Shown here piece after piece: positions 1 through 64,000 of a DNA stretch of 64,000 bases; the first letter of the stretch is position 1, and the number at the start of each line of letters is the position of its first letter. The position numbers were made by a program, and so were the translations under genes. Origin of the DNA: Nitrosopumilus ureiphilus (lineage in GTDB: Archaea > Thermoproteota > Nitrososphaeria > Nitrososphaerales > Nitrosopumilaceae); contig NZ_CP026995.1 in assembly GCF_013407185.1 (NCBI RefSeq), positions 1,695,913-1,759,912 of the forward strand. Direction: 5' to 3'. The notes under the pieces are model-generated. The model was not told where the DNA came from. It did not search any database and was given only the letters and a program-made list of their open reading frames with translations.

Positions 1-270
1 TTAAGAAAACTAGGTTATTCTGGAAAAGTTTTAGAATTTCACAAATTTAAAGGAATGATAGACTTTACAGATTATGCTGCAAAGTTTGAAAACATCATAA
101 TACTCTTTGACAGAGACAAAAAAGGAAGGCATCTCACTGGGAAAACAATTCAATTATTACAAAGAAGAACAAATGTCGATCTTTCTTATAAAAGAAAACT
201 CAGATTGATTACAAAAGGTAAGATCATGTTTATTGAACAACTAGTTTGTTACGAATCTTTTCTGGTTTAA
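1..270 (+). CDS. Toprim-domain protein, C-terminal part (cut by window edge)
   Basis: The frame is open from base 1, so the gene begins before the window; only about 89 C-terminal residues are visible. They contain ILFDRDKKGRHLTGK, which looks like the acidic DxD part of a toprim (topoisomerase-primase) fold, followed by a short basic tail. Small archaeal toprim proteins with this ending are usually stand-alone and uncharacterised. The assignment rests on the one motif because the N-terminal glutamate motif lies outside the window. It is convergent with glutamate dehydrogenase, with two bases between the stop codons. Confidence 0.6.
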   Translation, partial: LRKLGYSGKVLEFHKFKGMIDFTDYAAKFENIIILFDRDKKGRHLTGKTIQLLQRRTNVDLSYKRKLRLITKGKIMFIEQLVCYESFLV

Positions 271-272
271 GA

Positions 273-1547
273 TTAAGGCCAAATACCTTTTTGGTTAAAT
301 GCCTCTACAACTCTTTCAACTGCCAAAGCCATAGTAGCCTTTCTCATGTCAACTTTATGTTTCTTTGACATTTCATAAGCATCTTTGAATCCTTTAGTGA
401 TATTTTGTTCCATCTTATTTGCAACCTCATCAAATGTCCAATAGTAGCCCATGTTATTTTGAACCCATTCAAGGTATGAAATACACACACCACCAGAGTT
501 TGCCAAAATATCGGGAATAACTAAAATTTTCTTTTGATAGATAATTGGATCTGCTTCAGGCAATGTTGGACCATTTGCAGCTTCTGCAACAATTTTACAT
601 TTGAGATTCTTTGCAATCTTTGCATTGATTTGATTTTCAAGTGCACCTGGAACTAGAATATCACATTTTGTAGTAAGTAATTCTTCAGTTGTGATTTTTT
701 TGCTTCCAGGAAACCCAACAACAGAACCATGTTTTTGTTTATACTCTATGATTTTACTAACCTTGGCACTTCCTGGAATGGATATAGAACCTTTAGAGTC
801 ACTAACACCAATTATTTTTGCACCCATTTTTTCAAGATATTCACCTGCAAATGTTGATGCATTTCCAAATCCTTGTAAAACAACTTTAGCACCTTTTAGA
901 TTTAGTTTAATTGCTTTTGCAGCTTCCCTTACACAATATGCTGCACCTAAACCAGTGGCAACATTCCTTGCAAGAGAACCCCCCATAGAGAGAGGTTTTC
1001 CAGTAATGACTCCTGGAGAAGATATGTTACCAGTTAGTTTACTATAAGTGTCCATGATTTGTGTCATTTCTTTTCCAGTTGTGTAAACATCAGGAGCTGG
1101 AATATCTTTTCCAGGTCCAATTACTTCAAATATTTTGAATGCAAATCCTCTTGTTAGTCGTTCTAGTTCGCCTTCACTAATTTTTTCAGTTTTAGGATTA
1201 ACATAGATACCGCCTTTTCCTCCACCTAATGGAATATCAACAATGGCACATTTCCAAGTCATCCAAGATGAAAGTGCCATAACTTCACGTTCCATGTATT
1301 CAACTCCACCTTCTGGGTTAAAGTAACGGATACCTCCTTTGTATGGACCTCTGTCATTATTGTGCTGACTTCTAAAACCTGTGAAAATTCTAATTTTTCC
1401 ATTATCCATCTTTACTGGAATTTTTACTCTCAAAACTCTGTTTGGCATTGCAAGATATTCACGCAATCCTTGATCTTTAATTCCAAGAAGATCACACGCA
1501 TCATTGACTTGCTTGGTTGCATTTACAAAAGGATCATTTTTGACCAA
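273..1547 (-). CDS. gdhA: Glutamate dehydrogenase, NAD(P)-dependent
   Basis: This 424-residue protein has the usual length for hexameric Glu/Leu/Phe/Val dehydrogenases. It interconverts 2-oxoglutarate plus ammonium and glutamate in the cytoplasm. Visible signatures are GPYKGGIRY (Lys70), WKCAIVDIPLGGGKGG (Lys99 and Lys111, the substrate and catalytic lysine region), APDVYT (Asp153) and a Rossmann nucleotide-binding stretch GFGNAST near residue 226. The start is TTG; an AT-rich box with TTAAAT lies just upstream at about 1560-1575. In an ammonia oxidiser it would assimilate part of the ammonium, alongside the glutamine synthetase at 40.4 kb. Cofactor preference cannot be read from the sequence. 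Confidence 0.95.
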   Translation of the reverse strand: MVKNDPFVNATKQVNDACDLLGIKDQGLREYLAMPNRVLRVKIPVKMDNGKIRIFTGFRSQHNNDRGPYKGGIRYFNPEGGVEYMEREVMALSSWMTWKCAIVDIPLGGGKGGIYVNPKTEKISEGELERLTRGFAFKIFEVIGPGKDIPAPDVYTTGKEMTQIMDTYSKLTGNISSPGVITGKPLSMGGSLARNVATGLGAAYCVREAAKAIKLNLKGAKVVLQGFGNASTFAGEYLEKMGAKIIGVSDSKGSISIPGSAKVSKIIEYKQKHGSVVGFPGSKKITTEELLTTKCDILVPGALENQINAKIAKNLKCKIVAEAANGPTLPEADPIIYQKKILVIPDILANSGGVCISYLEWVQNNMGYYWTFDEVANKMEQNITKGFKDAYEMSKKHKVDMRKATMALAVERVVEAFNQKGIWP

Positions 1548-1616
1548 GATGATTTTTACAATTTAATCATATTATATTAAGTTTCATTCGAAATTTCAGA
1601 TCGCTAAATGATAAAA

Positions 1617-2000
1617 TTACATGTATACTTTTTTCTGATTCATTTTTCTATCTAGCTTGTCTATTGCTTCCTCTAAAGTATGAATATTTAGTTCAAGGAA
1701 GTTTGAGAGATGAAAAATTGCACCATATTTTTCACCAATTTTTGAAACCAAATTATTGTTCTCAAGTACTTTCATATGATGTTGAACTGCCTTGTAATCA
1801 AGATCAAGTGTTTGTGCTAATTGATGTGTATTGTATGGCTTATCAAGCAGATGTATGATTATTCGTAATCGAGTGAATCCCCCCCTGGTGCTTGTAAATA
1901 AGTAAAGCAGTAATTTTCGGGTCTGCTTATCAGGTTTTCTTTGTTGAGAAACTTGTCTTGATCTAATAATTTCTTTGAATTCTAGGAGTTGATTTGTCAT
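1617..2000 (-). CDS. Winged-helix (ArsR-like) transcriptional regulator
   Basis: The 127-residue protein has a helix-turn-helix around residues 40-90: TRLRIIIHLLDKPYNTHQLAQTLDLDYKAVQHHMKVLENNNLVSKIGEKY is typical of ArsR/MarR-like winged helices. The C-terminal tail is a short amphipathic helix, perhaps for dimerisation. No metal-binding cysteines are present, so it is not a classical metal sensor. It is divergent from the proteasome gene and downstream of gdhA on the same strand. The target is unknown. Confidence 0.8.
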   Translation of the reverse strand: MTNQLLEFKEIIRSRQVSQQRKPDKQTRKLLLYLFTSTRGGFTRLRIIIHLLDKPYNTHQLAQTLDLDYKAVQHHMKVLENNNLVSKIGEKYGAIFHLSNFLELNIHTLEEAIDKLDRKMNQKKVYM

Positions 2001-2106
2001 CTACTAAAAGTATAGTGAATTTTGCTTAAAACCCTATTTCCAGATCTTTTCCACATTCAAGCAAGACAATTACCCTTAAATTGACTTAGGATGAACTCGT
2101 GATAAC

Positions 2107-2832
2107 ATGATGGCATCACGTGGTTACGATATGACTCCAACCATGTATTCTCCAGATGGTAGAATTTACCAAGTAGAGTATGCAATTGAGACTGTAAAAA
2201 GAGGCACTATAGCAATCGGTATTATCAGTAAAGAAGGAGTTATTTTAGCAGTAGAGGAAAAACCACGTCCATTACAAACAAAAAACATTACGCAGAAAAT
2301 TTTTCAGGTAGATTATCATATTGGAGTTGCAGCGGCCGGATACATCCCAGATGCACGTGTTCAAGTAGATAGTGCAAGATTCTTTTCACAGGGAAACAGA
2401 ATGACCTATGATGAGTCAGTTGAAGTCGCAACAGTTGCCAAACATTTAGCTGATCAAGCACATCAATTTACACAGTATGGCGGAGTACGTCCAAATGGAG
2501 TTTCAATGATTATTGCAGGAATTGATCAGAAAGGGGAATCAATCTATGTAACAGATCCAAGTGGAACTTATTTACAATATTCAGCAGTTGCAATTGGTGC
2601 AGGTGCAGAAGATGTCAATGAATTTTTGGAAAAATTCTACAAGGAAGACATGAGTTTGGAGGATGCAGCTTCATTAGCTATTGCAGCAATTAATTTAAAG
2701 TCAGATCAAAAAGACGGTGCAAACAATGTAAAAATGGCAAAGATAACAGCAGAGTCAAAAGTTTTTGAGAAAATTTCTGAATCAGACTTGGAAAATTATT
2801 CTAAAAACACATCAAAGTTTGATACTCAATAA
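2107..2832 (+). CDS. psmA: Proteasome alpha subunit
   Basis: The 241-residue protein has the alpha-type N-terminal gate signature YDMTPTMYSPDGRIYQVEYA and the alpha-specific body (GTIAIGI, EEKPRPLQ). Alpha subunits form the outer rings of the 20S proteasome, gate substrate entry and dock unfoldases; they are not catalytic. The length is normal. Two adjacent ATG codons make the exact start ambiguous by one residue. A TTAAATT box about 33 bases upstream fits an archaeal TATA element and a leaderless or nearly leaderless mRNA. Confidence 0.97.
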   Translation: MMASRGYDMTPTMYSPDGRIYQVEYAIETVKRGTIAIGIISKEGVILAVEEKPRPLQTKNITQKIFQVDYHIGVAAAGYIPDARVQVDSARFFSQGNRMTYDESVEVATVAKHLADQAHQFTQYGGVRPNGVSMIIAGIDQKGESIYVTDPSGTYLQYSAVAIGAGAEDVNEFLEKFYKEDMSLEDAASLAIAAINLKSDQKDGANNVKMAKITAESKVFEKISESDLENYSKNTSKFDTQ

Positions 2833-2882
2833 AAGTTTTAGATTTGAAAACTATTCAACATAGTATACTGAGACGATAAATT

Positions 2883-3572
2883 ATGGGTTTAGGAAGTTAT
2901 TGGGGCGAAGTAATGGAAGTACTTCGGGAAATCATTCCAGTTTATGACAAAGTAAATTCTATCATTTCGTTAGGAAAAGATGTTGAACATAGAAATCGCG
3001 GAATAACAGGCAGAGTGCTTCCGGGAAATAAGATTCTTGATGCAGGTTCTGGTTTTGGCAACATGTCAAAGACTGCTTTGAAATTAACTGACGGTAAAAT
3101 TTCAATTACACTTTATGATCCTCTTGTTCCCATGTTAAAAAATACAGGCAGTCATTTTGATAAATCACCAGATATGGCAAATGGAGTTTTTGAGCACATT
3201 CCATTTAGAGATGAAGAATTTGATGCTGTTTTGTGCGGATATTCATTAAGAGATGCAATCAATTTGAGAATTGCAATTTCTGAAATTCACAGAGTGTTAA
3301 AAAAAGAGGGAAGGTTTGTAATTGTAGATTTAGGAAAACCAGATGAGGCTTTCATCAGAGCAGGAGTTTCATTTTATCTTAGATGTGTTCTACCAATTCT
3401 TGCATTTATCGCAGGAGGAAGATTAGGATTAAAGTTTGGAACTTTATACGGAACATTCAAGAGATGGCCTGCAAACAAAAAGCTTGAAGGATTATTACTA
3501 GAAAAATTTTCCAGAGTTGAATTTGAGAAAGATCTTATGGGCGGGGCAATAATGGTTGCCGCATACAAATGA
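2883..3572 (+). CDS. UbiE/MenG-like SAM-dependent methyltransferase
   Basis: This 229-residue class I methyltransferase has motif I ILDAGSGFGNMSK near residues 50-62 and the region FRDEEFDAVLCGYSLRDAINLRIAISEIHRVLKKEGRFVIVD, which matches UbiE/COQ5-type enzymes. The C-terminal third (FYLRCVLPILAFIAGG, then YGTFKRWP) is also UbiE-like. A role in methylating a quinone or another lipid is plausible, but the substrate is not determined. Its stop overlaps the start of the MFS transporter (ATGA), so the two are probably translated together. Confidence 0.8.
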   Translation: MGLGSYWGEVMEVLREIIPVYDKVNSIISLGKDVEHRNRGITGRVLPGNKILDAGSGFGNMSKTALKLTDGKISITLYDPLVPMLKNTGSHFDKSPDMANGVFEHIPFRDEEFDAVLCGYSLRDAINLRIAISEIHRVLKKEGRFVIVDLGKPDEAFIRAGVSFYLRCVLPILAFIAGGRLGLKFGTLYGTFKRWPANKKLEGLLLEKFSRVEFEKDLMGGAIMVAAYK

Positions 3573-4723
3573 ACAGAGTTCTGATACTAGTCAACATCAC
3601 AGGTCTAATCATTGGGATTTCATATGGACTGCATGGTCCAATCTTACCAGTATTTGCAAAGAACATCATTGGTGCAACATATTCAGAGCTTGGATTAATC
3701 GGATTAACAAATTTCATTCCCTACATGTTCATCCCATTGTTTGTTGGAATTCTTCTTGACAGAATTAACAATGGGTATTTGCTTGCATTAGGGGCTGCTA
3801 TCAATTCTGCATCCATTTATCTTCTATCAATTGCACAATCAGTTCCAGAAATTATGGGGTTTAGGATAATGACAGGAATAGCTCACGCATTTTTTTGGCC
3901 ACCGTGTGAGTCTATAATATCTAATGAAAGTACTGAGAAAAATAGAGTCAGAAATATCTCTTGGTTTACAATGTTTTTTGTGATTGGATTTATGGTAGGG
4001 CCCTTACTTGGAACAGTATTCCTAGAGGGTTTAGACATAACATATAGAATTCTATTCCAAATTGCAGCATTTATTCTGGCTGCTGGAATAATTACTTCAC
4101 TTGTAGCCTCAAGAAAAAGTGTCAGAAATCATCATGAGGGATTTTCCTTTTCATCAATTAAGGAGATGAGAAAATTTCCCGAAGTCATAATATTGTTGAT
4201 TTTTTGTACATCCTCATTTGGAATAATTCTGACGATTTATCCTGCATTTCTAAATGACAAAGGTATGACAGCAGCAGACATCTTGTTGTTGTATTTTGTT
4301 TTTGGAATATCACGAGTTGCATCTCTATCTCTTGTAGGAAAGTTTGCAAGAAATACAAGTCAAACTCTGATTGCCGGAACAATTGCAGTTTCAATGGGAT
4401 TAGCAATATCAATTTTTGCAGATTCAATCATTACTTTCGGTATTGCATTAGTTTTGATGGGATTTGGATTCAGTATTTTCTTCCCACTTACGTTGGAAAT
4501 AGTTTTGAGTAAGACTAGAAAAGGAATTTCAGGAAAAATGATTGGGGCGTATGAAACAATTTTTGGAATGGGTTGGGCAATAGGACCAACTATTGGTGGC
4601 CCAATATCGCAATCATTTGGAAATGAAACACCATATGTCTTATTTTGTATAATAGGAATCGGAGTTGCAGTATTTGCAATAATATCTAGAAATAAACTAG
4701 AACCACAAAGAGTTCTAAATTAG
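3569..4723 (+). CDS. Major facilitator superfamily transporter
   Basis: The 384-residue hydrophobic protein has about 12 predicted membrane helices in two halves. The first cytoplasmic loop has an MFS motif A-like stretch (FVGILLDRINNGYLLALGA). Charged residues sit between helices 6 and 7 (SRKSVRNHHEG), as expected for the central loop. The substrate is unknown; drug or sugar antiporters look most similar by eye. It overlaps the UbiE-like methyltransferase by four bases and converges on the PII-like gene, with the two stop codons overlapping. Confidence 0.85.
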   Translation: MNRVLILVNITGLIIGISYGLHGPILPVFAKNIIGATYSELGLIGLTNFIPYMFIPLFVGILLDRINNGYLLALGAAINSASIYLLSIAQSVPEIMGFRIMTGIAHAFFWPPCESIISNESTEKNRVRNISWFTMFFVIGFMVGPLLGTVFLEGLDITYRILFQIAAFILAAGIITSLVASRKSVRNHHEGFSFSSIKEMRKFPEVIILLIFCTSSFGIILTIYPAFLNDKGMTAADILLLYFVFGISRVASLSLVGKFARNTSQTLIAGTIAVSMGLAISIFADSIITFGIALVLMGFGFSIFFPLTLEIVLSKTRKGISGKMIGAYETIFGMGWAIGPTIGGPISQSFGNETPYVLFCIIGIGVAVFAIISRNKLEPQRVLN

Positions 4724-5034
4724 ATAGAGGTGGTTCCACGTTTTTTGGAGCAGATATCAAGTGCATCATCAACTGGAGTGACAAAGACTTTACCATCACC
4801 TTTAGTTCCAGTGCATGCAGCATTTGCAATTGCATCTAAAATTTCATCAACTTTAGGATCGTCTACAACACAGATGATCATATCTCGACTAAAGTATTGT
4901 CCAACAAGAGGAGGATCTTGTGAGCCTTGTCCTTGAACTTGATGAATAGTTACACCGCCAACACCAATTTTTTTGATTGCAGCAACAACTGCATCTTTTG
5001 CACTGGATTGAACGATAGCTTCAATTTTTTTCAT
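4720..5034 (-). CDS. glnK: PII-family nitrogen regulatory protein with shortened T-loop
   Basis: The protein is 104 residues from the ATG (a TTG three codons upstream is also possible). MKKIEAIVQSS and GTKGDGKVFVTPV match the start and the B-loop of GlnB/GlnK proteins, which sense ATP/ADP and 2-oxoglutarate. The T-loop region reads GQGSQDPPLVGQYFSRD, roughly nine residues shorter than in E. coli GlnB, and lacks the usual tyrosine context for uridylylation. The partner may therefore differ from AmtB. No transporter gene is adjacent. The family call is secure; the exact subfamily is not. Confidence 0.85.
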   Translation of the reverse strand: MKKIEAIVQSSAKDAVVAAIKKIGVGGVTIHQVQGQGSQDPPLVGQYFSRDMIICVVDDPKVDEILDAIANAACTGTKGDGKVFVTPVDDALDICSKKRGTTSI

Positions 5035-5164
5035 AAAAGTCAACGGTTATGAATTTATTTAAATCAATAAGTGCTTCTCATGTATGATATTCAATGAGAA
5101 GATCTGATTTCTAGGCATAAATCTTCAACATTACGTTTAATTTCAAATTTCAGCATATCAGAAT

Positions 5165-5509
5165 ATGCTAGAACATTCACTAAATGTAGGGGGAAGTGAA
5201 TGGTTAATCATAATTTTTGTGGCACTTGTGTTGATTTTGGGAACGGGTAAACTTCCAGGAGCTGCAAGAAAACTAGGAAAAGCAGTAAATGAATACAACA
5301 AGGCAAAAAATGAAATCCAAGATCATATGAAAGAGGTTACTGAAGAGTCACCAAAAATCTCAGGACCTGTAGAAACAGAAAGAGAAAAGTTAGAAATGAT
5401 TGCAAGATCCGCAGGAGTTAAAGTAGAAGGTAAGACAGATGAAGAACTCAGAAAAAGCATCTCAGACAAAATAGGTCAAAAAAGAATTGATGAACCAGAA
5501 AAGAAATAA
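5165..5509 (+). CDS. tatA: Sec-independent protein translocase TatA/E subunit
   Basis: The 114-residue protein has one N-terminal membrane segment (SEWLIIIFVALVLILGTGKLP) followed directly by the amphipathic helix ARKLGKAVNEYNKAKNE, the standard TatA/Hcf106 pattern with the FG-like turn replaced by LGTGKLP. The acidic-basic tail to residue 114 is hydrophilic. TatA forms the protein-conducting patch for folded, twin-arginine substrates. No tatC is in the window. It converges on the DNA methyltransferase with no gap between stop codons. Confidence 0.9.
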   Translation: MLEHSLNVGGSEWLIIIFVALVLILGTGKLPGAARKLGKAVNEYNKAKNEIQDHMKEVTEESPKISGPVETEREKLEMIARSAGVKVEGKTDEELRKSISDKIGQKRIDEPEKK

Positions 5510-6286
5510 TTAATTTGATTTTTTAATTCGGTACATGTTTTTATCAAGTCGTTTTTTTGCAAATTTGTAGTAATCAGGAACAATTTCAAAACCTAGAAAA
5601 CATCGATTAAGAGATTTACTTACTACTGCAACTTGTCCTGAGCCAAGGAATGGATCAAACACAATATCTTTTTTTTCACTAGAGTATTCCAATAATTTTT
5701 TGATTAACTCAGAAGGAAGCTTAGTAGGAGTTTTTTCATCGCCAGTCCAGTATTCTCTTTTGATATCCCACACATCTTCTTTGTCTTTATAATGAAGACT
5801 TCGTCCATCTTTTGTTTTATCATCTTTTTGAAATCTGGTAAATGGAAAAAATTTTCGTTTCTTATCATCTTTGCAGACATAAAGACAGTGGTAGTGAGAG
5901 GTAACGAATTTTTTTTTCGTGACCACACCAAATTGATATTTCCAGATTATGTGATTTATGGTGGTAAATCCAACATCATCTAATGCCCGTAGAATATCTT
6001 TAAGATTATTCCATCCAGAAAAAACATACATGCTTCCAGAATCTTTTAAAATTCGAAAGACCTCGCTCATCCATGCAAATGTAAAATCATAGTAATCTTC
6101 AGGTTTGATTTCATTGTAACCCGATAATACTCTGGATGAAGTTCTGTTGTAATTTGCTTTTTTTGCCTTAAAATTTATGGCAAACGGAGGATCAGTAATT
6201 ACAAGATCAATCTTATTTTTAGGAATTAAATTCATTCCTTCAATACAGTTCAGATTGTAAATTTTGTTAATTTCAATTTTTTTCAT
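5510..6286 (-). CDS. DNA methyltransferase (N6-adenine type, beta-class order)
   Basis: The catalytic motif IV reads VITDPPFAINF near residue 32 and the SAM motif I reads FDPFLGSGQVA near the C terminus. The order is therefore motif IV, target recognition, motif I, as in beta-class enzymes such as CcrM and HinfI. DPPF favours N6-adenine over N4-cytosine methylation. No restriction endonuclease is adjacent, so it looks like an orphan enzyme that may mark DNA for regulation or protect it from a nuclease encoded elsewhere. The ATG start gives 258 residues; a TTG four codons earlier is possible. It is divergent from the DUF1998 helicase. Confidence 0.88.
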   Translation of the reverse strand: MKKIEINKIYNLNCIEGMNLIPKNKIDLVITDPPFAINFKAKKANYNRTSSRVLSGYNEIKPEDYYDFTFAWMSEVFRILKDSGSMYVFSGWNNLKDILRALDDVGFTTINHIIWKYQFGVVTKKKFVTSHYHCLYVCKDDKKRKFFPFTRFQKDDKTKDGRSLHYKDKEDVWDIKREYWTGDEKTPTKLPSELIKKLLEYSSEKKDIVFDPFLGSGQVAVVSKSLNRCFLGFEIVPDYYKFAKKRLDKNMYRIKKSN

Positions 6287-6381
6287 TTTTAAATTCAAGA
6301 CTATTTTCTAGCTTAATAATGTCATGGATCTTTAGTTATGATTAAACAATAAATCACCAAGTAAGAGCAATCAAGTAGATC

Positions 6382-8892
6382 TTGAAATTCTCATGTCCAA
6401 AATGCAAATCAAAGATAGAGATACAAAAAACATTTAACAAAAAAATGCATGTTTCTTGTGAAAAATGCGGCATAGAAGATCTACTAGAATTTTCAAAAAA
6501 CATTGATGAGGTATTTCTTGAATTTCTCTCTCGTTTTGATCAGGGTTTAGTTACTAGCGTTGGACTATCAGAAGGGCTAAAGGAGGAAGGAATCATCAGA
6601 GCAGAAAATGAAATCAAGGAGATGATAGGAAATAACAAGCCAGATAAAATTACTGAAGAAATTTTATTTTCAAAGAAAGACTATATTTCACAATACAAAG
6701 TTTTGAAGAATCCTGAGCCTGAAATGGGCTCCAAAATTGAAGAAATGGGATTGGATGAATCTATCACTGAACATCTCAAAGAATTAAAGATTGAACAATT
6801 TTACAAATTTCAAGAAGAGGCAATTCAAGAAATAACATTTAGAGAAAATGTTGTTATTGAGGCACCTACTGCATCTGGGAAAACAGAAGCATTTTTGATT
6901 CCAGTAATTCAAAGAATCAAAAAGGAAGCAAATGAGGGAAATGTCTTTGCTATTTTTGTTTACCCAACAAAAGCTTTAGCACGAGATCAATTCCCAAAAA
7001 TTCAAAAATTTGCAGAAAAGATTGGAGTCAATGTCAAAGTTTTTGATGGAGATACCAAAGTTCCAGAGAGAAGAGACATTATTGATGAGCCTCCTCAGAT
7101 TTTAGTTACAAATTTTGATGTACTACATTACCATATGTGGCATCAGACAAAATTTTCATCGTTATTGTCTTCCACTAAAATTCTAATTGTAGATGAAGCA
7201 CATGTGTATTCTGGGATTTTTGGATCTAATGTACATTACATCATTAAAAGACTCAAAAGAATTTGCAGTAACAAAATACAATTTGTTGCAGCATCAGCCA
7301 CATTAGATGATGGAAAAAAATTCTGCGAGCTATTGTTTGGAGAGAAAATGCAAATCATTTACGGTTCTGGAAAAAAAGGCCAAACAGATTTTGTAATGCT
7401 ATTTCCATCACTTAGAACTCAAAGAAAACTCATGGTAGAACTGGTAAAGAAATTGACAGAAAAAAATCACAAGACCATGGTGTTTAACAACTCTCATCTA
7501 AACTCAGAGCTTTTAGCAATACAAGCAAAAAAGCAAAAAGTCAACATCAAAGTTCATCGGGCAGGATTAATGACAAACTATAGAACTGCAGTAGAGAGGC
7601 AATTCAAAGAGGACAAATTACAAGCTATTTCTTGTACCCCCACGCTTGAATTAGGCATAGATGTAGGGAATGTTGATTGTGTCATATCATCTACTATTCC
7701 AGTGAATAGACTAATCCAAAGAATCGGAAGGGCTGCAAGAAAAGGGCAAAGAGGATATGCATTTTTGGCATTGGGAAATGATCCGATATCTCAATACTAT
7801 AAAAATCACCCTGATGATTATTTTGAAGATATTGAAAAAACATACATAGATCCAAAGAATCCATTTGTTGAAGAATTTCAAGTATTGGCAATGGCATGCG
7901 ATAGACCAATATCTAAACATGAATTAAAAGAACACCAAGAAATTATTGAGCACCACATTATCAAAGAAAATCTGAAAATATTTAACAGCAGAGTTGTTCC
8001 CAATTTCGATAAAATAAATTCCATGTTAAATGAATACAGCATAAGAGGAATAGGTAAATCCATTGACATCTTCCTATCAGATAGAAAAGTTGGAGACAGA
8101 GTGCTACCAATCGCATTAGAAGAATTACATAAAGATGCAATCTATTTTTTGGCAGGTATTCGTTACAGGGTAAAAGAATTTGATTATCCTAAAAAAAATA
8201 TTGCAAGACTGGAAAGAATTTCAAGAGACTACCCATATTATACAAAATCACTTACAGAAGAATGGCCAACAGTTGAAACCGTTTTTGAGAAAAGGATTGC
8301 AAATGGAGTAGAAGTTGCATTTTGTAAATTACATATTCAAAAGAAAGTTTACGGATATGTCAACATTGAGTTAGGACAAGAAATTACTCAAGGGGAAAAA
8401 GTGATGTTAGATGCACCATTGGAGTACGATTTTGTAACCAAAGGAATTGTCTTTCATGCACCAAGGCCTCTCAAAGTTATAGAAAAAGCAGAAGATGAAG
8501 ACTATGCAGAAGCCAGTGGATATCATGCGACAGAACACGTTGTAATTGAAGGAAGCAACATGATAACAGGAGGAGTTTCTCAAGATTTGGGCGGAATATC
8601 ACTAGGCACCTCAGGCTTGATTTTCATCTATGATGGAGCTATTGGTGGAAGCGGTGCCAGTAAAGCATTGTACGACAGATTTGAAAAAGCACTTGAGAGA
8701 AGCATGCATATCGTAAAAGAATGTCCATGCACAAATGAGTCAGGATGCCCACGATGTACATTCTCATATAGATGTGGAAACAACAATGAATTTCTTCACA
8801 AATATTCAGCATTAGAAATTCTTGAGAGAATTAACAAAGGAGAAAAAACAGAATTGGTAGACCCTACTGAAGGAGACAGGCCATTAGTATAA
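6382..8892 (+). CDS. DEAD/DEAH-box helicase with DUF1998 cysteine cluster (Hrq1/MrfA-like)
   Basis: This 836-residue SF2 helicase starts at TTG. It opens with a four-cysteine zinc ribbon (CPKC and CEKC, residues 5-29), then has Walker A APTASGKTEAF near residue 161, DEAH near 271, ASATL, and the motif VI-like QRIGRAARKG. The C-terminal DUF1998 domain ends in the cysteine cluster CPCTNESGCPRCTFSYRCG near residue 781. This is the architecture of Hrq1 and MrfA, linked in other organisms to repair of crosslinks and mitomycin damage. A second, longer relative is encoded at 48.2-50.8 kb. The substrate here is inferred only from family. Confidence 0.9.
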   Translation: MKFSCPKCKSKIEIQKTFNKKMHVSCEKCGIEDLLEFSKNIDEVFLEFLSRFDQGLVTSVGLSEGLKEEGIIRAENEIKEMIGNNKPDKITEEILFSKKDYISQYKVLKNPEPEMGSKIEEMGLDESITEHLKELKIEQFYKFQEEAIQEITFRENVVIEAPTASGKTEAFLIPVIQRIKKEANEGNVFAIFVYPTKALARDQFPKIQKFAEKIGVNVKVFDGDTKVPERRDIIDEPPQILVTNFDVLHYHMWHQTKFSSLLSSTKILIVDEAHVYSGIFGSNVHYIIKRLKRICSNKIQFVAASATLDDGKKFCELLFGEKMQIIYGSGKKGQTDFVMLFPSLRTQRKLMVELVKKLTEKNHKTMVFNNSHLNSELLAIQAKKQKVNIKVHRAGLMTNYRTAVERQFKEDKLQAISCTPTLELGIDVGNVDCVISSTIPVNRLIQRIGRAARKGQRGYAFLALGNDPISQYYKNHPDDYFEDIEKTYIDPKNPFVEEFQVLAMACDRPISKHELKEHQEIIEHHIIKENLKIFNSRVVPNFDKINSMLNEYSIRGIGKSIDIFLSDRKVGDRVLPIALEELHKDAIYFLAGIRYRVKEFDYPKKNIARLERISRDYPYYTKSLTEEWPTVETVFEKRIANGVEVAFCKLHIQKKVYGYVNIELGQEITQGEKVMLDAPLEYDFVTKGIVFHAPRPLKVIEKAEDEDYAEASGYHATEHVVIEGSNMITGGVSQDLGGISLGTSGLIFIYDGAIGGSGASKALYDRFEKALERSMHIVKECPCTNESGCPRCTFSYRCGNNNEFLHKYSALEILERINKGEKTELVDPTEGDRPLV

Positions 8893-8934
8893 CAAATCAA
8901 AATGGGATAAATAGACCAAAAATCTAGCAATAAT

Positions 8935-9765
8935 ATGGAAAAAGTAGCTCTTGTTACAGGTAGTTCTTCAGGTATTGGGTTAGAAACAGTATTAGCACTT
9001 GCAAGAGACGGATACAAAACTTTTGCAAGTATGAGAGATACAAAAAAAGCAGTCGAATTAGAGCAAGCTGCAAAAAAGGAAAAACTTTCAATTGAAATTA
9101 TAGAATTAGATGTCGACAAAGAAAAATCAATAGTTTCTGCAATAAAGAAAATAATTTCAGATTGCGGAAGAATAGATGTTCTAGTAAATAATGCAGGATA
9201 TGGTCAATTTGGATGTACAGAAGATGTTTTAGTTGATGATTTTAGAAAACAGTTTGAAACTAATTTCTTTAGCATTGTAAGAATAATTCAAGAAGTTGCC
9301 CCAATAATGAGAAAGCAAAAGTCAGGAAATATCATAAACATTAGTTCAGTTGCAGGAAGAATGGGTCTGCCAGGATCTCCGGCATACATCAGTTCAAAAT
9401 TTGCACTTGAAGGACTAGGTGAATGTCTACGATATGAACTTGGGCAGTTTGGAATAAAGACTACTTTAATTGAACCAGGAGTGATCAAAACAAACTTTTT
9501 TGAATCAATGAAGATTCCAGATTCGAAGAAGGATCCCAAATACAAAGAGCTCACTGATCACATTCTTTCAGGATTAAAGATGATGGTACAAATGGGAACA
9601 CCGCCATCGGAAGTTGCCAAAGTAATAATAAAAGCAATTCATGACGATGAGATGCTGCCAAGATACATTGTAGGAACTGATGCGGCAATGTTTATGGAAG
9701 CAAAAAAGATAAAAACAGACTTAGAATTTGAGAAATATCTGAGTAAAGAGCTATTTCCAGGCTGA
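8935..9765 (+). CDS. Short-chain dehydrogenase/reductase (SDR)
   Basis: The 276-residue protein shows the classical SDR set: VTGSSSGIG at residues 7-15 for NAD(P), NNAG at 85-88, catalytic Ser138 in INISS, and Tyr151/Lys155 in YISSK. LxxDV at about 57-60 binds the adenine. It reduces or oxidises an unknown alcohol or ketone substrate. It lies 42 bases downstream of the helicase on the same strand and 70 bases upstream of topoisomerase IB, with no obvious functional link. Confidence 0.92.
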   Translation: MEKVALVTGSSSGIGLETVLALARDGYKTFASMRDTKKAVELEQAAKKEKLSIEIIELDVDKEKSIVSAIKKIISDCGRIDVLVNNAGYGQFGCTEDVLVDDFRKQFETNFFSIVRIIQEVAPIMRKQKSGNIINISSVAGRMGLPGSPAYISSKFALEGLGECLRYELGQFGIKTTLIEPGVIKTNFFESMKIPDSKKDPKYKELTDHILSGLKMMVQMGTPPSEVAKVIIKAIHDDEMLPRYIVGTDAAMFMEAKKIKTDLEFEKYLSKELFPG

Positions 9766-9838
9766 AATAGCACACGTTAAATTGATATACACATAGAATA
9801 GAGTTTTTGTCAAAGTCCTCAATTTTAAAGTGAAAAGA

Positions 9839-11500
9839 ATGAAATGGAAAACGCTACAACATAATGGAATCTTATTCCCTCCTGAATATGAGGCTCAAGG
9901 TATTACAATCAAGATCAAAGGCGAAAAGGTACCGCTAGATCTTAACCAAGAAGAAATGGTATACCAGTGGGCAAAAAAGAAAGACACGCCATATGTTCAA
10001 GACAAAGTTTTTCAAAAAAACTTTACAGCAGATTTTTCTAAAACTCTAGATTCAAAATTTAAAAAAACATCATATGAAGACATTGATTTTTCAAACGCGT
10101 ACAAAGTAGTTGACAAAGAAAAAGATCTTAAAGAGATGATGACAAAGGAAGAGAAAAAATCACTTGCCGCCAAAAGAAAAGAGCTACGAGAAAAATTGAA
10201 AGCAAAGTATGGAATTGCCATCATGGATGGAAAGGAAGTTGAAGTTGGAAATTACATGGCAGAACCGCCTGGAATCTTCATTGGAAGAGGGGAACATCCA
10301 CTAAGAGGAAGATGGAAGCCTAGAGTGACTGCAAAAGATGTCACGCTAAATCTTGGTAAAGAAGCCAAAGTACCTGAAGGCAATTGGGGCAAAATTATTC
10401 ATGATAAGGACTCTATGTGGCTAGCAAGTTGGATGGATTTTCTCACACAAAAAAGAAAATACGTATGGCTTGCAGATACTGCGGGATTAAAACAAGACAG
10501 AGATAAGGAAAAGTACGAAAAAGCTGTAAAGCTTGCAAAAGAGATTGACAAAATCAAAGATAGAATTGTAAAAGACATGAAGAGCAAGGATCCAAAAATC
10601 AGCAGAATTGCAACGGCTTGTTATTTGATTTATAGAACCGCAATGAGAGTAGGAGACGAAAAAGATCCAGATGAGGCAGATACTGTAGGTGCCACAACCC
10701 TTAGAAAAGAACACATCAAAATATCTGGAAATGCTATTGAATTTGATTTTCTAGGTAAAGACAGTGTTAGATGGCAAGAGACAGTAGTGGCAGAAGGACA
10801 TGATAAACAATTTCAAGAAAATCTAAAGAAATTAGTTGAAAAGAAAAAACCAAAAGACGAGATTTTTGATGACATTACCTCAAGACATGTCAATGCATAT
10901 TATTCCAGTATCGTAAAGGGTCTAACTGCAAAGGTATTCAGAACATACTTGGCAACAACAGTTGTCAAAAAATATCTTGTAGAGCATGACAACATGAAAG
11001 GAAAAACAGCAACTGAGAAACTATACCATGCAAAATTGGCAAACCTTGAGGCAGCTATGATGTGTAATCATAAAAGAACAATTCCAAAGACATTTGAGCA
11101 ATCATTGGAAAAGAAACGAGATACTCTCAAAAAAGTAGAGAAAGATGAATCTTGGAAGAAGGCCCAAGAGACGCTTAAAAAAGTAGAGACATCTCAACCA
11201 AAGACAGATACACAGAAGAAGAACAAAGAAAAACGAATCAAGACACTAAATGAACAAATCAAAAAACAAAAGAAGAAACACAAAGAAAGATTACAGAAAT
11301 TAGAATTACAAATTGACTTGTCTGAAAAAACTAAAGATTATAACATTGGAACGTCATTAAGGAACTACATTGATCCTCGTGTATTCAAGGCATGGACAGA
11401 TGAAGTAGGTGCTGAATGGGAGAAATTGTACACATCTGCATTACAAAAGAAATTCCTCTGGGTTAAAAATGAAAATGTAAAGTGGATTGATTTAAAGTAA
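9839..11500 (+). CDS. DNA topoisomerase IB (eukaryotic-type)
   Basis: The protein has about 553 residues from the ATG (a GTG three codons earlier is also possible). The N-terminal half matches the eukaryotic topoisomerase I core (WKTLQHNGILFPPEYE, PPGIFIGRGEHPLRGRWKPR). A lysine-rich linker runs around residues 420-485. The C-terminal active-site motif is GTSLRNYIDPR with Tyr510, like the human SKLNYLDPR. The enzyme relaxes supercoils by a 3'-phosphotyrosine intermediate. Among archaea it is a marker of Nitrososphaerota, which supports the taxonomic call. The tRNA-Met gene follows 73 bases downstream. Confidence 0.95.
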   Translation: MKWKTLQHNGILFPPEYEAQGITIKIKGEKVPLDLNQEEMVYQWAKKKDTPYVQDKVFQKNFTADFSKTLDSKFKKTSYEDIDFSNAYKVVDKEKDLKEMMTKEEKKSLAAKRKELREKLKAKYGIAIMDGKEVEVGNYMAEPPGIFIGRGEHPLRGRWKPRVTAKDVTLNLGKEAKVPEGNWGKIIHDKDSMWLASWMDFLTQKRKYVWLADTAGLKQDRDKEKYEKAVKLAKEIDKIKDRIVKDMKSKDPKISRIATACYLIYRTAMRVGDEKDPDEADTVGATTLRKEHIKISGNAIEFDFLGKDSVRWQETVVAEGHDKQFQENLKKLVEKKKPKDEIFDDITSRHVNAYYSSIVKGLTAKVFRTYLATTVVKKYLVEHDNMKGKTATEKLYHAKLANLEAAMMCNHKRTIPKTFEQSLEKKRDTLKKVEKDESWKKAQETLKKVETSQPKTDTQKKNKEKRIKTLNEQIKKQKKKHKERLQKLELQIDLSEKTKDYNIGTSLRNYIDPRVFKAWTDEVGAEWEKLYTSALQKKFLWVKNENVKWIDLK

Positions 11501-11573
11501 AAATATTCATTTAACAATTAATTGCACATATTTTAGAATCATTTAATTTCCCAAATTTTTAGGCATATAGTAT

Positions 11574-11688
11574 GCCGGGGTAGCTCAGCCTGGTTAGAGT
11601 GCCAGTTCGCTTGGTAATCTCTAACGGTTCTCCAACTAAGGCAATACTCATAATCTGGAGGTCGCGAGTTCGAAACTCGCCCCCGGCA
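11574..11688 (+). tRNA. tRNA-Met (CAT), elongator type, with a 40-nt intron
   Basis: The acceptor arms GCCGGGG (11574-11580) and CCCCGGC (11681-11687) pair perfectly, A11688 is the discriminator and no CCA is encoded. The D-arm is GCTC/GAGT. The T-arm is GCGAG-TTCGAAA-CTCGC. The anticodon stem CCAGA/TCTGG and loop CTCATAA form only if bases 11606-11645 are removed. That places the intron between positions 30 and 31, not at the canonical 37/38. The cut sites fit a bulge-helix-bulge: GAG/CTC, then TGCC/GGCA, with bulges AGT and ATA cleaved after their second base. The acceptor and T-arm sequences resemble archaeal elongator tRNA-Met, not the initiator. Confidence 0.92.
11606..11645 (+). other. 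tRNA intron (non-canonical position 30/31)
   Basis: Removing these 40 bases restores a five-pair anticodon stem and the CTCATAA loop. Flanking pairs GAG/CTC and TGCC/GGCA with bulges AG|T and AT|A give the splicing-endonuclease bulge-helix-bulge geometry. Inside the intron, TTGG (11611-11614) can pair with CCAA. Exon joining would need RtcB, which is encoded at 30365-31828. Confidence 0.75.
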
Positions 11689-12094
11689 CACATAACTTAG
11701 TTTACTCCCCCTCCCCGACCTACTGTATAGTCATTGAGTACTAGGCACGAATCAAGACATAGAATTGACATTCACAATTACAGATCAAGGATGAAGCAAA
11801 TCAATGACCAGATTCAAAGAGAACTATCATCTGAGAATAGATTTGATTACATTTCAAATCAAAATTTGGAAAATCTTACTACAGTATCAAATTCATTTTT
11901 ACAGCAAGTAAGAGAAGATATCAAAGAAAAAATTCAGAGAACCATATTGCAATTCATATAATACAGATTTCCATTCTTCATTCTATCCTGATACTTTTTT
12001 GGATGCCTACATTAAAGGACTACTAGTTGAGTCTGAATATGCCTAAAACTATCAAATGGGCATCGCATCTTTAGTTTGATACCGCAATGGAGTT
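11673..12094. repeat. 422-bp direct repeat, left copy
   Basis: This stretch recurs at 17363-17784 with a constant offset of 5690 bases, no gaps and two substitutions (11738 G to A, 12065 G to A). It begins inside the tRNA-Met gene, so its first 16 bases are the tRNA 3' end, and it ends at GGAGTT. The two copies bracket about 5.3 kb. The right copy lacks the rest of the tRNA, so the intact tRNA side is probably the original site. Confidence 0.97.
11734..11961 (+). CDS. Small hypothetical protein, copy 1
   Basis: This 75-residue frame starts with TTG; an internal ATG at 11791 would give 56 residues. The product is polar and predicted helical (MKQINDQIQRELSSENRFDYISNQN, then QQVREDIKEKIQRTILQFI at the end). 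No family is recognised. It lies wholly inside the direct repeat, and the second copy differs only at residue 2 (Ser or Asn). Coding status is uncertain because near-identity of the copies gives no evidence of selection. Confidence 0.5.
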   Translation: MSTRHESRHRIDIHNYRSRMKQINDQIQRELSSENRFDYISNQNLENLTTVSNSFLQQVREDIKEKIQRTILQFI

Positions 12095-12253
12095 TTAGAT
12101 GCTTCATTGTTTCCCTCGGCGGGATTTGTAAAAGTAGTTTGACACCCTTATGATTTTAGCCTAGAATAGATCCAAAATGTATCATAGGTTCAACTCCACG
12201 GGGATTCACCTAAACCATTTTGGGGACAGAAATGGACGCAGATGAGAATGAAT
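12095..12253. other. Island left interior, non-coding
   Basis: No convincing gene is present. It holds one copy of the motif TAGTTTGACACCCTTA (12135-12150), repeated at 17256-17271 near the right end of the island. A related TAGTTTGATACC lies inside each direct repeat. Confidence 0.5.
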
Positions 12254-13069
12254 TTAGAATTCCTTTTTAATGCCAACAATCACACTAGTTGGAATTCCTA
12301 CATACATTCCTACATTCAATAGAATCAAACTAATTCCATATCCCAATACTTCAGATTCTGAATCCATATCAACATAATTTAGAATTGACAATGAACTAAT
12401 CATTGGAGTAATTGCAACTTTTACCATTTCTTTGAATACTGGATTTTCACGCTCATAATCTGCAATTACAGGACTAAATGAATAGTAGAAATCATTGAAT
12501 GTGTTTATAAAAGAAGTTCCTGATTCTGTGTTTAGTAATGAGTTGTCTCTGAGTTCTCTTAGTTGTTGTACTTGTGGTGCTAATTCAGAACCGTATGTTG
12601 CAGTAGCAATAAGACAACCTCCTCCTGATTCTTCAAATTCACATTTACCTGTTTGATGATTGTAGGCCCCATTGGGAGGACAAGAAAATTCAGGTACTAT
12701 TTCTGAAGAAATTAAATTTGCGACAATTTTTACATCACCAAAAGTACAATCACCTTCAACTGTAAATGATTCAGAGGAAGTCATTGTTCCACTCGGATAA
12801 CATTCACCTCCAGAAAACTGTAATTCCAAATTCACATTCCCATCATCAACAATACTGCCTAACATGTAAGGACTATCATCTTTGATCATTCCGTCATTTA
12901 CTTCAAATGAAACAGTTTGTTGTTCTGGAGCTCGTTGTTTATCATCATATTCTTCAAAGAAAATTGTTGCTTCATAAAATCCGTCATAGATAGTACTTCT
13001 AGAAATTTCACTTTGAGCAAAAGCAGACGAAAAAATACAGGTAAATAAAATCACAATAAGGTATTTCAT
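12254..13069 (-). CDS. Secreted CFI-box protein with C-terminal membrane anchor
   Basis: The 271-residue protein starts with a signal peptide (MKYLIVILFTCIFSSAFA). A beta-rich region to about residue 135 contains two cysteines. Then comes GGCLIATATYGSELAPQVQQL followed by RELRDN, which matches the CFI-box C-terminal module seen in many archaeal and bacterial surface proteins. A final hydrophobic segment near residues 243-266 (VLGYGISLILLNVGMYVGIP) would anchor it in the membrane, ending in KKEF. It probably sits on the outer face of the cell. Its function is unknown. It lies inside the tRNA-Met island and is divergent from the next gene. Confidence 0.75.
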   Translation of the reverse strand: MKYLIVILFTCIFSSAFAQSEISRSTIYDGFYEATIFFEEYDDKQRAPEQQTVSFEVNDGMIKDDSPYMLGSIVDDGNVNLELQFSGGECYPSGTMTSSESFTVEGDCTFGDVKIVANLISSEIVPEFSCPPNGAYNHQTGKCEFEESGGGCLIATATYGSELAPQVQQLRELRDNSLLNTESGTSFINTFNDFYYSFSPVIADYERENPVFKEMVKVAITPMISSLSILNYVDMDSESEVLGYGISLILLNVGMYVGIPTSVIVGIKKEF

Positions 13070-13183
13070 AAATTTATAAAGTCATTTTTTGATTAAATGT
13101 TTTTTGGTGATCATCGTCTTTATTACAAGTTAAAAAAATCATTGTCCAGATTTTTGATTGATTTTAAGTGATTAGATTTTCAT

Positions 13184-13615
13184 ATGATTTATCTTAAAGT
13201 AAGAGAAAGCAAAAAAATGGTTTTTGATTTATTTGATAAGAAGATAGATCGTTACATCATAAAGATAAATTATCAAAACTATGGACATGGAAAAATTTTT
13301 GATGGTAATGACAATCTTTTAGGAAATATAATGCCAGGAACAGAACCAAATGCAAACCATCTATTAGTACAACTTTCAAATAGTGAATCTGTTTTACATA
13401 TTAAAAAAAGTGGGCATGCTTTAGATAGAGAACTTCACATTGAGGATAAGAATGAAGAGACATTAGGAAAAATTAAAGGAAATAGATCTGAGATGTTTGT
13501 AGTATTTTTTGAGATTGAAACTATTGGAAAAATTATTGTAAAAATTGATGTTAAACAAAACCAATGTCTAATTAAAAACAATAAAGAACCAATTGCAATG
13601 GTTTCAATGCAATAA
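13184..13615 (+). CDS. Hypothetical protein, possibly a Tubby/LURP-like beta barrel
   Basis: The 143-residue protein has no signal peptide or membrane helix. Its pattern of short strands with repeated G-K-I and D-x-x-x-x-LG-x-I units (GKIFDGNDNLLGNI, then EDKNEETLGKIKG) resembles the Tubby-C-like/LURP-one fold of phospholipid scramblase relatives. This is a shape resemblance only. It lies inside the island and is followed nine bases later by a small frame. Confidence 0.6.
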   Translation: MIYLKVRESKKMVFDLFDKKIDRYIIKINYQNYGHGKIFDGNDNLLGNIMPGTEPNANHLLVQLSNSESVLHIKKSGHALDRELHIEDKNEETLGKIKGNRSEMFVVFFEIETIGKIIVKIDVKQNQCLIKNNKEPIAMVSMQ

Positions 13616-13624
13616 GGAACATTT

Positions 13625-13765
13625 TTGCAATGGACTCTAACTGATGATGAAAAGACTATTGTTTTAGAGGTGAAGGATCTTTGGGCAGATAGGCAATTAT
13701 TACTTGGGTTAGTAATTGGCATGGATAGAATAATTCAAGGCACGTTTCATCATGGGGGAGATTAA
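13625..13765 (+). CDS. Small hypothetical protein
   Basis: A TTG-started frame of 46 residues (QWTLTDDEKTIVLEVKDLW, then ADRQLLLGLVIGMDRIIQG) lies in the same frame as the upstream 143-residue gene and nine bases after its stop. Amino-acid composition is normal for a protein. It could be a coupled small gene or a fragment left after a stop codon arose. No family is recognised. Confidence 0.4.
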   Translation: MQWTLTDDEKTIVLEVKDLWADRQLLLGLVIGMDRIIQGTFHHGGD

Positions 13766-13783
13766 TTTTAAATTTTTCAAATA

Positions 13784-16700
13784 CTAATCAATTTTGATTG
13801 AATCTAAAATTTGATCAAATACAGATGAATAATTATCAAAAATTTTCAAATCAGTTCCAATATCAAAATGAATAATTCTGTCGTTATCCAAAATCAAAAT
13901 GCTACGTGATTTCATTATTTCAAAAGTTTCAGGATTGTTCCATTCATACTCGATAATAAAAGCATCATGTCCATCAACTTGAAATTCTTTTTCAATATTA
14001 ATTAACGATATATTTCCCGAATCAACTTCTTGTTGCATATAGTCTCTAAAATAAGAAATTTCATCACTCCAAGTATATCCTGGTTCTATGTACAAACTTT
14101 TCAATGTCATTGCTGGAATTAAATCCCAATTTTGGGGACTAAGTGCCAAAATTTTACGATTTTGTATATCATCATAACTAAAACAAGTCCAATCTCCAGG
14201 ATATGTCACTGTAATTCCTAATGCAGATTCATAACAAACTTGGTCAATAATAGATTCTTGTTTAGGAATATTTTCTTCTAAACTATCCTCATTAGATACT
14301 CCAACTATGCCATTTTTTACCAAAAATTCAATTGCATTAAGATATTCATCTTCTGAGATTTGCCCACTTGCCCACCACTGGGTCTGAGTTTTTACCCAAT
14401 CAGGAATTTTTTCATTTGTGCTTTTTGCCGATTGTTCTGGAACTGAAATGATGTTTTCTTTAATCAAGTAAGATAAACCATTTTTGAAATCAGACTCACC
14501 AATTTGACCATCTGTCCACCACTTTGCATTGTTTTTTACCCAATCAGGTACTTTTTGCCTTTCTTTTTGTACTGGTACATCAAATTTGGGTTGTTTTTTA
14601 TCAATAATCTTATCTTCTGACTTTATTTTTTCTTTAATTATATTTTCAACGTTATCAAAATTCCGAGACATTCCACCATTTACAGAATTCCAATCTTCTT
14701 TCAAGAGCGGTATTGTAGATAATTCTCCATTTTGATATATCGTGATTGTTTTTGCATAAATTATTTTTTTAGTTTCAGGAGTAGTTATAGAAACAGAACC
14801 GTCATTTAGTAACAATGTAGAAGTTTTCGTATTTGAGTTGTGATCTAAAATTAATTCAGTTCCCCTTACAGTGACTGCAAATCCTTCGGGAGTTGTAATT
14901 GTACAAAAGAATTTTCCATCTCTGAATGTTACATCAGCTCCTTTTTCTTTACATTTTGCAATATTATGAACAAGTTTTATTTTTCCTGTAATTAATTCAA
15001 TTACTGATTTAGATTTTTTTATTTTGACTTCTGATTTTGGTGCGATTTTTAATTCTTCAATTTTATCAAGATCTTGTAATTCAACATGTTTTGTTTCAGT
15101 AATGATGGTTACATCTTTTTTTAGATCATAATCAAATGTTTCATGTACAATTAAATTGTCATCTGAATCTAAAATTGAAGCATCTTCAATGTATTTTATT
15201 GTTAATCCTGAGTGTTTATCTACTCCTGTTTTTGGAATTATTGGTTCGGATTCATCAATTGTTGGATTATCTATATTGGGTTGTTGGTTATTTGTTTGTG
15301 ATTCAACGTTTGCTTGAATAAAAACAAAGTCATCTTTGCAACTATCAGTAAAACCAACATGTATTCTATCTATGTTTGATGGGATGGATTTTACTATTGC
15401 TCCTGAAAAAATACCTGTTGACTTTCCTGTTTCCATGATTTCATGTGATGTGAATTCCTTTGCAAATCCAGTATCTTTCTCAATAGTTGAAAATGTTACT
15501 TTTATGGAATCAATTGAATTTTTATTTTTATTTTCATTTGGTGCAACAGCAGTTACAAAAATTTTATCAGAAAGAGAATAGGATTTTTTGTCTAATTGTA
15601 TTCTACTATCTATATTCTTGCAAACAAACGGTTCAGATATTTTTGGAATTTGAATTACATTAGGAGAAAATGAGGAATTATTATTTCCAGAACACTTGTC
15701 TGAGGATACTACTGTGACTGTCACCGAATCAAGACTAGACCGAAAAGAACCGGATTTTGGTGAAACAGTAAACGATACTCGATAGTCCCCCAAAGGAGTA
15801 TTACAGGTTGTCGATATCCAAGAATTTACAGTAGTAAAATGACCTTGTTCTGGTTGATTCCATTCTTTAAGCGAACTACCTGATTTTACTTCAGAAGTAA
15901 AAAATTGTGTTGAGCTTATAGTAAGAAGCGGCGGATTTCCTTTAATTGTTGACACCTTTACCGGGACTTTACTTTTCTCACCTTGTTTGACAGTAAGAAA
16001 AAAAGGAACATCCACTTTGAAATCATAAATATCTATAGATTTTGGGATATCAATACACACTACACCAGGAGGACAACTTTTTCCGATATCAGAGCTACTA
16101 CTTGTTCCTGTTCCAGAAGATGCTGCTTTAGTTAATTTTGCATTCCAGTTTGAAGAGCCTTGTGAAAAGGACATTGATTTTGAAATAGTGGCTCCTTTAG
16201 AGTGAGAAACGCTAATAGATTCAGCAAAATTAAACGGATTGGATACATAATCAAATCCACCAGACTCAAAAGTATTTTTTCCACAATCAATTGGGACCTG
16301 GATAGATTTTGGGGAGACATTGTATGGTGTAAAATATAATTTTCCGTTACTGTCAATCCCTCCTTTAACATCAAATGATGTGGTAATAGATTTTTGTTGT
16401 GTGCATTTAAAACCTGGACTAGATATTGCTTTTGCAGAAACGCTTACTGCACCATCACCCTTTCCAAGTTTTATTTTTCCAGAATTTATTTCATAATAAA
16501 TCTCAGCATATTGAGAATAGCTAAATTTCCCATTTTTTGAATTTCCAGAAATTTCGATTATTCCACTATTAGATTTTGTGGCAATTTTTTTTGCCACAGT
16601 GTTTCCAGTATTCTGATTTGACGTCCTTGGTTCTGAACATTTTGGATCAGATGGAGAAGAAATATGTGATCCATCACCATTAAAATTTCCACTAGCAGTT

Positions 16701-17110
16701 GCTAAAGTTTTTCCATTATGAGTAGAAGATGCAACATATGTTCCAGAGAAATACCAATTGCTTCCAGCTTTACTTCCACTACCTTTGTCATCAATGAATC
16801 TGTCAGGAGGGTTTATCGCAGACATTCTACCAGTAGTTGTTGTTACTACATTTCCACATGGATCTTTAAATGAAATATTTACACTGTGGATTTCTGGATC
16901 ATTGACTGTTCCCCAAATTCCCAGATCAGCACCTTTCTTCAGATCAGATGTAATGTGAAGTGTATTATCCACCCACCAAACTGTTCCTGCTCTTCCAGGA
17001 TAAGCGGCTTCTGCCCAATCACCATGAGTAGCATTTGCAATTTCAAATGATGAAAAACCAATAGTCATTAAACAAACTATAATAATTGCAATAACAACAG
17101 TGGGCATCAT
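13784..17110 (-). CDS. Large secreted protein: FecR-like region, two PDWVK repeats, PsbP-like C-terminus
   Basis: This is a 1108-residue surface protein. Residues 1-28 form a signal peptide or membrane segment. The long middle is rich in Ser, Asn, Lys and beta strands, consistent with Ig-like extracellular modules. Around residues 735-800 the segment GKFFCTITTPEGFAVTVRGT followed by LLLNDGSVSITTP resembles a FecR domain. Two repeats follow, PDWVKNNAKWWTDGQIGESD and PDWVKTQTQWWASGQISEDE, each ending in a short helix, a module frequent in Nitrosopumilus secreted proteins. The last 150 residues (YPGDWTCFSYDD to ILDSIKID) look PsbP-like. The role is unknown; attachment or sensing at the cell surface is a guess. 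Confidence 0.8.
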   Translation of the reverse strand: MMPTVVIAIIIVCLMTIGFSSFEIANATHGDWAEAAYPGRAGTVWWVDNTLHITSDLKKGADLGIWGTVNDPEIHSVNISFKDPCGNVVTTTTGRMSAINPPDRFIDDKGSGSKAGSNWYFSGTYVASSTHNGKTLATASGNFNGDGSHISSPSDPKCSEPRTSNQNTGNTVAKKIATKSNSGIIEISGNSKNGKFSYSQYAEIYYEINSGKIKLGKGDGAVSVSAKAISSPGFKCTQQKSITTSFDVKGGIDSNGKLYFTPYNVSPKSIQVPIDCGKNTFESGGFDYVSNPFNFAESISVSHSKGATISKSMSFSQGSSNWNAKLTKAASSGTGTSSSSDIGKSCPPGVVCIDIPKSIDIYDFKVDVPFFLTVKQGEKSKVPVKVSTIKGNPPLLTISSTQFFTSEVKSGSSLKEWNQPEQGHFTTVNSWISTTCNTPLGDYRVSFTVSPKSGSFRSSLDSVTVTVVSSDKCSGNNNSSFSPNVIQIPKISEPFVCKNIDSRIQLDKKSYSLSDKIFVTAVAPNENKNKNSIDSIKVTFSTIEKDTGFAKEFTSHEIMETGKSTGIFSGAIVKSIPSNIDRIHVGFTDSCKDDFVFIQANVESQTNNQQPNIDNPTIDESEPIIPKTGVDKHSGLTIKYIEDASILDSDDNLIVHETFDYDLKKDVTIITETKHVELQDLDKIEELKIAPKSEVKIKKSKSVIELITGKIKLVHNIAKCKEKGADVTFRDGKFFCTITTPEGFAVTVRGTELILDHNSNTKTSTLLLNDGSVSITTPETKKIIYAKTITIYQNGELSTIPLLKEDWNSVNGGMSRNFDNVENIIKEKIKSEDKIIDKKQPKFDVPVQKERQKVPDWVKNNAKWWTDGQIGESDFKNGLSYLIKENIISVPEQSAKSTNEKIPDWVKTQTQWWASGQISEDEYLNAIEFLVKNGIVGVSNEDSLEENIPKQESIIDQVCYESALGITVTYPGDWTCFSYDDIQNRKILALSPQNWDLIPAMTLKSLYIEPGYTWSDEISYFRDYMQQEVDSGNISLINIEKEFQVDGHDAFIIEYEWNNPETFEIMKSRSILILDNDRIIHFDIGTDLKIFDNYSSVFDQILDSIKID

Positions 17111-17362
17111 ATTCTCATATTGTTTTAGAAGGTAATAAAATGATCAAGGATTTCGTGTCTAAATCTCTGTTTTAGAGTAGATTTTGAAATGAATCCAGAG
17201 ATGCTTGAACCATTTATAGGAATTATTTTAGTTCTGTCAAAGGGATTTACGATTTTAGTTTGACACCCTTACCATATTTTGATTCAAGTCACTTCCAAGT
17301 AGAATTGTAAAAATCGAATTTTCTTTATAAACAAAATGGGCCGGCATCTAACTAGTTTCACA
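17111..17362. other. Island right interior, non-coding
   Basis: No gene is visible. It contains the second TAGTTTGACACCCTTA (17256-17271) and the sequence just left of the repeat, GGCCGGCATCTAACTAG, which is not part of a tRNA. It also holds the upstream region of the large secreted protein. Confidence 0.5.
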
Positions 17363-17784
17363 AAACTCGCCCCCGGCACACATAACTTAGTTTACTCCCC
17401 CTCCCCGACCTACTGTATAGTCATTGAATACTAGGCACGAATCAAGACATAGAATTGACATTCACAATTACAGATCAAGGATGAAGCAAATCAATGACCA
17501 GATTCAAAGAGAACTATCATCTGAGAATAGATTTGATTACATTTCAAATCAAAATTTGGAAAATCTTACTACAGTATCAAATTCATTTTTACAGCAAGTA
17601 AGAGAAGATATCAAAGAAAAAATTCAGAGAACCATATTGCAATTCATATAATACAGATTTCCATTCTTCATTCTATCCTGATACTTTTTTGGATGCCTAC
17701 ATTAAAGGACTACTAGTTGAGTCTGAATATGCCTAAAACTATCAAATGGGCATCACATCTTTAGTTTGATACCGCAATGGAGTT
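17363..17784. repeat. 422-bp direct repeat, right copy
   Basis: This copy matches 11673-12094 base for base except at 17428 and 17755. Its first 16 bases duplicate the 3' end of the tRNA-Met gene (AAACTCGCCCCCGGCA), but no tRNA body precedes it. It marks the right border of the island. Confidence 0.97.
17424..17651 (+). CDS. Small hypothetical protein, copy 2
   Basis: This is the second copy of the 75-residue frame in the direct repeat, identical to the first except Asn in place of Ser at residue 2. The start is TTG, or ATG at 17481. Helical, polar, family unknown. The G to A change that alters residue 2 is one of only two differences between the repeats. Confidence 0.45.
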   Translation: MNTRHESRHRIDIHNYRSRMKQINDQIQRELSSENRFDYISNQNLENLTTVSNSFLQQVREDIKEKIQRTILQFI

Positions 17785-17854
17785 CAACACAAAGAGATAA
17801 CTCACTATATCATAGGATGAAAATGACGCAGATAAGAGTAAAATCATTAAAAAG

Positions 17855-17983
17855 TTATTTTTCCTTAATCTCTTTTTTTAATTTTTCCAATGATTCTAAA
17901 TATTCTTTTTTCATCAGGTTCTCAGGCTTTGTCTTGTTGTTCTTGTTTTTTTGAGGTGCTTTTTTCTTTTTTGGCTCAGTCAT
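17855..17983 (-). CDS. Small lysine-rich protein
   Basis: A 42-residue protein begins MTEPKKKKAPQKNKNNK and ends in a helical segment EYLESLEKLKKEIKEK. It starts one base after the stop of the upstream gene (TAATATG), a typical coupled arrangement, so it is probably real. The basic N-terminus suggests nucleic-acid or ribosome binding; that is inference. Confidence 0.65.
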   Translation of the reverse strand: MTEPKKKKAPQKNKNNKTKPENLMKKEYLESLEKLKKEIKEK

Positions 17984-17984
17984 A

Positions 17985-18365
17985 TTACTTCAAATGTCCT
18001 GATAGTATCGTTTGAATTCTTTGAATAATGTCATTTGGGTTACCTGAGTTATCCAAGGTAACTACAAGAAGCATTTCATTGCCAAATGGAAAGAGAACTC
18101 TCATCAAGTTATCATATACCTGTAGTGTATAATTTGCATTACCAATTTTTTCTGAAATTGTATTTCTAAAATTCCATGAGTCAAGTGTATGTTTTAGAGC
18201 AATTTTATTTTCCTTTTCAGTCAGTAAATCCGTCACTCCGTCCATTTTTCGTTTATAGACTTCATTTCCCTTTAAATCATAAATCATCACATATCGTATA
18301 TTTCCAGACACATTCATGATACTGTTTAGGAATTTTTCTTGATTCACCAGTTTTAGTTGTTCCAT
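17985..18365 (-). CDS. Roadblock-like hypothetical protein
   Basis: The 126-residue protein has the pattern of a small alpha-beta domain: FLNSIMNVSGNIRYVMIYDL, KGNEVYKRK, a helix, NYTLQVYDNLMRVLFPFGN, MLLVVTLDN and a final helix. This resembles Roadblock/LC7-type folds and a family common in Nitrosopumilus. The protein at 33453-33830 has the same layout. The role is unknown; such proteins often act with small GTPases or sensors. It is translationally coupled to the lysine-rich gene below it. Confidence 0.6.
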   Translation of the reverse strand: MEQLKLVNQEKFLNSIMNVSGNIRYVMIYDLKGNEVYKRKMDGVTDLLTEKENKIALKHTLDSWNFRNTISEKIGNANYTLQVYDNLMRVLFPFGNEMLLVVTLDNSGNPNDIIQRIQTILSGHLK

Positions 18366-18656
18366 AAGAGCACATCATGTTAATGTGATAATTAAAGGAA
18401 TTAAGAGTTGATTCCATTGTGCTTGAAATCAAATGATTCATACCTTAATAATTTGAAAGTGGCATACTATCTAAGTGAATTCGTGATAAGACAGCTACAC
18501 GCTCCCTTAAAAGTGTAGGTCTGCCTTCATTGAATTCACTCTGTTGGATGTAGAAAAATTTAACAAAATTTTTGAAGATATTTCAATGAACACACAAAAA
18601 ACCAAAATTAATAAAAACAGCTGAATTCTTTTTCTAAGGATAATCTCATAATAACA
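18366..18656. other. Intergenic stretch with inverted-repeat scar
   Basis: No gene is seen. The main structure is the nested hairpin at 18474-18540, described separately. Confidence 0.5.
18474..18540 (-). mobile_element. IS200/IS605-like right-end hairpin or TnpB-RNA relic (candidate)
   Basis: Outer arms AGTGAATTC (18474-18482) and GAATTCACT (18532-18540) are perfect inverted repeats. Inside, AGAC/GTCT and CTACAC/GTGTAG form a second stem with a 12-base loop. Read on the minus strand, the order AATGAAGGCAGACCTACAC, loop, GTGTAGCTG resembles the 3' end of tnpB genes followed by the right-end hairpin of IS605-family elements, as also seen at 53165-53230 here. It could instead be a free-standing structured RNA or a regulatory palindrome. 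Confidence 0.4.
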
Positions 18657-18812
18657 CTAATCATCCAAAAGCACTAGTGCAGTATACAATATTTTTTCTT
18701 GAAAAACAGTTGTTGTCAATTTAATATCCACAACATTTCTCCGCTCTATTATCTCATTAACAAGCTTGTCTAGCTGAGCCAACTCTTCAGTTTGAACTGT
18801 TTCTATTTGCAT
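18657..18812 (-). CDS. Microprotein, paralogue of the one at 53687
   Basis: A 51-residue protein: MQIETVQTEELAQLDKLVNE, then IIERRNVVDIKLTTTVFQEK and ILYTALVLLDD. It aligns along its length with the 56-residue product at 53687-53857, sharing RNV-DIKLT, the strand spacing and YTAL. Two divergent copies in one window argue that both are real genes. The likely fold is a helix followed by two strands. Function is unknown. Confidence 0.7.
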   Translation of the reverse strand: MQIETVQTEELAQLDKLVNEIIERRNVVDIKLTTTVFQEKILYTALVLLDD

Positions 18813-18832
18813 TGATTACACCTTAACGTAAA

Positions 18833-19033
18833 TTATTTACTCGTTTTTAATACCAATTGTTGTAATGCGTTGTTTCTAAATGGACTCAAGGCATAGAGAA
18901 TCTTATCTCCTTCAGGCATTGGATCTGCACACTGACCACATTGTGGAAGAATTACTTCTGCATCATAATCAATCTCACCAATAGATTTTCCACAGTTTTT
19001 ACAGGAAATGGTCTTTGTATCATAGATATTCAT
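18833..19033 (-). CDS. Small zinc-ribbon protein (MNxYDTK family)
   Basis: The 66-residue protein has CKNCGKSIGEIDYDAEVILPQCGQC, two CxxC knuckles that would bind one zinc, followed by a short variable tail. A paralogue at 44220-44423 shares MN-YDTK, the two knuckles and PMPEGD-ILY. Such proteins may bind nucleic acid or protein; nothing more specific can be said. It lies 20 bases upstream of the microprotein gene on the same strand. Confidence 0.75.
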   Translation of the reverse strand: MNIYDTKTISCKNCGKSIGEIDYDAEVILPQCGQCADPMPEGDKILYALSPFRNNALQQLVLKTSK

Positions 19034-19178
19034 TTTTTCACCTTATGTAATGTTACATGGAATAGATAATTAAGAATGAAGGAAAATGATTTCATTCTAG
19101 ATAAAATCAATTGATCTAGATCTAATAAGCAAGATTGCACACACTCTCCTTGGAGGTCAAAATCCAATACACAAAAAT

Positions 19179-19249
19179 GAAAACAGGTAAGAAAAATAGG
19201 TTTCACAGATAAACCAATTATTAATCACGTTTGATTATCACCTGTTTTC
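19179..19249 (+). ncRNA. Candidate structured RNA, three-way junction
   Basis: Outer stem GAAAACAGGT (19179-19188) pairs perfectly with ACCTGTTTTC (19240-19249). Two hairpins fit inside: AATAGGTTT/AAACCAATT (19195-19203 with 19211-19219, one mismatch) and TAATCA/TGATTA (19222-19227 with 19232-19237, loop CGTT). It sits 28 bases before a ribosome-binding site GGAGGTG and an ATG at 19278, so it could be a leader element. The gene it would control is now broken. The strand is inferred from that gene. Confidence 0.4.
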
Positions 19250-19277
19250 TAAAGATTCCATCGGAGGTGAATAAAAA

Positions 19278-19334
19278 ATGACAGCATATGAAATCATAAA
19301 AGATATTGACGAGGCAATACCCCATGACAGATAG
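19278..19334 (+). pseudogene. Truncated gene start (18 codons)
   Basis: A good ribosome-binding site (GGAGGTG) precedes ATG and the reading MTAYEIIKDIDEAIPHDR, then a stop. The protein-like start ends at a junction with the opposite-strand rhodanese remnant around 19318. This looks like the 5' end of a gene lost by deletion; its identity is unknown. Confidence 0.4.
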
Positions 19335-19878
19335 TTACAACTTCTTTGCCTTTAGGTATTTTTTCAATGGTCTTCAAATCAAAAAGTTCATGCAACAGAA
19401 TGTTTACGCTTCCAGGAATTCTATATTCTGAAAACTCATCAATGTTTCTTACATCTAATAGAAACACATCTTGAAATTTGAGTCAGTTCATCAGGCAAAA
19501 TTGTTTTTCCTGTATGAGAATGTGAGATTTTTCCACCCCATTAAGAAAACCCCCCTTCTAAATAATTAGCATCAAGACCAAATGAAGTCATCACCTCAGC
19601 TATTTTTTTGCAATATTTTCAGATTCAGAAATAAGTACAATATTGATATTTTTTGGAATTTTTGGCATGATCTGTTCTTTGGCATGGGTGTCACATACTG
19701 CATGAACAGAGCCATCTACATGAAATTTTTTAAAAATATCCTTTGATCTAAGATCAAATAAAAGCATAGCCTTTTTTTGAGATAATTTTTCTTTTAGATG
19801 TTCAGAGGATATTTCCAGGTTTGTTTGTCCCACATCTAAATTCCAGCACCATTGTAAATAAAATATGAAACCATAATT
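19294..19878 (-). pseudogene. Rhodanese-like protein, frameshifted and truncated
   Basis: Translated in pieces, this strand gives a first rhodanese-like part (KAMLLFDLRSKDIFKKFHVDG, then PKNINIVLISESENIAKK). A frameshift at a run of A follows near 19607, then IAEVMTSFGLDANYLEGGFS, a stop, WGGKISHSHTG, another shift, and a second rhodanese part (DVFLLDVRNIDEFSEYRIPG, then GKEVVTICHG). The sequence stops at the conserved CHG, where the active-site loop should continue. The reading frames are broken at least twice and the C-terminus is lost, so this is a decaying gene next to htpX. Confidence 0.7.
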
Positions 19879-19879
19879 C

Positions 19880-20839
19880 TCAAATTTGATTTGAAGAAGA
19901 ATCTTTTTCCATTTGATATAATTTATCAATTCTTTTGTAGGTTAAAGGATGTGTTCTAAAAATCTCACCAAACTTACCAAAACTACTATTTCGTTCCCAA
20001 TCCATGGCTTTTTTCACTTCATCTTCTGAAATATGTTGATCCTTGTAATATGAAGAAAATTTTGTAACTTCGTAACTTGATGAAATAGGGTCAACTGCAT
20101 AAAATGAACGTAATGTGGAATTTTTTGCTTCTTGTTTTTGTAAACTTAATCCGTAGGTGATCTTTGCTAACGCATTTGCAAGTATTGATGGTTTTACTTG
20201 TCTTCCTGCAAAATTATCTGCATAAAATTCTCTAAGACGTGAAAAGTACAGAATCAAAAGATTTGTTATAAAATACACTGCAAATGCTCCAAGTCCAATT
20301 AACACCACAGCCCCTCCTTGATTTCTTGATCTTCCTCCAAACATAGTGGATAACGCAATAAAATATGCAATAGTTGGAATCACTGAGATAATCGTCATCA
20401 CAACCATATCGTTATGTTTTATGTGGCCAATCTCATGTGCGATTACTCCTCTAACTTCATCTTTTGTCAATGTGTTTAACAATCCTCGAGTTAGAGTTAG
20501 TGTTGCAGATTTACTTGTCCTACCAAATACAAATGCATTGGGCATACTGGTATTAGCTATTGTTATTTTTGGAATCTTTACTTTATTTTTTATGCAAATT
20601 TCATGAGTTGTTTCTTCAATCCAAGGAAATTCATCTTTGTTTAATGGACTCATGTTTGTACTCCATCGGACTATTGATGGTCCAATTGCCCACTGGAACA
20701 AACCTAAACCTATTGCTAAACCTACCGTAACAAAAATTCCCAGATCAAAATAAAAACTCAAACCAGCAAGTAATGCAAAAAGTAAACCAAAAACTAAGAC
20801 CATTGTAAGACCCATTGATGCTACAAGTCCTTTGTTCAT
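19880..20839 (-). CDS. htpX: M48-family zinc metalloprotease HtpX
   Basis: The 319-residue membrane protease has two N-terminal membrane helices, the zinc site HEIGH (His135, Glu136, His139) and the third ligand in REFYADNFAG (Glu204). Two further hydrophobic segments lie between them. HtpX cleaves misfolded membrane proteins from the cytoplasmic side. Length and motif order are normal. The disrupted rhodanese gene lies immediately downstream. Confidence 0.93.
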   Translation of the reverse strand: MNKGLVASMGLTMVLVFGLLFALLAGLSFYFDLGIFVTVGLAIGLGLFQWAIGPSIVRWSTNMSPLNKDEFPWIEETTHEICIKNKVKIPKITIANTSMPNAFVFGRTSKSATLTLTRGLLNTLTKDEVRGVIAHEIGHIKHNDMVVMTIISVIPTIAYFIALSTMFGGRSRNQGGAVVLIGLGAFAVYFITNLLILYFSRLREFYADNFAGRQVKPSILANALAKITYGLSLQKQEAKNSTLRSFYAVDPISSSYEVTKFSSYYKDQHISEDEVKKAMDWERNSSFGKFGEIFRTHPLTYKRIDKLYQMEKDSSSNQI

Positions 20840-21029
20840 ACCAATTCATCAATTCTTGTTGAGATATAATTGTTCGAAAAAAAGTTAATTTGTTAGGAAT
20901 CAAATCTGAAAGAACTTAAAAAAAGGGATTATCCTATTTGCCAGCAGCAACGTCAATTATTTAATCATAGTATTTTCATATGTGAGAATTTCTATTTAGT
21001 TTAATTATCTACAGGACTAACCTAGAATC

Positions 21030-21404
21030 ATGAGTATTGAAGGATTGTACATGCTAAATCTTCCAGAATATACTGAAGAAAAAATTCATGAAGCCCTTAA
21101 AAAATTATACATAGATAGAAAAAATGAATTTCGAGAATTATCACAGGCATTTCTAGGAAAAAAGAAACTAAATGAAATGGAAAACTGGAAGGAATTTGTT
21201 TTGAATTTTTGTTTAGATGTGGGGGATTCTTTTAAAACATGGACTGGTCAAAAGCCTCCATCTGCAACTTCTCCACAAAAAGCTCTAACAATTCTAAGAC
21301 AAATCGGGGATGGAAAGACATCAATGAATCAATTAACACATATGTTAAACATCGCATATAATCTATCATCTGAATTCAAAGAGATCTATAGACGTCTGAA
21401 ATAA
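21030..21404 (+). CDS. Hypothetical helical protein
   Basis: The 124-residue protein is predicted mostly helical: EEKIHEALKKLYIDRKNEFR, WKEFVLNFCLDVGDSFKTW, then a helical C-terminal domain (SPQKALTILRQIGDGKTSMN). No family is recognised and there are no metal or membrane motifs. It stands alone between htpX and the convergent transporter. Confidence 0.65.
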   Translation: MSIEGLYMLNLPEYTEEKIHEALKKLYIDRKNEFRELSQAFLGKKKLNEMENWKEFVLNFCLDVGDSFKTWTGQKPPSATSPQKALTILRQIGDGKTSMNQLTHMLNIAYNLSSEFKEIYRRLK

Positions 21405-21432
21405 TGTTTTTTTAGAAACATCACTATGTTTC

Positions 21433-22875
21433 TCAAATCAGGATTTTTGTTGAAACAAGTATTGTAAATGCTGAAATTAATCCTATTGCCATCATGTTGA
21501 GAACAATGCCATGTTTTACCATTGCTTTGATTGAAATTTGAGCTTTTTCATAAATTAGTGCATTTGGTGGAGTTCCCATAGGCAATAGAAATGCAAAGGA
21601 TGTTGCAACTGTAATTGCAACCAAAATAGGTAATGGTGCCCAGCCATAAAGGGATGCCATTGTGCCCACTATGGGAATAAAAATTGCTGCTGTCGCAGTA
21701 TTTGATTTGACATTTGTTAGAAACATAATCATTGCAACTAGAATAATCACCACTAATTCAAATGGATAATCACTAACAAATCCAAAAGACTGAGCAATCC
21801 AATTTGCAAGACCTGAATCAACAAATGCTAAAGATAGGGCAAACCCACCTCCCAACAAAAACAATAACCCATAAGGAAGTCTTTCAATCCCCGCCCAATT
21901 CATTAAACTTTCAGAACGTGTTTTAGGCAATACAAATAATGAAATTCCACCTAAAATAGCAATCACTGAATTTGTAATGTACGAGTTTTCAGATTGCCAC
22001 AAAGGAGATGTAAACATCAAAACTAACACCCCGATTAATACTACTAGTACTGTTTTTTGTTCACTAGTCATGTTTCCCATTTGAGATTTTTCAAGAATCA
22101 ATGTGTTTTTGATTTCTGTGTTGACTTCGATGGAATTTTTTCCAACTTTACTTGACATATACAAACCACATAAAACCAGCATAGATATTGATAAAGGCAC
22201 TCCGATCATTGACCATTCAACAAACGTTACTTTGTGTGTAAACATTTCCATTACAGTTGCAGCATATAGTAGATTTGGTGGGGCTCCAATCAAAGTTGCC
22301 ACACTTCCAATTGATGATGAATATGCGATTGAAAGCATGAATGTTACTTTGAATTTTGTATTGTTTATAGAATTTGATTTTGAGAGTGAAGATAACACTA
22401 CAAATGCAACAGGTAATAAAATTAAAACTACTGTTGTACTCATTACAACTGTAGATAACAAAGCAGTGGTAATCATAAAGCCCCAAATAATTCTCTTTGG
22501 AGAATACCCGAAAATAGATATCAACTCAAATGCGATTTTTTTATGTAGCCCCGATTTTTCAATAGCTAATGCTATCATAAACATCCCCAAAAGTAAAACA
22601 ATAATTGGATGCATGTATTCTGATGCAACGTCCTTTACAGGCAGAATTTCTAGTGCAGGTATCAGACCTAATGGAAGTAATGCAGTAGCATACACCGGTA
22701 TAGCTTCTGTAATCCACCAAGTAATCATCCATGCAGAAATTGCAAATACAGCTTTTGCAGGTACTGTCATGTCTTCAGGTGTCGGCATTAACAGAATCAG
22801 GAAAAATAATGCAGGACCTAACGCCATACCAAATAATCGTATATTAAACATTGATGGTATGTACGATTTTTTCAA
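21433..22875 (-). CDS. DASS/SLC13-family sodium-coupled anion transporter
   Basis: The 480-residue protein has about 11-13 membrane helices. Two conserved hairpin regions carry the family pattern: SIGSVATLIGAPPNLLYAAT near residues 190-210 and MGTPPNALIYEKA near 432-444. The paired TxxPPN motifs are the sodium and substrate sites. Family members carry dicarboxylates, sulfate or phosphate; the exact substrate is not predictable here. It is divergent from a universal stress protein gene, with 35 bases between them. Confidence 0.9.
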   Translation of the reverse strand: MKKSYIPSMFNIRLFGMALGPALFFLILLMPTPEDMTVPAKAVFAISAWMITWWITEAIPVYATALLPLGLIPALEILPVKDVASEYMHPIIVLLLGMFMIALAIEKSGLHKKIAFELISIFGYSPKRIIWGFMITTALLSTVVMSTTVVLILLPVAFVVLSSLSKSNSINNTKFKVTFMLSIAYSSSIGSVATLIGAPPNLLYAATVMEMFTHKVTFVEWSMIGVPLSISMLVLCGLYMSSKVGKNSIEVNTEIKNTLILEKSQMGNMTSEQKTVLVVLIGVLVLMFTSPLWQSENSYITNSVIAILGGISLFVLPKTRSESLMNWAGIERLPYGLLFLLGGGFALSLAFVDSGLANWIAQSFGFVSDYPFELVVIILVAMIMFLTNVKSNTATAAIFIPIVGTMASLYGWAPLPILVAITVATSFAFLLPMGTPPNALIYEKAQISIKAMVKHGIVLNMMAIGLISAFTILVSTKILI

Positions 22876-22910
22876 TATATGTTAATATTTGAAAACAGTA
22901 CGTACATGGT

Positions 22911-23351
22911 ATGATAAGTAATATTTTGGTTCCTTACGATTTTACAAATTTTGGAGATTTAGCATTCGAAAAAGCAATGGAGATTGCCAAAAAATTTGAT
23001 TCGAAACTTACCCTATTGACTGTAATTGGAAGTGATATTGATACATCTGGAATGTCTTGGGGCCGTGCTCAAGAGATACATGATGAATCTGAGAATAAAG
23101 CAAGAGAGGATTTGAATAAAATAAAAAAGTCCCATGTGGTGGAAAATGTCCCAATTTCAATTGAAATAGTTCACAATCCTTCTAATTCAGATGGCATTCT
23201 ATCTTTTGCAGAGAATAACAACACAGATTTGATTGTAATGGGATCTCATGGCAGATCAGGTTTTAAAAAAATGGTGCTTGGGAGTGTAGCGTCTCAAGTA
23301 ATAACAAAAGCTAGTTGCCCTGTATTGATAGTCAAACCTGCAAAATTATAA
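22911..23351 (+). CDS. Universal stress protein (UspA family), copy 1
   Basis: The 146-residue protein has the UspA Rossmann-like fold: ILVPYDFTNFGDLAFEKAME at the start and GSHGRSGFKKMVLGSVA near the end, the ATP-binding G-x2-G-x9-GS pattern. It would bind ATP or AMP. Two relatives are encoded nearby (23526 and 33814). This copy has an acidic, unusual N-terminal loop (DFTNFGD). Confidence 0.92.
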   Translation: MISNILVPYDFTNFGDLAFEKAMEIAKKFDSKLTLLTVIGSDIDTSGMSWGRAQEIHDESENKAREDLNKIKKSHVVENVPISIEIVHNPSNSDGILSFAENNNTDLIVMGSHGRSGFKKMVLGSVASQVITKASCPVLIVKPAKL

Positions 23352-23525
23352 AATCAATTTTTCTGAAAAAATATAAAATACACTTATGACTTATTCTAAC
23401 CTTTTTTTAGATTATGCATAATGTGAATTCTCCATCGTTACAACATCTTGCTTGTATTATGATTTAATTTTATAGTTAATCTCAATATTGAAATTTGTGT
23501 TTATGTTATTATTCTACAAAAGATA

Positions 23526-23966
23526 TTGATTACTGTGCTTCAAAATCGATTCAAGAAAATTCTGGTTGGAATTGATGGATCTGTAAATTCTATACGTGGA
23601 TTAAATCAGGCCATATCTCTTGCAAGACAATCTCAAGGAGTGATCACTGGAATACACGTATTACCAGAGTTTCCACCATCTTATGAAATAAACCTCAAAA
23701 CATACAGAGCACAAATAAATAAGGTTGGAAAAAAATTTATGGATACTGCCAAGATCAGTGCAGCTCGTCACGGGATAGAGTTTAATGAAAAAATTGCTTC
23801 ATCAAAAAATACAGTAGATACTATCGTGGGGTTTGCCAATAAAAACAAATTTGATATTGTGATAATTGGATCAAGAGGACTAGGATCTCCTAAAATAAAT
23901 TATGTTGGTAGTGTCGCACACGGAATAGTAAATAATTCAAAAGTACCTGTTTTGATAGTAAAATAA
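23526..23966 (+). CDS. Universal stress protein (UspA family), copy 2
   Basis: The 146-residue UspA protein starts at TTG (or GTG at 23535) with KKILVGIDGSVNSIRGLNQA and carries GSRGLGSPKINYVGSVA. It is closer to the copy at 33814 than to its neighbour: both share the I-x-G-S/L-D-G-S-x-N-S-x-R-G-L-x-Q-A opening. It converges on the P-type ATPase gene. Confidence 0.92.
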   Translation: MITVLQNRFKKILVGIDGSVNSIRGLNQAISLARQSQGVITGIHVLPEFPPSYEINLKTYRAQINKVGKKFMDTAKISAARHGIEFNEKIASSKNTVDTIVGFANKNKFDIVIIGSRGLGSPKINYVGSVAHGIVNNSKVPVLIVK

Positions 23967-23968
23967 TT

Positions 23969-26701
23969 TCAATTATGATCTTTTGAAAATATTTTCAATT
24001 TGACCAATGTGAATTTTTTAATTTCAATGATAATTAAAACAAGAAAAGATACACAGATAATTTTCAGCCATGATTCTATGCCGATAGGATGACTGTGAAA
24101 AACTTCATTCATTGTTGGAGAATATGTAAAAAATATTTGAAGTAAAAGCATTATTGCAATTCCAATAAAGATAAATTTATTTGTGAAAAAGCCTATTTTA
24201 AAAATAGATTTTGTAAGTGATCTACAATTAAGCAAATAAAATATTTCAATCATGATAATTGTATTTACTGCAACAGTTCTTGACTCGTCAATTGAATACC
24301 CGTCATTAAGATGCCAGTCAAACAAACCATATACTGAAAGAAGAATACTTGCACTTACAATAGATATTTGAATAATCATATCCAATGTAAGGATTGGAGT
24401 GTTGGGTTTTCTTGGAGGTCGTTTCATAATGTCCATTTCTTTTGGTTCAAAGATCAGCATCATTCCTAATGCTAGAGCAGTAGTCATGTTTATCCAAAGA
24501 ATTTGAACTGGTAGTATGGGCAGAATAATTCCTGTAAAAATAGATGCTAAAATTACTAAACCTTCTCCAAAGTTTGTAGGAAGAGTCCAAGTGATGAACT
24601 TGATCAGCGTATCTAAGATTCTCCTTCCTTCTTCCACTGCTGACTTGATAGATGCGAAATTATCATCAGTTAAAATCACATCTGCTGCCTCCTTTGCAAC
24701 TTCTGTTCCAGTAATTCCCATTGCGATTCCAACATCTGCCTGCTTTAAGGCAGGTGCATCATTTACTCCATCACCAGTCATTGCAACAATGTCTCCTCTT
24801 GATTGCAGTGCCTTTACTAGGGAAAATTTTTGTTCAGGAAGTACCCTTGCAAACACATCAGTCTTGTTTGCAACTTCTACCAAATCTCTCTCCGAGCATT
24901 CTTGCAATTCTTTGCCGGTGATAGCAATAATTTCCGTCTTGTTTTTTGATGTACGGTTTAGGCCAATTTGCATGCCTATACTTACTGCAGTTTTTAGATT
25001 ATCTCCAGTTATCATTTTGACACGTATTCCGGCATTCTGGCATTCCTTTATGGCTTCAATCACTTCAGGTCTAGGAGGATCCAGCATTGCTTGAAATCCT
25101 AAAAAAACAAGTTCACTATTCATATCAGAAACTTGAACACTATGATTTTCCCTAGGAATCTTTTTTTTGGCAAATGCCAAAACTCTTAGACCCTTTGATG
25201 CCAGACTGTCTGATATTTCTTGTAATTTTGTAATATTGGTTTCTGTCAAGTGTTCAGTTTCTGCATTATCATTTAGTTGGTATGAAGACATTGCAAGAAT
25301 CTTTTCAACAGAACCTTTTACATAGATTAGTTTATCACCTGCATCATCATGTAATGTAGCCATAAACTGGAGATGGGATTCAAATGGAATTGCATCTATC
25401 CTGTTTAATGATTCTCTTAGAGTTTGTTTTAGATTTGCTTTGTAGGCCGATGTAATTAATGCCACTTCAGTTGGATCCCCTTTAGCATCCCAACGATTCT
25501 CTTTTTGAATTAAATCCGAATCATTACATAACAATCCTGCAATGAGACATTGTCTTAATGATTTATGTTCATTAAGATTAACGTTGGTTTGATTGTGTTT
25601 AATTTGGCCTATTGGTTGAAAGCCAGTACCTGACACATCATAAAACTTTCCACCAGCATAAATCCCTGAAACAGTCATCTGATTTTCTGTGATAGTTCCT
25701 GTTTTATCTGAGCATATTATGGTGGTACTTCCAAGTGTTTCTACTGCAGGAAGTTTTCTAATAATTGAGTTTCTCTTTGCCATGTATCCTACTCCTATAG
25801 CAAGTGTAATGGTCATCGCGGCGGGTAATCCTTCAGGAATCACAGATACAGAAAGGGCAACTATTTCCATGAATAGTTCAGTTGGTGATCTTTGTGTAAC
25901 TAAAATTCCAAAAACAAAAGTCAACACAGACAAACCAAGTATTACAAAAAGTAGATTTTTGCTAAAATATGAGATTCTCCTAGTTAGTGGTGTTTCAAGC
26001 TCCTCTGCCTTGCGCATAGTTTGTGATATTTTTCCAGTCTCAGTCTCATTGCCAGTTAGTACAACTATACCAACACCATATCCGTTGGTGACCAAAGTTC
26101 CACCAAAAGCCATGTTCTTTCGTTCTGCTAACATTGAACTTGATGAAAAAATTCCTGTCTGTTTCTTGACTGCGACTGACTCTCCTGTTAGCACAGACTC
26201 ATCAATTTTCAGATCCTTTGTATGTAATAGACGCATATCAGCCGGGATTTTGTCTCCTGAACGCAACTGAACTACATCTCCTAGGACAATTTCATGTGAG
26301 AACAATCTGGTCTTTTCGCCGTTTCTTACAACAACATTTTCACTTTTTACGATTCGCGCAAGAGCCTGAATTGCCTTGTTTGCTTTGTGTTCCTGAATAA
26401 ACCCAATAATTGCATTGGCTATGACTACACCAAATATCACTCCAGTATCAACCCATTCCTGCAACATTGCAGTTATAGAACCAGCTATTACCAAAATCAA
26501 AACTAGTGGTTGTTTGAATTGCAAAAGAAATGAAATAATGGAACTTTTTTCTTTTTTTACAGATATGGTGTTTTCTCCAAACTTTTGCAGTCTACTGCTA
26601 GCCTCAGTTGAGCTTAAGCCCTTTTCAGGAATAACTTCCAACATTGCTGTAACCTGTTCTGAGGTTAAGGAATGCCATGCTGTTTTTGATGTTCCTTGCA
26701 A
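23969..26701 (-). CDS. Cation-transporting P-type ATPase (P2-like)
   Basis: The 910-residue pump has TGES at 172-175, PEGLP at 289-293 in helix 4, the phosphorylated Asp332 in DKTGT, the hinge TGDGVNDAP and ten predicted helices. The layout matches P2A calcium and P-type manganese pumps. Helix 5 keeps the glutamate (NFGEG). In helix 6 the expected N-x-x-T-D reads NMTTA, so the calcium-site aspartate is replaced by alanine. The transported ion is therefore uncertain. The N-terminal cation ATPase domain (WHSLTSEQVTAMLEV) is normal. Confidence 0.9.
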   Translation of the reverse strand: MQGTSKTAWHSLTSEQVTAMLEVIPEKGLSSTEASSRLQKFGENTISVKKEKSSIISFLLQFKQPLVLILVIAGSITAMLQEWVDTGVIFGVVIANAIIGFIQEHKANKAIQALARIVKSENVVVRNGEKTRLFSHEIVLGDVVQLRSGDKIPADMRLLHTKDLKIDESVLTGESVAVKKQTGIFSSSSMLAERKNMAFGGTLVTNGYGVGIVVLTGNETETGKISQTMRKAEELETPLTRRISYFSKNLLFVILGLSVLTFVFGILVTQRSPTELFMEIVALSVSVIPEGLPAAMTITLAIGVGYMAKRNSIIRKLPAVETLGSTTIICSDKTGTITENQMTVSGIYAGGKFYDVSGTGFQPIGQIKHNQTNVNLNEHKSLRQCLIAGLLCNDSDLIQKENRWDAKGDPTEVALITSAYKANLKQTLRESLNRIDAIPFESHLQFMATLHDDAGDKLIYVKGSVEKILAMSSYQLNDNAETEHLTETNITKLQEISDSLASKGLRVLAFAKKKIPRENHSVQVSDMNSELVFLGFQAMLDPPRPEVIEAIKECQNAGIRVKMITGDNLKTAVSIGMQIGLNRTSKNKTEIIAITGKELQECSERDLVEVANKTDVFARVLPEQKFSLVKALQSRGDIVAMTGDGVNDAPALKQADVGIAMGITGTEVAKEAADVILTDDNFASIKSAVEEGRRILDTLIKFITWTLPTNFGEGLVILASIFTGIILPILPVQILWINMTTALALGMMLIFEPKEMDIMKRPPRKPNTPILTLDMIIQISIVSASILLSVYGLFDWHLNDGYSIDESRTVAVNTIIMIEIFYLLNCRSLTKSIFKIGFFTNKFIFIGIAIMLLLQIFFTYSPTMNEVFHSHPIGIESWLKIICVSFLVLIIIEIKKFTLVKLKIFSKDHN

Positions 26702-26801
26702 TTTGATATTCTGTAAGAATTGGATTTATTAGATTATTAAATGAAAGTCAAACGTAATAATGAGAAATAACATTATATGACAATTCAGGACAACATAAGA
26801 A

Positions 26802-28115
26802 TTGAAAGATTCAAAAAGAGATTCCAATGCGTTTACTCTTTACAATGATTTTTTGCTAAAATCATTTGACTTTCAAATGCAGTATGGTAAGACACTTTTT
26901 CATTCTTGGTCCAAAGCTTTAGAATCTGTTTCCAAGTTAGATGATCCAACTGGCAAAAAGATTCAAGATGAAATTAGAAGTTCTTTTGATACTGAGATAA
27001 GAAGCAGTTTGAAAAAACCTGATTTTTCAAAAACCCTATCAAATTTTATTAATTCATACACCGAATTTGCATCATCTATACATCATGACAAATTGTTTAG
27101 GCAACTTGAAAGCACAATCAACAATTATGATACTTTGATAGAGCCTATTCGAGATGCTGTTAATCGAACACAATCGGAGGTAATTCCAATGAAGGGAAAA
27201 TTTGAGGTTCATCACTATAAGACAAATTCACCACAAAAATTCAAAACACCAATTTTGGTTGTAGGTTCTCTGATTAACAGACATTACATTTTGGATCTAC
27301 TTCCAGAAACAAGCATAATTAGATATTTTCAGCAATTGGGATTTGATGTGTATGCCACAGACTGGAAGATGCCTACAATCAAGGATGAAAACATGTCACT
27401 TGCAAGCTATGCCCATGACTATCTTGAAAATGCAGTGGATAGAGTAGAAGAAATTACAGGTTCTAGAAATGTGATTCTGTTTGGGTATTGTTGGGGCGGA
27501 ATATTGTCTTTGATTTATTCTACATTATATCCTGATAATGTAAAGAGTCTGATTTTACACGCAACTCCTGCAGATTTTGATAAATCACCAACAGTACTTG
27601 AATCATGGATAAGAGAACTAGATGTAAAAAAGTTTGTAAATACGTTTGGAAATGTGCCTTCATCATTTCTAAATATCGCATTTTGGCTGCGTAATCCTTT
27701 AGAAGCTGTTTTAAAATATTCATTTTATTTTAGCCAGCCAAGAAGCTCAAAGGAAATTATGCAGTTTTTAGCAGTAGAATCTTGGCTTTATGACAGTGTA
27801 CCAATTATTGGAAAAGCATTTGAGCAGATCATAAATGACATCTACAAAAAAAATCTACTAATTCAAAATAAGATGATGCTTGGAGAAAATCTTGTTGATT
27901 TAAAAAAAATCACCATGCCCGTACTGAACATAGTTGGAACTAACGATGATCTGGTTTCAGCAGAGTCAAGCAGAACAATTACAGATGTAATTTCTAGCAA
28001 AGACAAACAAACTTTAGAATTTCCAACAGGACATGTCGGATTATGTATTAGTAAGACAGCTCACAAAAAGCTGTGGCCTGAAGTTGGTAGATGGCTCAAA
28101 GAGCATTCAGATTGA
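26802..28115 (+). CDS. phaC: Poly(3-hydroxyalkanoate) synthase, class III PhaC-like
   Basis: The 437-residue alpha/beta hydrolase starts at TTG. The nucleophile box is FGYCWGG with Cys230, followed by Asp383 (GTNDDLV) and His411 (PTGHVGL), the PHA synthase triad. An N-terminal helical domain of about 130 residues precedes it. Class III enzymes usually need a PhaE partner; none is adjacent. A possible phasin is encoded at 52404. The enzyme would polymerise 3-hydroxyacyl-CoA into storage granules. Confidence 0.88.
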   Translation: MKDSKRDSNAFTLYNDFLLKSFDFQMQYGKTLFHSWSKALESVSKLDDPTGKKIQDEIRSSFDTEIRSSLKKPDFSKTLSNFINSYTEFASSIHHDKLFRQLESTINNYDTLIEPIRDAVNRTQSEVIPMKGKFEVHHYKTNSPQKFKTPILVVGSLINRHYILDLLPETSIIRYFQQLGFDVYATDWKMPTIKDENMSLASYAHDYLENAVDRVEEITGSRNVILFGYCWGGILSLIYSTLYPDNVKSLILHATPADFDKSPTVLESWIRELDVKKFVNTFGNVPSSFLNIAFWLRNPLEAVLKYSFYFSQPRSSKEIMQFLAVESWLYDSVPIIGKAFEQIINDIYKKNLLIQNKMMLGENLVDLKKITMPVLNIVGTNDDLVSAESSRTITDVISSKDKQTLEFPTGHVGLCISKTAHKKLWPEVGRWLKEHSD

Positions 28116-28154
28116 CCTGTTCGTTTTTTATATGCACATCTATGATTGACTATA

Positions 28155-28649
28155 ATGATTGTGGTTGTTTGTGGATTGCCTGGAACTGGCAAAACCACTA
28201 TTGCAAAAAAACTAGCTCCAATAATTAATGCCATTGTTTTATCTACAGATAAAATTAGAAAGGAGTTAATTCCTAATCCAACTTATCAAAAAGAAGAAAG
28301 AGCATTAATTTTTGATGTAATGATTTTGCTTGCAAAATATCTCCACTCAGCTGATAAAAATTGCATTTTAGATGCAACTTTTAACAAAGAATATTCTAGA
28401 AATCAAGTAAAAAATGATCTTAAAGTTTCTGAAGACCAATTTTTTGTAGTAGAATGTATTTGTCCTGAAAAAATAATATTATCTAGACTTGAAAATAGAA
28501 AAGATGATTATTCTGATGCAGATATTTTTGTGTATCGACAAATGAAAAAAATCTATGAACCTATAACATCCAAGCATATTACCATTGATACATCTCTAGA
28601 TTCAGATTATAATGTTAAACTAATTTACAAATTCATTACTGGGAAATAA
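28155..28649 (+). CDS. P-loop kinase-like NTPase (AAA_33/zeta-toxin-like)
   Basis: About 164 residues from ATG (a TTG three codons upstream is possible). Walker A is CGLPGTGKTT at the N-terminus, followed by LSTDKIRKEL and LDATFNKEYSRNQV, the pattern of small-molecule or nucleic-acid kinases such as the AAA_33 group. The lid region is RLENRKDDYSDAD. The substrate is unknown. It follows phaC by 39 bases and could share its transcript. Confidence 0.75.
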   Translation: MIVVVCGLPGTGKTTIAKKLAPIINAIVLSTDKIRKELIPNPTYQKEERALIFDVMILLAKYLHSADKNCILDATFNKEYSRNQVKNDLKVSEDQFFVVECICPEKIILSRLENRKDDYSDADIFVYRQMKKIYEPITSKHITIDTSLDSDYNVKLIYKFITGK

Positions 28650-28726
28650 TGTAATTCTTTAGAGAAACATATTTTACAATTGTCAATTATCTTTCAACCA
28701 ATTCAAGAAAAGCCAATTCAGTATAA

Positions 28727-29116
28727 ATTGAGACAAGAAGCTGTATTACAGTAGAGTCTGCAATTGCAACAAGACAAAAGCATTTGAGAACACTACTTAC
28801 ACTATCAAGACTGTTAAACAAAAACTGGGAAGAGACAACAAAAGATGACATTGATGAATTGATTTTCAAAGTAATGGATCAGTTTGCAGATGAGAACGGT
28901 CAGGAAACACACTATTCTTATGATCACAAAAAGATTCTCAAGATTTTCTTTAGATGGTACAAGTTAGATTCAAGAGAATTCATACAGGTATGTGATCCTC
29001 CAGAGATAAAAAATGTTAGAGTGAAAAAAATCAAAGATGAATTGAATTCGGATCAAGAAATTCTGGATTCGACAAAAAATAGCATAAAGGCAATTAGAGA
29101 CATTCAACACAACTAA
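28727..29116 (+). pseudogene. Tyrosine recombinase remnant (core-binding domain only)
   Basis: The frame encodes TRQKHLRTLLTLSRLLNKNW, then DIDELIFKVMDQFADENGQE and KKILKIFFRWYKLDSREF, which match the N-terminal SAM-like core-binding domain of archaeal integrases. It stops after about 130 codons, before any catalytic R-H-R-Y residues, and begins without a clear start codon (first usable TTG is 28784). It is probably a truncated integrase and marks past insertion of a mobile element. A free-standing small DNA-binding protein is a weaker alternative. Confidence 0.6.
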
Positions 29117-29184
29117 TCTTCAAAACTTGAGAAGAATGTTTTTGCAATATTTCAAACATGAAAAATAAAAAAATAGGTTTATTG

Positions 29185-29382
29185 CTATTCAATAACAAAA
29201 GCAATTTTTACATTTGTGCGATATTCTGAAATCTTTCCATTTTCTACTTTTGCCTTGAAACCAAGTACATCTACTGCATGAATGTTTTTCAGACTCTCAC
29301 CGGCTTTGTTAATGGCTGATTCTACGGAATCTTCCCAACTTTTGGACGATGTTCCAATAAGTTCTATCAATTTTACTACCAA
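29185..29382 (-). CDS. Dodecin-like flavin-binding protein
   Basis: This 65-residue protein has the dodecin pattern: KLIELIGTSSKSWEDSVESA, then INKAGESLKNIHAVDVLGFK and a final strand (YRTNVKIAFVIE). Dodecins form hollow 12-mers that bind flavin or related cofactors. The length is typical. A ribosome-binding site (GGAGGTGATAAATT) lies just upstream of the ATG. Confidence 0.9.
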   Translation of the reverse strand: MVVKLIELIGTSSKSWEDSVESAINKAGESLKNIHAVDVLGFKAKVENGKISEYRTNVKIAFVIE

Positions 29383-30182
29383 TTTATCACCTCCATTTTC
29401 TCAAAACAAGTTAGAATCAAGTTCAATAAAGAAAAGGATGTAAAATCTCATTGTTGGTAATTGATAATAATTTGTAAACAATTCTAACATAATTGTGAAA
29501 TTTTCAATGTTTGATCCTAGTATCAGACATGAGAATTTTGATCATATGTTTATATCATTTTCACGTAAACTATTTTGGATAATAGCCAACTAGAAAGAAA
29601 ATGATTTGAGCAATCAGATCAGTGTTTGATCTTTGGGTCATTCTATGTCTGGAAGACTGTTATCTGTTCCTCAAAATATTTGTCTTTACATATGTACAAA
29701 ATTATTTTCAATAATTGCATTATTGATTCTAGGAATCAGGATCATCATTTTATAGATCATATGATAATATGGTAATACACAAAATGTCTGTTGTAAAATC
29801 AAAAAAATAGAATAAACTGCAAAAACATTGACACTTCAAAATCAAATTATACTTAAATTCCCCGGATACCCTTTCTAAAAACATACAACCATTCAATAAT
29901 AATTCAAAAACTTTTGAAGACACTAACAAACAGTTGATTGGTTTTTGGGCTTCAATAATAAAACAGACTGCAAAAGAGCCACTACAAAATAGGAAAAAGC
30001 AACACATATGCATTAAATATAAAAAAACTACCCATCACATCATGGCAAGATAGGCTCTAAAACGCAAAAAAAGTAAATAGAGTCAGAGGATGAATTTGAA
30101 TCTAAGATATTTGAATAGTGTTTTATCCATTTAGCCAAAAGATTCATTGCCATGCAATAGTTACAAAATGATGTGAATAATT
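29383..30182. other. 800-bp stretch without a recognisable gene
   Basis: I see no gene with protein-like composition on either strand. An 87-codon minus-strand frame at 29750-30013 is rich in Cys, Phe and Leu and looks like chance. A TTAAATTCCCCGGATACCC segment near 29850 is the only GC-richer patch and may be a promoter. The stretch is otherwise very AT-rich. Confidence 0.5.
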
Positions 30183-30302
30183 ATGGATGAAGTAGATGAT
30201 TTAGAAGCTCAAAAATGCCCCAAATGTAATAGATTGATGCTCAAACAAGAAATTGATGAAATTTGGTATTGTGAAAATTGTGATAAACCACACGGCAATT
30301 AA
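30183..30302 (+). CDS. Small zinc-ribbon protein
   Basis: A 39-residue protein carries CPKCNRLMLKQEIDEIWYCE and NCD, two CxxC knuckles forming one zinc ribbon, after an acidic N-terminus. Such mini-ribbons are common in this phylum, and their partners are unknown. Confidence 0.7.
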   Translation: MDEVDDLEAQKCPKCNRLMLKQEIDEIWYCENCDKPHGN

Positions 30303-30364
30303 ATTTCATTTAGTGATTAGAAGACATAATTTTTAGATTCATTTGTAAAGCATGTTTGAAAAAA

Positions 30365-31828
30365 TTATCCTTTGATTACTCCTATCGGCACAAGTTTTGC
30401 AACTTTTGTAGCCATTTTAAGATCATGCGATATGTTTGCTATTGTATCTACATCTTTGTAAACTTCCGGGGCTTCTTCTACTACACCGTAGCGTGTCATT
30501 GATTTTAATACAATACCCTTTTCTTGAATTTCTTCAAGAATCTGTTTGTAATTATATTGCTTATGGGACTGAGTTCTAGACATCAGTCTTCCAGCTCCGT
30601 GTGCAGTAGAGCCAAAACTGAGATTCAATGAATTTTTGTGTCCTAAAAGAATCCAACTTGCACTGCCCATTGAACCGGGAATGAAAATTGGCTGACCAAT
30701 TTTTTGGTATTTTTTGGGAATGTCTATACTGCCTGCAGGAAATGCTCTTGTTGCTCCTTTTCTATGAACTACAATTGATTTTTCCTTACCATCTATTTTG
30801 TGTTTTTCAACTTTTGCAATATTATGAGCCACATCATAAACAAGATTCATCTCCAAATCGGATTCAGATTGGTTCAAAATAGATTCAAAAGACTTTCTTG
30901 TGTAATGAGTAATCATCTGCCTGTTACTCCATGCAAAGTTCATCGCGGCATTCATTGCTTGCTTGTATGCAATTCCCTCTTCAGAAGTATTGGGAGCACA
31001 CGCCAATTGTCTATCAGGCAATTCTATGCCATATTTTTGATGGCTTGCTTCACAAATCTTTAGGTAGTCTGTGCACACTTGATGTCCTAGTCCTCTTGAA
31101 CCGCAATGAATCAGTATTGTGATCTGGCCGGGAAATATTCCCATGACTTTTGCAGCTTGCTCATCATGAATCTCTTGCACTCTTTGAATCTCTAAGAAAT
31201 GATTTCCAGAGCCCAAACTCCCAACTTGAGGAGCGCCTCTACTACGGGCCAACTCTGAAACCTTATCAGGGTCAGCATTTACAATATGTCCGTTTTCTTC
31301 ACAAACATCAAGATCATCTTTTGAGGCATATCCGTTTGTCTCTAACCACTTTACACCTTGTACAAGGACTTCATCTAACTGAGTTGTGTTTAATTTTACA
31401 CATCCTTCTTTAGGATTCAATCCTGATGGAATTGAATTAAAAAGATGATCAACAAGATCTACTAGTTTTGGCCTGATTTCTTTTTCAGTAAGATTAGTTC
31501 TGATCAGTCTCACCCCACAATTGATGTCATATCCTACACTTCCAGGACTAATCACACCTTCATCAATATCCATCCCTGCAACGCCTCCCACTGGAAATCC
31601 ATAACCTTGATGACCGTCAGGTAAAACTACGACTTGTTTTAGGACTCCAGGCAATGTAGAAACATTAACTGCTTGTTCTATGGTTCTATCTGAAATCATC
31701 TTTTGTAGTAAACTTTCATTTGCATAGATTACAACAGGTATCTTCATTCCATATTCTGCATCGGGTTCTATTCTGTATTCTAGATCAGATATTTTTATTG
31801 GAGTTTTCAATATTGATTGTTTTTTCAT
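30365..31828 (-). CDS. rtcB: RNA-splicing ligase RtcB
   Basis: The 487-residue protein has the RtcB metal-site sequences DGHQGYGFPVGG (His73), GYDINCGVRL (Cys104), GSLGSGNHFLE and the guanylylation region VHRKGATRAFPAG. RtcB joins 2',3'-cyclic phosphate and 5'-OH ends with GTP and Mn, sealing tRNA exons after intron removal. The tRNA-Met gene at 11574 would be one of its substrates. The length is standard for the archaeal enzyme without an intein. Confidence 0.96.
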   Translation of the reverse strand: MKKQSILKTPIKISDLEYRIEPDAEYGMKIPVVIYANESLLQKMISDRTIEQAVNVSTLPGVLKQVVVLPDGHQGYGFPVGGVAGMDIDEGVISPGSVGYDINCGVRLIRTNLTEKEIRPKLVDLVDHLFNSIPSGLNPKEGCVKLNTTQLDEVLVQGVKWLETNGYASKDDLDVCEENGHIVNADPDKVSELARSRGAPQVGSLGSGNHFLEIQRVQEIHDEQAAKVMGIFPGQITILIHCGSRGLGHQVCTDYLKICEASHQKYGIELPDRQLACAPNTSEEGIAYKQAMNAAMNFAWSNRQMITHYTRKSFESILNQSESDLEMNLVYDVAHNIAKVEKHKIDGKEKSIVVHRKGATRAFPAGSIDIPKKYQKIGQPIFIPGSMGSASWILLGHKNSLNLSFGSTAHGAGRLMSRTQSHKQYNYKQILEEIQEKGIVLKSMTRYGVVEEAPEVYKDVDTIANISHDLKMATKVAKLVPIGVIKG

Positions 31829-31892
31829 GAACTTTTATAATTTTCATCAGTTCTAGTATTGAAAAATGACTCTTGAAAGGATGATTGTCTTT

Positions 31893-32378
31893 TTATTTTA
31901 ACGAATAAGCAAAGCCACTAACAAAAGAGGGACCACGTCTTTTCTTTATCTTGATGTGTTTACCTTTTACATCGACGCTTTGAGATTTGGGTAGAAAACA
32001 TCCTATCTGTAATCCATCAACTGAGACAAGAATATCACTATCCCTTTGAGTAGTAGGACCCAAAATTCTATATAATTTGGCCTTTTCTCCGTTATACACT
32101 GTTTGCCACGTTCCAGATTTTGCAAACCATTCTTGTTCAAATTCCATAGTATCTGAAGGACCAATGTATGTTCCTGAAATCCAAGTATAGGAAGAAGTTT
32201 TGATTTTGATTTTTTTCCCCGAAACTGTTCCATCTTTGTAAAATTTAGTCACTTTATCATCGTGATAAACAGTAATGTCTCCAGGGCCTCTTATGTTAAA
32301 TGATAATGATGTATTTCCTTGGTAAATAGAAGCACATTTGTCTGCTTTTGCAGTCCATCTACCAATTTTAAGTTGCAT
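31893..32378 (-). CDS. Hypothetical beta-rich protein with internal repeat
   Basis: The 161-residue protein seems to be two related beta modules: GKKIKIKTSSYTWISGTY in the first half and GKHIKIKKRRGPSFVSGFAY at the end. There is no signal peptide and only two cysteines. No family is recognised. It lies 64 bases upstream of rtcB on the same strand, so a shared transcript is possible. Confidence 0.65.
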   Translation of the reverse strand: MQLKIGRWTAKADKCASIYQGNTSLSFNIRGPGDITVYHDDKVTKFYKDGTVSGKKIKIKTSSYTWISGTYIGPSDTMEFEQEWFAKSGTWQTVYNGEKAKLYRILGPTTQRDSDILVSVDGLQIGCFLPKSQSVDVKGKHIKIKKRRGPSFVSGFAYSLK

Positions 32379-32585
32379 AACATTTCAAATAATTTTATGA
32401 ACTTAAGCATATCTGTGATTATCAGAATAAGTTAGAGAAAAAATAGAGATTTTTCAAATCTGATTATTAGTTACAAAAAGAGTTATGACTCAAATTTTAC
32501 TTTATGAAAATGACTTACAAGTCAAAACTAAAGATAATTTATTCAATAGAAAGAGATTTGAGTTTGTGTTTTAATTTAATAAAAG

Positions 32586-33005
32586 ATGACTGTAATTACA
32601 AAATCTATTAAAATACAATCTGAAGGCGAAAATGATATCATTGATCTTACTGACAAGATTTCTGCAAAAATTAAGGAATCACAAATTTCTAGTGGAATTG
32701 TAACCGTTTTTGTAACGGGTTCTACTGGGGCGTTAACTACGATTGAATATGAACCTGGTTTGTTGAAAGACTTTCCAGATATGCTATCTAGAATTGCTCC
32801 AAATGATCTAAATTATGAACACGAACAAATGTGGCATGATGGAAACGGTCGCTCTCATGTAAAGGCATCATTAATTGGCCCCTCCCTAACAATTCCATTT
32901 AATGATGAAAATCTATTGTTGGGAACTTGGCAGCAAATTGTTTTTGTAGAACTAGATACACGAAGAAGAGAACGAAATATAATATTACAAGTTATTGGGA
33001 ATTAA
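32586..33005 (+). CDS. YjbQ family protein (UPF0047)
   Basis: The 139-residue protein has the family signatures GIVTVFVTGSTGALTTIEYE, then HVKASLIGPSLTIPF and LGTWQQIVFVELDTR. Relatives bind zinc in a trimer and have reported thiamine-phosphate synthase side activity in E. coli; the physiological role is unsettled. The first histidine of the common CxHTxA/H motif is replaced here (VTGSTGAL), a sub-group seen in archaea. Confidence 0.9.
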   Translation: MTVITKSIKIQSEGENDIIDLTDKISAKIKESQISSGIVTVFVTGSTGALTTIEYEPGLLKDFPDMLSRIAPNDLNYEHEQMWHDGNGRSHVKASLIGPSLTIPFNDENLLLGTWQQIVFVELDTRRRERNIILQVIGN

Positions 33006-33116
33006 AGTCTCCTTTCACGAAGGATTATTCTTGATGTTCGTTGGGATGAAAAGTTTGTATGCTTGATTTTTTCCTTTTTCATCATTCATTTTTTGCAGTT
33101 TCATACATCATACAAG

Positions 33117-33242
33117 ATGATGAAGTTTGAGCCCACTCATGTCAAAACTTTGGAAAAACATCATGAAATAGCAAAGAAAGAAAATTTGAGTTTGTGTTTT
33201 AATTTATTTGAGGAATGCATAATTTCCATTAAACAAGAGTAA
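33117..33242 (+). CDS. Small hypothetical protein
   Basis: A 41-residue frame from ATGATG: KFEPTHVKTLEKHHEIAKKE, then NLSLCFNLFEECIISIKQE. The DNA for LSLCFNL is repeated exactly (23 bases) at 32556-32578, just before the YjbQ gene. Composition is plausible for a helical microprotein, but evidence is weak. Confidence 0.35.
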   Translation: MMKFEPTHVKTLEKHHEIAKKENLSLCFNLFEECIISIKQE

Positions 33243-33273
33243 TTAATATCAAATTATGCCCATTATTGAAATT

Positions 33274-33423
33274 TTATATCCGCTGCTCATTTTCTCCAGA
33301 TGACAGTGTTCTAATAATTAATTCGCTCTTCTTTTTCAAGTATTCTTTCCACTTTTTTTCTATATGTAAAACAATACTGTTGCAATTTTCTTTATTATCA
33401 AAATTGATACCTTTACAAATCAT
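33274..33423 (-). CDS. Small hypothetical protein
   Basis: A 49-residue frame with an ATG start: MICKGINFDNKENCNSIVLH, then IEKKWKEYLKKKSELIIRTL and a short tail. The basic helix and two cysteines suggest a real small protein, but no relative is seen. It is divergent from the gene at 33453. Confidence 0.4.
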   Translation of the reverse strand: MICKGINFDNKENCNSIVLHIEKKWKEYLKKKSELIIRTLSSGENEQRI

Positions 33424-33452
33424 TATAATTCATCAGTCACAATAGTTTGTAA

Positions 33453-33830
33453 ATGAGAAGTATTGAAGATGTAGGTTCTGATCTGCTACACTTTCATGAA
33501 GCAATTCAATATGTTGGAATTTTTAAGAATGATGATAAAACTATTTGTAAATATTTTAAATCAAGAGAAGGAGAACTCGAAGCACAATCCGAAGATCTTG
33601 CAGATGGAGCCAAGTCAAGATTATATGCACGTCTTAGCCTCAGTCATAATTTGGGAAAACCGCGGTGTTCTTTTACACAGTATGAAAAAGCAATTCGTTT
33701 GACTTTTTATTATGGCGACTATATGATTTTAATGAAGATAAAGCCAATTGAAGATTACAATCGATTAATTAACAAAATAGGAAAAAAGCTAAAGGAGCAA
33801 GAACCTTTCATGTATGAAAAAAATGATTAA
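33453..33830 (+). CDS. Roadblock-like hypothetical protein
   Basis: The 125-residue protein follows the same strand-helix layout as 17985-18365: LLHFHEAIQYVGIFKNDD, a helical middle, EKAIRLTFYYGDYMILMKIK and a final helix (YNRLINKIGKKL). It probably belongs to the same Nitrosopumilus family. It overlaps the next universal stress protein gene by 17 bases if that gene uses its first ATG, so the two are likely co-expressed and may act together in stress sensing. Confidence 0.6.
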   Translation: MRSIEDVGSDLLHFHEAIQYVGIFKNDDKTICKYFKSREGELEAQSEDLADGAKSRLYARLSLSHNLGKPRCSFTQYEKAIRLTFYYGDYMILMKIKPIEDYNRLINKIGKKLKEQEPFMYEKND

Positions 33831-34251
33831 AACAAAAATTAAAAAAATTCTAGTTCCATTAGATGGTTCAAAAAATTCATTCAGAGGATTAGATCAAGCA
33901 ATCATTATTGCAAGAAACTGCCATGCAGTCATTACGGGAGTATATGTTACACCGCTTAATCCTCCTGCATCAGTTGAACAAAAATCATACCTCAAGAATT
34001 ATCTTTTAAAAAATGCAAACAAGTTTTTGAAAAAAGCAAAGATACGTTCAGCACAAAATGGAATTTTGTTTTATGAGAAAATCATGTATGGAGATGAAGG
34101 AACAAGAATAGTAAAATTTGCACATGATAAGAATTTTGATCTAATTATTATCGGTTCTAGGGGAATGAGATCTGTTAAAGAAATTTTTCTAGGAAGCACC
34201 TCAAATTATGTTCTACATAAATCCAAAATTCCTGTTCTAATAGTAAAATAG
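33814..34251 (+). CDS. Universal stress protein (UspA family), copy 3
   Basis: The 145-residue protein begins KKILVPLDGSKNSFRGLDQA and ends with GSRGMRSVKEIFLGSTS and VLIVK, a complete ATP-binding UspA pattern. A second ATG at 33823 would shorten the overlap with the gene upstream. It closely resembles the copy at 23526. Confidence 0.92.
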   Translation: MKKMIKTKIKKILVPLDGSKNSFRGLDQAIIIARNCHAVITGVYVTPLNPPASVEQKSYLKNYLLKNANKFLKKAKIRSAQNGILFYEKIMYGDEGTRIVKFAHDKNFDLIIIGSRGMRSVKEIFLGSTSNYVLHKSKIPVLIVK

Positions 34252-34380
34252 ATTGCATTAAAAAAGGATGAACAAAAAATGTCCTTGCAAGTGTGGATGT
34301 GAACGAAAAATATGGATCAGTACATAATACAATTTTTGTTATAATGTGTTGGTAATTCTACAATCCCAGAAATTTGATTT

Positions 34381-34566
34381 CTACATGTCACTCAGGGATT
34401 GAACATGACTCTTGCTGTTTTCAAATGCCTTTTGCAGTCTTTGTTCAAGGTCTGCTTTTTTCTGTATATCTATTATCCATTGTTCTAGCTGTGCTTTGAT
34501 GATTTTTTCATCCCATGATAGATTATTTTGTATTTCCTTTGAATAATTATTTAAATTAGTCGCCAT
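34381..34566 (-). CDS. Small helical protein
   Basis: A 61-residue protein: SKEIQNNLSWDEKIIKAQLE, QWIIDIQKKADLEQRLQKAF, and a polar tail. It is almost entirely helical and could form a coiled coil. It is divergent from a ribbon-helix-helix gene 55 bases away, so the two could share a control region. Function unknown. Confidence 0.6.
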   Translation of the reverse strand: MATNLNNYSKEIQNNLSWDEKIIKAQLEQWIIDIQKKADLEQRLQKAFENSKSHVQSLSDM

Positions 34567-34621
34567 CAGTAAGAATCATTCGTACCCCTTCTTAATAGGT
34601 CTTACTGAATATCTCTGAATC

Positions 34622-34765
34622 GTGAAGAAGCAAAAACTCAGTATTGCAATAGATCAAGATCTTCTTGATTGGATTGAAGCCCAGATAAAGACTTCCAGAT
34701 TTGCAAATTATTCTCATGCCATACAATATTCGGTTAGACAATTAAAAGAAAGTGAAGAAGAGTGA
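34622..34765 (+). CDS. Ribbon-helix-helix DNA-binding protein
   Basis: A 47-residue GTG-started frame reads KKQKLSIAIDQDLLDWIEAQ, IKTSRFANYSHAIQYSVRQL, KESEEE. The order strand (LSIAID), helix (DLLDWIEAQI), then NYSHAIQYSVRQL is the CopG/MetJ-type ribbon-helix-helix. It would bind DNA as a dimer. The partner gene may be the divergent small helical protein; no toxin is recognised. Confidence 0.75.
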   Translation: MKKQKLSIAIDQDLLDWIEAQIKTSRFANYSHAIQYSVRQLKESEEE

Positions 34766-34808
34766 CGGTTCAAATCTCAACAGGTTTGAACATATGTAAA
34801 GTAGTGAA

Positions 34809-34901
34809 TCAATGTTCAGAATTCCATTTTTCATCCAAAGCTTTTTGGTAAACAGGATCACTGCAAATACATTTTGGGTTTTTAGAGCTGTCGTAATGCA
34901 T
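34809..34901 (-). CDS. Very small hypothetical protein
   Basis: A 30-residue frame, MHYDSSKNPKCICSDPVYQK then ALDEKWNSEH, lies just downstream of the beta-propeller gene on the same strand. It has two cysteines in CIC. It may be a coupled microprotein. Support is limited to position and composition. Confidence 0.35.
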   Translation of the reverse strand: MHYDSSKNPKCICSDPVYQKALDEKWNSEH

Positions 34902-34913
34902 GATGAATTGGTT

Positions 34914-37151
34914 TTACTCTAAAGGATAATCAAATCTGATGGAGTTTATCTCGTTTTGAATGTCATCCAAAGCATTGATCTTAATTGCACTTGGAGATGC
35001 AGTGTATAATGCATCACCAATGTAAAATGTGCGGTAACCTGTTTGGGAATGCACATACTTTGATCCAGAATGTTTAATTTTGCCTTCCAGATCAAACCCG
35101 CTTTGAGGATCAAGACCATACACATAGAATCCATTCCAAGTATTCTGTGAATTATTTTCAGATGGCGTATCTGTCTTGTCATAAATAGGAATAGAAAGGA
35201 TTCCTCTGTTTGTATCCAGGAAAAATGCCTTGTGATCATCAAGTGCTTCTGATCCAGCTGCTCGAGAATTGCCAATAACAACATCGTCTACCACTGATGG
35301 TTTTTTTACATCTGAGACATCAAAGAGTGCAATCTTTACGCCACTCTGCTGGATTCCAAAATTATCGGCATCACGTCCAATTCCAACAATATGATTTTCA
35401 TCAAATGGGTGCAGATAAGTTGAGAATCCCGGAATCTTTAGCTCGCCAAGTATTTTTGGAGTATCAGAAGACAAGTCAATTACAAAAAAAGGATCTATTC
35501 TCTCAAATGTGACAAGATACAGTTTTTCACCCATGAACCTTGAAGCAAAGACATTCTCATTTGGTGCAATGCCATCAAGATTTCCAATTGTGTCAAGTTG
35601 CTCATCATCCATCACATATACGGCATTGTACCGTGTGGTTAGCCCATTTCCATCGTAGTGGTCATATGTTGTAACAACCCTGAATGAGTCCTTGTATTTA
35701 TCCATGGAGAACTGGTTTAGCAACCATCCTGGAACTCCTCCCTGCGCTTGATGTTCTATGCTGCCTTCAGATATCCTAATTTTATGGATTGCCGTGTTTT
35801 TGAGGTCTTGCTGAACTTTTGAGTCATATATTGCTAGCTGCTCACCAATGTTAGAGAACAGTGTTTTTTTATCGACATATCCTATACTGTCATATGCATT
35901 TACCAAAATATCAGTGACAAGAGTATGTTTTTTAGAAGAATCAATCAAGGAATCATTTCTTATTTCATTGATTTTATCCTGAACAGATTTTGATAATAAT
36001 GGAACCAGAGTATTAAAGAATCTGTCTTTTTTGATTGCCTCATGGTGTGCAGAGCTTATGCTTTTCTTGTATGTTATGTATAATCCATCTTGTGATGTGT
36101 AAATTGTGTTTGTAGAACCCATTAGGAATGTTTTAGCATTTACAAAGTTTTCATCAAAAATGTTAATTGCTGTGATTGTGTTAAACTTGTAATCGGATTC
36201 ATAGTTGTCAAAATAAAACACATCCGGATCAAGTACCACTCCTGATGATCCATGAACTGTGATATACGGCATGACAGGATTGTTATGATGAGCCCTCATG
36301 GTAGAGATGAAGTACACATAGTCTCCAATCATTCTTGCATCGTGGAAATCCCCGTCAACTTCATAGTCCTTGAGAATCTTCGGAGAGATTGGATCAGATA
36401 CGTCAAGGATCATTGCATGTGTTACAATATCTCTTCTTGTTGGATTGTCCAACTCTTCAATTCTTTTCTCAGAGTTTGATGAAGTGTAAAATATCACAAG
36501 TCTGTAGCCGTTTAGAAACATGTTGTGCAGTTCTTGCTGTTTTATATCCAACGTTGTTTTTGAGATTATTTTGGCAGTTTCTGCAGGATATGCATCAATG
36601 ATTCTAAGTGTACGGTCTTGCAAAACATAGATGTACTTACCATCTGTCTTTATGTAATCTGGTTCATCGACTCCAGTAACCTGTACGTTTGTAGAAGAAA
36701 AAGCAGGATTGTCTCCACTATAGGCCTCTTCGTCTACACGAGTATCAAAAAAAGGTGTTCCTGATCCGGCAGATGTACTCCAATCACGAGCAAAAGAAGG
36801 AGAACTACTCTGCAACTGAGCCCGCATGCCAGAACTAGCAAACATCAGGGAAGAATCAGAATCCCATTCCGTACTTCTGAAATCATCATAATTTACGTAA
36901 GAATCCAAGGATCTTATCTTTAGAAGAAATTCTCTTACCTCGTCGTCAGATGAGAATTGTTTGAGTTGCTGCGTTCCCTCAAAAACCTCCAAGGGCATGG
37001 CAGTTTCATCAAAGACGGATATGTCTGGGAGCAATCTTTGTTGCTGTGCATCCAAGCTTTGCAGATCTGCATATATTACAGAATAAAGTCCAATGGCACC
37101 AATTATTGAAAGTGTTATCAGTGCAGAAAATAATACCAGTTTAACAGACAT
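34914..37151 (-). CDS. Secreted beta-propeller domain protein
   Basis: The 745-residue protein has an N-terminal signal or membrane segment (LVLFSALITLSIIGAIGLYS). The remainder is a beta-propeller of the type annotated as secreted proteins with beta-propeller domains: repeated units such as TDGKYIYVLQDRTLRIIDAY, DDHKAFFLDTNRGILSIPIY and HSQTGYRTFYIGDALYTASP. There is no catalytic motif. It is probably anchored at the cell surface. It is the last large gene of a membrane and surface cluster running down from 40 kb. Confidence 0.85.
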   Translation of the reverse strand: MSVKLVLFSALITLSIIGAIGLYSVIYADLQSLDAQQQRLLPDISVFDETAMPLEVFEGTQQLKQFSSDDEVREFLLKIRSLDSYVNYDDFRSTEWDSDSSLMFASSGMRAQLQSSSPSFARDWSTSAGSGTPFFDTRVDEEAYSGDNPAFSSTNVQVTGVDEPDYIKTDGKYIYVLQDRTLRIIDAYPAETAKIISKTTLDIKQQELHNMFLNGYRLVIFYTSSNSEKRIEELDNPTRRDIVTHAMILDVSDPISPKILKDYEVDGDFHDARMIGDYVYFISTMRAHHNNPVMPYITVHGSSGVVLDPDVFYFDNYESDYKFNTITAINIFDENFVNAKTFLMGSTNTIYTSQDGLYITYKKSISSAHHEAIKKDRFFNTLVPLLSKSVQDKINEIRNDSLIDSSKKHTLVTDILVNAYDSIGYVDKKTLFSNIGEQLAIYDSKVQQDLKNTAIHKIRISEGSIEHQAQGGVPGWLLNQFSMDKYKDSFRVVTTYDHYDGNGLTTRYNAVYVMDDEQLDTIGNLDGIAPNENVFASRFMGEKLYLVTFERIDPFFVIDLSSDTPKILGELKIPGFSTYLHPFDENHIVGIGRDADNFGIQQSGVKIALFDVSDVKKPSVVDDVVIGNSRAAGSEALDDHKAFFLDTNRGILSIPIYDKTDTPSENNSQNTWNGFYVYGLDPQSGFDLEGKIKHSGSKYVHSQTGYRTFYIGDALYTASPSAIKINALDDIQNEINSIRFDYPLE

Positions 37152-37181
37152 AAAACCTTCTCAATATCTTCTTTGTTGCAA

Positions 37182-37388
37182 TCAGGATTCTCTGTTGTTT
37201 CTAATGTACATATTCATGTAAACTCCAAATCCCAAAATCAGTCCAAACAGGACCACAAATTGTATGTCTTGTGGATTCATGCGTTGGCCAGCAATTAGGC
37301 TACCCAACGGCATAAAGAGACCTGAAACACCCACGATTGCAATAAATATTGAAACAAAGTTAACTACGAAAAAAATTTTGTCTTTCAT
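37182..37388 (-). CDS. Small two-helix membrane protein
   Basis: The 68-residue protein has two hydrophobic helices (FFVVNFVSIFIAIVGVSGLF and IQFVVLFGLILGFGVYMNMY) and a charged tail. It lies 30 bases upstream of the beta-propeller gene, on the same strand. Function unknown. Confidence 0.7.
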   Translation of the reverse strand: MKDKIFFVVNFVSIFIAIVGVSGLFMPLGSLIAGQRMNPQDIQFVVLFGLILGFGVYMNMYIRNNRES

Positions 37389-37560
37389 ATATTTTCACTG
37401 AACATTCACCTAGAATTTGGATAGCTTATTAAGATATTGCAACAAGGTTCTGTCAAATCTACGGTTGACCAGGTATAATTTCTACTAATAACTAACCGTA
37501 AATTTTACAGTATCCTCCAAGCATTCCAATAGTAATCATAGTTCTAGTCTTCATTTTCTT

Positions 37561-38040
37561 TTATCTTCCAAAATTCTCGTTCAATAGCATTGGAGTTCCA
37601 GAAATTATTGCTGCTAAAAGATAGATGTAAGGAATTCTACGCCATAATGGAATATTTTTTGTAAACATATAGTTAATTGGAATTGTAATCATTGCCATTA
37701 TCCAGAAAACCAATACATGAAATCCTTCTGGCGGCACAAATAAACGAGTTTGAAGAAAACCTATTGGGGCAGATATTAGTCCAAGTCCTGCAATAGCAAA
37801 CGGCAATGCAAATGCAACTCTCATCCCAGCCGCAAAAATACTTGTAAATACATCCGGATCTGGTGATGGGTTTTCTATTTCAAAACTTCTTGTTGTTCCA
37901 TTACCAAACAGCTCAACCATCTGTATTGGTTTGTCTTTATTATTTTCAAATGTAATACTATATTCAATTACAAGAAAAGAGAGGTTTGCCAAAAGATATC
38001 CAACTATAATTAAAACAAGGATTAGTTCTCTAGTTTTCAT
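37561..38040 (-). CDS. Four-helix membrane protein
   Basis: The 159-residue protein starts with a membrane segment (LILVLIIVGYLLANLSFLVI), has an extracytoplasmic loop and ends with three more helices (VAFALPFAIAGLGLISAPIG and two further). It resembles the next gene (38044) in length, start MKTR and helix layout, so the two are probably tandem paralogues. Function unknown. Confidence 0.7.
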   Translation of the reverse strand: MKTRELILVLIIVGYLLANLSFLVIEYSITFENNKDKPIQMVELFGNGTTRSFEIENPSPDPDVFTSIFAAGMRVAFALPFAIAGLGLISAPIGFLQTRLFVPPEGFHVLVFWIMAMITIPINYMFTKNIPLWRRIPYIYLLAAIISGTPMLLNENFGR

Positions 38041-38043
38041 TTT

Positions 38044-38562
38044 CTAAACTCCACACGGAGGTCCAGGCCTTATCGGATAATCAATAAAAGAAATACATTC
38101 AAAGTTGACATGTGACAGTGCCCACATTCCAGATATCTGCACTGCAATAAAGTAAACAAATACAAATCTTTTCCAAATTGGGAATTTTGAAGTATATTTC
38201 ATCACAAGAGGAATTGAAATGAAAGATAAAATCCACACTAGAATTCCAACATAATCATATGAAAAATCAGGAACGATAACAAGAAAATATCCCGTCAGAG
38301 TAACTGGAAGTGAGTATCTGAAAAATTCATAGACATGATTTTGAACTCCTTCAGATAATCTTTCATGATAATACATCATACTAGTTACTTCCTCTATGCT
38401 TCCATCTTCCAGTATTTTACTAGAAGTGATTTTCATGGGTTCTGCAGTATATGCACCCATTATCCCCACAGGAATCATTCCAAAAGCATTCAAAAGAAAC
38501 AAACCAACAACAAAATAGATAATCTTGCTTTCCCGTGATTGTTTCTGAAATCTAGTCTTCAT
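38044..38562 (-). CDS. Four-helix membrane protein, tandem paralogue
   Basis: This 172-residue protein begins MKTRFQKQSRESKIIYFVVG and carries four membrane helices with an outside loop between the first and second. It sits three bases upstream of the 37561 gene and 18 bases downstream of the SIMPL-cupredoxin gene, consistent with one operon. Both four-helix proteins may form a membrane partner for that protein; this is inference. Confidence 0.7.
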   Translation of the reverse strand: MKTRFQKQSRESKIIYFVVGLFLLNAFGMIPVGIMGAYTAEPMKITSSKILEDGSIEEVTSMMYYHERLSEGVQNHVYEFFRYSLPVTLTGYFLVIVPDFSYDYVGILVWILSFISIPLVMKYTSKFPIWKRFVFVYFIAVQISGMWALSHVNFECISFIDYPIRPGPPCGV

Positions 38563-38580
38563 TTTCTAGAAAAACAAGAG

Positions 38581-40014
38581 TTAACGCCCGACTTCAAACT
38601 CTACATCAACTATTACTGAGATATTCCCATCTCGAATGTTATTCCATTCATCATATGATACAAGCACACCATCGTAACGCATCTGAGGGTTGCGTTGTTG
38701 ATCAAAATCTTGGTTTATCTTTATGGTTTTGATTCCCTTGACATCCAGATTCATTGGATTTGTAATCTCCATTGCGTTTTTTCTTGCATCATCAAGTGCC
38801 TCTTGTGTCAACTCTTGTCTGACGGTATCAATTGATGATTTTGAATATGACATATACATACGTTCAATGCCGCCATATTTTGATAAAATGTTATAGACTC
38901 CATCAATATTTTCCATACTAGTTTTCACAGTCCATCTTGAATATGTCTGATAACTGTCATAGGTTTTTTGTTGATAGTAAGATGGATTGATGTTTATTGT
39001 ACTTCGTGGAATTTCGCCTGACACACCATTTTCTTCTAATAGTGTGGACAATTCATCAAGTGTTTCAGCATATGCAGATAGTGTGTTTTCCATCGTGTCA
39101 GGTTTTGTTTCAAATCGTACATTGAGTGTAGCTTCTAGTGTATATCCCAAACTTACATCGGCATCTCCCAAAACAGTTACAGAGCCAGTCATCCATGGAT
39201 GAACCATGCAAAAGTAAGGATATTTTCCGACGGAGTTAAAATCAAAAGAAAATGTTGTCCCTTCCATAAACAGGCCGCTGTCAAAGATTCCATCAGGTCC
39301 ATCTTCAGACGTTCCGCTTGTTATTGTGTGCGCTGCCTGATCATCATTTGACCAGATTACTTCGGTCCCAGTATCTACGGTAATATCTGCAGGCAAAAAG
39401 CATTCATTGAATTGCTCACATTCCGGCACAGATGTGCCATATGGAACTGAAATTTTGACCGGAGTAGATTCAGTATTTTTTTCTACATCAGGATCCTCTA
39501 TTGGTACTTGAGATATTCTAATGTCTTCTATTCGCAGTCCAAGATTTGTTATCTCTTGTGTGATGTTCTGATAATTGTTCATATCGACTTTTACTGGAAA
39601 TGACATGTATGCAATGTACGAATCAGCGGCAGATCCAGAACCACCATAACGGAAATTGTTTCCATCAAAGTTTGTCTGGATATAAGATATTGTTACATCA
39701 TCATAATCTTTGAGTTCTTGCCGTAGTTCTTCAGATATGTCTTTGACATTTTTGTTGTATTGTTCTACGGCATCTTGAAGATCTGTCGGAGGATTGTTTA
39801 TTGCAAGTGTCATTACTACGACATCAGGAGGTAAAGCAGTAGAACTCTCACCACTAACTGTGATTGAGGCATATCCTGACTCTTGCTTCATTATTTCAGA
39901 GAATTCAAGTGGGTTGCTTAGGGAATAAGATGTAGAGAGGGTAAGAGAAAATACAAGTACAGATACAATTGCAATACTGGCAATCATTAATTTTGAGTTG
40001 GGTTTCACTTTCAC
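38581..40014 (-). CDS. SIMPL (DUF541) protein with an inserted cupredoxin domain
   Basis: The 477-residue secreted or anchored protein has a signal segment at 8-32, then a SIMPL N-terminal half (ASITVSGESSTALPPDVVVM, residues 49-180). A blue-copper domain follows (about 186-283), with likely ligands His229, Cys269, His272 and Met275 in AAHTITSG and YFCMVHPWM. The second SIMPL half runs from about 285 to the end (TLEATLNVRFET, then YDEWNNIRDGNISV). The copper domain thus sits between the two halves of the SIMPL fold. It may couple electron transfer or copper binding to an envelope role. It heads the 37.2-40 kb cluster. Confidence 0.88.
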   Translation of the reverse strand: MKVKPNSKLMIASIAIVSVLVFSLTLSTSYSLSNPLEFSEIMKQESGYASITVSGESSTALPPDVVVMTLAINNPPTDLQDAVEQYNKNVKDISEELRQELKDYDDVTISYIQTNFDGNNFRYGGSGSAADSYIAYMSFPVKVDMNNYQNITQEITNLGLRIEDIRISQVPIEDPDVEKNTESTPVKISVPYGTSVPECEQFNECFLPADITVDTGTEVIWSNDDQAAHTITSGTSEDGPDGIFDSGLFMEGTTFSFDFNSVGKYPYFCMVHPWMTGSVTVLGDADVSLGYTLEATLNVRFETKPDTMENTLSAYAETLDELSTLLEENGVSGEIPRSTININPSYYQQKTYDSYQTYSRWTVKTSMENIDGVYNILSKYGGIERMYMSYSKSSIDTVRQELTQEALDDARKNAMEITNPMNLDVKGIKTIKINQDFDQQRNPQMRYDGVLVSYDEWNNIRDGNISVIVDVEFEVGR

Positions 40015-40054
40015 ACTGTATGAAAAATCAAGACTAGATAAATAATCCTATTGA

Positions 40055-40252
40055 TCAGTTCATTTGTTCAGGAGATATGTGCTCGTCCCATTCACATTTT
40101 TGTGTATCAAGATGACTAGTGCCATTATCAAAATAATAAGGACCAAAATACCAGTTCTGCACCATAGGATTTGCCTCAAAACAAATGTATGTTACTGCTT
40201 CAAGAGAATCAATCCATTTGCAAGAATTACTGTCAATATGATGGATTCTCAA
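40055..40252 (-). CDS. Small hypothetical protein
   Basis: A 65-residue protein: MRIHHIDSNSCKWIDSLEAV, TYICFEANPMVQNWYFGPYY, then FDNGTSHLDTQKCEWDEHIS. Three cysteines and many aromatics. It stands between the SIMPL gene and glnA. No family is recognised. Confidence 0.45.
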   Translation of the reverse strand: MRIHHIDSNSCKWIDSLEAVTYICFEANPMVQNWYFGPYYFDNGTSHLDTQKCEWDEHISPEQMN

Positions 40253-40359
40253 TTTCCAATTTGGAAGAGCAGATTTTACAATATTTATTTTCCATGAAAA
40301 TAATACACAAAAATAATTTAAAAAACTTATGAAAATTAAATTCAGCTAATTAGATTCAC

Positions 40360-41805
40360 CTACGCATCAGCATACATTGAGACTTCCCAAGCTGTAGGGG
40401 TTTGTGCAAATGATGTGTATTCTTTGTATTTAATCTCCGTATATGCATCAAGAAAGTCTTTTGTAAAAACTTTCTGTAAGAAATTTGAATCACTTCCCAA
40501 AGAATCAAGTGCACCTTTCAGAGAAACAGGTAAAGAGCCAATCTTGTACTCTCGTTTCTTTTCTGTGGATAGTTTGTAAACATTTTCTTCAATAGGATCA
40601 CCAGGATCAATTTTGTTTTTTATTCCATCTAATCCTGCCAACAATAATGCAGATTCTAAGAGATAGATATTTGCAGTTGGATCAGGTACACGATACTCAA
40701 TTCTTTTACTTTTTTCTTGATTTCTATTATACATTGGAACTCTTATTGCAGCAGATCTGTTTCCTAATCCCCAGCAAACATTTACTGGCGCTTCAAAACC
40801 TGGAACAAGTCGTTTGTAAGAATTTGTAGTGGGATTTGTGATTGCACATAAAGCTGATGCATGATTCAAAATTCCACCAACATAATATCTTCCAATTTGA
40901 CTCATCTGGGCCTGCTCATCATCTTTTTCATACATTACATTCGTTTTTTCATTCCATAAGCTTTGGTGAGTATGCATAGCTGATGCATTATCGCCAAAAA
41001 TGGGTTTTGGCATAAAAGTTGCAACTTTATTTTTTCGTTTAGCTTTGACTTTTACCAAATTTTTAACTGCAATTACATTATCTGCCATTGTAATCATTTC
41101 ATCATATACTAAATTGATTTCACATTGACCAGAAGTTGCAACCTCATGGTGTTCTGCCTCTATTTTTATTCCAAAATAATTATACAGATCATCACAAACA
41201 TCCTTTCGAAATCCTTCAAGAGTATCCTTAGGTTGTGATGGATAATATCCTTCTTTGAGGTCTATGGCAGTACTTACATTTCCTTTAGCCCAGGGGGATT
41301 CTTTAGATTCTATTGAATATCCTGAGCCCCCATACGAATGGGTTGCAGCATATGGAGAGGGGTAAACATTGATGGTATCAAATACAAAAAATTCTATTTC
41401 AGGACCCCAATTAGTATGAGTTAATCCAAATTCTGTTAGTTTTTGTGATGCCTTGTGTGCGATACCTCTAGAATCTCGATTAAATCTGGATTCTTTGTTA
41501 GTACTGCCATCATACAAATCACAGAATATTCTGGCATTTTTCCTATTACCTGGATCATAATCATTTGGAAGAATTTTAAACGAAGTTGGGTCAGGTAACA
41601 AAATCATGTCTGAATGATTAACGGATTTGAATCCTACAATCGAACTCGCATCTAGTTTTTCAAGACCATTAACAAAACTATCTTTATCAATTGCATAGCT
41701 TGGCATACCCACATTATGAAGTTCGCCAAAAATATCTACAAACCAAAAATCAATAAATGATATATTTTCATTTTGTATAGTTTGTAACACTTGTTCTGCA
41801 TTCAA
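40360..41805 (-). CDS. glnA: Glutamine synthetase, type I
   Basis: The 481-residue enzyme has the beta-grasp N-terminal domain (FWFVDIFGELHNVGMP), GPEIEFFVFD with metal-binding glutamates, HHEVATSGQCEINL, the ATP region MPKPIFGDNASAMHTHQSLW, and the arginine site NRSAAIRVP and IEYRVPDPTAN. It makes glutamine from glutamate, ammonium and ATP. The adenylylation loop tyrosine seen in bacterial beta-type enzymes is not evident. With gdhA and the PII-like gene it forms the nitrogen-assimilation set of the window. The start is ATG. Confidence 0.96.
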   Translation of the reverse strand: MNAEQVLQTIQNENISFIDFWFVDIFGELHNVGMPSYAIDKDSFVNGLEKLDASSIVGFKSVNHSDMILLPDPTSFKILPNDYDPGNRKNARIFCDLYDGSTNKESRFNRDSRGIAHKASQKLTEFGLTHTNWGPEIEFFVFDTINVYPSPYAATHSYGGSGYSIESKESPWAKGNVSTAIDLKEGYYPSQPKDTLEGFRKDVCDDLYNYFGIKIEAEHHEVATSGQCEINLVYDEMITMADNVIAVKNLVKVKAKRKNKVATFMPKPIFGDNASAMHTHQSLWNEKTNVMYEKDDEQAQMSQIGRYYVGGILNHASALCAITNPTTNSYKRLVPGFEAPVNVCWGLGNRSAAIRVPMYNRNQEKSKRIEYRVPDPTANIYLLESALLLAGLDGIKNKIDPGDPIEENVYKLSTEKKREYKIGSLPVSLKGALDSLGSDSNFLQKVFTKDFLDAYTEIKYKEYTSFAQTPTAWEVSMYADA

Positions 41806-42044
41806 TGAACATTCCTAGTAAATCAGTTTACTAATGTTGCTTTGTAAGCCAGAGTTGTCAAGTTAGTCAGGTTAATTCAGAATGTGTGTATTTTTTTATT
41901 TAGAAAAAACACACTTGCAAAAATTTTATGACTGGTAAATATTGAATTGTTCAAATGAACTTCAAATCATATGTGTTTCATAGAGTGGTTTTAAATAATC
42001 ATGATTAAAAAATATTATAAACGATGATTACCTAGATACATGTT
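41806..42044. promoter_or_regulatory. glnA upstream region
   Basis: The 240 bases between glnA and the next gene, read on the glnA strand, contain the A/T box CTAAATAAAAAAATAC at about 41889-41904 followed by a leader of roughly 85 bases. A leader of this length is unusual for archaeal genes, so there is room for control elements. No strong hairpin was found. Confidence 0.3.
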
Positions 42045-42200
42045 ATGATGACGGAACCACCAAAACCATCATCTGGAGATGAAATTTGTTCCATGTGTAG
42101 GCGTCCAAAAAGCAAACACACCAATGAAGAAATGCTTGCATGTTCAAAAAAATTACAAGAATTTAAGAAAAATCCTACTGGCGGAGCAGGCATAGAATAA
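42045..42200 (+). CDS. Small cysteine-containing protein
   Basis: The 51-residue protein starts at ATGATG and reads TEPPKPSSGDEICSMCRRPK, SKHTNEEMLACSKKLQEFKK, then NPTGGAGIE. CSMC plus a third cysteine could bind a metal. It is divergent from glnA. Function unknown. Confidence 0.6.
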   Translation: MMTEPPKPSSGDEICSMCRRPKSKHTNEEMLACSKKLQEFKKNPTGGAGIE

Positions 42201-42299
42201 CAATTACATCTTGAAAAAAATTTATCCTTTAACAATTTTTTTTGTTAATAATATATTTCAAATAAAAAAATTATTGAATTATGTTGACGCAAACTGAAT

Positions 42300-42464
42300 A
42301 TGATAAAAAAGATGAGTGATTATTATGAAAACCTACAAAAAAAATATAAAAAATTATTTGCAGAATATGAACAGATAAAGTCAGATGGCTCAAAAAATGA
42401 ATTATTGCAAGAACAAGTAAAAAACTCACTGAAAAAAATAAGGGAATTCAAGATGCTCCTCTAA
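42300..42464 (+). CDS. Small coiled-coil protein
   Basis: A 54-residue protein with an uninterrupted helical pattern: MSDYYENLQKKYKKLFAEYE, then QIKSDGSKNELLQEQVKNSL and KKIREFKMLL. Likely a short coiled coil. No family is recognised. Confidence 0.5.
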   Translation: MIKKMSDYYENLQKKYKKLFAEYEQIKSDGSKNELLQEQVKNSLKKIREFKMLL

Positions 42465-42605
42465 ACTACCTTTGATATTTTTCATGCAATTCCCTTTAAA
42501 ATTGGATAAAACATACGAGTAATTTTGTGGAATTATTCACACGGTTTAAGATACCTTTAGAAATTCAATAAAAAATGACAATTCTATGCCTAAAATAGAG
42601 ACAAA

Positions 42606-42908
42606 TTATAATATTTCACACGTTCCGCCAGATTTCTTCCAACTTTTTCCACCTTGACTTTTACAATGTGTTTTAGTTACTTTCTTAGAAAGAACACCTT
42701 TGCAATTTTTTTCTAGGTAACAAGTTCCTAGATGTTTTTTAGGACTAATTTTTTTACGTATGATTGGTTTTTTGGAAGTTAGCGTTGTTTTAATTCTACC
42801 CAATGAAAGTGAGGGAGATTTCTTAATAACACGTTTACGTTTTGAAATCAATGGTTTTTTTATTTTAGGAATCTTTGGTTTTCTAATTACAGGTTTACGT
42901 ATTGACAT
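42606..42908 (-). CDS. Highly basic protein with C-terminal cysteines
   Basis: The 100-residue protein begins with Pro-Lys-Ile-Arg repeats (SIRKPVIRKPKIPKIKKPLI, SKRKRVIKK) and ends in a cysteine-bearing part, HLGTCYLEKNCKGVLSKK then CKSQGGKSWKKSGGTCEIL, with four cysteines. The basic tail suggests binding to DNA or RNA. No relative is recognised. Confidence 0.55.
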   Translation of the reverse strand: MSIRKPVIRKPKIPKIKKPLISKRKRVIKKSPSLSLGRIKTTLTSKKPIIRKKISPKKHLGTCYLEKNCKGVLSKKVTKTHCKSQGGKSWKKSGGTCEIL

Positions 42909-43054
42909 AAATTAATACAGTCAATTCACTATTAAACTGATTCTAAATGAAGTAAAATTGCTCGTGTCCTTCACTTGTTAGACATTGGACAAGTAATATA
43001 ATAATAAATGTAGTTACGAGCAAATCACAACATATTTTTTAAGAGTTATCCTCA

Positions 43055-43252
43055 ATGATCTGCTCAGGGCTATTAAATCCACAGTGTAAAGAAAAAATTT
43101 GGTTAAAAAATACAAAGATTATATGCATTAACAAGCAATATAAAATAATGAAGACGTGGAGGGAAACAAAAATCGGTGAGGGTATAAAGAGACCAAAATC
43201 TAAAGAGATGTTAGGATTGAATAATAAAGAAAATCTAAGTAAAAAAAATTAA
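43055..43252 (+). CDS. Hypothetical small basic protein
   Basis: The 65-residue frame (ICSGLLNPQCKEKIWLKNTK, IICINKQYKIMKTWRETKIG, then KRPKSKEMLGLNNKENLSKK) is lysine-rich and has three cysteines. It may be part of a longer broken gene, since a helical open frame without a start codon follows at 43287-43487. Confidence is low. Confidence 0.35.
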   Translation: MICSGLLNPQCKEKIWLKNTKIICINKQYKIMKTWRETKIGEGIKRPKSKEMLGLNNKENLSKKN

Positions 43253-43286
43253 AAAACAAAAAGAAAAACAAAGGAAATTATAAAAA

Positions 43287-43487
43287 ATTCTCAAAGACGA
43301 GATAAAGAAAGCAGATCAATTTCGAATATCAATAGATGGTTTACAGAATCTTTCGGATTCATCCATTAGTTCAATTCAAATCAAAAGAGAACAAGCACTA
43401 AATAAAACAAAAAAAACAATAAATGAAATTTTAGAAAATACCAAATTATTAAAAAAGACAGAAGATGAATTTCGAAAAATAGCATAA
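43287..43487 (+). pseudogene. Helical open frame without a start codon
   Basis: Translation gives IKKADQFRISIDGLQNLSDS, SISSIQIKREQALNKTKKTI and NEILENTKLLKKTEDEFRKI, a protein-like coiled-coil sequence, but no ATG, GTG or TTG precedes it. It may be a frameshifted remainder of the preceding frame or a decayed gene. Confidence 0.3.
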
Positions 43488-43559
43488 TTGTAAAATTTTT
43501 GTTATTGATTCATTTTTTTTCATCAAATATGGAAAATAACTAAGGAGGATGAAATCAAC

Positions 43560-44051
43560 ATGGGTTTAGAGTCACACATACAACATACAAACAAAGCTAT
43601 TCACAATGCAAAAGCAGTCAAAGAAACATCGAGAAAAATTTTGGGAGTTAAATCAAATATTCAGCCTGACGATATTAAAGAGCTGAGTCAAATCATGCAG
43701 AATGTCATAGACAGTACAGACAAAGCAATCAGAGAAGTCAAACTTGCTGGATCAAGAGCAAAATCAAGGCTCATCGCAGTAAAAAAGGCGAAAAAAATCA
43801 TCGTAGACCATACCAAAAATGCAAAATATGCAGCCATAGAATCTAGAAAAACAGCAGATGCTGCACTTGAAACATCAAAGAAAATGAAAAATTCAGAGAT
43901 GCAGAAAAAATATCAAAAAACATACGACACTCAAATTGCAGGATCAATTCATGCTGCCAAGGTTGCTGAAAAAGAAACAGAAAAAGCACTAAGGGCATTA
44001 AAAAATGCTAGAAATGTTGCAAGAGGGGCATTAAAAGAAATACAGGTTTAA
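43560..44051 (+). CDS. Alanine/lysine-rich helical protein
   Basis: The 163-residue protein is almost entirely helical and rich in Ala and Lys (VKKAKKIIVDHTKNAKYAAI, then EKETEKALRALKNARNVARG). There is no membrane segment. A strong ribosome-binding site (AAGGAGGATG) lies upstream. It resembles histone-H1-like or late-embryogenesis-like helical proteins in composition only. The role could be structural or protective. Confidence 0.65.
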   Translation: MGLESHIQHTNKAIHNAKAVKETSRKILGVKSNIQPDDIKELSQIMQNVIDSTDKAIREVKLAGSRAKSRLIAVKKAKKIIVDHTKNAKYAAIESRKTADAALETSKKMKNSEMQKKYQKTYDTQIAGSIHAAKVAEKETEKALRALKNARNVARGALKEIQV

Positions 44052-44223
44052 GATCTAAAAAATGAATTTGATGGAAAGTTTGGAGTTATTTCTCAAATTG
44101 GACTTGCAAAAACAATCATAGATATCGATAAATCAGATATGCAGATGTTCATTCCAAATAAAAAATTTAATGAAGTAACAATTTTGGGCAAATCAAAAAT
44201 TCATGAATCCATTGAAAATTCAT
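44052..44223 (+). pseudogene. Fragment resembling an MscS channel beta domain
   Basis: Directly after the preceding stop and in the same frame, the sequence reads DLKNEFDGKFGVISQIGLAK, TIIDIDKSDMQMFIPNKKFN, EVTILGKSKIHESIENS. The G-x-I-x-x-I-G-L plus IPN-x-x-F pattern is typical of the soluble beta domain of small mechanosensitive channels. The membrane part is missing and no start codon is present. It is probably a gene fragment. Confidence 0.35.
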
Positions 44224-44423
44224 GAAGTTTGAACTATCATTGATTTTTTCAAAGGAGGGTTATTCTGAAAATAACTTGCAGTATAGAGTATGTCATCTCC
44301 TTCAGGCATTGGATTTGCACATTTTCCGCAAAGTGGCAGTATTACTTTTGCATCATACTCAATCTCCCCAATAACAGATTTACAACTACTACAAATCACA
44401 GATTTTGTATCATAAAGATTCAT
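44220..44423 (-). CDS. Small zinc-ribbon protein (MNxYDTK family)
   Basis: The 67-residue protein carries CSSCKSVIGEIEYDAKVILP followed by LCGKC, the same two CxxC knuckles as its paralogue at 18833-19033, and the shared PMPEGD-ILY block. Its ATG overlaps the stop of the secreted-protein gene above it by four bases, so the pair is translationally coupled. Confidence 0.78.
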   Translation of the reverse strand: MNLYDTKSVICSSCKSVIGEIEYDAKVILPLCGKCANPMPEGDDILYTASYFQNNPPLKKSMIVQTS

Positions 44424-44782
44424 TTTGTCATTACCTCAATAGGCATGTGTATCAAAATACTGCTTCCGTGTTTTGCATCAACTGATGTTTCATAGTTTTT
44501 ACACGAATTTGCTAACTGTAATTTATCATATTTTACAACTTTAGAGCCAAGATCAGATGTAATCGTAAATGTTGGAGTTTGTACATGTTCTTGTCCAATG
44601 CATGTTTTGAATTGGATGTAATAGATAGATTCTGATGTTTTTGCCAAATATTGTACCTTTATTGAATTAACATTAGGATTTTTTGGAGCATCACCGTAAG
44701 CAGTTGTAGAAAATAGAGACACAACCAATACGGTCACTAAAAGCAATCCAAATCTTTTATTTTCTGAGTCTGATTTTTTCAT
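44420..44782 (-). CDS. Small secreted protein
   Basis: The 120-residue protein has a signal peptide (FGLLLVTVLVVSLFSTTAYG) and a beta-rich mature part with two cysteines (FKTCIGQEHV and LANSCKNYE) that could form a disulfide. It looks like a small immunoglobulin-like domain. Function unknown. It is coupled to the zinc-ribbon gene. Confidence 0.7.
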   Translation of the reverse strand: MKKSDSENKRFGLLLVTVLVVSLFSTTAYGDAPKNPNVNSIKVQYLAKTSESIYYIQFKTCIGQEHVQTPTFTITSDLGSKVVKYDKLQLANSCKNYETSVDAKHGSSILIHMPIEVMTK

Positions 44783-44801
44783 ATTGATTCCTTTTTTGGT
44801 G

Positions 44802-44866
44802 AAACGTAAGGAGGCAACTATCAGGATTCGAGGGGATCCAAGAGATATGTCAAACCTCTTACGTTT
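44802..44866. repeat. Inverted repeat in intergenic leader
   Basis: AAACGTAAGGAGG (44802-44814) and CCTCTTACGTTT (44855-44866) are inverted repeats with one extra base, enclosing a 40-base loop that contains GGAT/ATCC. It lies upstream of the secreted-protein gene and downstream of the cysteine-rich gene. It could be a terminator-like or leader structure. Confidence 0.4.
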
Positions 44867-44898
44867 TCGCCAAGTACATTAGACAGATGAATTATATC

Positions 44899-45180
44899 TT
44901 AATATCCATCAAGTTGTGGCATGCCATTTTTTAATTCAAAATCTTGTTCTTTGAGATCATTTCGGATCTCTTCTTTGATTTGATCAAGTTCTGTTTTTAG
45001 AACTTCTAAGATGTTATTGCAGCAAGGACACCAAACACCAGACATAGTACCCACCCATGGGTTACACTTCGGATATCTTTTCTGACCTAGTTCGTACCTT
45101 TTCCCCACTTGTGGGTTTTGCGCTTGGAATTCTTTGCATTTTTTCACACATAATGGACATGATCCTGAATTTCGAGACAA
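44899..45180 (-). CDS. Cysteine-rich protein with helical tail
   Basis: The 93-residue TTG-started protein has CPLCVKKC near the start and VWCPCCNNILEVLK in the middle, five or more cysteines able to bind zinc or a cluster, then a charged helix (ELDQIKEEIRNDLKEQ). Its start codon directly follows the stop of the 60-residue zinc protein upstream (TAGTTG), so the two are coupled. Family unknown. Confidence 0.65.
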   Translation of the reverse strand: MSRNSGSCPLCVKKCKEFQAQNPQVGKRYELGQKRYPKCNPWVGTMSGVWCPCCNNILEVLKTELDQIKEEIRNDLKEQDFELKNGMPQLDGY

Positions 45181-45363
45181 CTAGGCCGCCTCTGATATTG
45201 GCAGTTTGTAATTAATGTCAACTAGTCCACATATTGAATGAATTTGTTCGTCGGATTCAAAATGACAATTTTTACAATCAAATTTTATGGGTTTTGTACA
45301 AATTGAGCATTTTTGTTTGATTTCCAAAACAGTACCACATTTTCTACAACAATCAATTCTCAT
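45181..45363 (-). CDS. Small double zinc-knuckle protein
   Basis: The 60-residue protein has CCRKCGTVLEIKQKCSIC then CKNCHFESDEQIHSIC, enough cysteines and histidines for two zinc sites. It abuts the cysteine-rich gene downstream and a small membrane-protein gene upstream. The set of three small genes looks like one operon. Function unknown. Confidence 0.7.
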   Translation of the reverse strand: MRIDCCRKCGTVLEIKQKCSICTKPIKFDCKNCHFESDEQIHSICGLVDINYKLPISEAA

Positions 45364-45375
45364 TTTATGTTTCTC

Positions 45376-45489
45376 CTATAACACCGCTGACAAAATAATT
45401 ACAGAAATTACAGCAAAGGCATAGAAACCAATGAATGCCTTTTTGTTACGTGGCGGCATTAATTGTGATTTTTGTTTATTTTGAATCAT
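45376..45489 (-). CDS. Single-helix membrane microprotein
   Basis: A 37-residue protein: MIQNKQKSQLMPPRNKKAFI then GFYAFAVISVIILSAVL, a basic N-terminus and one C-terminal membrane helix. A ribosome-binding site (AAAGGAGA) lies upstream. It is the first gene of the small cysteine-rich cluster. Confidence 0.6.
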   Translation of the reverse strand: MIQNKQKSQLMPPRNKKAFIGFYAFAVISVIILSAVL

Positions 45490-45513
45490 TGTAATGTCTC
45501 CTTTGTAAAAACA

Positions 45514-45573
45514 GCGAGAACCCCGTGAAAAAATTCACAGGTCTTTACTGGTCTAGAGCAATATAGTTCTCGC
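45514..45573. other. Stem-loop in intergenic region
   Basis: GCGAGAAC (45514-45521) and GTTCTCGC (45566-45573) pair perfectly; inside, GTGAA/TTCAC (45525-45538) makes a second small hairpin. It lies between divergent small membrane-protein genes and could be a leader structure of either or a small RNA. A second hairpin, CTGGTAA/TTACCAG, follows at 45627-45650. Confidence 0.4.
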
Positions 45574-45682
45574 ATGGTATTCATATGTAATTTTTAACAA
45601 TATACCTTGGTCAGCTATTCAGCTTACTGGTAATCTTGAGAATTTACCAGACTCTATGAAGAACTAACACTATACTATAATC

Positions 45683-45832
45683 ATGAAAACACAGCAAATC
45701 TCAAACTGGGATAAAATGGTTCATGCCCCTTTCAAAAAGGTCGTAAAATTCGATCTTCTCTGCATGGGTATCGGCGCAGTAATTGGAATGGGTGTAGGAG
45801 CCTATCTTGTCGCTAGCGGTTTAATCGGCTAG
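45683..45832 (+). CDS. Small membrane protein
   Basis: The 49-residue protein has a polar N-terminus (KTQQISNWDKMVHAPFKKVV) and one glycine-rich membrane helix (CMGIGAVIGMGVGAYLVASG). Codon use is GC-richer than in neighbours (GTCGTAAAATTCGATCTTCTC), suggesting high expression or a different origin. It could be an accessory subunit of a membrane complex. No family is recognised. Confidence 0.65.
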   Translation: MKTQQISNWDKMVHAPFKKVVKFDLLCMGIGAVIGMGVGAYLVASGLIG

Positions 45833-46096
45833 CAACAACTTCTTTTTTATAATAACTAGCCATGATTGATAATATGCAATTTTAAACAGTAGAGCCATCA
45901 CACCATCAAAGAAAGGTCATAGACGGGTTTGGAAAGAAGCAAATAAGGATGACATAGATGGGTCAATCTTGAAGAAAAGGAATTAGAAAACCTTGTGGAA
46001 ATTTTTTAAAAAGAATCTACGGGAAAAGTAGAACTAAAAGAACTTATCAAAGTAATCGAATGATCTTCTGTAATGACTTTTATCCAGTATTGAGTA
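45833..46096. other. Intergenic stretch, possible gene debris
   Basis: Short protein-like pieces occur in different frames (KGHRRVWKEANKDDIDGSIL, then VNLEEKELENLVEIF and VELKELIKVIE), none with a full reading frame. They may be remains of a small gene. No other signal was found. Confidence 0.3.
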
Positions 46097-46105
46097 GTGC
46101 TATTA

Positions 46106-46906
46106 ATGACAGATCTGTTTGATGAGACTGCAAACTATGTGTTGGATTTAGCCAGTCCGCAAAGGATGCAAATTTTATTCAAGTTGTTAGAAAAAAATTC
46201 CACTCCTACAGCTTTAGCAAAAGAAATTGATGCGACAAAACAGGAAGTCCATCGAAATTTCATTAGATTAGAGGAACGTGGATTAATTGAAAAGAAAACA
46301 GACGGCAAGTACACACTAACAACATTTGGTAAAATTGTATGCACGCAGGTACCATCTCTTGTGTTCATTTCACAAAATAGGAAATATTTTGAAGAGCATG
46401 ATTTTGGTGAAGTTCCACATAAATTCCAAATGCGTTGCGGTCAACTTGCTAATGGTCAATACATCAAGGGTATCTCAAAAGTACTTGAACAGTGGAAGAA
46501 TATTTACAAAAATTCAAATGAATACATCTATGAGGTATTATCAGAAGTTCCTCTTGATTTGATAGAGCCGTTGGTAAAGCAGGTCAAAAAAGGGGTAAAA
46601 TTCAATTACATATTTTCAGAATCAGCAGTAGTTCCAAAAGGACGAAAAGCGCTACTAAAAAAACTTGGCTTTAACAAATTAATTGAAAAAGGACTAATTG
46701 AAAGAAAGATGGAAAAAAATGTTCAAACAGTAGTAATTCTAAATGAAAAAGAGGCTTGCATAATGTTTCCTACACTTGATGGGGAATCAGATCTTACTGA
46801 AATGTTTTATTCAGACGACTTGATGTTCCACGAATGGTGTCTTGATTATTTCAGGTATTGCTGGTATGGTTCGGATGTTTTTAGAGAAAGTAAACTAAAA
46901 GAATAA
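46106..46906 (+). CDS. Winged-helix regulator with FilR1/DUF1724-like domain
   Basis: About 266 residues from ATG (a GTG three codons upstream is possible). The N-terminal winged helix (SPQRMQILFKLLEKNSTPTA, then KQEVHRNFIRLEERGLIEKK) is followed by a C-terminal domain from about 140 (YIYEVLSEVPLDLIEPLVKQ, then NVQTVVILNEKEACIMFPTL and FRYCWYGSDVF). This matches the archaeal FilR1/DUF1724 regulators, which control filament or methanogenesis genes in methanogens. The target here is unknown. Confidence 0.82.
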   Translation: MTDLFDETANYVLDLASPQRMQILFKLLEKNSTPTALAKEIDATKQEVHRNFIRLEERGLIEKKTDGKYTLTTFGKIVCTQVPSLVFISQNRKYFEEHDFGEVPHKFQMRCGQLANGQYIKGISKVLEQWKNIYKNSNEYIYEVLSEVPLDLIEPLVKQVKKGVKFNYIFSESAVVPKGRKALLKKLGFNKLIEKGLIERKMEKNVQTVVILNEKEACIMFPTLDGESDLTEMFYSDDLMFHEWCLDYFRYCWYGSDVFRESKLKE

Positions 46907-46945
46907 TTTGTTTATGTTTTTATTTTGTTGTTATTAAGAAATTCT

Positions 46946-47062
46946 ATGCATGGAACTAGTTGTGATAATTGCTTTACAGGCTATCGTCCAGGCCAGTTGA
47001 TATCTTGTGAGCAATGTGGTTCAGAATTTTGTGATAGCTGTATAAAAAATCACAAACATTGA
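46946..47062 (+). CDS. Small zinc-binding microprotein
   Basis: The 38-residue protein carries CDNCFTGYRPGQLISCEQCG then FCDSCIKNHKH, seven cysteines or histidines spaced as in a B-box- or FYVE-like double knuckle. It lies 39 bases after the FilR1-type regulator and could be co-transcribed. Confidence 0.65.
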   Translation: MHGTSCDNCFTGYRPGQLISCEQCGSEFCDSCIKNHKH

Positions 47063-47152
47063 TCCCATCAAAGAAAGGATTCGTAAAGGACATGACTCCC
47101 TATGGAGGATGAAAATAGACGTGGGTAGTAGTGAAGAATAAAAGAACAATGA

Positions 47153-47989
47153 TCATTTGAGTTCTTGAATATTTTTGACTATTTCATTCATCTCAAATAC
47201 CATTTTCTTCTGTTCTATGACATTTTTTGATTTCAAGAATTCATTTTGTAGTTCAGAAAGAGATTCTCTTAGCTCAGCTATTTTTGTAGGTTTTTGTTCA
47301 AGAAAGATTCGCTTTAGAGGAACTGATTTCTCTGAATCAATTTGTACTTTAGAGATTTTTGCAGTACAGCCATAACATGGTGATTCAAGATCATTTTCGT
47401 ATCTAGGTAGTTTGCCATTAACGTCAAAATATGACTGAATATCATTTTGTGCAAGGTTGTGTTTTATGTTGAGTTCTTGAACAATGTTTTGCATTTCAAT
47501 TTTTGGCATCTTTGCAAATTCTACATACTTTTTCATGGCATCAAAATATGTACCCCCTTGACTAAGAACTGAATCTCTTGCATCTTTTGCTAGAGATATT
47601 TTTGCTTGAAGATAGTCAAATTGATCCCAGAATATATCATGATTTGGTGTATTCAGTTGTGAGACATATTTTGTAAATGCATTTCTAGGAGTAAAGTCTT
47701 CATAATTTTTTTCCATCCTTTGAAGTTCTTTTTTTAGAGATTCTTGAGCCGCAGTTCGTTGTTCATCGATTAATTTTTGCTGTGCATCAAGCGTATTTTT
47801 AGTCTCTTGTGATTTGAGATACTGTTTTTTTGAGAATTCTATTTTTTCGAGTATGTCTTGGAATATAGGATTGTTTTGTATATCATTGCCTTCAATTTTT
47901 TTAAAATCAGATTGTGCAAATACATTAGGAGTAAATGCAGACAATACCATTACAGCAGCAATAATTGAGGCAAACAGTAGTTTCATCAT
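47153..47989 (-). CDS. Secreted coiled-coil protein
   Basis: Starting at the internal ATG pair gives 278 residues and a clean signal peptide (MKLLFASIIAAVMVLSAFTP, NVFAQ). The upstream 20 codons (MTDSNNFYELLLSNFLLFCS) are in frame but unlikely. The mature part is helical with heptads (EKIEFSKKQYLKSQETKNTL, then KSKNVIEQKKMVFEMNEIVK) and has CYGC near the C-terminal third. It is probably an extracytoplasmic coiled-coil protein. Family unknown. Confidence 0.7.
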   Translation of the reverse strand: MMKLLFASIIAAVMVLSAFTPNVFAQSDFKKIEGNDIQNNPIFQDILEKIEFSKKQYLKSQETKNTLDAQQKLIDEQRTAAQESLKKELQRMEKNYEDFTPRNAFTKYVSQLNTPNHDIFWDQFDYLQAKISLAKDARDSVLSQGGTYFDAMKKYVEFAKMPKIEMQNIVQELNIKHNLAQNDIQSYFDVNGKLPRYENDLESPCYGCTAKISKVQIDSEKSVPLKRIFLEQKPTKIAELRESLSELQNEFLKSKNVIEQKKMVFEMNEIVKNIQELK

Positions 47990-48192
47990 TGAGCAGAATA
48001 ATAAAAAATTGCTTAAGAGTAATTCGTAGAAATTATTAGAATCAGTCATACTGATAGTTTTAATATTACCTCAAAATTTGGGGTAAAACTGAACCCAGAT
48101 TTGAGCAAATAAAGAAAAATGATTCTAAAATAAAAATCACATAATTAGATCAATCAAAGCATCAGCATAAGGGAAATGGAATGTTTTGAAAA

Positions 48193-50847
48193 TTAAATAG
48201 GCTTAGAAAAAATAGAAAAAAAGTCGCGTGCATCATTTTTTGATAGATCTTTGTTTTTTGTAACACAATAATTTGTAGTAAAGGTACATTTTGGGCATCC
48301 ACCCCATTTCTCACCTTGTTTGATTAATTTTTTTTGTTTAGGGTCTACGGGACAATCACAATCATGAAGCAGTGAATAGCAAGTATTGAGAATTTTTTCA
48401 AAATCATCATAAATTATTTTGCTGCACCCATTGAACCCATCTGAGGAATTATCATAAAGATAGATTACTCCGTTTTCATAATATGCATCAATATCATTTG
48501 ATTCAGATTTTGTGATAATTTTTGCAGCATTGATAAATACATGTGTAATAGTATGGATTTTAGAATCTGCTGCAATCTGGCTTTTTGATTCAGAGTCTGA
48601 TTTTAAAATAAACTCTGAAGGAATAGTGATACTTATTGAAGAATGTTTTGATTTCCAATTAAAATTTCTCCAAGATGGAATACTGGCCCCATTGTGAGTT
48701 TCAAAGTTTTCTGATGACTCGTTATAGTTTCCTTTAACATACCCTGTAATGGTTCTACTCAGCTCAATGATACCATAACGCAAGGCAAGTTTTTTAGATT
48801 TTACAGTAATTTCTCGATGTATTGCATTTCTTTCAGATGTCTGAAGAATGCAAGTCCTAACAATTGGGATTGTTCTTTTTTGTTTTTCATATGATCTCTT
48901 CAGATATGCTCTTGCACCATTTTGTGATTTTATTAGAGAGGTGACCTCATAGTTTTGTTTGTTAAAGTGATAAATCGCATTTTGATGCAGTTGATAATAT
49001 CCTACAGGCACACCACGAGTTCCAATTTTTTGAGAATTGTAGTATATTGCAATCTCCCCTGATGTTCCTCGTAAATTGATACTATTTGCAAAATCAAAAA
49101 ATTGTGATTTATCAGATTCAATTGCAGCCTCGTTTTCAATTTCAATTGACTCTGTGTGCTTGTCAGAAATTATTGGGTTTTTCTTGTTTATTGGGATGAC
49201 ATGGTCTTGTGATAGATAATCATCAATATGACGAGCAAAGTAATGGCATGCAGCATCATCAGGATCAAACACGCAAATAGCATAGGATTTTTGTCCCATG
49301 CGACCAGCACGCCCAATTCTTTGCACAAAAGAGTCATACTCATTTTTGAATGCAGAGATTACCACATCCACATGACCAATATCTATTCCAAGCTCCAATG
49401 TAGGTGTACAAGATAATGCATCTAATTCTCCTGCTTTCATCTGAGACTCGTATAGTTTCCTGTTATTTTGATCAAGACCACCTCGATGAATCTGAATTCT
49501 AATACCATCATTTGCATCCTCCATATTTGATGCAAGAAATTCTGAATCATTATGGGAATTACTAAAGATTAACTGTGTGGATTTATTTCTGTAGCAAATT
49601 GATGCTAGCATCTCCATAGTAGCACGCTGCCCATATTTTCTTGGCATTATGAAAAACATGTGCATGTTGTGTTTTCGTCGAACATTACTTTTGATGTATG
49701 AAAATGATTCTTGAGGTAAATCAAACATGTCTGAAAAGAATTCTTTAGAATTATCCAGAGTAGCTGAAGAACCAATGAATTGAATTTCTCCCATGTATCG
49801 CTTCATTCGATTTAATACATGATAGACATTTGAACCATGAAAGCTAGTGTAAGAATGGGCCTCATCCATAACAATTATTTTGGCATTTTTGAATAATTCA
49901 TTCCATTTTTTGTCTTGTAGTATCAGATGGTAATTGATAAAATCAAAGTTTGTTGCAATGATGAGTGATTTTTTGCTAGCATCTGAAATTATCATGTCTT
50001 TGTATTCAGAACTCTGACCACCATGAATTGAATATACAGCAACTTTACTTTTCAACCCACATCTATCAATTAGCTGCGATATCTTGGATACTTGATCATC
50101 AATTAGTGCATTAAGCGGATACACAAAAAGTGCAAATACCCCTGGCTGTTCTTCCTGAGAGATCTTTTGCAATATCGGAATACAAAATGCCTCAGTCTTT
50201 CCAGACCCAGTTGGTGCGGAAATTATTGAATTATTTCCCTTTAGAATTGAGCGAATTGACTCTTCTTGAAATGGGAGTAATCCTGAGAATCCATATTTTT
50301 CAATTCCTTTTAGAATATTTTCCGATAAAACATCTTTTAGGCTAGGAACTGGAATCTTTTCAGGTTCTGGTGCGAGCATATTCTCATAGTGTATAATTCC
50401 TAAGGACTCTTCTTTGTGACCTTGAACTAGCTCATGAATTATCTCGTCATCATCAACTAGAGATTTTGGGATTTTATTAATATCAAATAAAATTTCTGCA
50501 GGTAAAGGAATTTTTGGTTCAGGTTTATTCTCTTTTTGTTTGGCGTATTTTTTTATTTCATCAGGATAGTATGGTTCAGATTCTGTAGGACCATTACATC
50601 TATGGGGCTCATCTGTTCGTGAATCAATAGGAATGAATTTTCCACTATCTGATTTGAATTCATCATCCCAATAGATTTGAGCACCGCATCCTTTGGAGCA
50701 GGTTTTTGTGTTTCCAGAATAATTTATCCCATAAGTTGGTTTTCTTGAAATTACTTTTTCAGGATTGCATTTTGGACAAATCCATGGACCGCCAACATCT
50801 TCAAAATTTTGTGAGAGTTTAGTATCACAATTTGAACAAAATTTCAT
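48193..50847 (-). CDS. DEAD/DEAH-box helicase with DUF1998 cysteine cluster, second copy
   Basis: The 884-residue SF2 helicase opens with CSNCDTKLSQNFEDVGGPWI and CPKC, then a second cysteine/histidine patch (CSKGCGAQIYWDDEF, PHRCNG). Walker A APTGSGKTEAF is near residue 211, DEAH near 328 and QRIGRAGRMG later. The DUF1998 cysteine cluster is CDCPVDPKQ, then GGCPKCTF and NYC at the end. It shares its plan with the helicase at 6382 but has a longer N-terminus. Hrq1/MrfA-like repair helicase is the best guess. Confidence 0.9.
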   Translation of the reverse strand: MKFCSNCDTKLSQNFEDVGGPWICPKCNPEKVISRKPTYGINYSGNTKTCSKGCGAQIYWDDEFKSDSGKFIPIDSRTDEPHRCNGPTESEPYYPDEIKKYAKQKENKPEPKIPLPAEILFDINKIPKSLVDDDEIIHELVQGHKEESLGIIHYENMLAPEPEKIPVPSLKDVLSENILKGIEKYGFSGLLPFQEESIRSILKGNNSIISAPTGSGKTEAFCIPILQKISQEEQPGVFALFVYPLNALIDDQVSKISQLIDRCGLKSKVAVYSIHGGQSSEYKDMIISDASKKSLIIATNFDFINYHLILQDKKWNELFKNAKIIVMDEAHSYTSFHGSNVYHVLNRMKRYMGEIQFIGSSATLDNSKEFFSDMFDLPQESFSYIKSNVRRKHNMHMFFIMPRKYGQRATMEMLASICYRNKSTQLIFSNSHNDSEFLASNMEDANDGIRIQIHRGGLDQNNRKLYESQMKAGELDALSCTPTLELGIDIGHVDVVISAFKNEYDSFVQRIGRAGRMGQKSYAICVFDPDDAACHYFARHIDDYLSQDHVIPINKKNPIISDKHTESIEIENEAAIESDKSQFFDFANSINLRGTSGEIAIYYNSQKIGTRGVPVGYYQLHQNAIYHFNKQNYEVTSLIKSQNGARAYLKRSYEKQKRTIPIVRTCILQTSERNAIHREITVKSKKLALRYGIIELSRTITGYVKGNYNESSENFETHNGASIPSWRNFNWKSKHSSISITIPSEFILKSDSESKSQIAADSKIHTITHVFINAAKIITKSESNDIDAYYENGVIYLYDNSSDGFNGCSKIIYDDFEKILNTCYSLLHDCDCPVDPKQKKLIKQGEKWGGCPKCTFTTNYCVTKNKDLSKNDARDFFSIFSKPI

Positions 50848-50974
50848 GAATATGTTTTTGAATAATTTACCATTAATGAATATATGATTAATTTGTTGTT
50901 TACATCAGATCAATTTTCATTTAAGAATTTTGTGATAAATTGTAACTACGGATTTTTAAAAAACAGTTTAAGAT

Positions 50975-51354
50975 TTATTGTGATTTGGCATCTAATTTAA
51001 CAACATCACCTAATAAGATCTTGTCAATTAATGCAACTAGTTTATTGGTATCAAATGGTTTTTGAATTATAGCAGATGGATTTGATTCAAGCAGTCTTGT
51101 CACATTCATGATCTGGACTATCTGTCAATATTATCACTTTAGCATCAGAATCAACATTATGAATACTTGAGTCCATCAAATTCAGGTATCCAATAATCCA
51201 TCATAACAATGTCAGGTGAATGTTTTTGATACAATTCAACTGTTCCTAATCCATTATACCCTAATACCAAAACCGCAATGGATCAAAGACTATGAGGTCT
51301 GACATTTATTTCTGCAGTCTCTTAGTCATCATAGATTATCATTACTGTAGGCAT
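50975..51354 (-). pseudogene. CheY-like response regulator, decayed
   Basis: Pieces of a receiver domain can be read: MPTVMIIYDD (acidic pocket), stop, VLGYNGLGTVELYQKHSPDI, VMMDYWIPEFDG (phospho-acceptor Asp), DAKVIILTDS, then PSAIIQKPFDTNKLVALIDK and ILLGDVVKLDAKSQ. Several stop codons and frameshifts interrupt it. The conserved Lys-Pro is intact, so the order of receiver motifs is clear. It is a pseudogene. Confidence 0.8.
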
Positions 51355-51463
51355 GATGTTTACCAAATTCATGATGAGATTAAGAAATTAAGTTGATTCA
51401 AATAAACAAACAGGGTTTTAATTCAAAATCAGTTTTTAAAGTACGATTTATATCAAAAATGAT

Positions 51464-51880
51464 GTGTCACAAGTAGAGTATGTCCTAATGATCGGCGTGG
51501 CATTAAGTGGCAAAACTACGTACATTAAATCAAATTTGGAACACAAGCGAATTTCTTTGTCATTTTTTGACAATAATAGAAAAAAGGAACTAGAATACAT
51601 AGAAAATTGTCTTGCTCAAGGAAGAAACATCGTAATAGATGATACAAACCTTACAGAAGCCATACGAAAAAAACACATAGATCTTGCAAAAAAATACAAT
51701 GCAAAAGTAAGAGGAATTTTCATGAATACATCCAGAGCACTACTTGAAAAAAGACAAGGGAGTAGACGGGATCCATTTCCTCTACCTGTAATTTACAAGC
51801 AAATCAACGAACTGGAGACACCAGTTCTTGGAGAGGGATTTGACGAGTTAATTGTAAAAAAGGATTACGAACAATCATAG
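51464..51880 (+). CDS. P-loop kinase-like ATPase (polynucleotide-kinase-like)
   Basis: The 138-residue protein starts at GTG. Walker A is GVALSGKTT, followed by IVIDDTNLTEAIRKKHIDLA, KVRGIFMNTSRALLEKR and RRDPFPLPVIYKQI. This resembles the kinase domain of T4 polynucleotide kinase and the AAA_33 group. The substrate may be a nucleic acid 5'-OH or a small molecule. It stands alone on its strand. Confidence 0.78.
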   Translation: MSQVEYVLMIGVALSGKTTYIKSNLEHKRISLSFFDNNRKKELEYIENCLAQGRNIVIDDTNLTEAIRKKHIDLAKKYNAKVRGIFMNTSRALLEKRQGSRRDPFPLPVIYKQINELETPVLGEGFDELIVKKDYEQS

Positions 51881-52213
51881 CAATTTGATTAAAATATGTA
51901 CAGTCTTTGTCAATGAATATTCAGATTTGGAATTAACTAGCTTTTTTAACAAAGAATTCTATGATAAAAGAAATCTTTGGTTTTATTTGGGATTTAGTCA
52001 CAGGTAACTAATTAGAGGTTTTTTTCATTTTTTATTCAATAATTCATGAAACTTTAGGTAAAAAAAGAATTAGTTCATTGATGTTTTGAAAAAACTAGTT
52101 TAATGATTTTAAGGTAGAGTTTCAAACGAATGGTTGCATTACACATGAGTTGACTTTGAACTATACGAAATCAAAACTCCCCATGTTTAATAATTTCAAA
52201 ACAATAGTATATC
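51881..52213. other. Intergenic stretch, nothing recognised
   Basis: These 333 bases are AT-rich. No gene or hairpin was found that I would defend. The last part probably carries the promoter of the following small gene. Confidence 0.5.
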
Positions 52214-52399
52214 ATGAGTCAAATCATGCAAATTGCAAAGGAAAAAACCCCAAGCAATGTACTCATACTGGAAAATGGCGATGTCAAAAACACACCGGCA
52301 TCCAGTTCAGTATACATTGGTTCAGACATGATGGGACTATCATGGATGATTTTAGATTATCCTGAATCATACTTAGATAATAACAAGAGGAGGTGTTAA
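52214..52399 (+). CDS. Small hypothetical protein upstream of phasin-like gene
   Basis: A 61-residue ATG-started frame: MSQIMQIAKEKTPSNVLILE, NGDVKNTPASSSVYIGSDMM, then GLSWMILDYPESYLDNNKRRC. It ends five bases before the next start, and the next gene's ribosome-binding site lies inside its last codons. That suggests coupling. No family is recognised. Confidence 0.5.
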   Translation: MSQIMQIAKEKTPSNVLILENGDVKNTPASSSVYIGSDMMGLSWMILDYPESYLDNNKRRC

Positions 52400-52403
52400 A
52401 TTA

Positions 52404-52823
52404 TTGAACAATCCAAATACAGAAAAACCAATTGATTTCTATGGAATGTGGAAAGGATATACAGACAGTATATACACATATGTTGAAAAGGCCATCCCAC
52501 AATATCATCAATCAATCACAAATCTGGCCCAGGAATATATTGAAGCATGGAAAAATATCTCATGTTCTTCAATTGATATCCAGAGAAGCTTTGCGACAAA
52601 GAAAGGCATAAGTCCAAATCTTTCAGATGCGACATTGAAAATTGCACATGATATAGAACATCAATCAAAGAAAATAATTGATGTTCAAAATAAGGTTGCA
52701 ATTGCCTCAATTGATGCTACAAAGCAAACATTGAGTACAATGAATACAAATTCCAATGAATTTGCAGCACTTAACAGAAACATCATAGAAATATGGCCAT
52801 CTTTGAATCCATCTAGATCATAA
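52404..52823 (+). CDS. Phasin-like helical protein
   Basis: The 139-residue protein starts at TTG after a strong ribosome-binding site (GAGGAGGTG). It is helical and amphipathic: PIDFYGMWKGYTDSIYTYVE, then HQSITNLAQEYIEAWKNISC and KKIIDVQNKVAIASIDATKQ. The composition and length match phasin-like PHA granule proteins. The PHA synthase is encoded 24 kb away. Phasin is a hypothesis; an uncharacterised helical protein is the alternative. Confidence 0.5.
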   Translation: MNNPNTEKPIDFYGMWKGYTDSIYTYVEKAIPQYHQSITNLAQEYIEAWKNISCSSIDIQRSFATKKGISPNLSDATLKIAHDIEHQSKKIIDVQNKVAIASIDATKQTLSTMNTNSNEFAALNRNIIEIWPSLNPSRS

Positions 52824-52880
52824 TTTTTTTCTTTTTTTATTAGATTAGAGAAATTCTAAATGGGATTTTTTTAAAAAAAA

Positions 52881-53147
52881 TCAGACAAGAATCTGTTTTT
52901 CAAGTTTGTCCAAGGCCCAGTTAACTAAAGTACTTTTTTGATGATCCCATCTATAATGTGAAGAAGCATGTTTTTTGTTCACATATAGTTCAAGATAAGA
53001 ACAGAATTCACAGGATTCTGATGTATCAGTAAGGTATTCAATTATTTCTTCCCTATGGCCAGAAAGAGGGATCAACCAAGATGTTCTATTTGCCGTAATC
53101 TGTTTTCCATTATCACAGTAAGGACACTTGCTTGCAATGTAAGTCAT
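52881..53147 (-). CDS. Small zinc-binding protein
   Basis: From the internal ATG the protein has 88 residues: MTYIASKCPYCDNGKQITAN, then SCEFCSYLELYVNKKHASSH and YRWDHQKSTL. CPYC, CEFC and nearby histidines would form zinc sites. Nine extra upstream codons (from 53174) run into the IS605-like relic and are probably not used. Function unknown. Confidence 0.65.
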   Translation of the reverse strand: MTYIASKCPYCDNGKQITANRTSWLIPLSGHREEIIEYLTDTSESCEFCSYLELYVNKKHASSHYRWDHQKSTLVNWALDKLEKQILV

Positions 53148-53159
53148 TTTAGTCTGTGA

Positions 53160-53425
53160 ACTACCACCCAACAAGTTGGGTGACCTCTTCCTGCTTCATC
53201 GAGCCTCAAAGTTACTTTCGCAGACATTTGTGGTTGTGGCTCTCGCATCCCTTGGTCGGGGACTGCTGTTCTCACAGCTCAGGCGTTTGTATTTTGATGG
53301 TTCCCGCAGTTCCTGCGGTACCACATGTCATTATACAATGTATGGCTTTATTCATATTTGAGAATGTGGTTAGTTTGCGATTCATCCACCGTACAAGTAC
53401 GGTGATCTTCTCGCCATGTGATTAT
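53160..53425 (-). mobile_element. Internally deleted IS200/IS605 element with end hairpins
   Basis: Hairpins CACCCAAC-AA-GTTGGGTG (53165-53182) and CACCGTAC-AA-GTACGGTG (53387-53404), both perfect 8-bp stems with the same AA loop, bracket about 240 bases. Inside, the minus strand keeps the end of a tnpB-like gene. The pattern fits a non-autonomous palindrome-ended derivative (PATE or MITE type) of an IS605-family transposon. The GC content is clearly above the surroundings. The exact borders are not known. Confidence 0.65.
53183..53345 (-). pseudogene. tnpB 3'-end remnant
   Basis: The minus strand reads HCIMTCGTAGTAGTIKIQTP then stop codons, and later GSMKQEEVTQLVGW. TnpB proteins of archaeal IS605/IS1341 elements often end in a C-G-T-A-G-T run with T-P and close with EAG-like and GSMKQE-like residues. 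The catalytic RuvC part is gone. In intact elements this stretch also encodes the TnpB guide-RNA scaffold. Confidence 0.55.
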
Positions 53426-53543
53426 AAATTGAAGATTTGAAAATAATAAACAAAGAGATAGTTGATAATATTCTGAGCATAATCAATTCATATTTAGTTT
53501 AATCATACATTTGAGATCAGTTATCTTAGAAGGTGAAAACAGC

Positions 53544-53681
53544 ATGATTGAAACATTACCATCTTTTCTACATAATCTAGAATTTAGAATAAATAATACA
53601 ATTAGGATTATCAAGAAAAAAATTCATAATTTAAAAAAATTCCAAAGATTCAACGCAGGAATTCTTAAGACATACAAATAA
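53544..53681 (+). CDS. Small basic protein
   Basis: A 45-residue ATG frame: IETLPSFLHNLEFRINNTIR, then IIKKKIHNLKKFQRFNAGIL and KTYK, with a possible ribosome-binding site (AAGGTGA). It ends five bases before the next gene. The product is basic and helical. Real but unrecognised, if translated. Confidence 0.5.
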   Translation: MIETLPSFLHNLEFRINNTIRIIKKKIHNLKKFQRFNAGILKTYK

Positions 53682-53686
53682 TCAAT

Positions 53687-53857
53687 ATGTCCAGAACAAT
53701 GAAAGTAGAAATAGTACAGTCTGAAACAAAATCCGAACTTGACAGTCTGGTTAATTCATGTATTCAAGATCGAAATGTTGAAGACATAAAATTGACAGCT
53801 GTTGTATTGTCAGATAACAAAGTCCAATATACAGCACTAATAATGCTAAAAAGTTAG
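53687..53857 (+). CDS. Microprotein, paralogue of the one at 18657
   Basis: The 56-residue protein reads MSRTMKVEIVQSETKSELDS, LVNSCIQDRNVEDIKLTAVV, then LSDNKVQYTALIMLKS. It shares RNV-DIKLT and YTAL with the 51-residue protein at 18657-18812. It is not related to known families by eye. It may have a beta-hairpin preceded by a helix. Confidence 0.7.
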   Translation: MSRTMKVEIVQSETKSELDSLVNSCIQDRNVEDIKLTAVVLSDNKVQYTALIMLKS

Positions 53858-53991
53858 AAATGTTTGCACAAATTTTTGTGCAAAATTCTATTTTTTATTA
53901 ATTTTTGACAAAATTTTTTAAATGACTCAAAATGTTTATGAGATATTTTTTTCATCAATACCACAATTGATGCATCGTCTTGTGTCTAGAA

Positions 53992-54135
53992 TTAAGAAAT
54001 ATGCAAAATTATGAATAAATCCTTTCTTACAATCCATAAAACAATAACAATCAGTACAGGGATTAAGTATCGTGTGAAAATTAGTATCGATCCAGAGTTG
54101 ATTTTTTTATTTTTTTCAAAAATAATTATGAGTGA
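53992..54135 (-). pseudogene. Membrane-protein C-terminus remnant
   Basis: A short open stretch on the minus strand, overlapping the end of the TFB gene, reads LIIIFEKNKKINSGSILIFT then RYLIPVLIVIVLWIVRKD and FIILHIS. One membrane helix with an R-Y-x-IP motif resembles the last helix of sodium-symporter-type proteins. It has no start and no upstream body, so at best it is a leftover. Confidence 0.25.
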
Positions 54136-55031
54136 CTAGCCTTCAATCCCTTGTATCGATTTCTTATGGTAACTTCTGTTACACCAGCAGCTTCGGCAAT
54201 ATCTCTTTGAGTTACAGATGCGCCATTATGTACACATGACAGATATAATGCAGATGCTGCAAGACCCATTGGATCTTTTCCAGCTGATTCTTCACGTTCT
54301 TGGGCCTCTTTGAGTACCTTAATTGCAAATCGTTTTGTTTTTTCTGTAATATCGAGTTTGCTTGAAATTCTTGCAATGCATTGAACTGAATCGACAACGG
54401 GCATTTTTAGTTCTAATTCATAATGTAATAATCTATAACATCTTGCAATATCTTTTCGTTTTACATTTGCAGCATCTGCAACATCTTTTAGTGTTCTAGG
54501 TGTTGCAGTATCTCGACATGCAGCATAAAGAGATGCAGCAATCATTGCAGAAATAGATCTGCCACGGACAAGTTTTTTCTCCAATGCCTTTCGGTAAATG
54601 TAAGCTGCTTTTTCAAGAACATTTGCAGAAATTGCAATCTTGTCTTTTAATCTAGTTAATTCGCCAAGAGCTTGCCTCAAGTTTCTATCAACAGGTTCGT
54701 GAACTTGACTTCTGTTATCCCAAGTTCTAAGACGCTCAATTGTACTCTTCATCGATGTAGAAAGTGGTTTTCCTGAAGCGTCCTTGTTCAAGGGATTGAT
54801 AACAGTGGATAGCCCCATATCATGCATTAGAAGTGATGATGGAGCACCAGTTCTTGCAGGATCTGCACCTCCATCTTTTTGAAACGATCTCCATTCAGGA
54901 CCTGATTCTTGGGTTTTTTCAGAGACAACATATCCACATTTTGAGCAAAATTGTTCACCGGTAGTATCATCAGTTAGCATAGAATTTTTCCCACATCTCA
55001 TACAACTAGAATTTTGATTTGAACTTACCAA
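54126..55031 (-). CDS. tfb: Transcription initiation factor IIB (TFB)
   Basis: The 301-residue protein has the N-terminal zinc ribbon CMRCGKNSMLTDDTTGEQFC-SKC, the B-reader region (GPEWRSFQKDGGADPARTGA) and two cyclin-like repeats (near 115-195 and 210-295). The last helix contains TQRDIAEAAGVTEVTIRNRY, the BRE-recognition helix. It recruits RNA polymerase at TATA promoters. Archaea of this group carry several TFB copies; which paralogue this is cannot be told. Confidence 0.96.
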   Translation of the reverse strand: MVSSNQNSSCMRCGKNSMLTDDTTGEQFCSKCGYVVSEKTQESGPEWRSFQKDGGADPARTGAPSSLLMHDMGLSTVINPLNKDASGKPLSTSMKSTIERLRTWDNRSQVHEPVDRNLRQALGELTRLKDKIAISANVLEKAAYIYRKALEKKLVRGRSISAMIAASLYAACRDTATPRTLKDVADAANVKRKDIARCYRLLHYELELKMPVVDSVQCIARISSKLDITEKTKRFAIKVLKEAQEREESAGKDPMGLAASALYLSCVHNGASVTQRDIAEAAGVTEVTIRNRYKGLKASHS

Positions 55032-55114
55032 ACAAATTCACCTATTTTTCCACCAATGTGAATCATGTAGAATTACCACTACTCGCTAATTTAAACCGAG
55101 TATGACGCATATTT

Positions 55115-55543
55115 CTAAGAATAGTATTCCTTAAACCCCTTATCTGTGGGGAGTAATTCAGTTTTGAGACCAAATAATCCTTGTTTTTGATGTACTTTTA
55201 GCATTCCATTATTTTCTAGATCTTCCAGAATTGATTCAAGCTCTTGATTATCAAGTCCAGTGTTTTTTTGAATATTTTCAAAGTATTTTGTTCCTCTGTT
55301 TAACTCTCCTAAAACTAACATTGATTTTGTTTGAGGTTTTAAGGGATCAATTTCAGGTTTTGAAGATTTCATTGAAGGATTTTGGGAAAAATTGTCAAAA
55401 CCTGGAGGATATTGTCTTTCTTTGATTGTTTGAGAGGGATTAAACCTAATTCCTCTTTTAGCCAATAATCGAGGAATAATTCTTGATAGTGGAATTGCTA
55501 AGAAAATTATCAGATAAATCCATGAAAAATTAGGTTCTGCCAT
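55115..55543 (-). CDS. Membrane-anchored winged-helix protein
   Basis: The 142-residue protein has an N-terminal membrane segment (SWIYLIIFLAIPLSRIIPRL), a proline-rich linker and a C-terminal winged helix (SMLVLGELNRGTKYFENIQK, then ESILEDLENNGMLKVHQKQG). It could be a membrane-tethered DNA-binding protein. It is divergent from the SPFH gene, 110 bases apart. Confidence 0.7.
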   Translation of the reverse strand: MAEPNFSWIYLIIFLAIPLSRIIPRLLAKRGIRFNPSQTIKERQYPPGFDNFSQNPSMKSSKPEIDPLKPQTKSMLVLGELNRGTKYFENIQKNTGLDNQELESILEDLENNGMLKVHQKQGLFGLKTELLPTDKGFKEYYS

Positions 55544-55653
55544 TAATTGCGATAGGATTAGATGTCTTAAATTTGTTGAGTGACTAAAATCCTAGTGTCA
55601 AAACATATTTTGAATATGATTGGTATAATAGTAGGAAGAATAGACCAGTAATA

Positions 55654-56517
55654 TTGTCAAAGTACCAATCACCCAAAGTTAATGTGAATATGAGTGCAGC
55701 AAAAGGGGTTGCAGTAGCAATTGTTCTTCTTATAATTATTGGAGTAGTAGCAACAGCTTCTGTAAAAATTGTTGATGCGGGGCACAGAGGGGTTCTATTG
55801 CATTGGAATGCAGTTGATCTGACACAACCCCCACTTGATGAAGGATTACATTTTGTGATTCCATTCCAAGATGAAGTAGTCAATATTGAAGTTCGTACAC
55901 TAAAGTATGCAAGTGATGCTCGTAGTGCATCAAGAGATCTGCAAACAGTAGAGACAACTGTAACAGTAAACTACCATCCAGATAAAGAGGCAGTACATAG
56001 ATTATACAAGAATTTAGGTCTTGATTATGAAAATAGGGTTATTCAACCAGCAATTGAAGAAACAGTAAAACAAGTTACTGCAAAATATAATGCCGAAGAA
56101 CTAATTACAAAAAGACCGCTAGTCAAACAAGATATAGAAGTAGCAATTACCGAAAGATTAAATCAATTTGAAGTAGTTACAGACGTAATTTCAATTACTG
56201 ATTTTGAATTCTCACCATTATTTGCTCAGGCAATTGAATCCAAAGTAGAAGCAGAACAAAATGCACTAAGAGCAGAAAATGACTTGAGAAGAATTGAAGT
56301 CGAGGCCAGACAAACTGAGGCAAACGCTGTGGGTTTAGCAAATGCAAACATTGCAGAAGCCAAAGGTGAGGCAGAGGCCATAGCAATTATCAATAGAGCG
56401 TTAGCCGAGAATCCAAACTATTTGGATTGGTTAAAGACGCAAGCATGGGATGGAAAACTACCACTTGTAGTTGGCGAAGGCGGAACACCATTTATTCAAA
56501 TTCCAGTTAAGCCTTAA
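55654..56517 (+). CDS. SPFH/band-7 (prohibitin-like) protein
   Basis: The 287-residue TTG-started protein has an N-terminal membrane helix (GVAVAIVLLIIIGVVATASV), the band-7 core (VDAGHRGVLLHWNAVDLTQP, then LDEGLHFVIPFQDEVVNIEV) and a long helical coil (EAEQNALRAENDLRRIEVEA). It closely resembles prohibitins, which form membrane ring assemblies and scaffold proteases. It may cooperate with the membrane protease HtpX. Confidence 0.93.
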   Translation: MSKYQSPKVNVNMSAAKGVAVAIVLLIIIGVVATASVKIVDAGHRGVLLHWNAVDLTQPPLDEGLHFVIPFQDEVVNIEVRTLKYASDARSASRDLQTVETTVTVNYHPDKEAVHRLYKNLGLDYENRVIQPAIEETVKQVTAKYNAEELITKRPLVKQDIEVAITERLNQFEVVTDVISITDFEFSPLFAQAIESKVEAEQNALRAENDLRRIEVEARQTEANAVGLANANIAEAKGEAEAIAIINRALAENPNYLDWLKTQAWDGKLPLVVGEGGTPFIQIPVKP

Positions 56518-56532
56518 ATCGTTTAGAGAAAA

Positions 56533-56832
56533 CTATTCTTTATTTTTAGATTTATCCCTTATTGCATCATACATTGCAAGAAATTGTTCGGGTTCATTTT
56601 GCCTGTAATTTTTTTCAAGTAGTTGAATTTCCTTATGAGAGATTTGTTCTCCTTTGTTATGATAATACTCTTTAATAATTTCAGAAGGAGTTTTTTTAAT
56701 ATTATATTTTAAAAGTGTTTGATTAACAGATCTTTTGCAATACAAATCGTAAATTAAAAATCTGTAAGCAAGATAACCAGAGAGCCCTATAATTGCAACA
56801 ATGATGATTGGGATTATGATGATAGATGCCAT
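56533..56832 (-). CDS. Small membrane protein, uncharacterised
   Basis: The 99-residue protein has an N-terminal membrane helix (IIIIPIIIVAIIGLSGYLAY) followed by a charged cytoplasmic domain with helices (TPSEIIKEYYHNKGEQISHK). It converges on the SPFH gene, 15 bases away. Function unknown. Confidence 0.7.
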   Translation of the reverse strand: MASIIIIPIIIVAIIGLSGYLAYRFLIYDLYCKRSVNQTLLKYNIKKTPSEIIKEYYHNKGEQISHKEIQLLEKNYRQNEPEQFLAMYDAIRDKSKNKE

Positions 56833-56975
56833 GTATTATGACACATGATTTTACTATTTCATTGTTTGTTCTTTTTTATAGAATTTTACTAGTAAATTGT
56901 ATTCCAAAGAATACCCATTTTGTGTATTTTTTTTAATTTAACCAGTAGAAATTCTACCAAAATAACATGCATTAT

Positions 56976-57038
56976 ATGGCAGCCAAGAAAAAAGCAGCAG
57001 CTAAAACAACAAAAGCAAAGGCTTCAAAAAAGAAATAA
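56976..57038 (+). CDS. Alanine/lysine-rich micropeptide
   Basis: A 20-residue peptide (MAAKKKAAAKTTKAKASKKK) starts at the second of two ATGs (56967 would add three residues). The composition matches histone H1-tail-like sequences. It is too short to judge by homology, but the run of A, K and T codons without a stop is notable. It probably binds nucleic acid if made. Confidence 0.5.
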   Translation: MAAKKKAAAKTTKAKASKKK

Positions 57039-57108
57039 TCTTTTGAAACCTCATTTTTTTATTTATAATTTGATTCAGTACTATCTATGTAGATAATTCC
57101 AACGTATT

Positions 57109-57360
57109 TTAAGAACTACGCATAGAAACCTGATTTCCTACTGTATGATGGATTCCAATAATCAATTCTGAATGAGTAGTGATTACCATCAAAGTTTCAC
57201 AGGAAAGACATAGAACTGATGGAACATAGTCAGCATTTGCTTCAGAAGGACCAATTGTAGCTAAAACTGCATCACATTTAATGTCCAATCCACCACAATT
57301 GACACATTTGGAAGGTCTATTCGATACACGCTTTATTTTATTGATAAAGTAATGAACCAA
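57109..57360 (-). CDS. Small cysteine-containing protein
   Basis: The 83-residue TTG-started protein has CVNCGGLDIKC and LCLSCETLMV, two pairs of cysteines that would form a zinc site, with the hydrophobic stretch VITTHSELIIGIHHTV after it. No family is recognised. It stands alone. Confidence 0.6.
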   Translation of the reverse strand: MVHYFINKIKRVSNRPSKCVNCGGLDIKCDAVLATIGPSEANADYVPSVLCLSCETLMVITTHSELIIGIHHTVGNQVSMRSS

Positions 57361-57474
57361 GATAGAAAAACTACCGCATTGGGATTCTTAAATTAACTGG
57401 TTTTTCTTTTTCCAAATTTTTTATTGAGAATAATCATGTAGTTTCTTTAAGGAGAAAAACAAAGTAGTACAATA

Positions 57475-57951
57475 TTGCAGTCAAATGATAAAATTTTGAT
57501 TATTGTAGCCTTGGTAGGCGGAATGGTGGCATTAGCAGTAATTGTAGGATTTATTGGACAAGGAAATGTCAGACATGTAACAATTTTCTGGCCAGAAAAA
57601 GTGGAACATACCATAATCTTTGAAGATATTGATGGAAAAACTCAGATCAGAGCAATAAAAGGCGTTGCAGGAGATGTCAATCCCACATTACTTTCACGTA
57701 CATCATTTGCATACGTACTAACTGTGATTAATAACGGAACAACAAATCATAGACTTTACATCGAGGGATTTAATGTTCAAACAGATCTACTAGAACCAGG
57801 ACAACAAGACATAATCACAATTTATCCTAACAAAGAAGGAGAATTTGCATATTATGACAAAAGACAAGATCTTATGCCACTGGGTAAGATCAAAATTGTG
57901 ACAGTGGTTGCAAGTGATGAGTTTCAAGGAATTTGGAGGGATTTGATTTAA
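57475..57951 (+). CDS. Membrane-anchored cupredoxin-like protein without copper ligands
   Basis: The 158-residue TTG-started protein has one membrane helix (ILIIVALVGGMVALAVIVGF), then a beta-sandwich (FAYVLTVINNGTTNHRLYIE, LEPGQQDIITIYPNKEGEFA, YYDKRQDLMPLGKIKIVTVV). The order of strands resembles the cupredoxin fold of cytochrome oxidase subunit II, but the copper-binding Cys and His are absent. It may be a degenerate or non-copper relative. Confidence 0.6.
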   Translation: MQSNDKILIIVALVGGMVALAVIVGFIGQGNVRHVTIFWPEKVEHTIIFEDIDGKTQIRAIKGVAGDVNPTLLSRTSFAYVLTVINNGTTNHRLYIEGFNVQTDLLEPGQQDIITIYPNKEGEFAYYDKRQDLMPLGKIKIVTVVASDEFQGIWRDLI

Positions 57952-57956
57952 GGATT

Positions 57957-58826
57957 TTATTTTTTTCCAATAATCAAATCCACCTTATATGTCAGAGTCG
58001 CACGGGAATTGAGTTTTAAACTCCATGGGATGTAAGACGGATTTTTTGTTTTGGCAGAAATTTTGAATCCAAATTTTTCTAAATTTGTGCGCAATTGAGA
58101 TTCGTCCAAGGATTTTCTGACAGAGTTTGCACCCCTATCAAAATCATACGGATCAGAGATTACAAAATATCCAGAAGAGATTTGTTTTGATACATGCTTT
58201 AGTAATTCTATAGGTTCTACTAATTCTAAAATATTTAGTGCCATTACCAAATCAAATTGCAAGTTTCCAAATACAGGAGATAATGAATCAGCTACAACAT
58301 AATCAAGATTATTTTTGTAAGATTTTTTGGCAAACCTTAATGCACTAAATGATCTATCGATTCCAAAAACCATTTTGTTGGAATCAGCAAGAAACGAAGC
58401 CATAATTCCAATTGAGCAACCATGTTCCAATACAAAATTTGATTTTGATAATGTACCGAGATTATTTTTTATTAAAGAATAGAATTTTGAATGCTTGCTG
58501 TTTTGATATATTTTTGACCATCTTTCTTCAAGTAAAGTTCTATCATCAACAAAAATAATTTTTGACAAGGATGATTTCAAAAAACTTTTCATTTTTTCAG
58601 TGATTGCTAACTGATAGAGTTTCCCACCCAAAACTTTTCGATAAGAGAGATAATTTGAAAAATCATCCCAAAGAATAGGAATTTTCTCGATAATTGGGCA
58701 TACAAGTTTACATTTTTTGCATTCTAAAATTCCTTCTTCAATTTCTTTTTTAATTTTGAATGCATCTAGTTCTAGTTTAGAACCACATTTGACACATCTC
58801 AAGAATTCAGGAGTAGATCCTAGCAT
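57957..58826 (-). CDS. SAM-dependent methyltransferase with N-terminal zinc ribbon
   Basis: The 289-residue protein starts with a Trm112-like zinc ribbon (LRCVKCGSKLELDAFKIKKE, CKKCKLVCP). Motif I is VLEHGCSIGIMASFLADSNK and motif IV-like residues lie at LVMALNILELVEPIELLKHV. The substrate is unknown, but the zinc ribbon suggests rRNA, tRNA or protein methylation. It is divergent from the gene at 58903. Confidence 0.8.
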   Translation of the reverse strand: MLGSTPEFLRCVKCGSKLELDAFKIKKEIEEGILECKKCKLVCPIIEKIPILWDDFSNYLSYRKVLGGKLYQLAITEKMKSFLKSSLSKIIFVDDRTLLEERWSKIYQNSKHSKFYSLIKNNLGTLSKSNFVLEHGCSIGIMASFLADSNKMVFGIDRSFSALRFAKKSYKNNLDYVVADSLSPVFGNLQFDLVMALNILELVEPIELLKHVSKQISSGYFVISDPYDFDRGANSVRKSLDESQLRTNLEKFGFKISAKTKNPSYIPWSLKLNSRATLTYKVDLIIGKK

Positions 58827-58902
58827 TTCTGTTAAGTCAGAGAATCATGAACTAATAATTTCTTTGATGTCAAAATCAAGATAATGTTAAATGTAGTATT
58901 TT

Positions 58903-60111
58903 TTGATTTTATGCAAATTGGGAGAATTCGAAGAGTTTGCTGAGGCCCTATTTGGCCAATTATCAGTTGAAATTGATGAAGAAAGAGAAATCATGCAGCT
59001 TGCAATTAAAGCCAAAGAAGACATTGCAGGAAAGGTACAATTCAGTGAATTAGAAGAGATTGCAAAGGAGATATTTCCTATTTTCAAAGAAAAGGCAGAA
59101 GATTTTCTTGGAGTCAAAGTTCCAAGTGATCTTCAGTTAAAATTTCCAGAATTAGAAGATTTGAAAAGATTGAAAGGAGAGAAGGTATTTGCAGATTCAG
59201 AATCAAAGGAATTTGTCATAAAATTATTCAATGCAGTTGCAAAAGAAGATCTAAAAAATATTGCAGAACTCATGAAAGAAAACACTGCAAAATACTTGGT
59301 ATATTCAACATACGCAATTCAATACATTTCTAAAATTACAACTACATATGGCGATTACCTTAATTCAGTAATTTATCTAAACAAATTCATTTTGTCAAGA
59401 TATCCACAGATAATTCTCCACAAACAAGGAGAGCCATACGAATCAAGATTTGAAAATGTAAATTCAGGTTATCTTGGTGCAGTAAAGATGACAGTGCTCG
59501 AAGAATTAATTCATTCAGCTCAGGGAAATCTGCACCAAATAAACAAGAATGCTGCAATGGAGGTAAACAGAATCAACGAAGAACTAGCAGAGATAATTTT
59601 ATCACTAGATACTGAAACTGTAAACAAACTTTCAGAGTATTGCCAGCTACAAGCAGTTCCAGATGATTTTCCTTTTGCAAAAAAAGCAAATCTATTTTTC
59701 TTTTTGAATCCAGATCATTTCCTAATTGAGCAAATTGGACCAGATGTAATGACATTCACACATGTAGAAATTGATCCAAAGATAGGAGAATCAATTCCAC
59801 AACTACTAGACATTTACAAAAGATGGTTAGTTCCAATTCAACAACACCATGCAGCATTTACTGCAATGGAAGGAATGGCAGGATTTGCAATTGAGAATAT
59901 TCTAAAAGAAGATCAAGACTTTCAGAATTATCTCACGACATTTATGGGAACAGATTTTTCATCATACCAGGTAAGAAAGAGCATGGGAAAGGATTTCACT
60001 AAAGCAATTTATGAAAAATTAGGCAAGAATACCTTCAAAAAAATGATCGAGATCCCCCCAAGCACAAGAGAGCTAAAAGATCCCCAATTATACCTAAAAA
60101 AACTGAGTTAG
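58903..60111 (+). CDS. Uncharacterised conserved protein of about 400 residues
   Basis: The 402-residue protein starts at TTG (or TTG at 58918) and is acidic and helical. In the middle, VLEELIHSAQGNLHQINKNA has the E-E-x-x-H shape of a metal site, and QQHHAAFTAMEGMAGFAIEN has histidines and a glutamate that could complete it. That would suggest a zinc-dependent hydrolase, but no family is recognised, so this is a weak inference. It ends five bases before the SirB1-type gene, so the pair is probably one operon. Confidence 0.7.
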   Translation: MILCKLGEFEEFAEALFGQLSVEIDEEREIMQLAIKAKEDIAGKVQFSELEEIAKEIFPIFKEKAEDFLGVKVPSDLQLKFPELEDLKRLKGEKVFADSESKEFVIKLFNAVAKEDLKNIAELMKENTAKYLVYSTYAIQYISKITTTYGDYLNSVIYLNKFILSRYPQIILHKQGEPYESRFENVNSGYLGAVKMTVLEELIHSAQGNLHQINKNAAMEVNRINEELAEIILSLDTETVNKLSEYCQLQAVPDDFPFAKKANLFFFLNPDHFLIEQIGPDVMTFTHVEIDPKIGESIPQLLDIYKRWLVPIQQHHAAFTAMEGMAGFAIENILKEDQDFQNYLTTFMGTDFSSYQVRKSMGKDFTKAIYEKLGKNTFKKMIEIPPSTRELKDPQLYLKKLS

Positions 60112-60116
60112 TACCA

Positions 60117-60935
60117 TTGGAAGAAAAATTTGATCCATTAGTTGCAGAATGGTTTGCATTTGTAAAAAATCCAAATTTTAACTTGGTAGAAAAATGTCTA
60201 AAATTTGCTCAGATTCTAGAATATCCTGATCTAAATGTAGATGATTACATCAAAAAAATTAGTAAAATAGGAATGTCTCTCAAAGAGTCAATCAATGATG
60301 TTAAAAATCCAACATATCTAATTTCTATGTTAAATGAACATCTCTTTGAAAATTTAGGATTTAGTGGAGATGATGATGACTACTATAATCCGAAAAATAA
60401 TTTCCTAAATGAAGTGATTGATAAAAAATCAGGAATCCCAATCACACTATCAATTCTATATGTAGAAGTTGCAAAGTTTGTAGGACTAGATCTTAAGATA
60501 GTGGGATTTCCAGGTCACGTACTAGTAAAATATAATGAAGAAATGATTTTAGATCCATTTTATGATGGTCGCCTTGTAGATGTAGATGACTTGCAAGAAA
60601 TTTTGGATGTTAATTTTGGAGGAGAATTAGAATTTCAACCAGAATATCTAGATGAGGTAAAACCAGAACAAATTCTTGTTAGAATGACTCGTAATTTAAA
60701 AAACTCCTATGTGCAATCATTTGTTTATGATAAAGCATTACTATGTGTCAACATGGTTTTAGCAATAGAACCTGAATCCCCAGAAGACATCAGAGATAAA
60801 GGAATTTTAGAAGAAAGAATGCTAAATTCGGAAACTGCATTGAAATATTTGAATAAATATTTGGAAATTAATCCAAACGCAGAAGATGTAGATTTTATTT
60901 TAGAATTAATTAGAAGTATAAAATCAAAAAATTAA
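60117..60935 (+). CDS. SirB1-family transglutaminase-like protein
   Basis: The 272-residue TTG-started protein has the SirB1 core: MLNEHLFENLGFSGDDDDYY, FLNEVIDKKSGIPITLSILY and LDLKIVGFPGHVLVKYNEEM. The domain is a circularly arranged transglutaminase-like fold with uncertain catalysis. The C-terminal quarter is helical and TPR-like (ALKYLNKYLEINPNAEDVDF). It is coupled to the 58903 gene. Its role is unknown. Confidence 0.85.
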   Translation: MEEKFDPLVAEWFAFVKNPNFNLVEKCLKFAQILEYPDLNVDDYIKKISKIGMSLKESINDVKNPTYLISMLNEHLFENLGFSGDDDDYYNPKNNFLNEVIDKKSGIPITLSILYVEVAKFVGLDLKIVGFPGHVLVKYNEEMILDPFYDGRLVDVDDLQEILDVNFGGELEFQPEYLDEVKPEQILVRMTRNLKNSYVQSFVYDKALLCVNMVLAIEPESPEDIRDKGILEERMLNSETALKYLNKYLEINPNAEDVDFILELIRSIKSKN

Positions 60936-61102
60936 TCAATGATGGAATCTATATCATTGCCTTTCTTAATCATAGATATTTCATGACGAGCGATTTTATT
61001 TCTAAATGCTTTTTTGAGAATATCTACTTCGCTTCTAAGTAATGCAATTTCATCTTCAAGTTTTGCAACTCGCTCATAGATGGTTTCAGCTTCTGAACTC
61101 AT
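60932..61102 (-). CDS. Small coiled-coil protein
   Basis: The 56-residue protein reads SSEAETIYERVAKLEDEIAL, LRSEVDILKKAFRNKIARHE, then ISMIKKGNDIDSIID. Heptads are regular through residue 35. It overlaps the SirB1 gene's stop by four bases on the opposite strand. Function unknown. Confidence 0.7.
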   Translation of the reverse strand: MSSEAETIYERVAKLEDEIALLRSEVDILKKAFRNKIARHEISMIKKGNDIDSIID

Positions 61103-61353
61103 GATTATCTATCAAGAAAAAATTGTCTTAAAAAGTTATGGGTAAATATTTTGATGGTGAGGTTAGCTTTTTGAACTATAATTCCTTCTCTTTGTATTCA
61201 CATATAGTTAACATAGGAAATTTGACTATTTCTTTTAATGAGTAGCTATTTCAGGCCGTTAAATTTCATTTTTGAGAGTCAGATGGATTATTCATGGACA
61301 TCACAGAAGTTTTGTAATATTATTAGGGATTATGAAGTTTGACTATAATGGGT

Positions 61354-62268
61354 TTAGACATCAATATTCTTTCCACAATGAGGACAAATTGTTTTTTCAG
61401 ATTCTAGTTCATATGATTCGGCTATCCTCTCAGTCATTAAGACATTACAAACATCCCAAGGAGTAATTGAAATGTCCTTATAAACAACATATGGGTGATC
61501 CATTTCATACATCATTGTACAAAGCTGTCTAATATTCAGATCTTCTTTGATTACGGCCACATTCTCTAATTCTACTTGATTAATTTGGATATCTAAAAAA
61601 TTGTCAACATCAGGATTAAATTTCAGTATTTTTGAAATTTCTTTTAGTATTAATCGATCACTGATAAATTGATCCGAAAATTCCAGCAGAATCTTTCGAG
61701 TATTATGTTTAAACATTAATTCAACAATGGTTCTCAATGAATCATCGGGTTGAAAAGTGATCATTTTCTTTTTTGGCATTGAAGAAATACAAGTATTAGT
61801 TTTGCATCTTATTCCAACTTCCAACATTTTTCTTGCCGAAATGGGTGAATATCCTTGAAAAGAATTAGGGGTAATTGCAAAAGCTCGTCTAGAGGCTTTC
61901 CATTTATCCATCAAATCTTGGAATGTTATCATTTTTTCTACAATAAGTAAATCCTTAAACATAATTTCTTGGACTTTGGTTTCATATTGAGAATTACTAG
62001 TAGGATTTGCTCGTATGTAATTTAATAAATCATAACCACCAATCATCCCTATGGGATTATGATCATCATCTCTAATTACAATCGAGTCGACTGAGGATTC
62101 AAGATATTGAACACACATTTCAGTAGCTATGTACACTTCACGTTCTTTGTTTAGATATACACATGGAGTGTCAGTCAAACTGTCAGAAAATATTTGCTCT
62201 AGGGTTAATTCAGAAATATCATATTTTGGAGGGGATATCCAAGGCCTCACAATATTATGCACACACAT
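61354..62268 (-). CDS. CBS-domain protein with C-terminal zinc ribbon
   Basis: The 304-residue protein carries two CBS pairs: STDTPC-like N-terminal CBS (DSIVIRDDDHNPIGMIGGYD) and a second (ITFQPDDSLRTIVELMFKHN). The C-terminus has CPHCGKN, a zinc half-site. CBS domains bind adenine nucleotides and act as energy sensors. The gene at 62388 is a divergent paralogue. The C-terminal zinc residues are lacking in that copy. Confidence 0.85.
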   Translation of the reverse strand: MCVHNIVRPWISPPKYDISELTLEQIFSDSLTDTPCVYLNKEREVYIATEMCVQYLESSVDSIVIRDDDHNPIGMIGGYDLLNYIRANPTSNSQYETKVQEIMFKDLLIVEKMITFQDLMDKWKASRRAFAITPNSFQGYSPISARKMLEVGIRCKTNTCISSMPKKKMITFQPDDSLRTIVELMFKHNTRKILLEFSDQFISDRLILKEISKILKFNPDVDNFLDIQINQVELENVAVIKEDLNIRQLCTMMYEMDHPYVVYKDISITPWDVCNVLMTERIAESYELESEKTICPHCGKNIDV

Positions 62269-62387
62269 TAATGCTATTTCAAATGCTTTTTGATTATTCG
62301 TAATGAGAATAACCTAATTTTTAGTAGATCTTATCAAATGTGATAATTATTGATTGCTGCTTTATGTAACAAAACCAACTATAGTAT

Positions 62388-63221
62388 ATGCCACAGAACA
62401 TTCCAATAGCAGAAAGAACACTTGGTGAATTACTTCCAGAAAGACTGACATGGTCACTATGTGTCCATATTGACAAAGGAAAAGAAGTGTGGGTTGTAAC
62501 TGGAATGCTGGTTCAATACTTGGAATCAGCCACAGATTCAATCATTGTAAGAGATAAGGAACACAATCCAATTGGCACAATTGGAGGAAAAGAAATCATG
62601 GAGAATTTGTCAAAGAATCCAACTTTGAGTTTATTCTATGGAACCAAAGTGGAAGACATTATGGAGCCAAATCCAGTTACTGTCTCAAAGGAAACAAAAT
62701 ACAAAGATTTGATGAATTTTTGGAAGGAGAGAGGAAGAGCTTATGCTGTAATTCCTAATGAGTGGGGGTTTTACTCTGCAATTTCTGCACAAAAAATTCT
62801 AGAGATTGGCAAGAGATGTAAAACTAACCTTACAATTGAAGACTTGCCAAAAAAGAAACCAGTGACCTTCAAAAAAGGAGATACGTTTGGCAGCGTCATT
62901 AATTCAATGTTTGATAACAAAGCAAGAAAGATTTTGCTAGAAGGTTCCAACAAGTATCTTAGTGACAGATTGATTATTGAAGCCATTTCAGAGAAAATGA
63001 AGCATCTAAAAGAGACAGATGACTTTCTAAATGAATCAGTCGACATTGTAGATTTAGAAGAAGCAAAAGTAATTGGCGATAATTTGAAAATTAATGAAGT
63101 GGCATCTATGATGCATGATATGGCTCATCCATTTATTATTTACAAAGATTGGCTTGTAACACCGTGGGATATTTGCAAGGTTTTACTGTCTCCAGAAATT
63201 ACAGAATACGTAGTAAAATGA
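62388..63221 (+). CDS. CBS-domain protein, divergent paralogue
   Basis: The 277-residue protein aligns with its neighbour over its length: DSIIVRDKEHNPIGTIGGKE, VTVSKETKYKDLMNFWKERG and SVINSMFDNKARKILLEGSN. The zinc tail is absent. The two genes are divergent and 119 bases apart, so they probably share a control region. An adenine-nucleotide sensor role is inferred from family. Confidence 0.88.
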   Translation: MPQNIPIAERTLGELLPERLTWSLCVHIDKGKEVWVVTGMLVQYLESATDSIIVRDKEHNPIGTIGGKEIMENLSKNPTLSLFYGTKVEDIMEPNPVTVSKETKYKDLMNFWKERGRAYAVIPNEWGFYSAISAQKILEIGKRCKTNLTIEDLPKKKPVTFKKGDTFGSVINSMFDNKARKILLEGSNKYLSDRLIIEAISEKMKHLKETDDFLNESVDIVDLEEAKVIGDNLKINEVASMMHDMAHPFIIYKDWLVTPWDICKVLLSPEITEYVVK

Positions 63222-63524
63222 AATATTGACTATTTCTTTTAATGGATGGATTTTAGATTCACAGATATTCTCAAATATCTTAGTGGATTCAAACTCATCC
63301 CACTAGAAATGACTTGGAGAACATAATCAAGAGCATAGATGTTACACTTTAGCGAATTTTGTTGTAGGAATTAGACATAGTGAGAATTTTGCATGAAAAA
63401 GTTCAAAGTATTATATTTTCATTAATTTTTAAAAAAATTAGAGAAATTCTATGGTAAATGACATATTGTATTTGTAAGACAGTGTGTACTCAATAGTTAT
63501 ATCAAAATTAAACGAATACAAGGT
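63222..63524. other. Intergenic stretch, nothing recognised
   Basis: These 303 bases hold no frame or hairpin that I would defend. TTTTTAAAAAAATTA near 63426-63440 is a promoter-like A/T tract of the following regulator. Confidence 0.45.
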
Positions 63525-63854
63525 ATGCAAACTTTACAACATATCTTCAAAATTGAAGAACAGGAAAGAAAAGACGGCATACTTGAGATTTTATCTGACA
63601 AGTATTGCAGGATCATTTTAGAATCTATTATGCACAAGCCAAAATCTGCAATAGAAATAACAGCCGAGGCCAACATACCAATGAGTACTGTATATAGAAG
63701 AATCCAAACACTTCATGACAATAACTTGGTCAAAACATCAGGAATCATTACAGACGACGGAAAGAGACTATTCCTGTATAAAAGCAAGATAAAAGGAATT
63801 CAAAGCAGATTCAATGATGGAAAAACAGAAGTTGAGTTAATACTCAACAACTAA
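63525..63854 (+). CDS. Winged-helix (ArsR-like) transcriptional regulator
   Basis: The 109-residue protein has the winged helix DGILEILSDKYCRIILESIM, then ANIPMSTVYRRIQTLHDNNL and a wing (KTSGIITDDGKRLFLYKSKI). It would bind DNA as a dimer. Cysteine content is low (one), so it is not a metal sensor. The target is unknown. Confidence 0.82.
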   Translation: MQTLQHIFKIEEQERKDGILEILSDKYCRIILESIMHKPKSAIEITAEANIPMSTVYRRIQTLHDNNLVKTSGIITDDGKRLFLYKSKIKGIQSRFNDGKTEVELILNN

Positions 63855-63873
63855 TTTTTGTTTCTAATATTCA

Positions 63874-64000
63874 TGTTCGTTAAAGTCATCACCTAATGCA
63901 ATTGTGATAATTACTGTAGTTTCAGTTAATTGTGATTTGACGGTTTGTTCTGGCAAGAATTCATGAAATATCTCCTTTAGGAGTTGTTCAGCAAGTAATG
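63874..64000 (-). CDS. C-terminal end of a hypothetical protein (cut by window edge)
   Basis: The last 41 codons on the minus strand are open to base 64000 and end in a stop at 63874: LLAEQLLKEIFHEFLPEQTV, then KSQLTETTVIITIALGDDFN and EHEY. Nothing more can be said without the rest of the gene. Confidence 0.6.

Follow-up and report, generated by a model that had tools for sequence, protein, structure and literature searches.

What is a blue-copper domain doing inside a SIMPL protein? The question is raised by a gene in a 64,000-nucleotide stretch of the Nitrosopumilus ureiphilus genome, the window of our analysis. The AmoA of this genome (E 5e-115) marks the organism as an ammonia oxidiser, and respiration in ammonia-oxidising archaea (AOA) is copper-based and plastocyanin-rich (PMC7490402; PMC7785015). 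A search with the Pfam SIMPL model found the gene to be the only SIMPL gene of its genome; the family itself is widespread, with members in 8 of 14 reference genomes in a control search. To our knowledge, SIMPL proteins have no agreed function. The gene and its parts are as follows:

38581..40014, minus strand: SIMPL-cupredoxin-SIMPL protein, 477 aa, GTG start (ORF, Pfam, homologues)
39922..39990, minus strand: hydrophobic segment near the N-terminus (aa 9-31), either a signal peptide or an anchor in the membrane, without a lipobox Cys (hydropathy)
39463..39882, minus strand: SIMPL unit 1 (aa ~45-184), without the last helix-strand part (profile matches; predicted bb-a-bb-a-b)
39163..39462, minus strand: cupredoxin domain (aa ~185-284) (PF00127; 9cck; fold match 5fc9)
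39328..39330, minus strand: ligand His229 (conserved 8/8)
39208..39210, minus strand: ligand Cys269 (conserved 8/8)
39199..39201, minus strand: ligand His272 (conserved 8/8)
39190..39192, minus strand: axial ligand Met275 of the C-x2-H-x2-M loop (conserved 8/8)
38584..39153, minus strand: SIMPL unit 2 (aa ~288-477), complete (Pfam and profile matches, predicted model)

Both families score above their Pfam cut-offs (PF04402, SIMPL, 83.3 versus 25.2 bits; PF00127, Copper-bind, 27.7 versus 21.2 bits). Hydropathy analysis revealed a single hydrophobic segment, which peaks at aa 9-27 (mean 2.41). This lone N-terminal segment predicts probable export of the protein, or its anchoring in the envelope. 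A model of the whole protein was not usable as a guide to the domain arrangement (pTM 0.36), and a Foldseek search with it placed only cupredoxin-fold entries at the top of the list.

The first-pass annotation had placed the cupredoxin between the two halves of one SIMPL domain. However, a profile of our own, based on 27 archaeal SIMPL proteins with a single domain, matches the protein twice, at residues 6-100 (profile 13-108) and at residues 296-445 (profile 75-237), and the Pfam SIMPL model likewise yields two matches with overlapping columns (1-119 and 15-172). Because the flanks match overlapping and not complementary parts of the profile, they represent two SIMPL units instead of two halves. 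Unit 2 alone aligns with 4HVZ, a chain of Brucella BP26, and spans positions 5-169 of the 188 in the profile (E 2.4e-6). In its AlphaFold model (pLDDT 78), for which 4HVZ is also the best fold match (E 3e-4, TM 0.57/0.51), followed by Campylobacter SIMPL, the predicted SIMPL fold is complete, the alignment spanning 215 columns for a 214-residue chain. Unit 1 is incomplete, as its last helix and strand are missing in the window protein and its relatives alike. A single split SIMPL domain would account for a cupredoxin flanked by two SIMPL matches, but given the shared columns, the completeness of unit 2 by itself relative to BP26, and the presence of both units in relatives without a cupredoxin, this anatomy is scarcely tenable. 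Judged by the profiles, the cupredoxin occupies the linker between two SIMPL units. The window protein thus resembles SIMPL/DUF541 proteins (PF04402: BP26/Omp28, 4HVZ; YggE; Campylobacter SIMPL, 7c50) in the profile and fold of unit 2 and in its predicted export, but differs from them in having two units, not one, with a copper domain in between. The closer comparison is with cupredoxin-free tandem SIMPL proteins of AOA (L155, L156, L158, L136, L185:8031-9155), which have the same two-unit plan at 21-36% identity per unit, but a short linker where the window protein carries its copper domain.

The four ligands named in the first-pass annotation, H229, C269, H272 and M275, are all present under the numbering given there. 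Among solved structures, the nearest by sequence is 9cck (E 7e-17), the C-terminal cupredoxin domain of an N. maritimus multicopper oxidase, followed by 5fc9 and amicyanins; the modelled fold matches 5fc9 with a TM of 0.80 by target. In sequence and predicted fold the domain is therefore akin to 9cck, to the N. maritimus purple cupredoxin Nmar1307 (5fc9) and to the plastocyanin-like cupredoxins of AOA (PF00127), from which it is set apart by its location inside a SIMPL protein. Its identity to free-standing AOA cupredoxins reaches 68%. The axial ligand of the window protein, Met275, aligns with no Met in 5fc9, whose sequence reads HPWR at that point. The C-x2-H-x2-M loop occurs in 139 of 143 AOA cupredoxins, which were sampled by their similarity to the window domain. 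This loop and the size of the cupredoxin (~100 residues) are shared with amicyanin (1id2, 1aac), but amicyanin is a free, soluble protein that works with methylamine dehydrogenase, an enzyme that is not implied for the window protein. The score against the amicyanin equivalog TIGR02657 (30.1 bits) falls below the cut-off of 110.2; by sequence, the domain has an amicyanin-like loop but is not an amicyanin. We classify it as a plastocyanin/amicyanin-type cupredoxin with a complete predicted set of type 1 copper ligands. A further pair of cysteines (C199/C205), additional to the ligands and kept in 6 of 8 fused proteins, may form a disulfide.

To find the same architecture across archaea, as the first-pass annotation had proposed, relatives were sought in 95 genomes of the genus, 250 of the family, 70 of the Nitrososphaeraceae and 398 of the phylum, and in a 300-genome sample of the class; one further contig (L001) was added through a contig search. 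Together these yielded 13 tandem-SIMPL proteins, all matched by the Pfam SIMPL model (E <= 0.01) and eight of them also by Copper-bind. The cupredoxin is carried by the window protein, two proteins of G014, one each of G287, G095 and G211, one of the two copies in G240, and L001, a Nitrosotalea MAG in which the gene is frameshifted. It is lacking in G194, G209, G213, G093 and the other G240 copy. The eight fused proteins thus stem from Nitrosopumilaceae, a Nitrosotalea MAG and one Nitrososphaeraceae genome. Within the family the fusion is found in 6 of 250 genomes, counting L001 and G379 as one organism, which they probably are in view of a shared frame break and match pattern. In G017 a decayed SIMPL-cupredoxin gene (L190:4936-5815, minus strand) has a broken frame and has lost everything after unit 1. 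Most AOA lack the gene and G017 keeps only this remnant; the gene therefore does not belong to core ammonia oxidation. Structure and literature searches (DUF541 plus cupredoxin) returned no solved structure or publication of a SIMPL protein with a cupredoxin. What is new here is the combination of two known families.

All four ligands are invariant in the eight fused proteins, the conservation that the first-pass annotation had named as support. Conservation in these proteins is by far the highest in the cupredoxin, where 26 of 100 columns are invariant; for the SIMPL units the figure is 17 of 319 (Fisher p 5e-8). Compared with the window protein, distant members have cupredoxins of 40-56% identity but SIMPL units of only 25-40%. 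Because the same plan with all four ligands is kept in a handful of distant relatives, the alignments indicate that the architecture is real, not a product of chance, and probably functional. In a tree of the SIMPL units computed without the insert, a single branch separates all eight fused proteins from the rest, so that the insert state changes only once; the support of 89/88 is not decisive. The simplest reading is a single gain long ago, or a single loss, and a single origin is probable. A tree of the cupredoxins alone was too poorly resolved to decide on the origin. That each lineage recently copied in its own free cupredoxin is unsupported, as one change suffices on the insert-free tree. 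Mobile origin was also considered and rejected: plasmid matches span the cupredoxin only, and no relative was found among viral contigs.

It could still be that the linker acquired a free cupredoxin gene that is tolerated there, the domains having no joint function. The rare and patchy occurrence of the fusion, the decay of the G017 copy and the frequent location of fused genes in variable stretches of secreted-protein genes would fit such a passive fusion. But the ligands have stayed intact in 8 of 8 proteins despite large divergence of the SIMPL units, and the insert-free tree fits one old insertion, which makes this explanation improbable.

Downstream of the gene, the window contains:

38044..38562, minus strand: 172 aa membrane protein, 18 bp downstream of the SIMPL-cupredoxin gene, paralogue of the 159 aa protein, not a conserved partner
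37561..38040, minus strand: 159 aa membrane protein, paralogue of the 172 aa protein (ORF)
34914..37151, minus strand: Beta_propel (PF09826) protein, 745 aa (Pfam)

The gene had been thought to head an operon with the two four-helix membrane proteins. In the window this is plausible, with gaps of 18 and 3 bp, but the two genes are missing downstream in relatives: neither was found beside any fused relative, and the genomes that have close homologues of the 172 aa protein, G105, G118 and G010, are not listed with a tandem-SIMPL gene. The operon link is thus only local, and a conserved operon can be dismissed, as fused relatives have other neighbours. The 745 aa beta-propeller protein has a paralogue at another place in this genome, and the gene of that paralogue is followed by one for a four-helix protein. 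The neighbourhoods of SIMPL-cupredoxin genes contain no conserved redox partner, and these genes are frequently embedded in variable regions made up of genes for secreted proteins. A membrane-anchored winged-helix regulator lies within ~1.5 kb in 26 of 86 SIMPL loci, duplicates included, mostly in divergent orientation; it is found beside single-domain SIMPL genes in L137, L161, L172, L199 and other loci. In G095 the SIMPL-cupredoxin gene is divergent from such a regulator, which flanks ordinary SIMPL genes, so that the fusion can fill the regulatory slot of an ordinary SIMPL.

The domain plan, the export signal, the complete and invariant ligands, the likeness to AOA electron carriers, the probable single origin of the insert and the rarity of the gene are computational results, and from them we proceed to a possible role. 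With moderate confidence, we propose an anchored tandem-SIMPL scaffold bearing a type 1 copper domain that would act in pseudoperiplasmic electron transfer or redox protection. The protein would be exported, and probably held in the envelope by its N-terminus, with two SIMPL units forming the scaffold, presumably an oligomeric one by analogy with BP26, and an intact type 1 domain with an amicyanin loop placed in the linker between them. The cupredoxin would load Cu in the pseudoperiplasm, cycle between Cu(I) and Cu(II), and either exchange electrons with the plastocyanin pool of the organism or scavenge redox stress. Of the two functions suggested in the first-pass annotation, the envelope electron-transfer scaffold thus stands as the best reading of the sequence, and the copper carrier appears less likely.

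In the latter case, the SIMPL scaffold would present copper sites that store or pass on Cu without electron transfer. The high copper demand of AOA and their responses to copper limitation (PMC7785015) would suit a buffer or carrier, as would the export of AOA copper proteins and the several sites that an oligomer would display. Against it, no CopC/CopD-like gene was seen among the adjacent ORFs, which were inspected without a profile search, and the combination of His2-Cys-Met with a short amicyanin loop is the one used for electron transfer, as in the AOA plastocyanin pool. In CopC, PCuAC and similar Cu carriers, the metal is held by other sets of ligands. Given a ligand set of the redox kind, we favour electron transfer or redox protection and consider copper carriage unlikely. 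We give similarly low weight to an oxidative-stress protein whose SIMPL part would have a YggE-like action, complemented by a cupredoxin copper that is redox-active or reacts with NO or superoxide. Unit 2 does match NCBIfam PRK11087 ('oxidative stress defense protein'), albeit below cut-off (31 vs 249 bits), and archaeal SIMPL proteins have been found in oxidative-stress and biofilm data (PMC12482152; PMC5118699). But YggE itself has no established mechanism, and the axial Met points to a closed type 1 site, not an open reactive copper.

A rather unlikely extension of the scaffold reading is that the tandem units form a surface ring or barrel like that of BP26, a 16-mer barrel (PMC6884894), showing many type 1 copper sites. 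In some ammonia oxidisers, such an assembly would then serve copper-based respiration as a particle with multiple sites for electron transfer or redox buffering. More generally, a natural SIMPL fusion with a redox copper domain provides a measurable clue, envelope redox chemistry, as well as a spectroscopic handle, and the AOA copper inventory gains an unrecognised member.

Several observations were made alongside. In G240 the cupredoxin-free tandem SIMPL gene (L185:8031-9155, minus strand) is divergent from another gene (L185:9085-10542, plus strand), whose product is an exported cupredoxin protein ending in a PEFASL-type C-terminus, the ORFs overlapping at their 5' ends as called; the two are possibly an unfused SIMPL/cupredoxin pair. 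An exported protein of 257 aa (L240:2213-2986, plus strand) has a C-terminal cupredoxin-like domain in which the Cys ligand is lost (FSYHGMPGPWATG), and adjoins a pair of regulator and beta-propeller genes. Arrays of seemingly unrelated genes for exported or membrane proteins share MKTR, MKTK or MKIR starts (10 of 24 ORFs in L182) and look like variable gene islands (L182:2668-17999; window 37561-38562; L252).

Short peptides also recur between regulators and exported products. Within the predicted extracytoplasmic stretch of a 206 aa membrane-anchored winged-helix regulator, DSAFKYPRPTLPPYMTPIEPQSG is nearly identical to ETAFKYPRPTLPPYMTPIEPQVG in the AmoA of the same genome, and a beta-propeller protein carries SSFKYPRPTLPPFMEPV (L256:1054-1674, plus; L255:1444-2094, minus; L240:4200-6479, plus); this is possibly peptide mimicry. 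A second regulator and its divergent beta-propeller partner have NTGSVSLDRTVYPxxFD in common, which recurs as NTGSISLDRTVYPVPWG in an ORF of 1745 aa, probably the S-layer protein (L240:3215-4069, minus; L240:4200-6479, plus; L182:6964-7812, minus; L283:1561-6795, minus). With a third regulator (L237:1447-2232, plus strand), a peptide is again common to the regulator and exported products: the regulator has PGAGSGTPYFD, its divergent 103 aa neighbour (L237:1070-1378, minus strand) HTGSGTPMFA, and the beta-propeller protein of the window (34914-37151, minus strand) the kindred SAGSGTPFFD.
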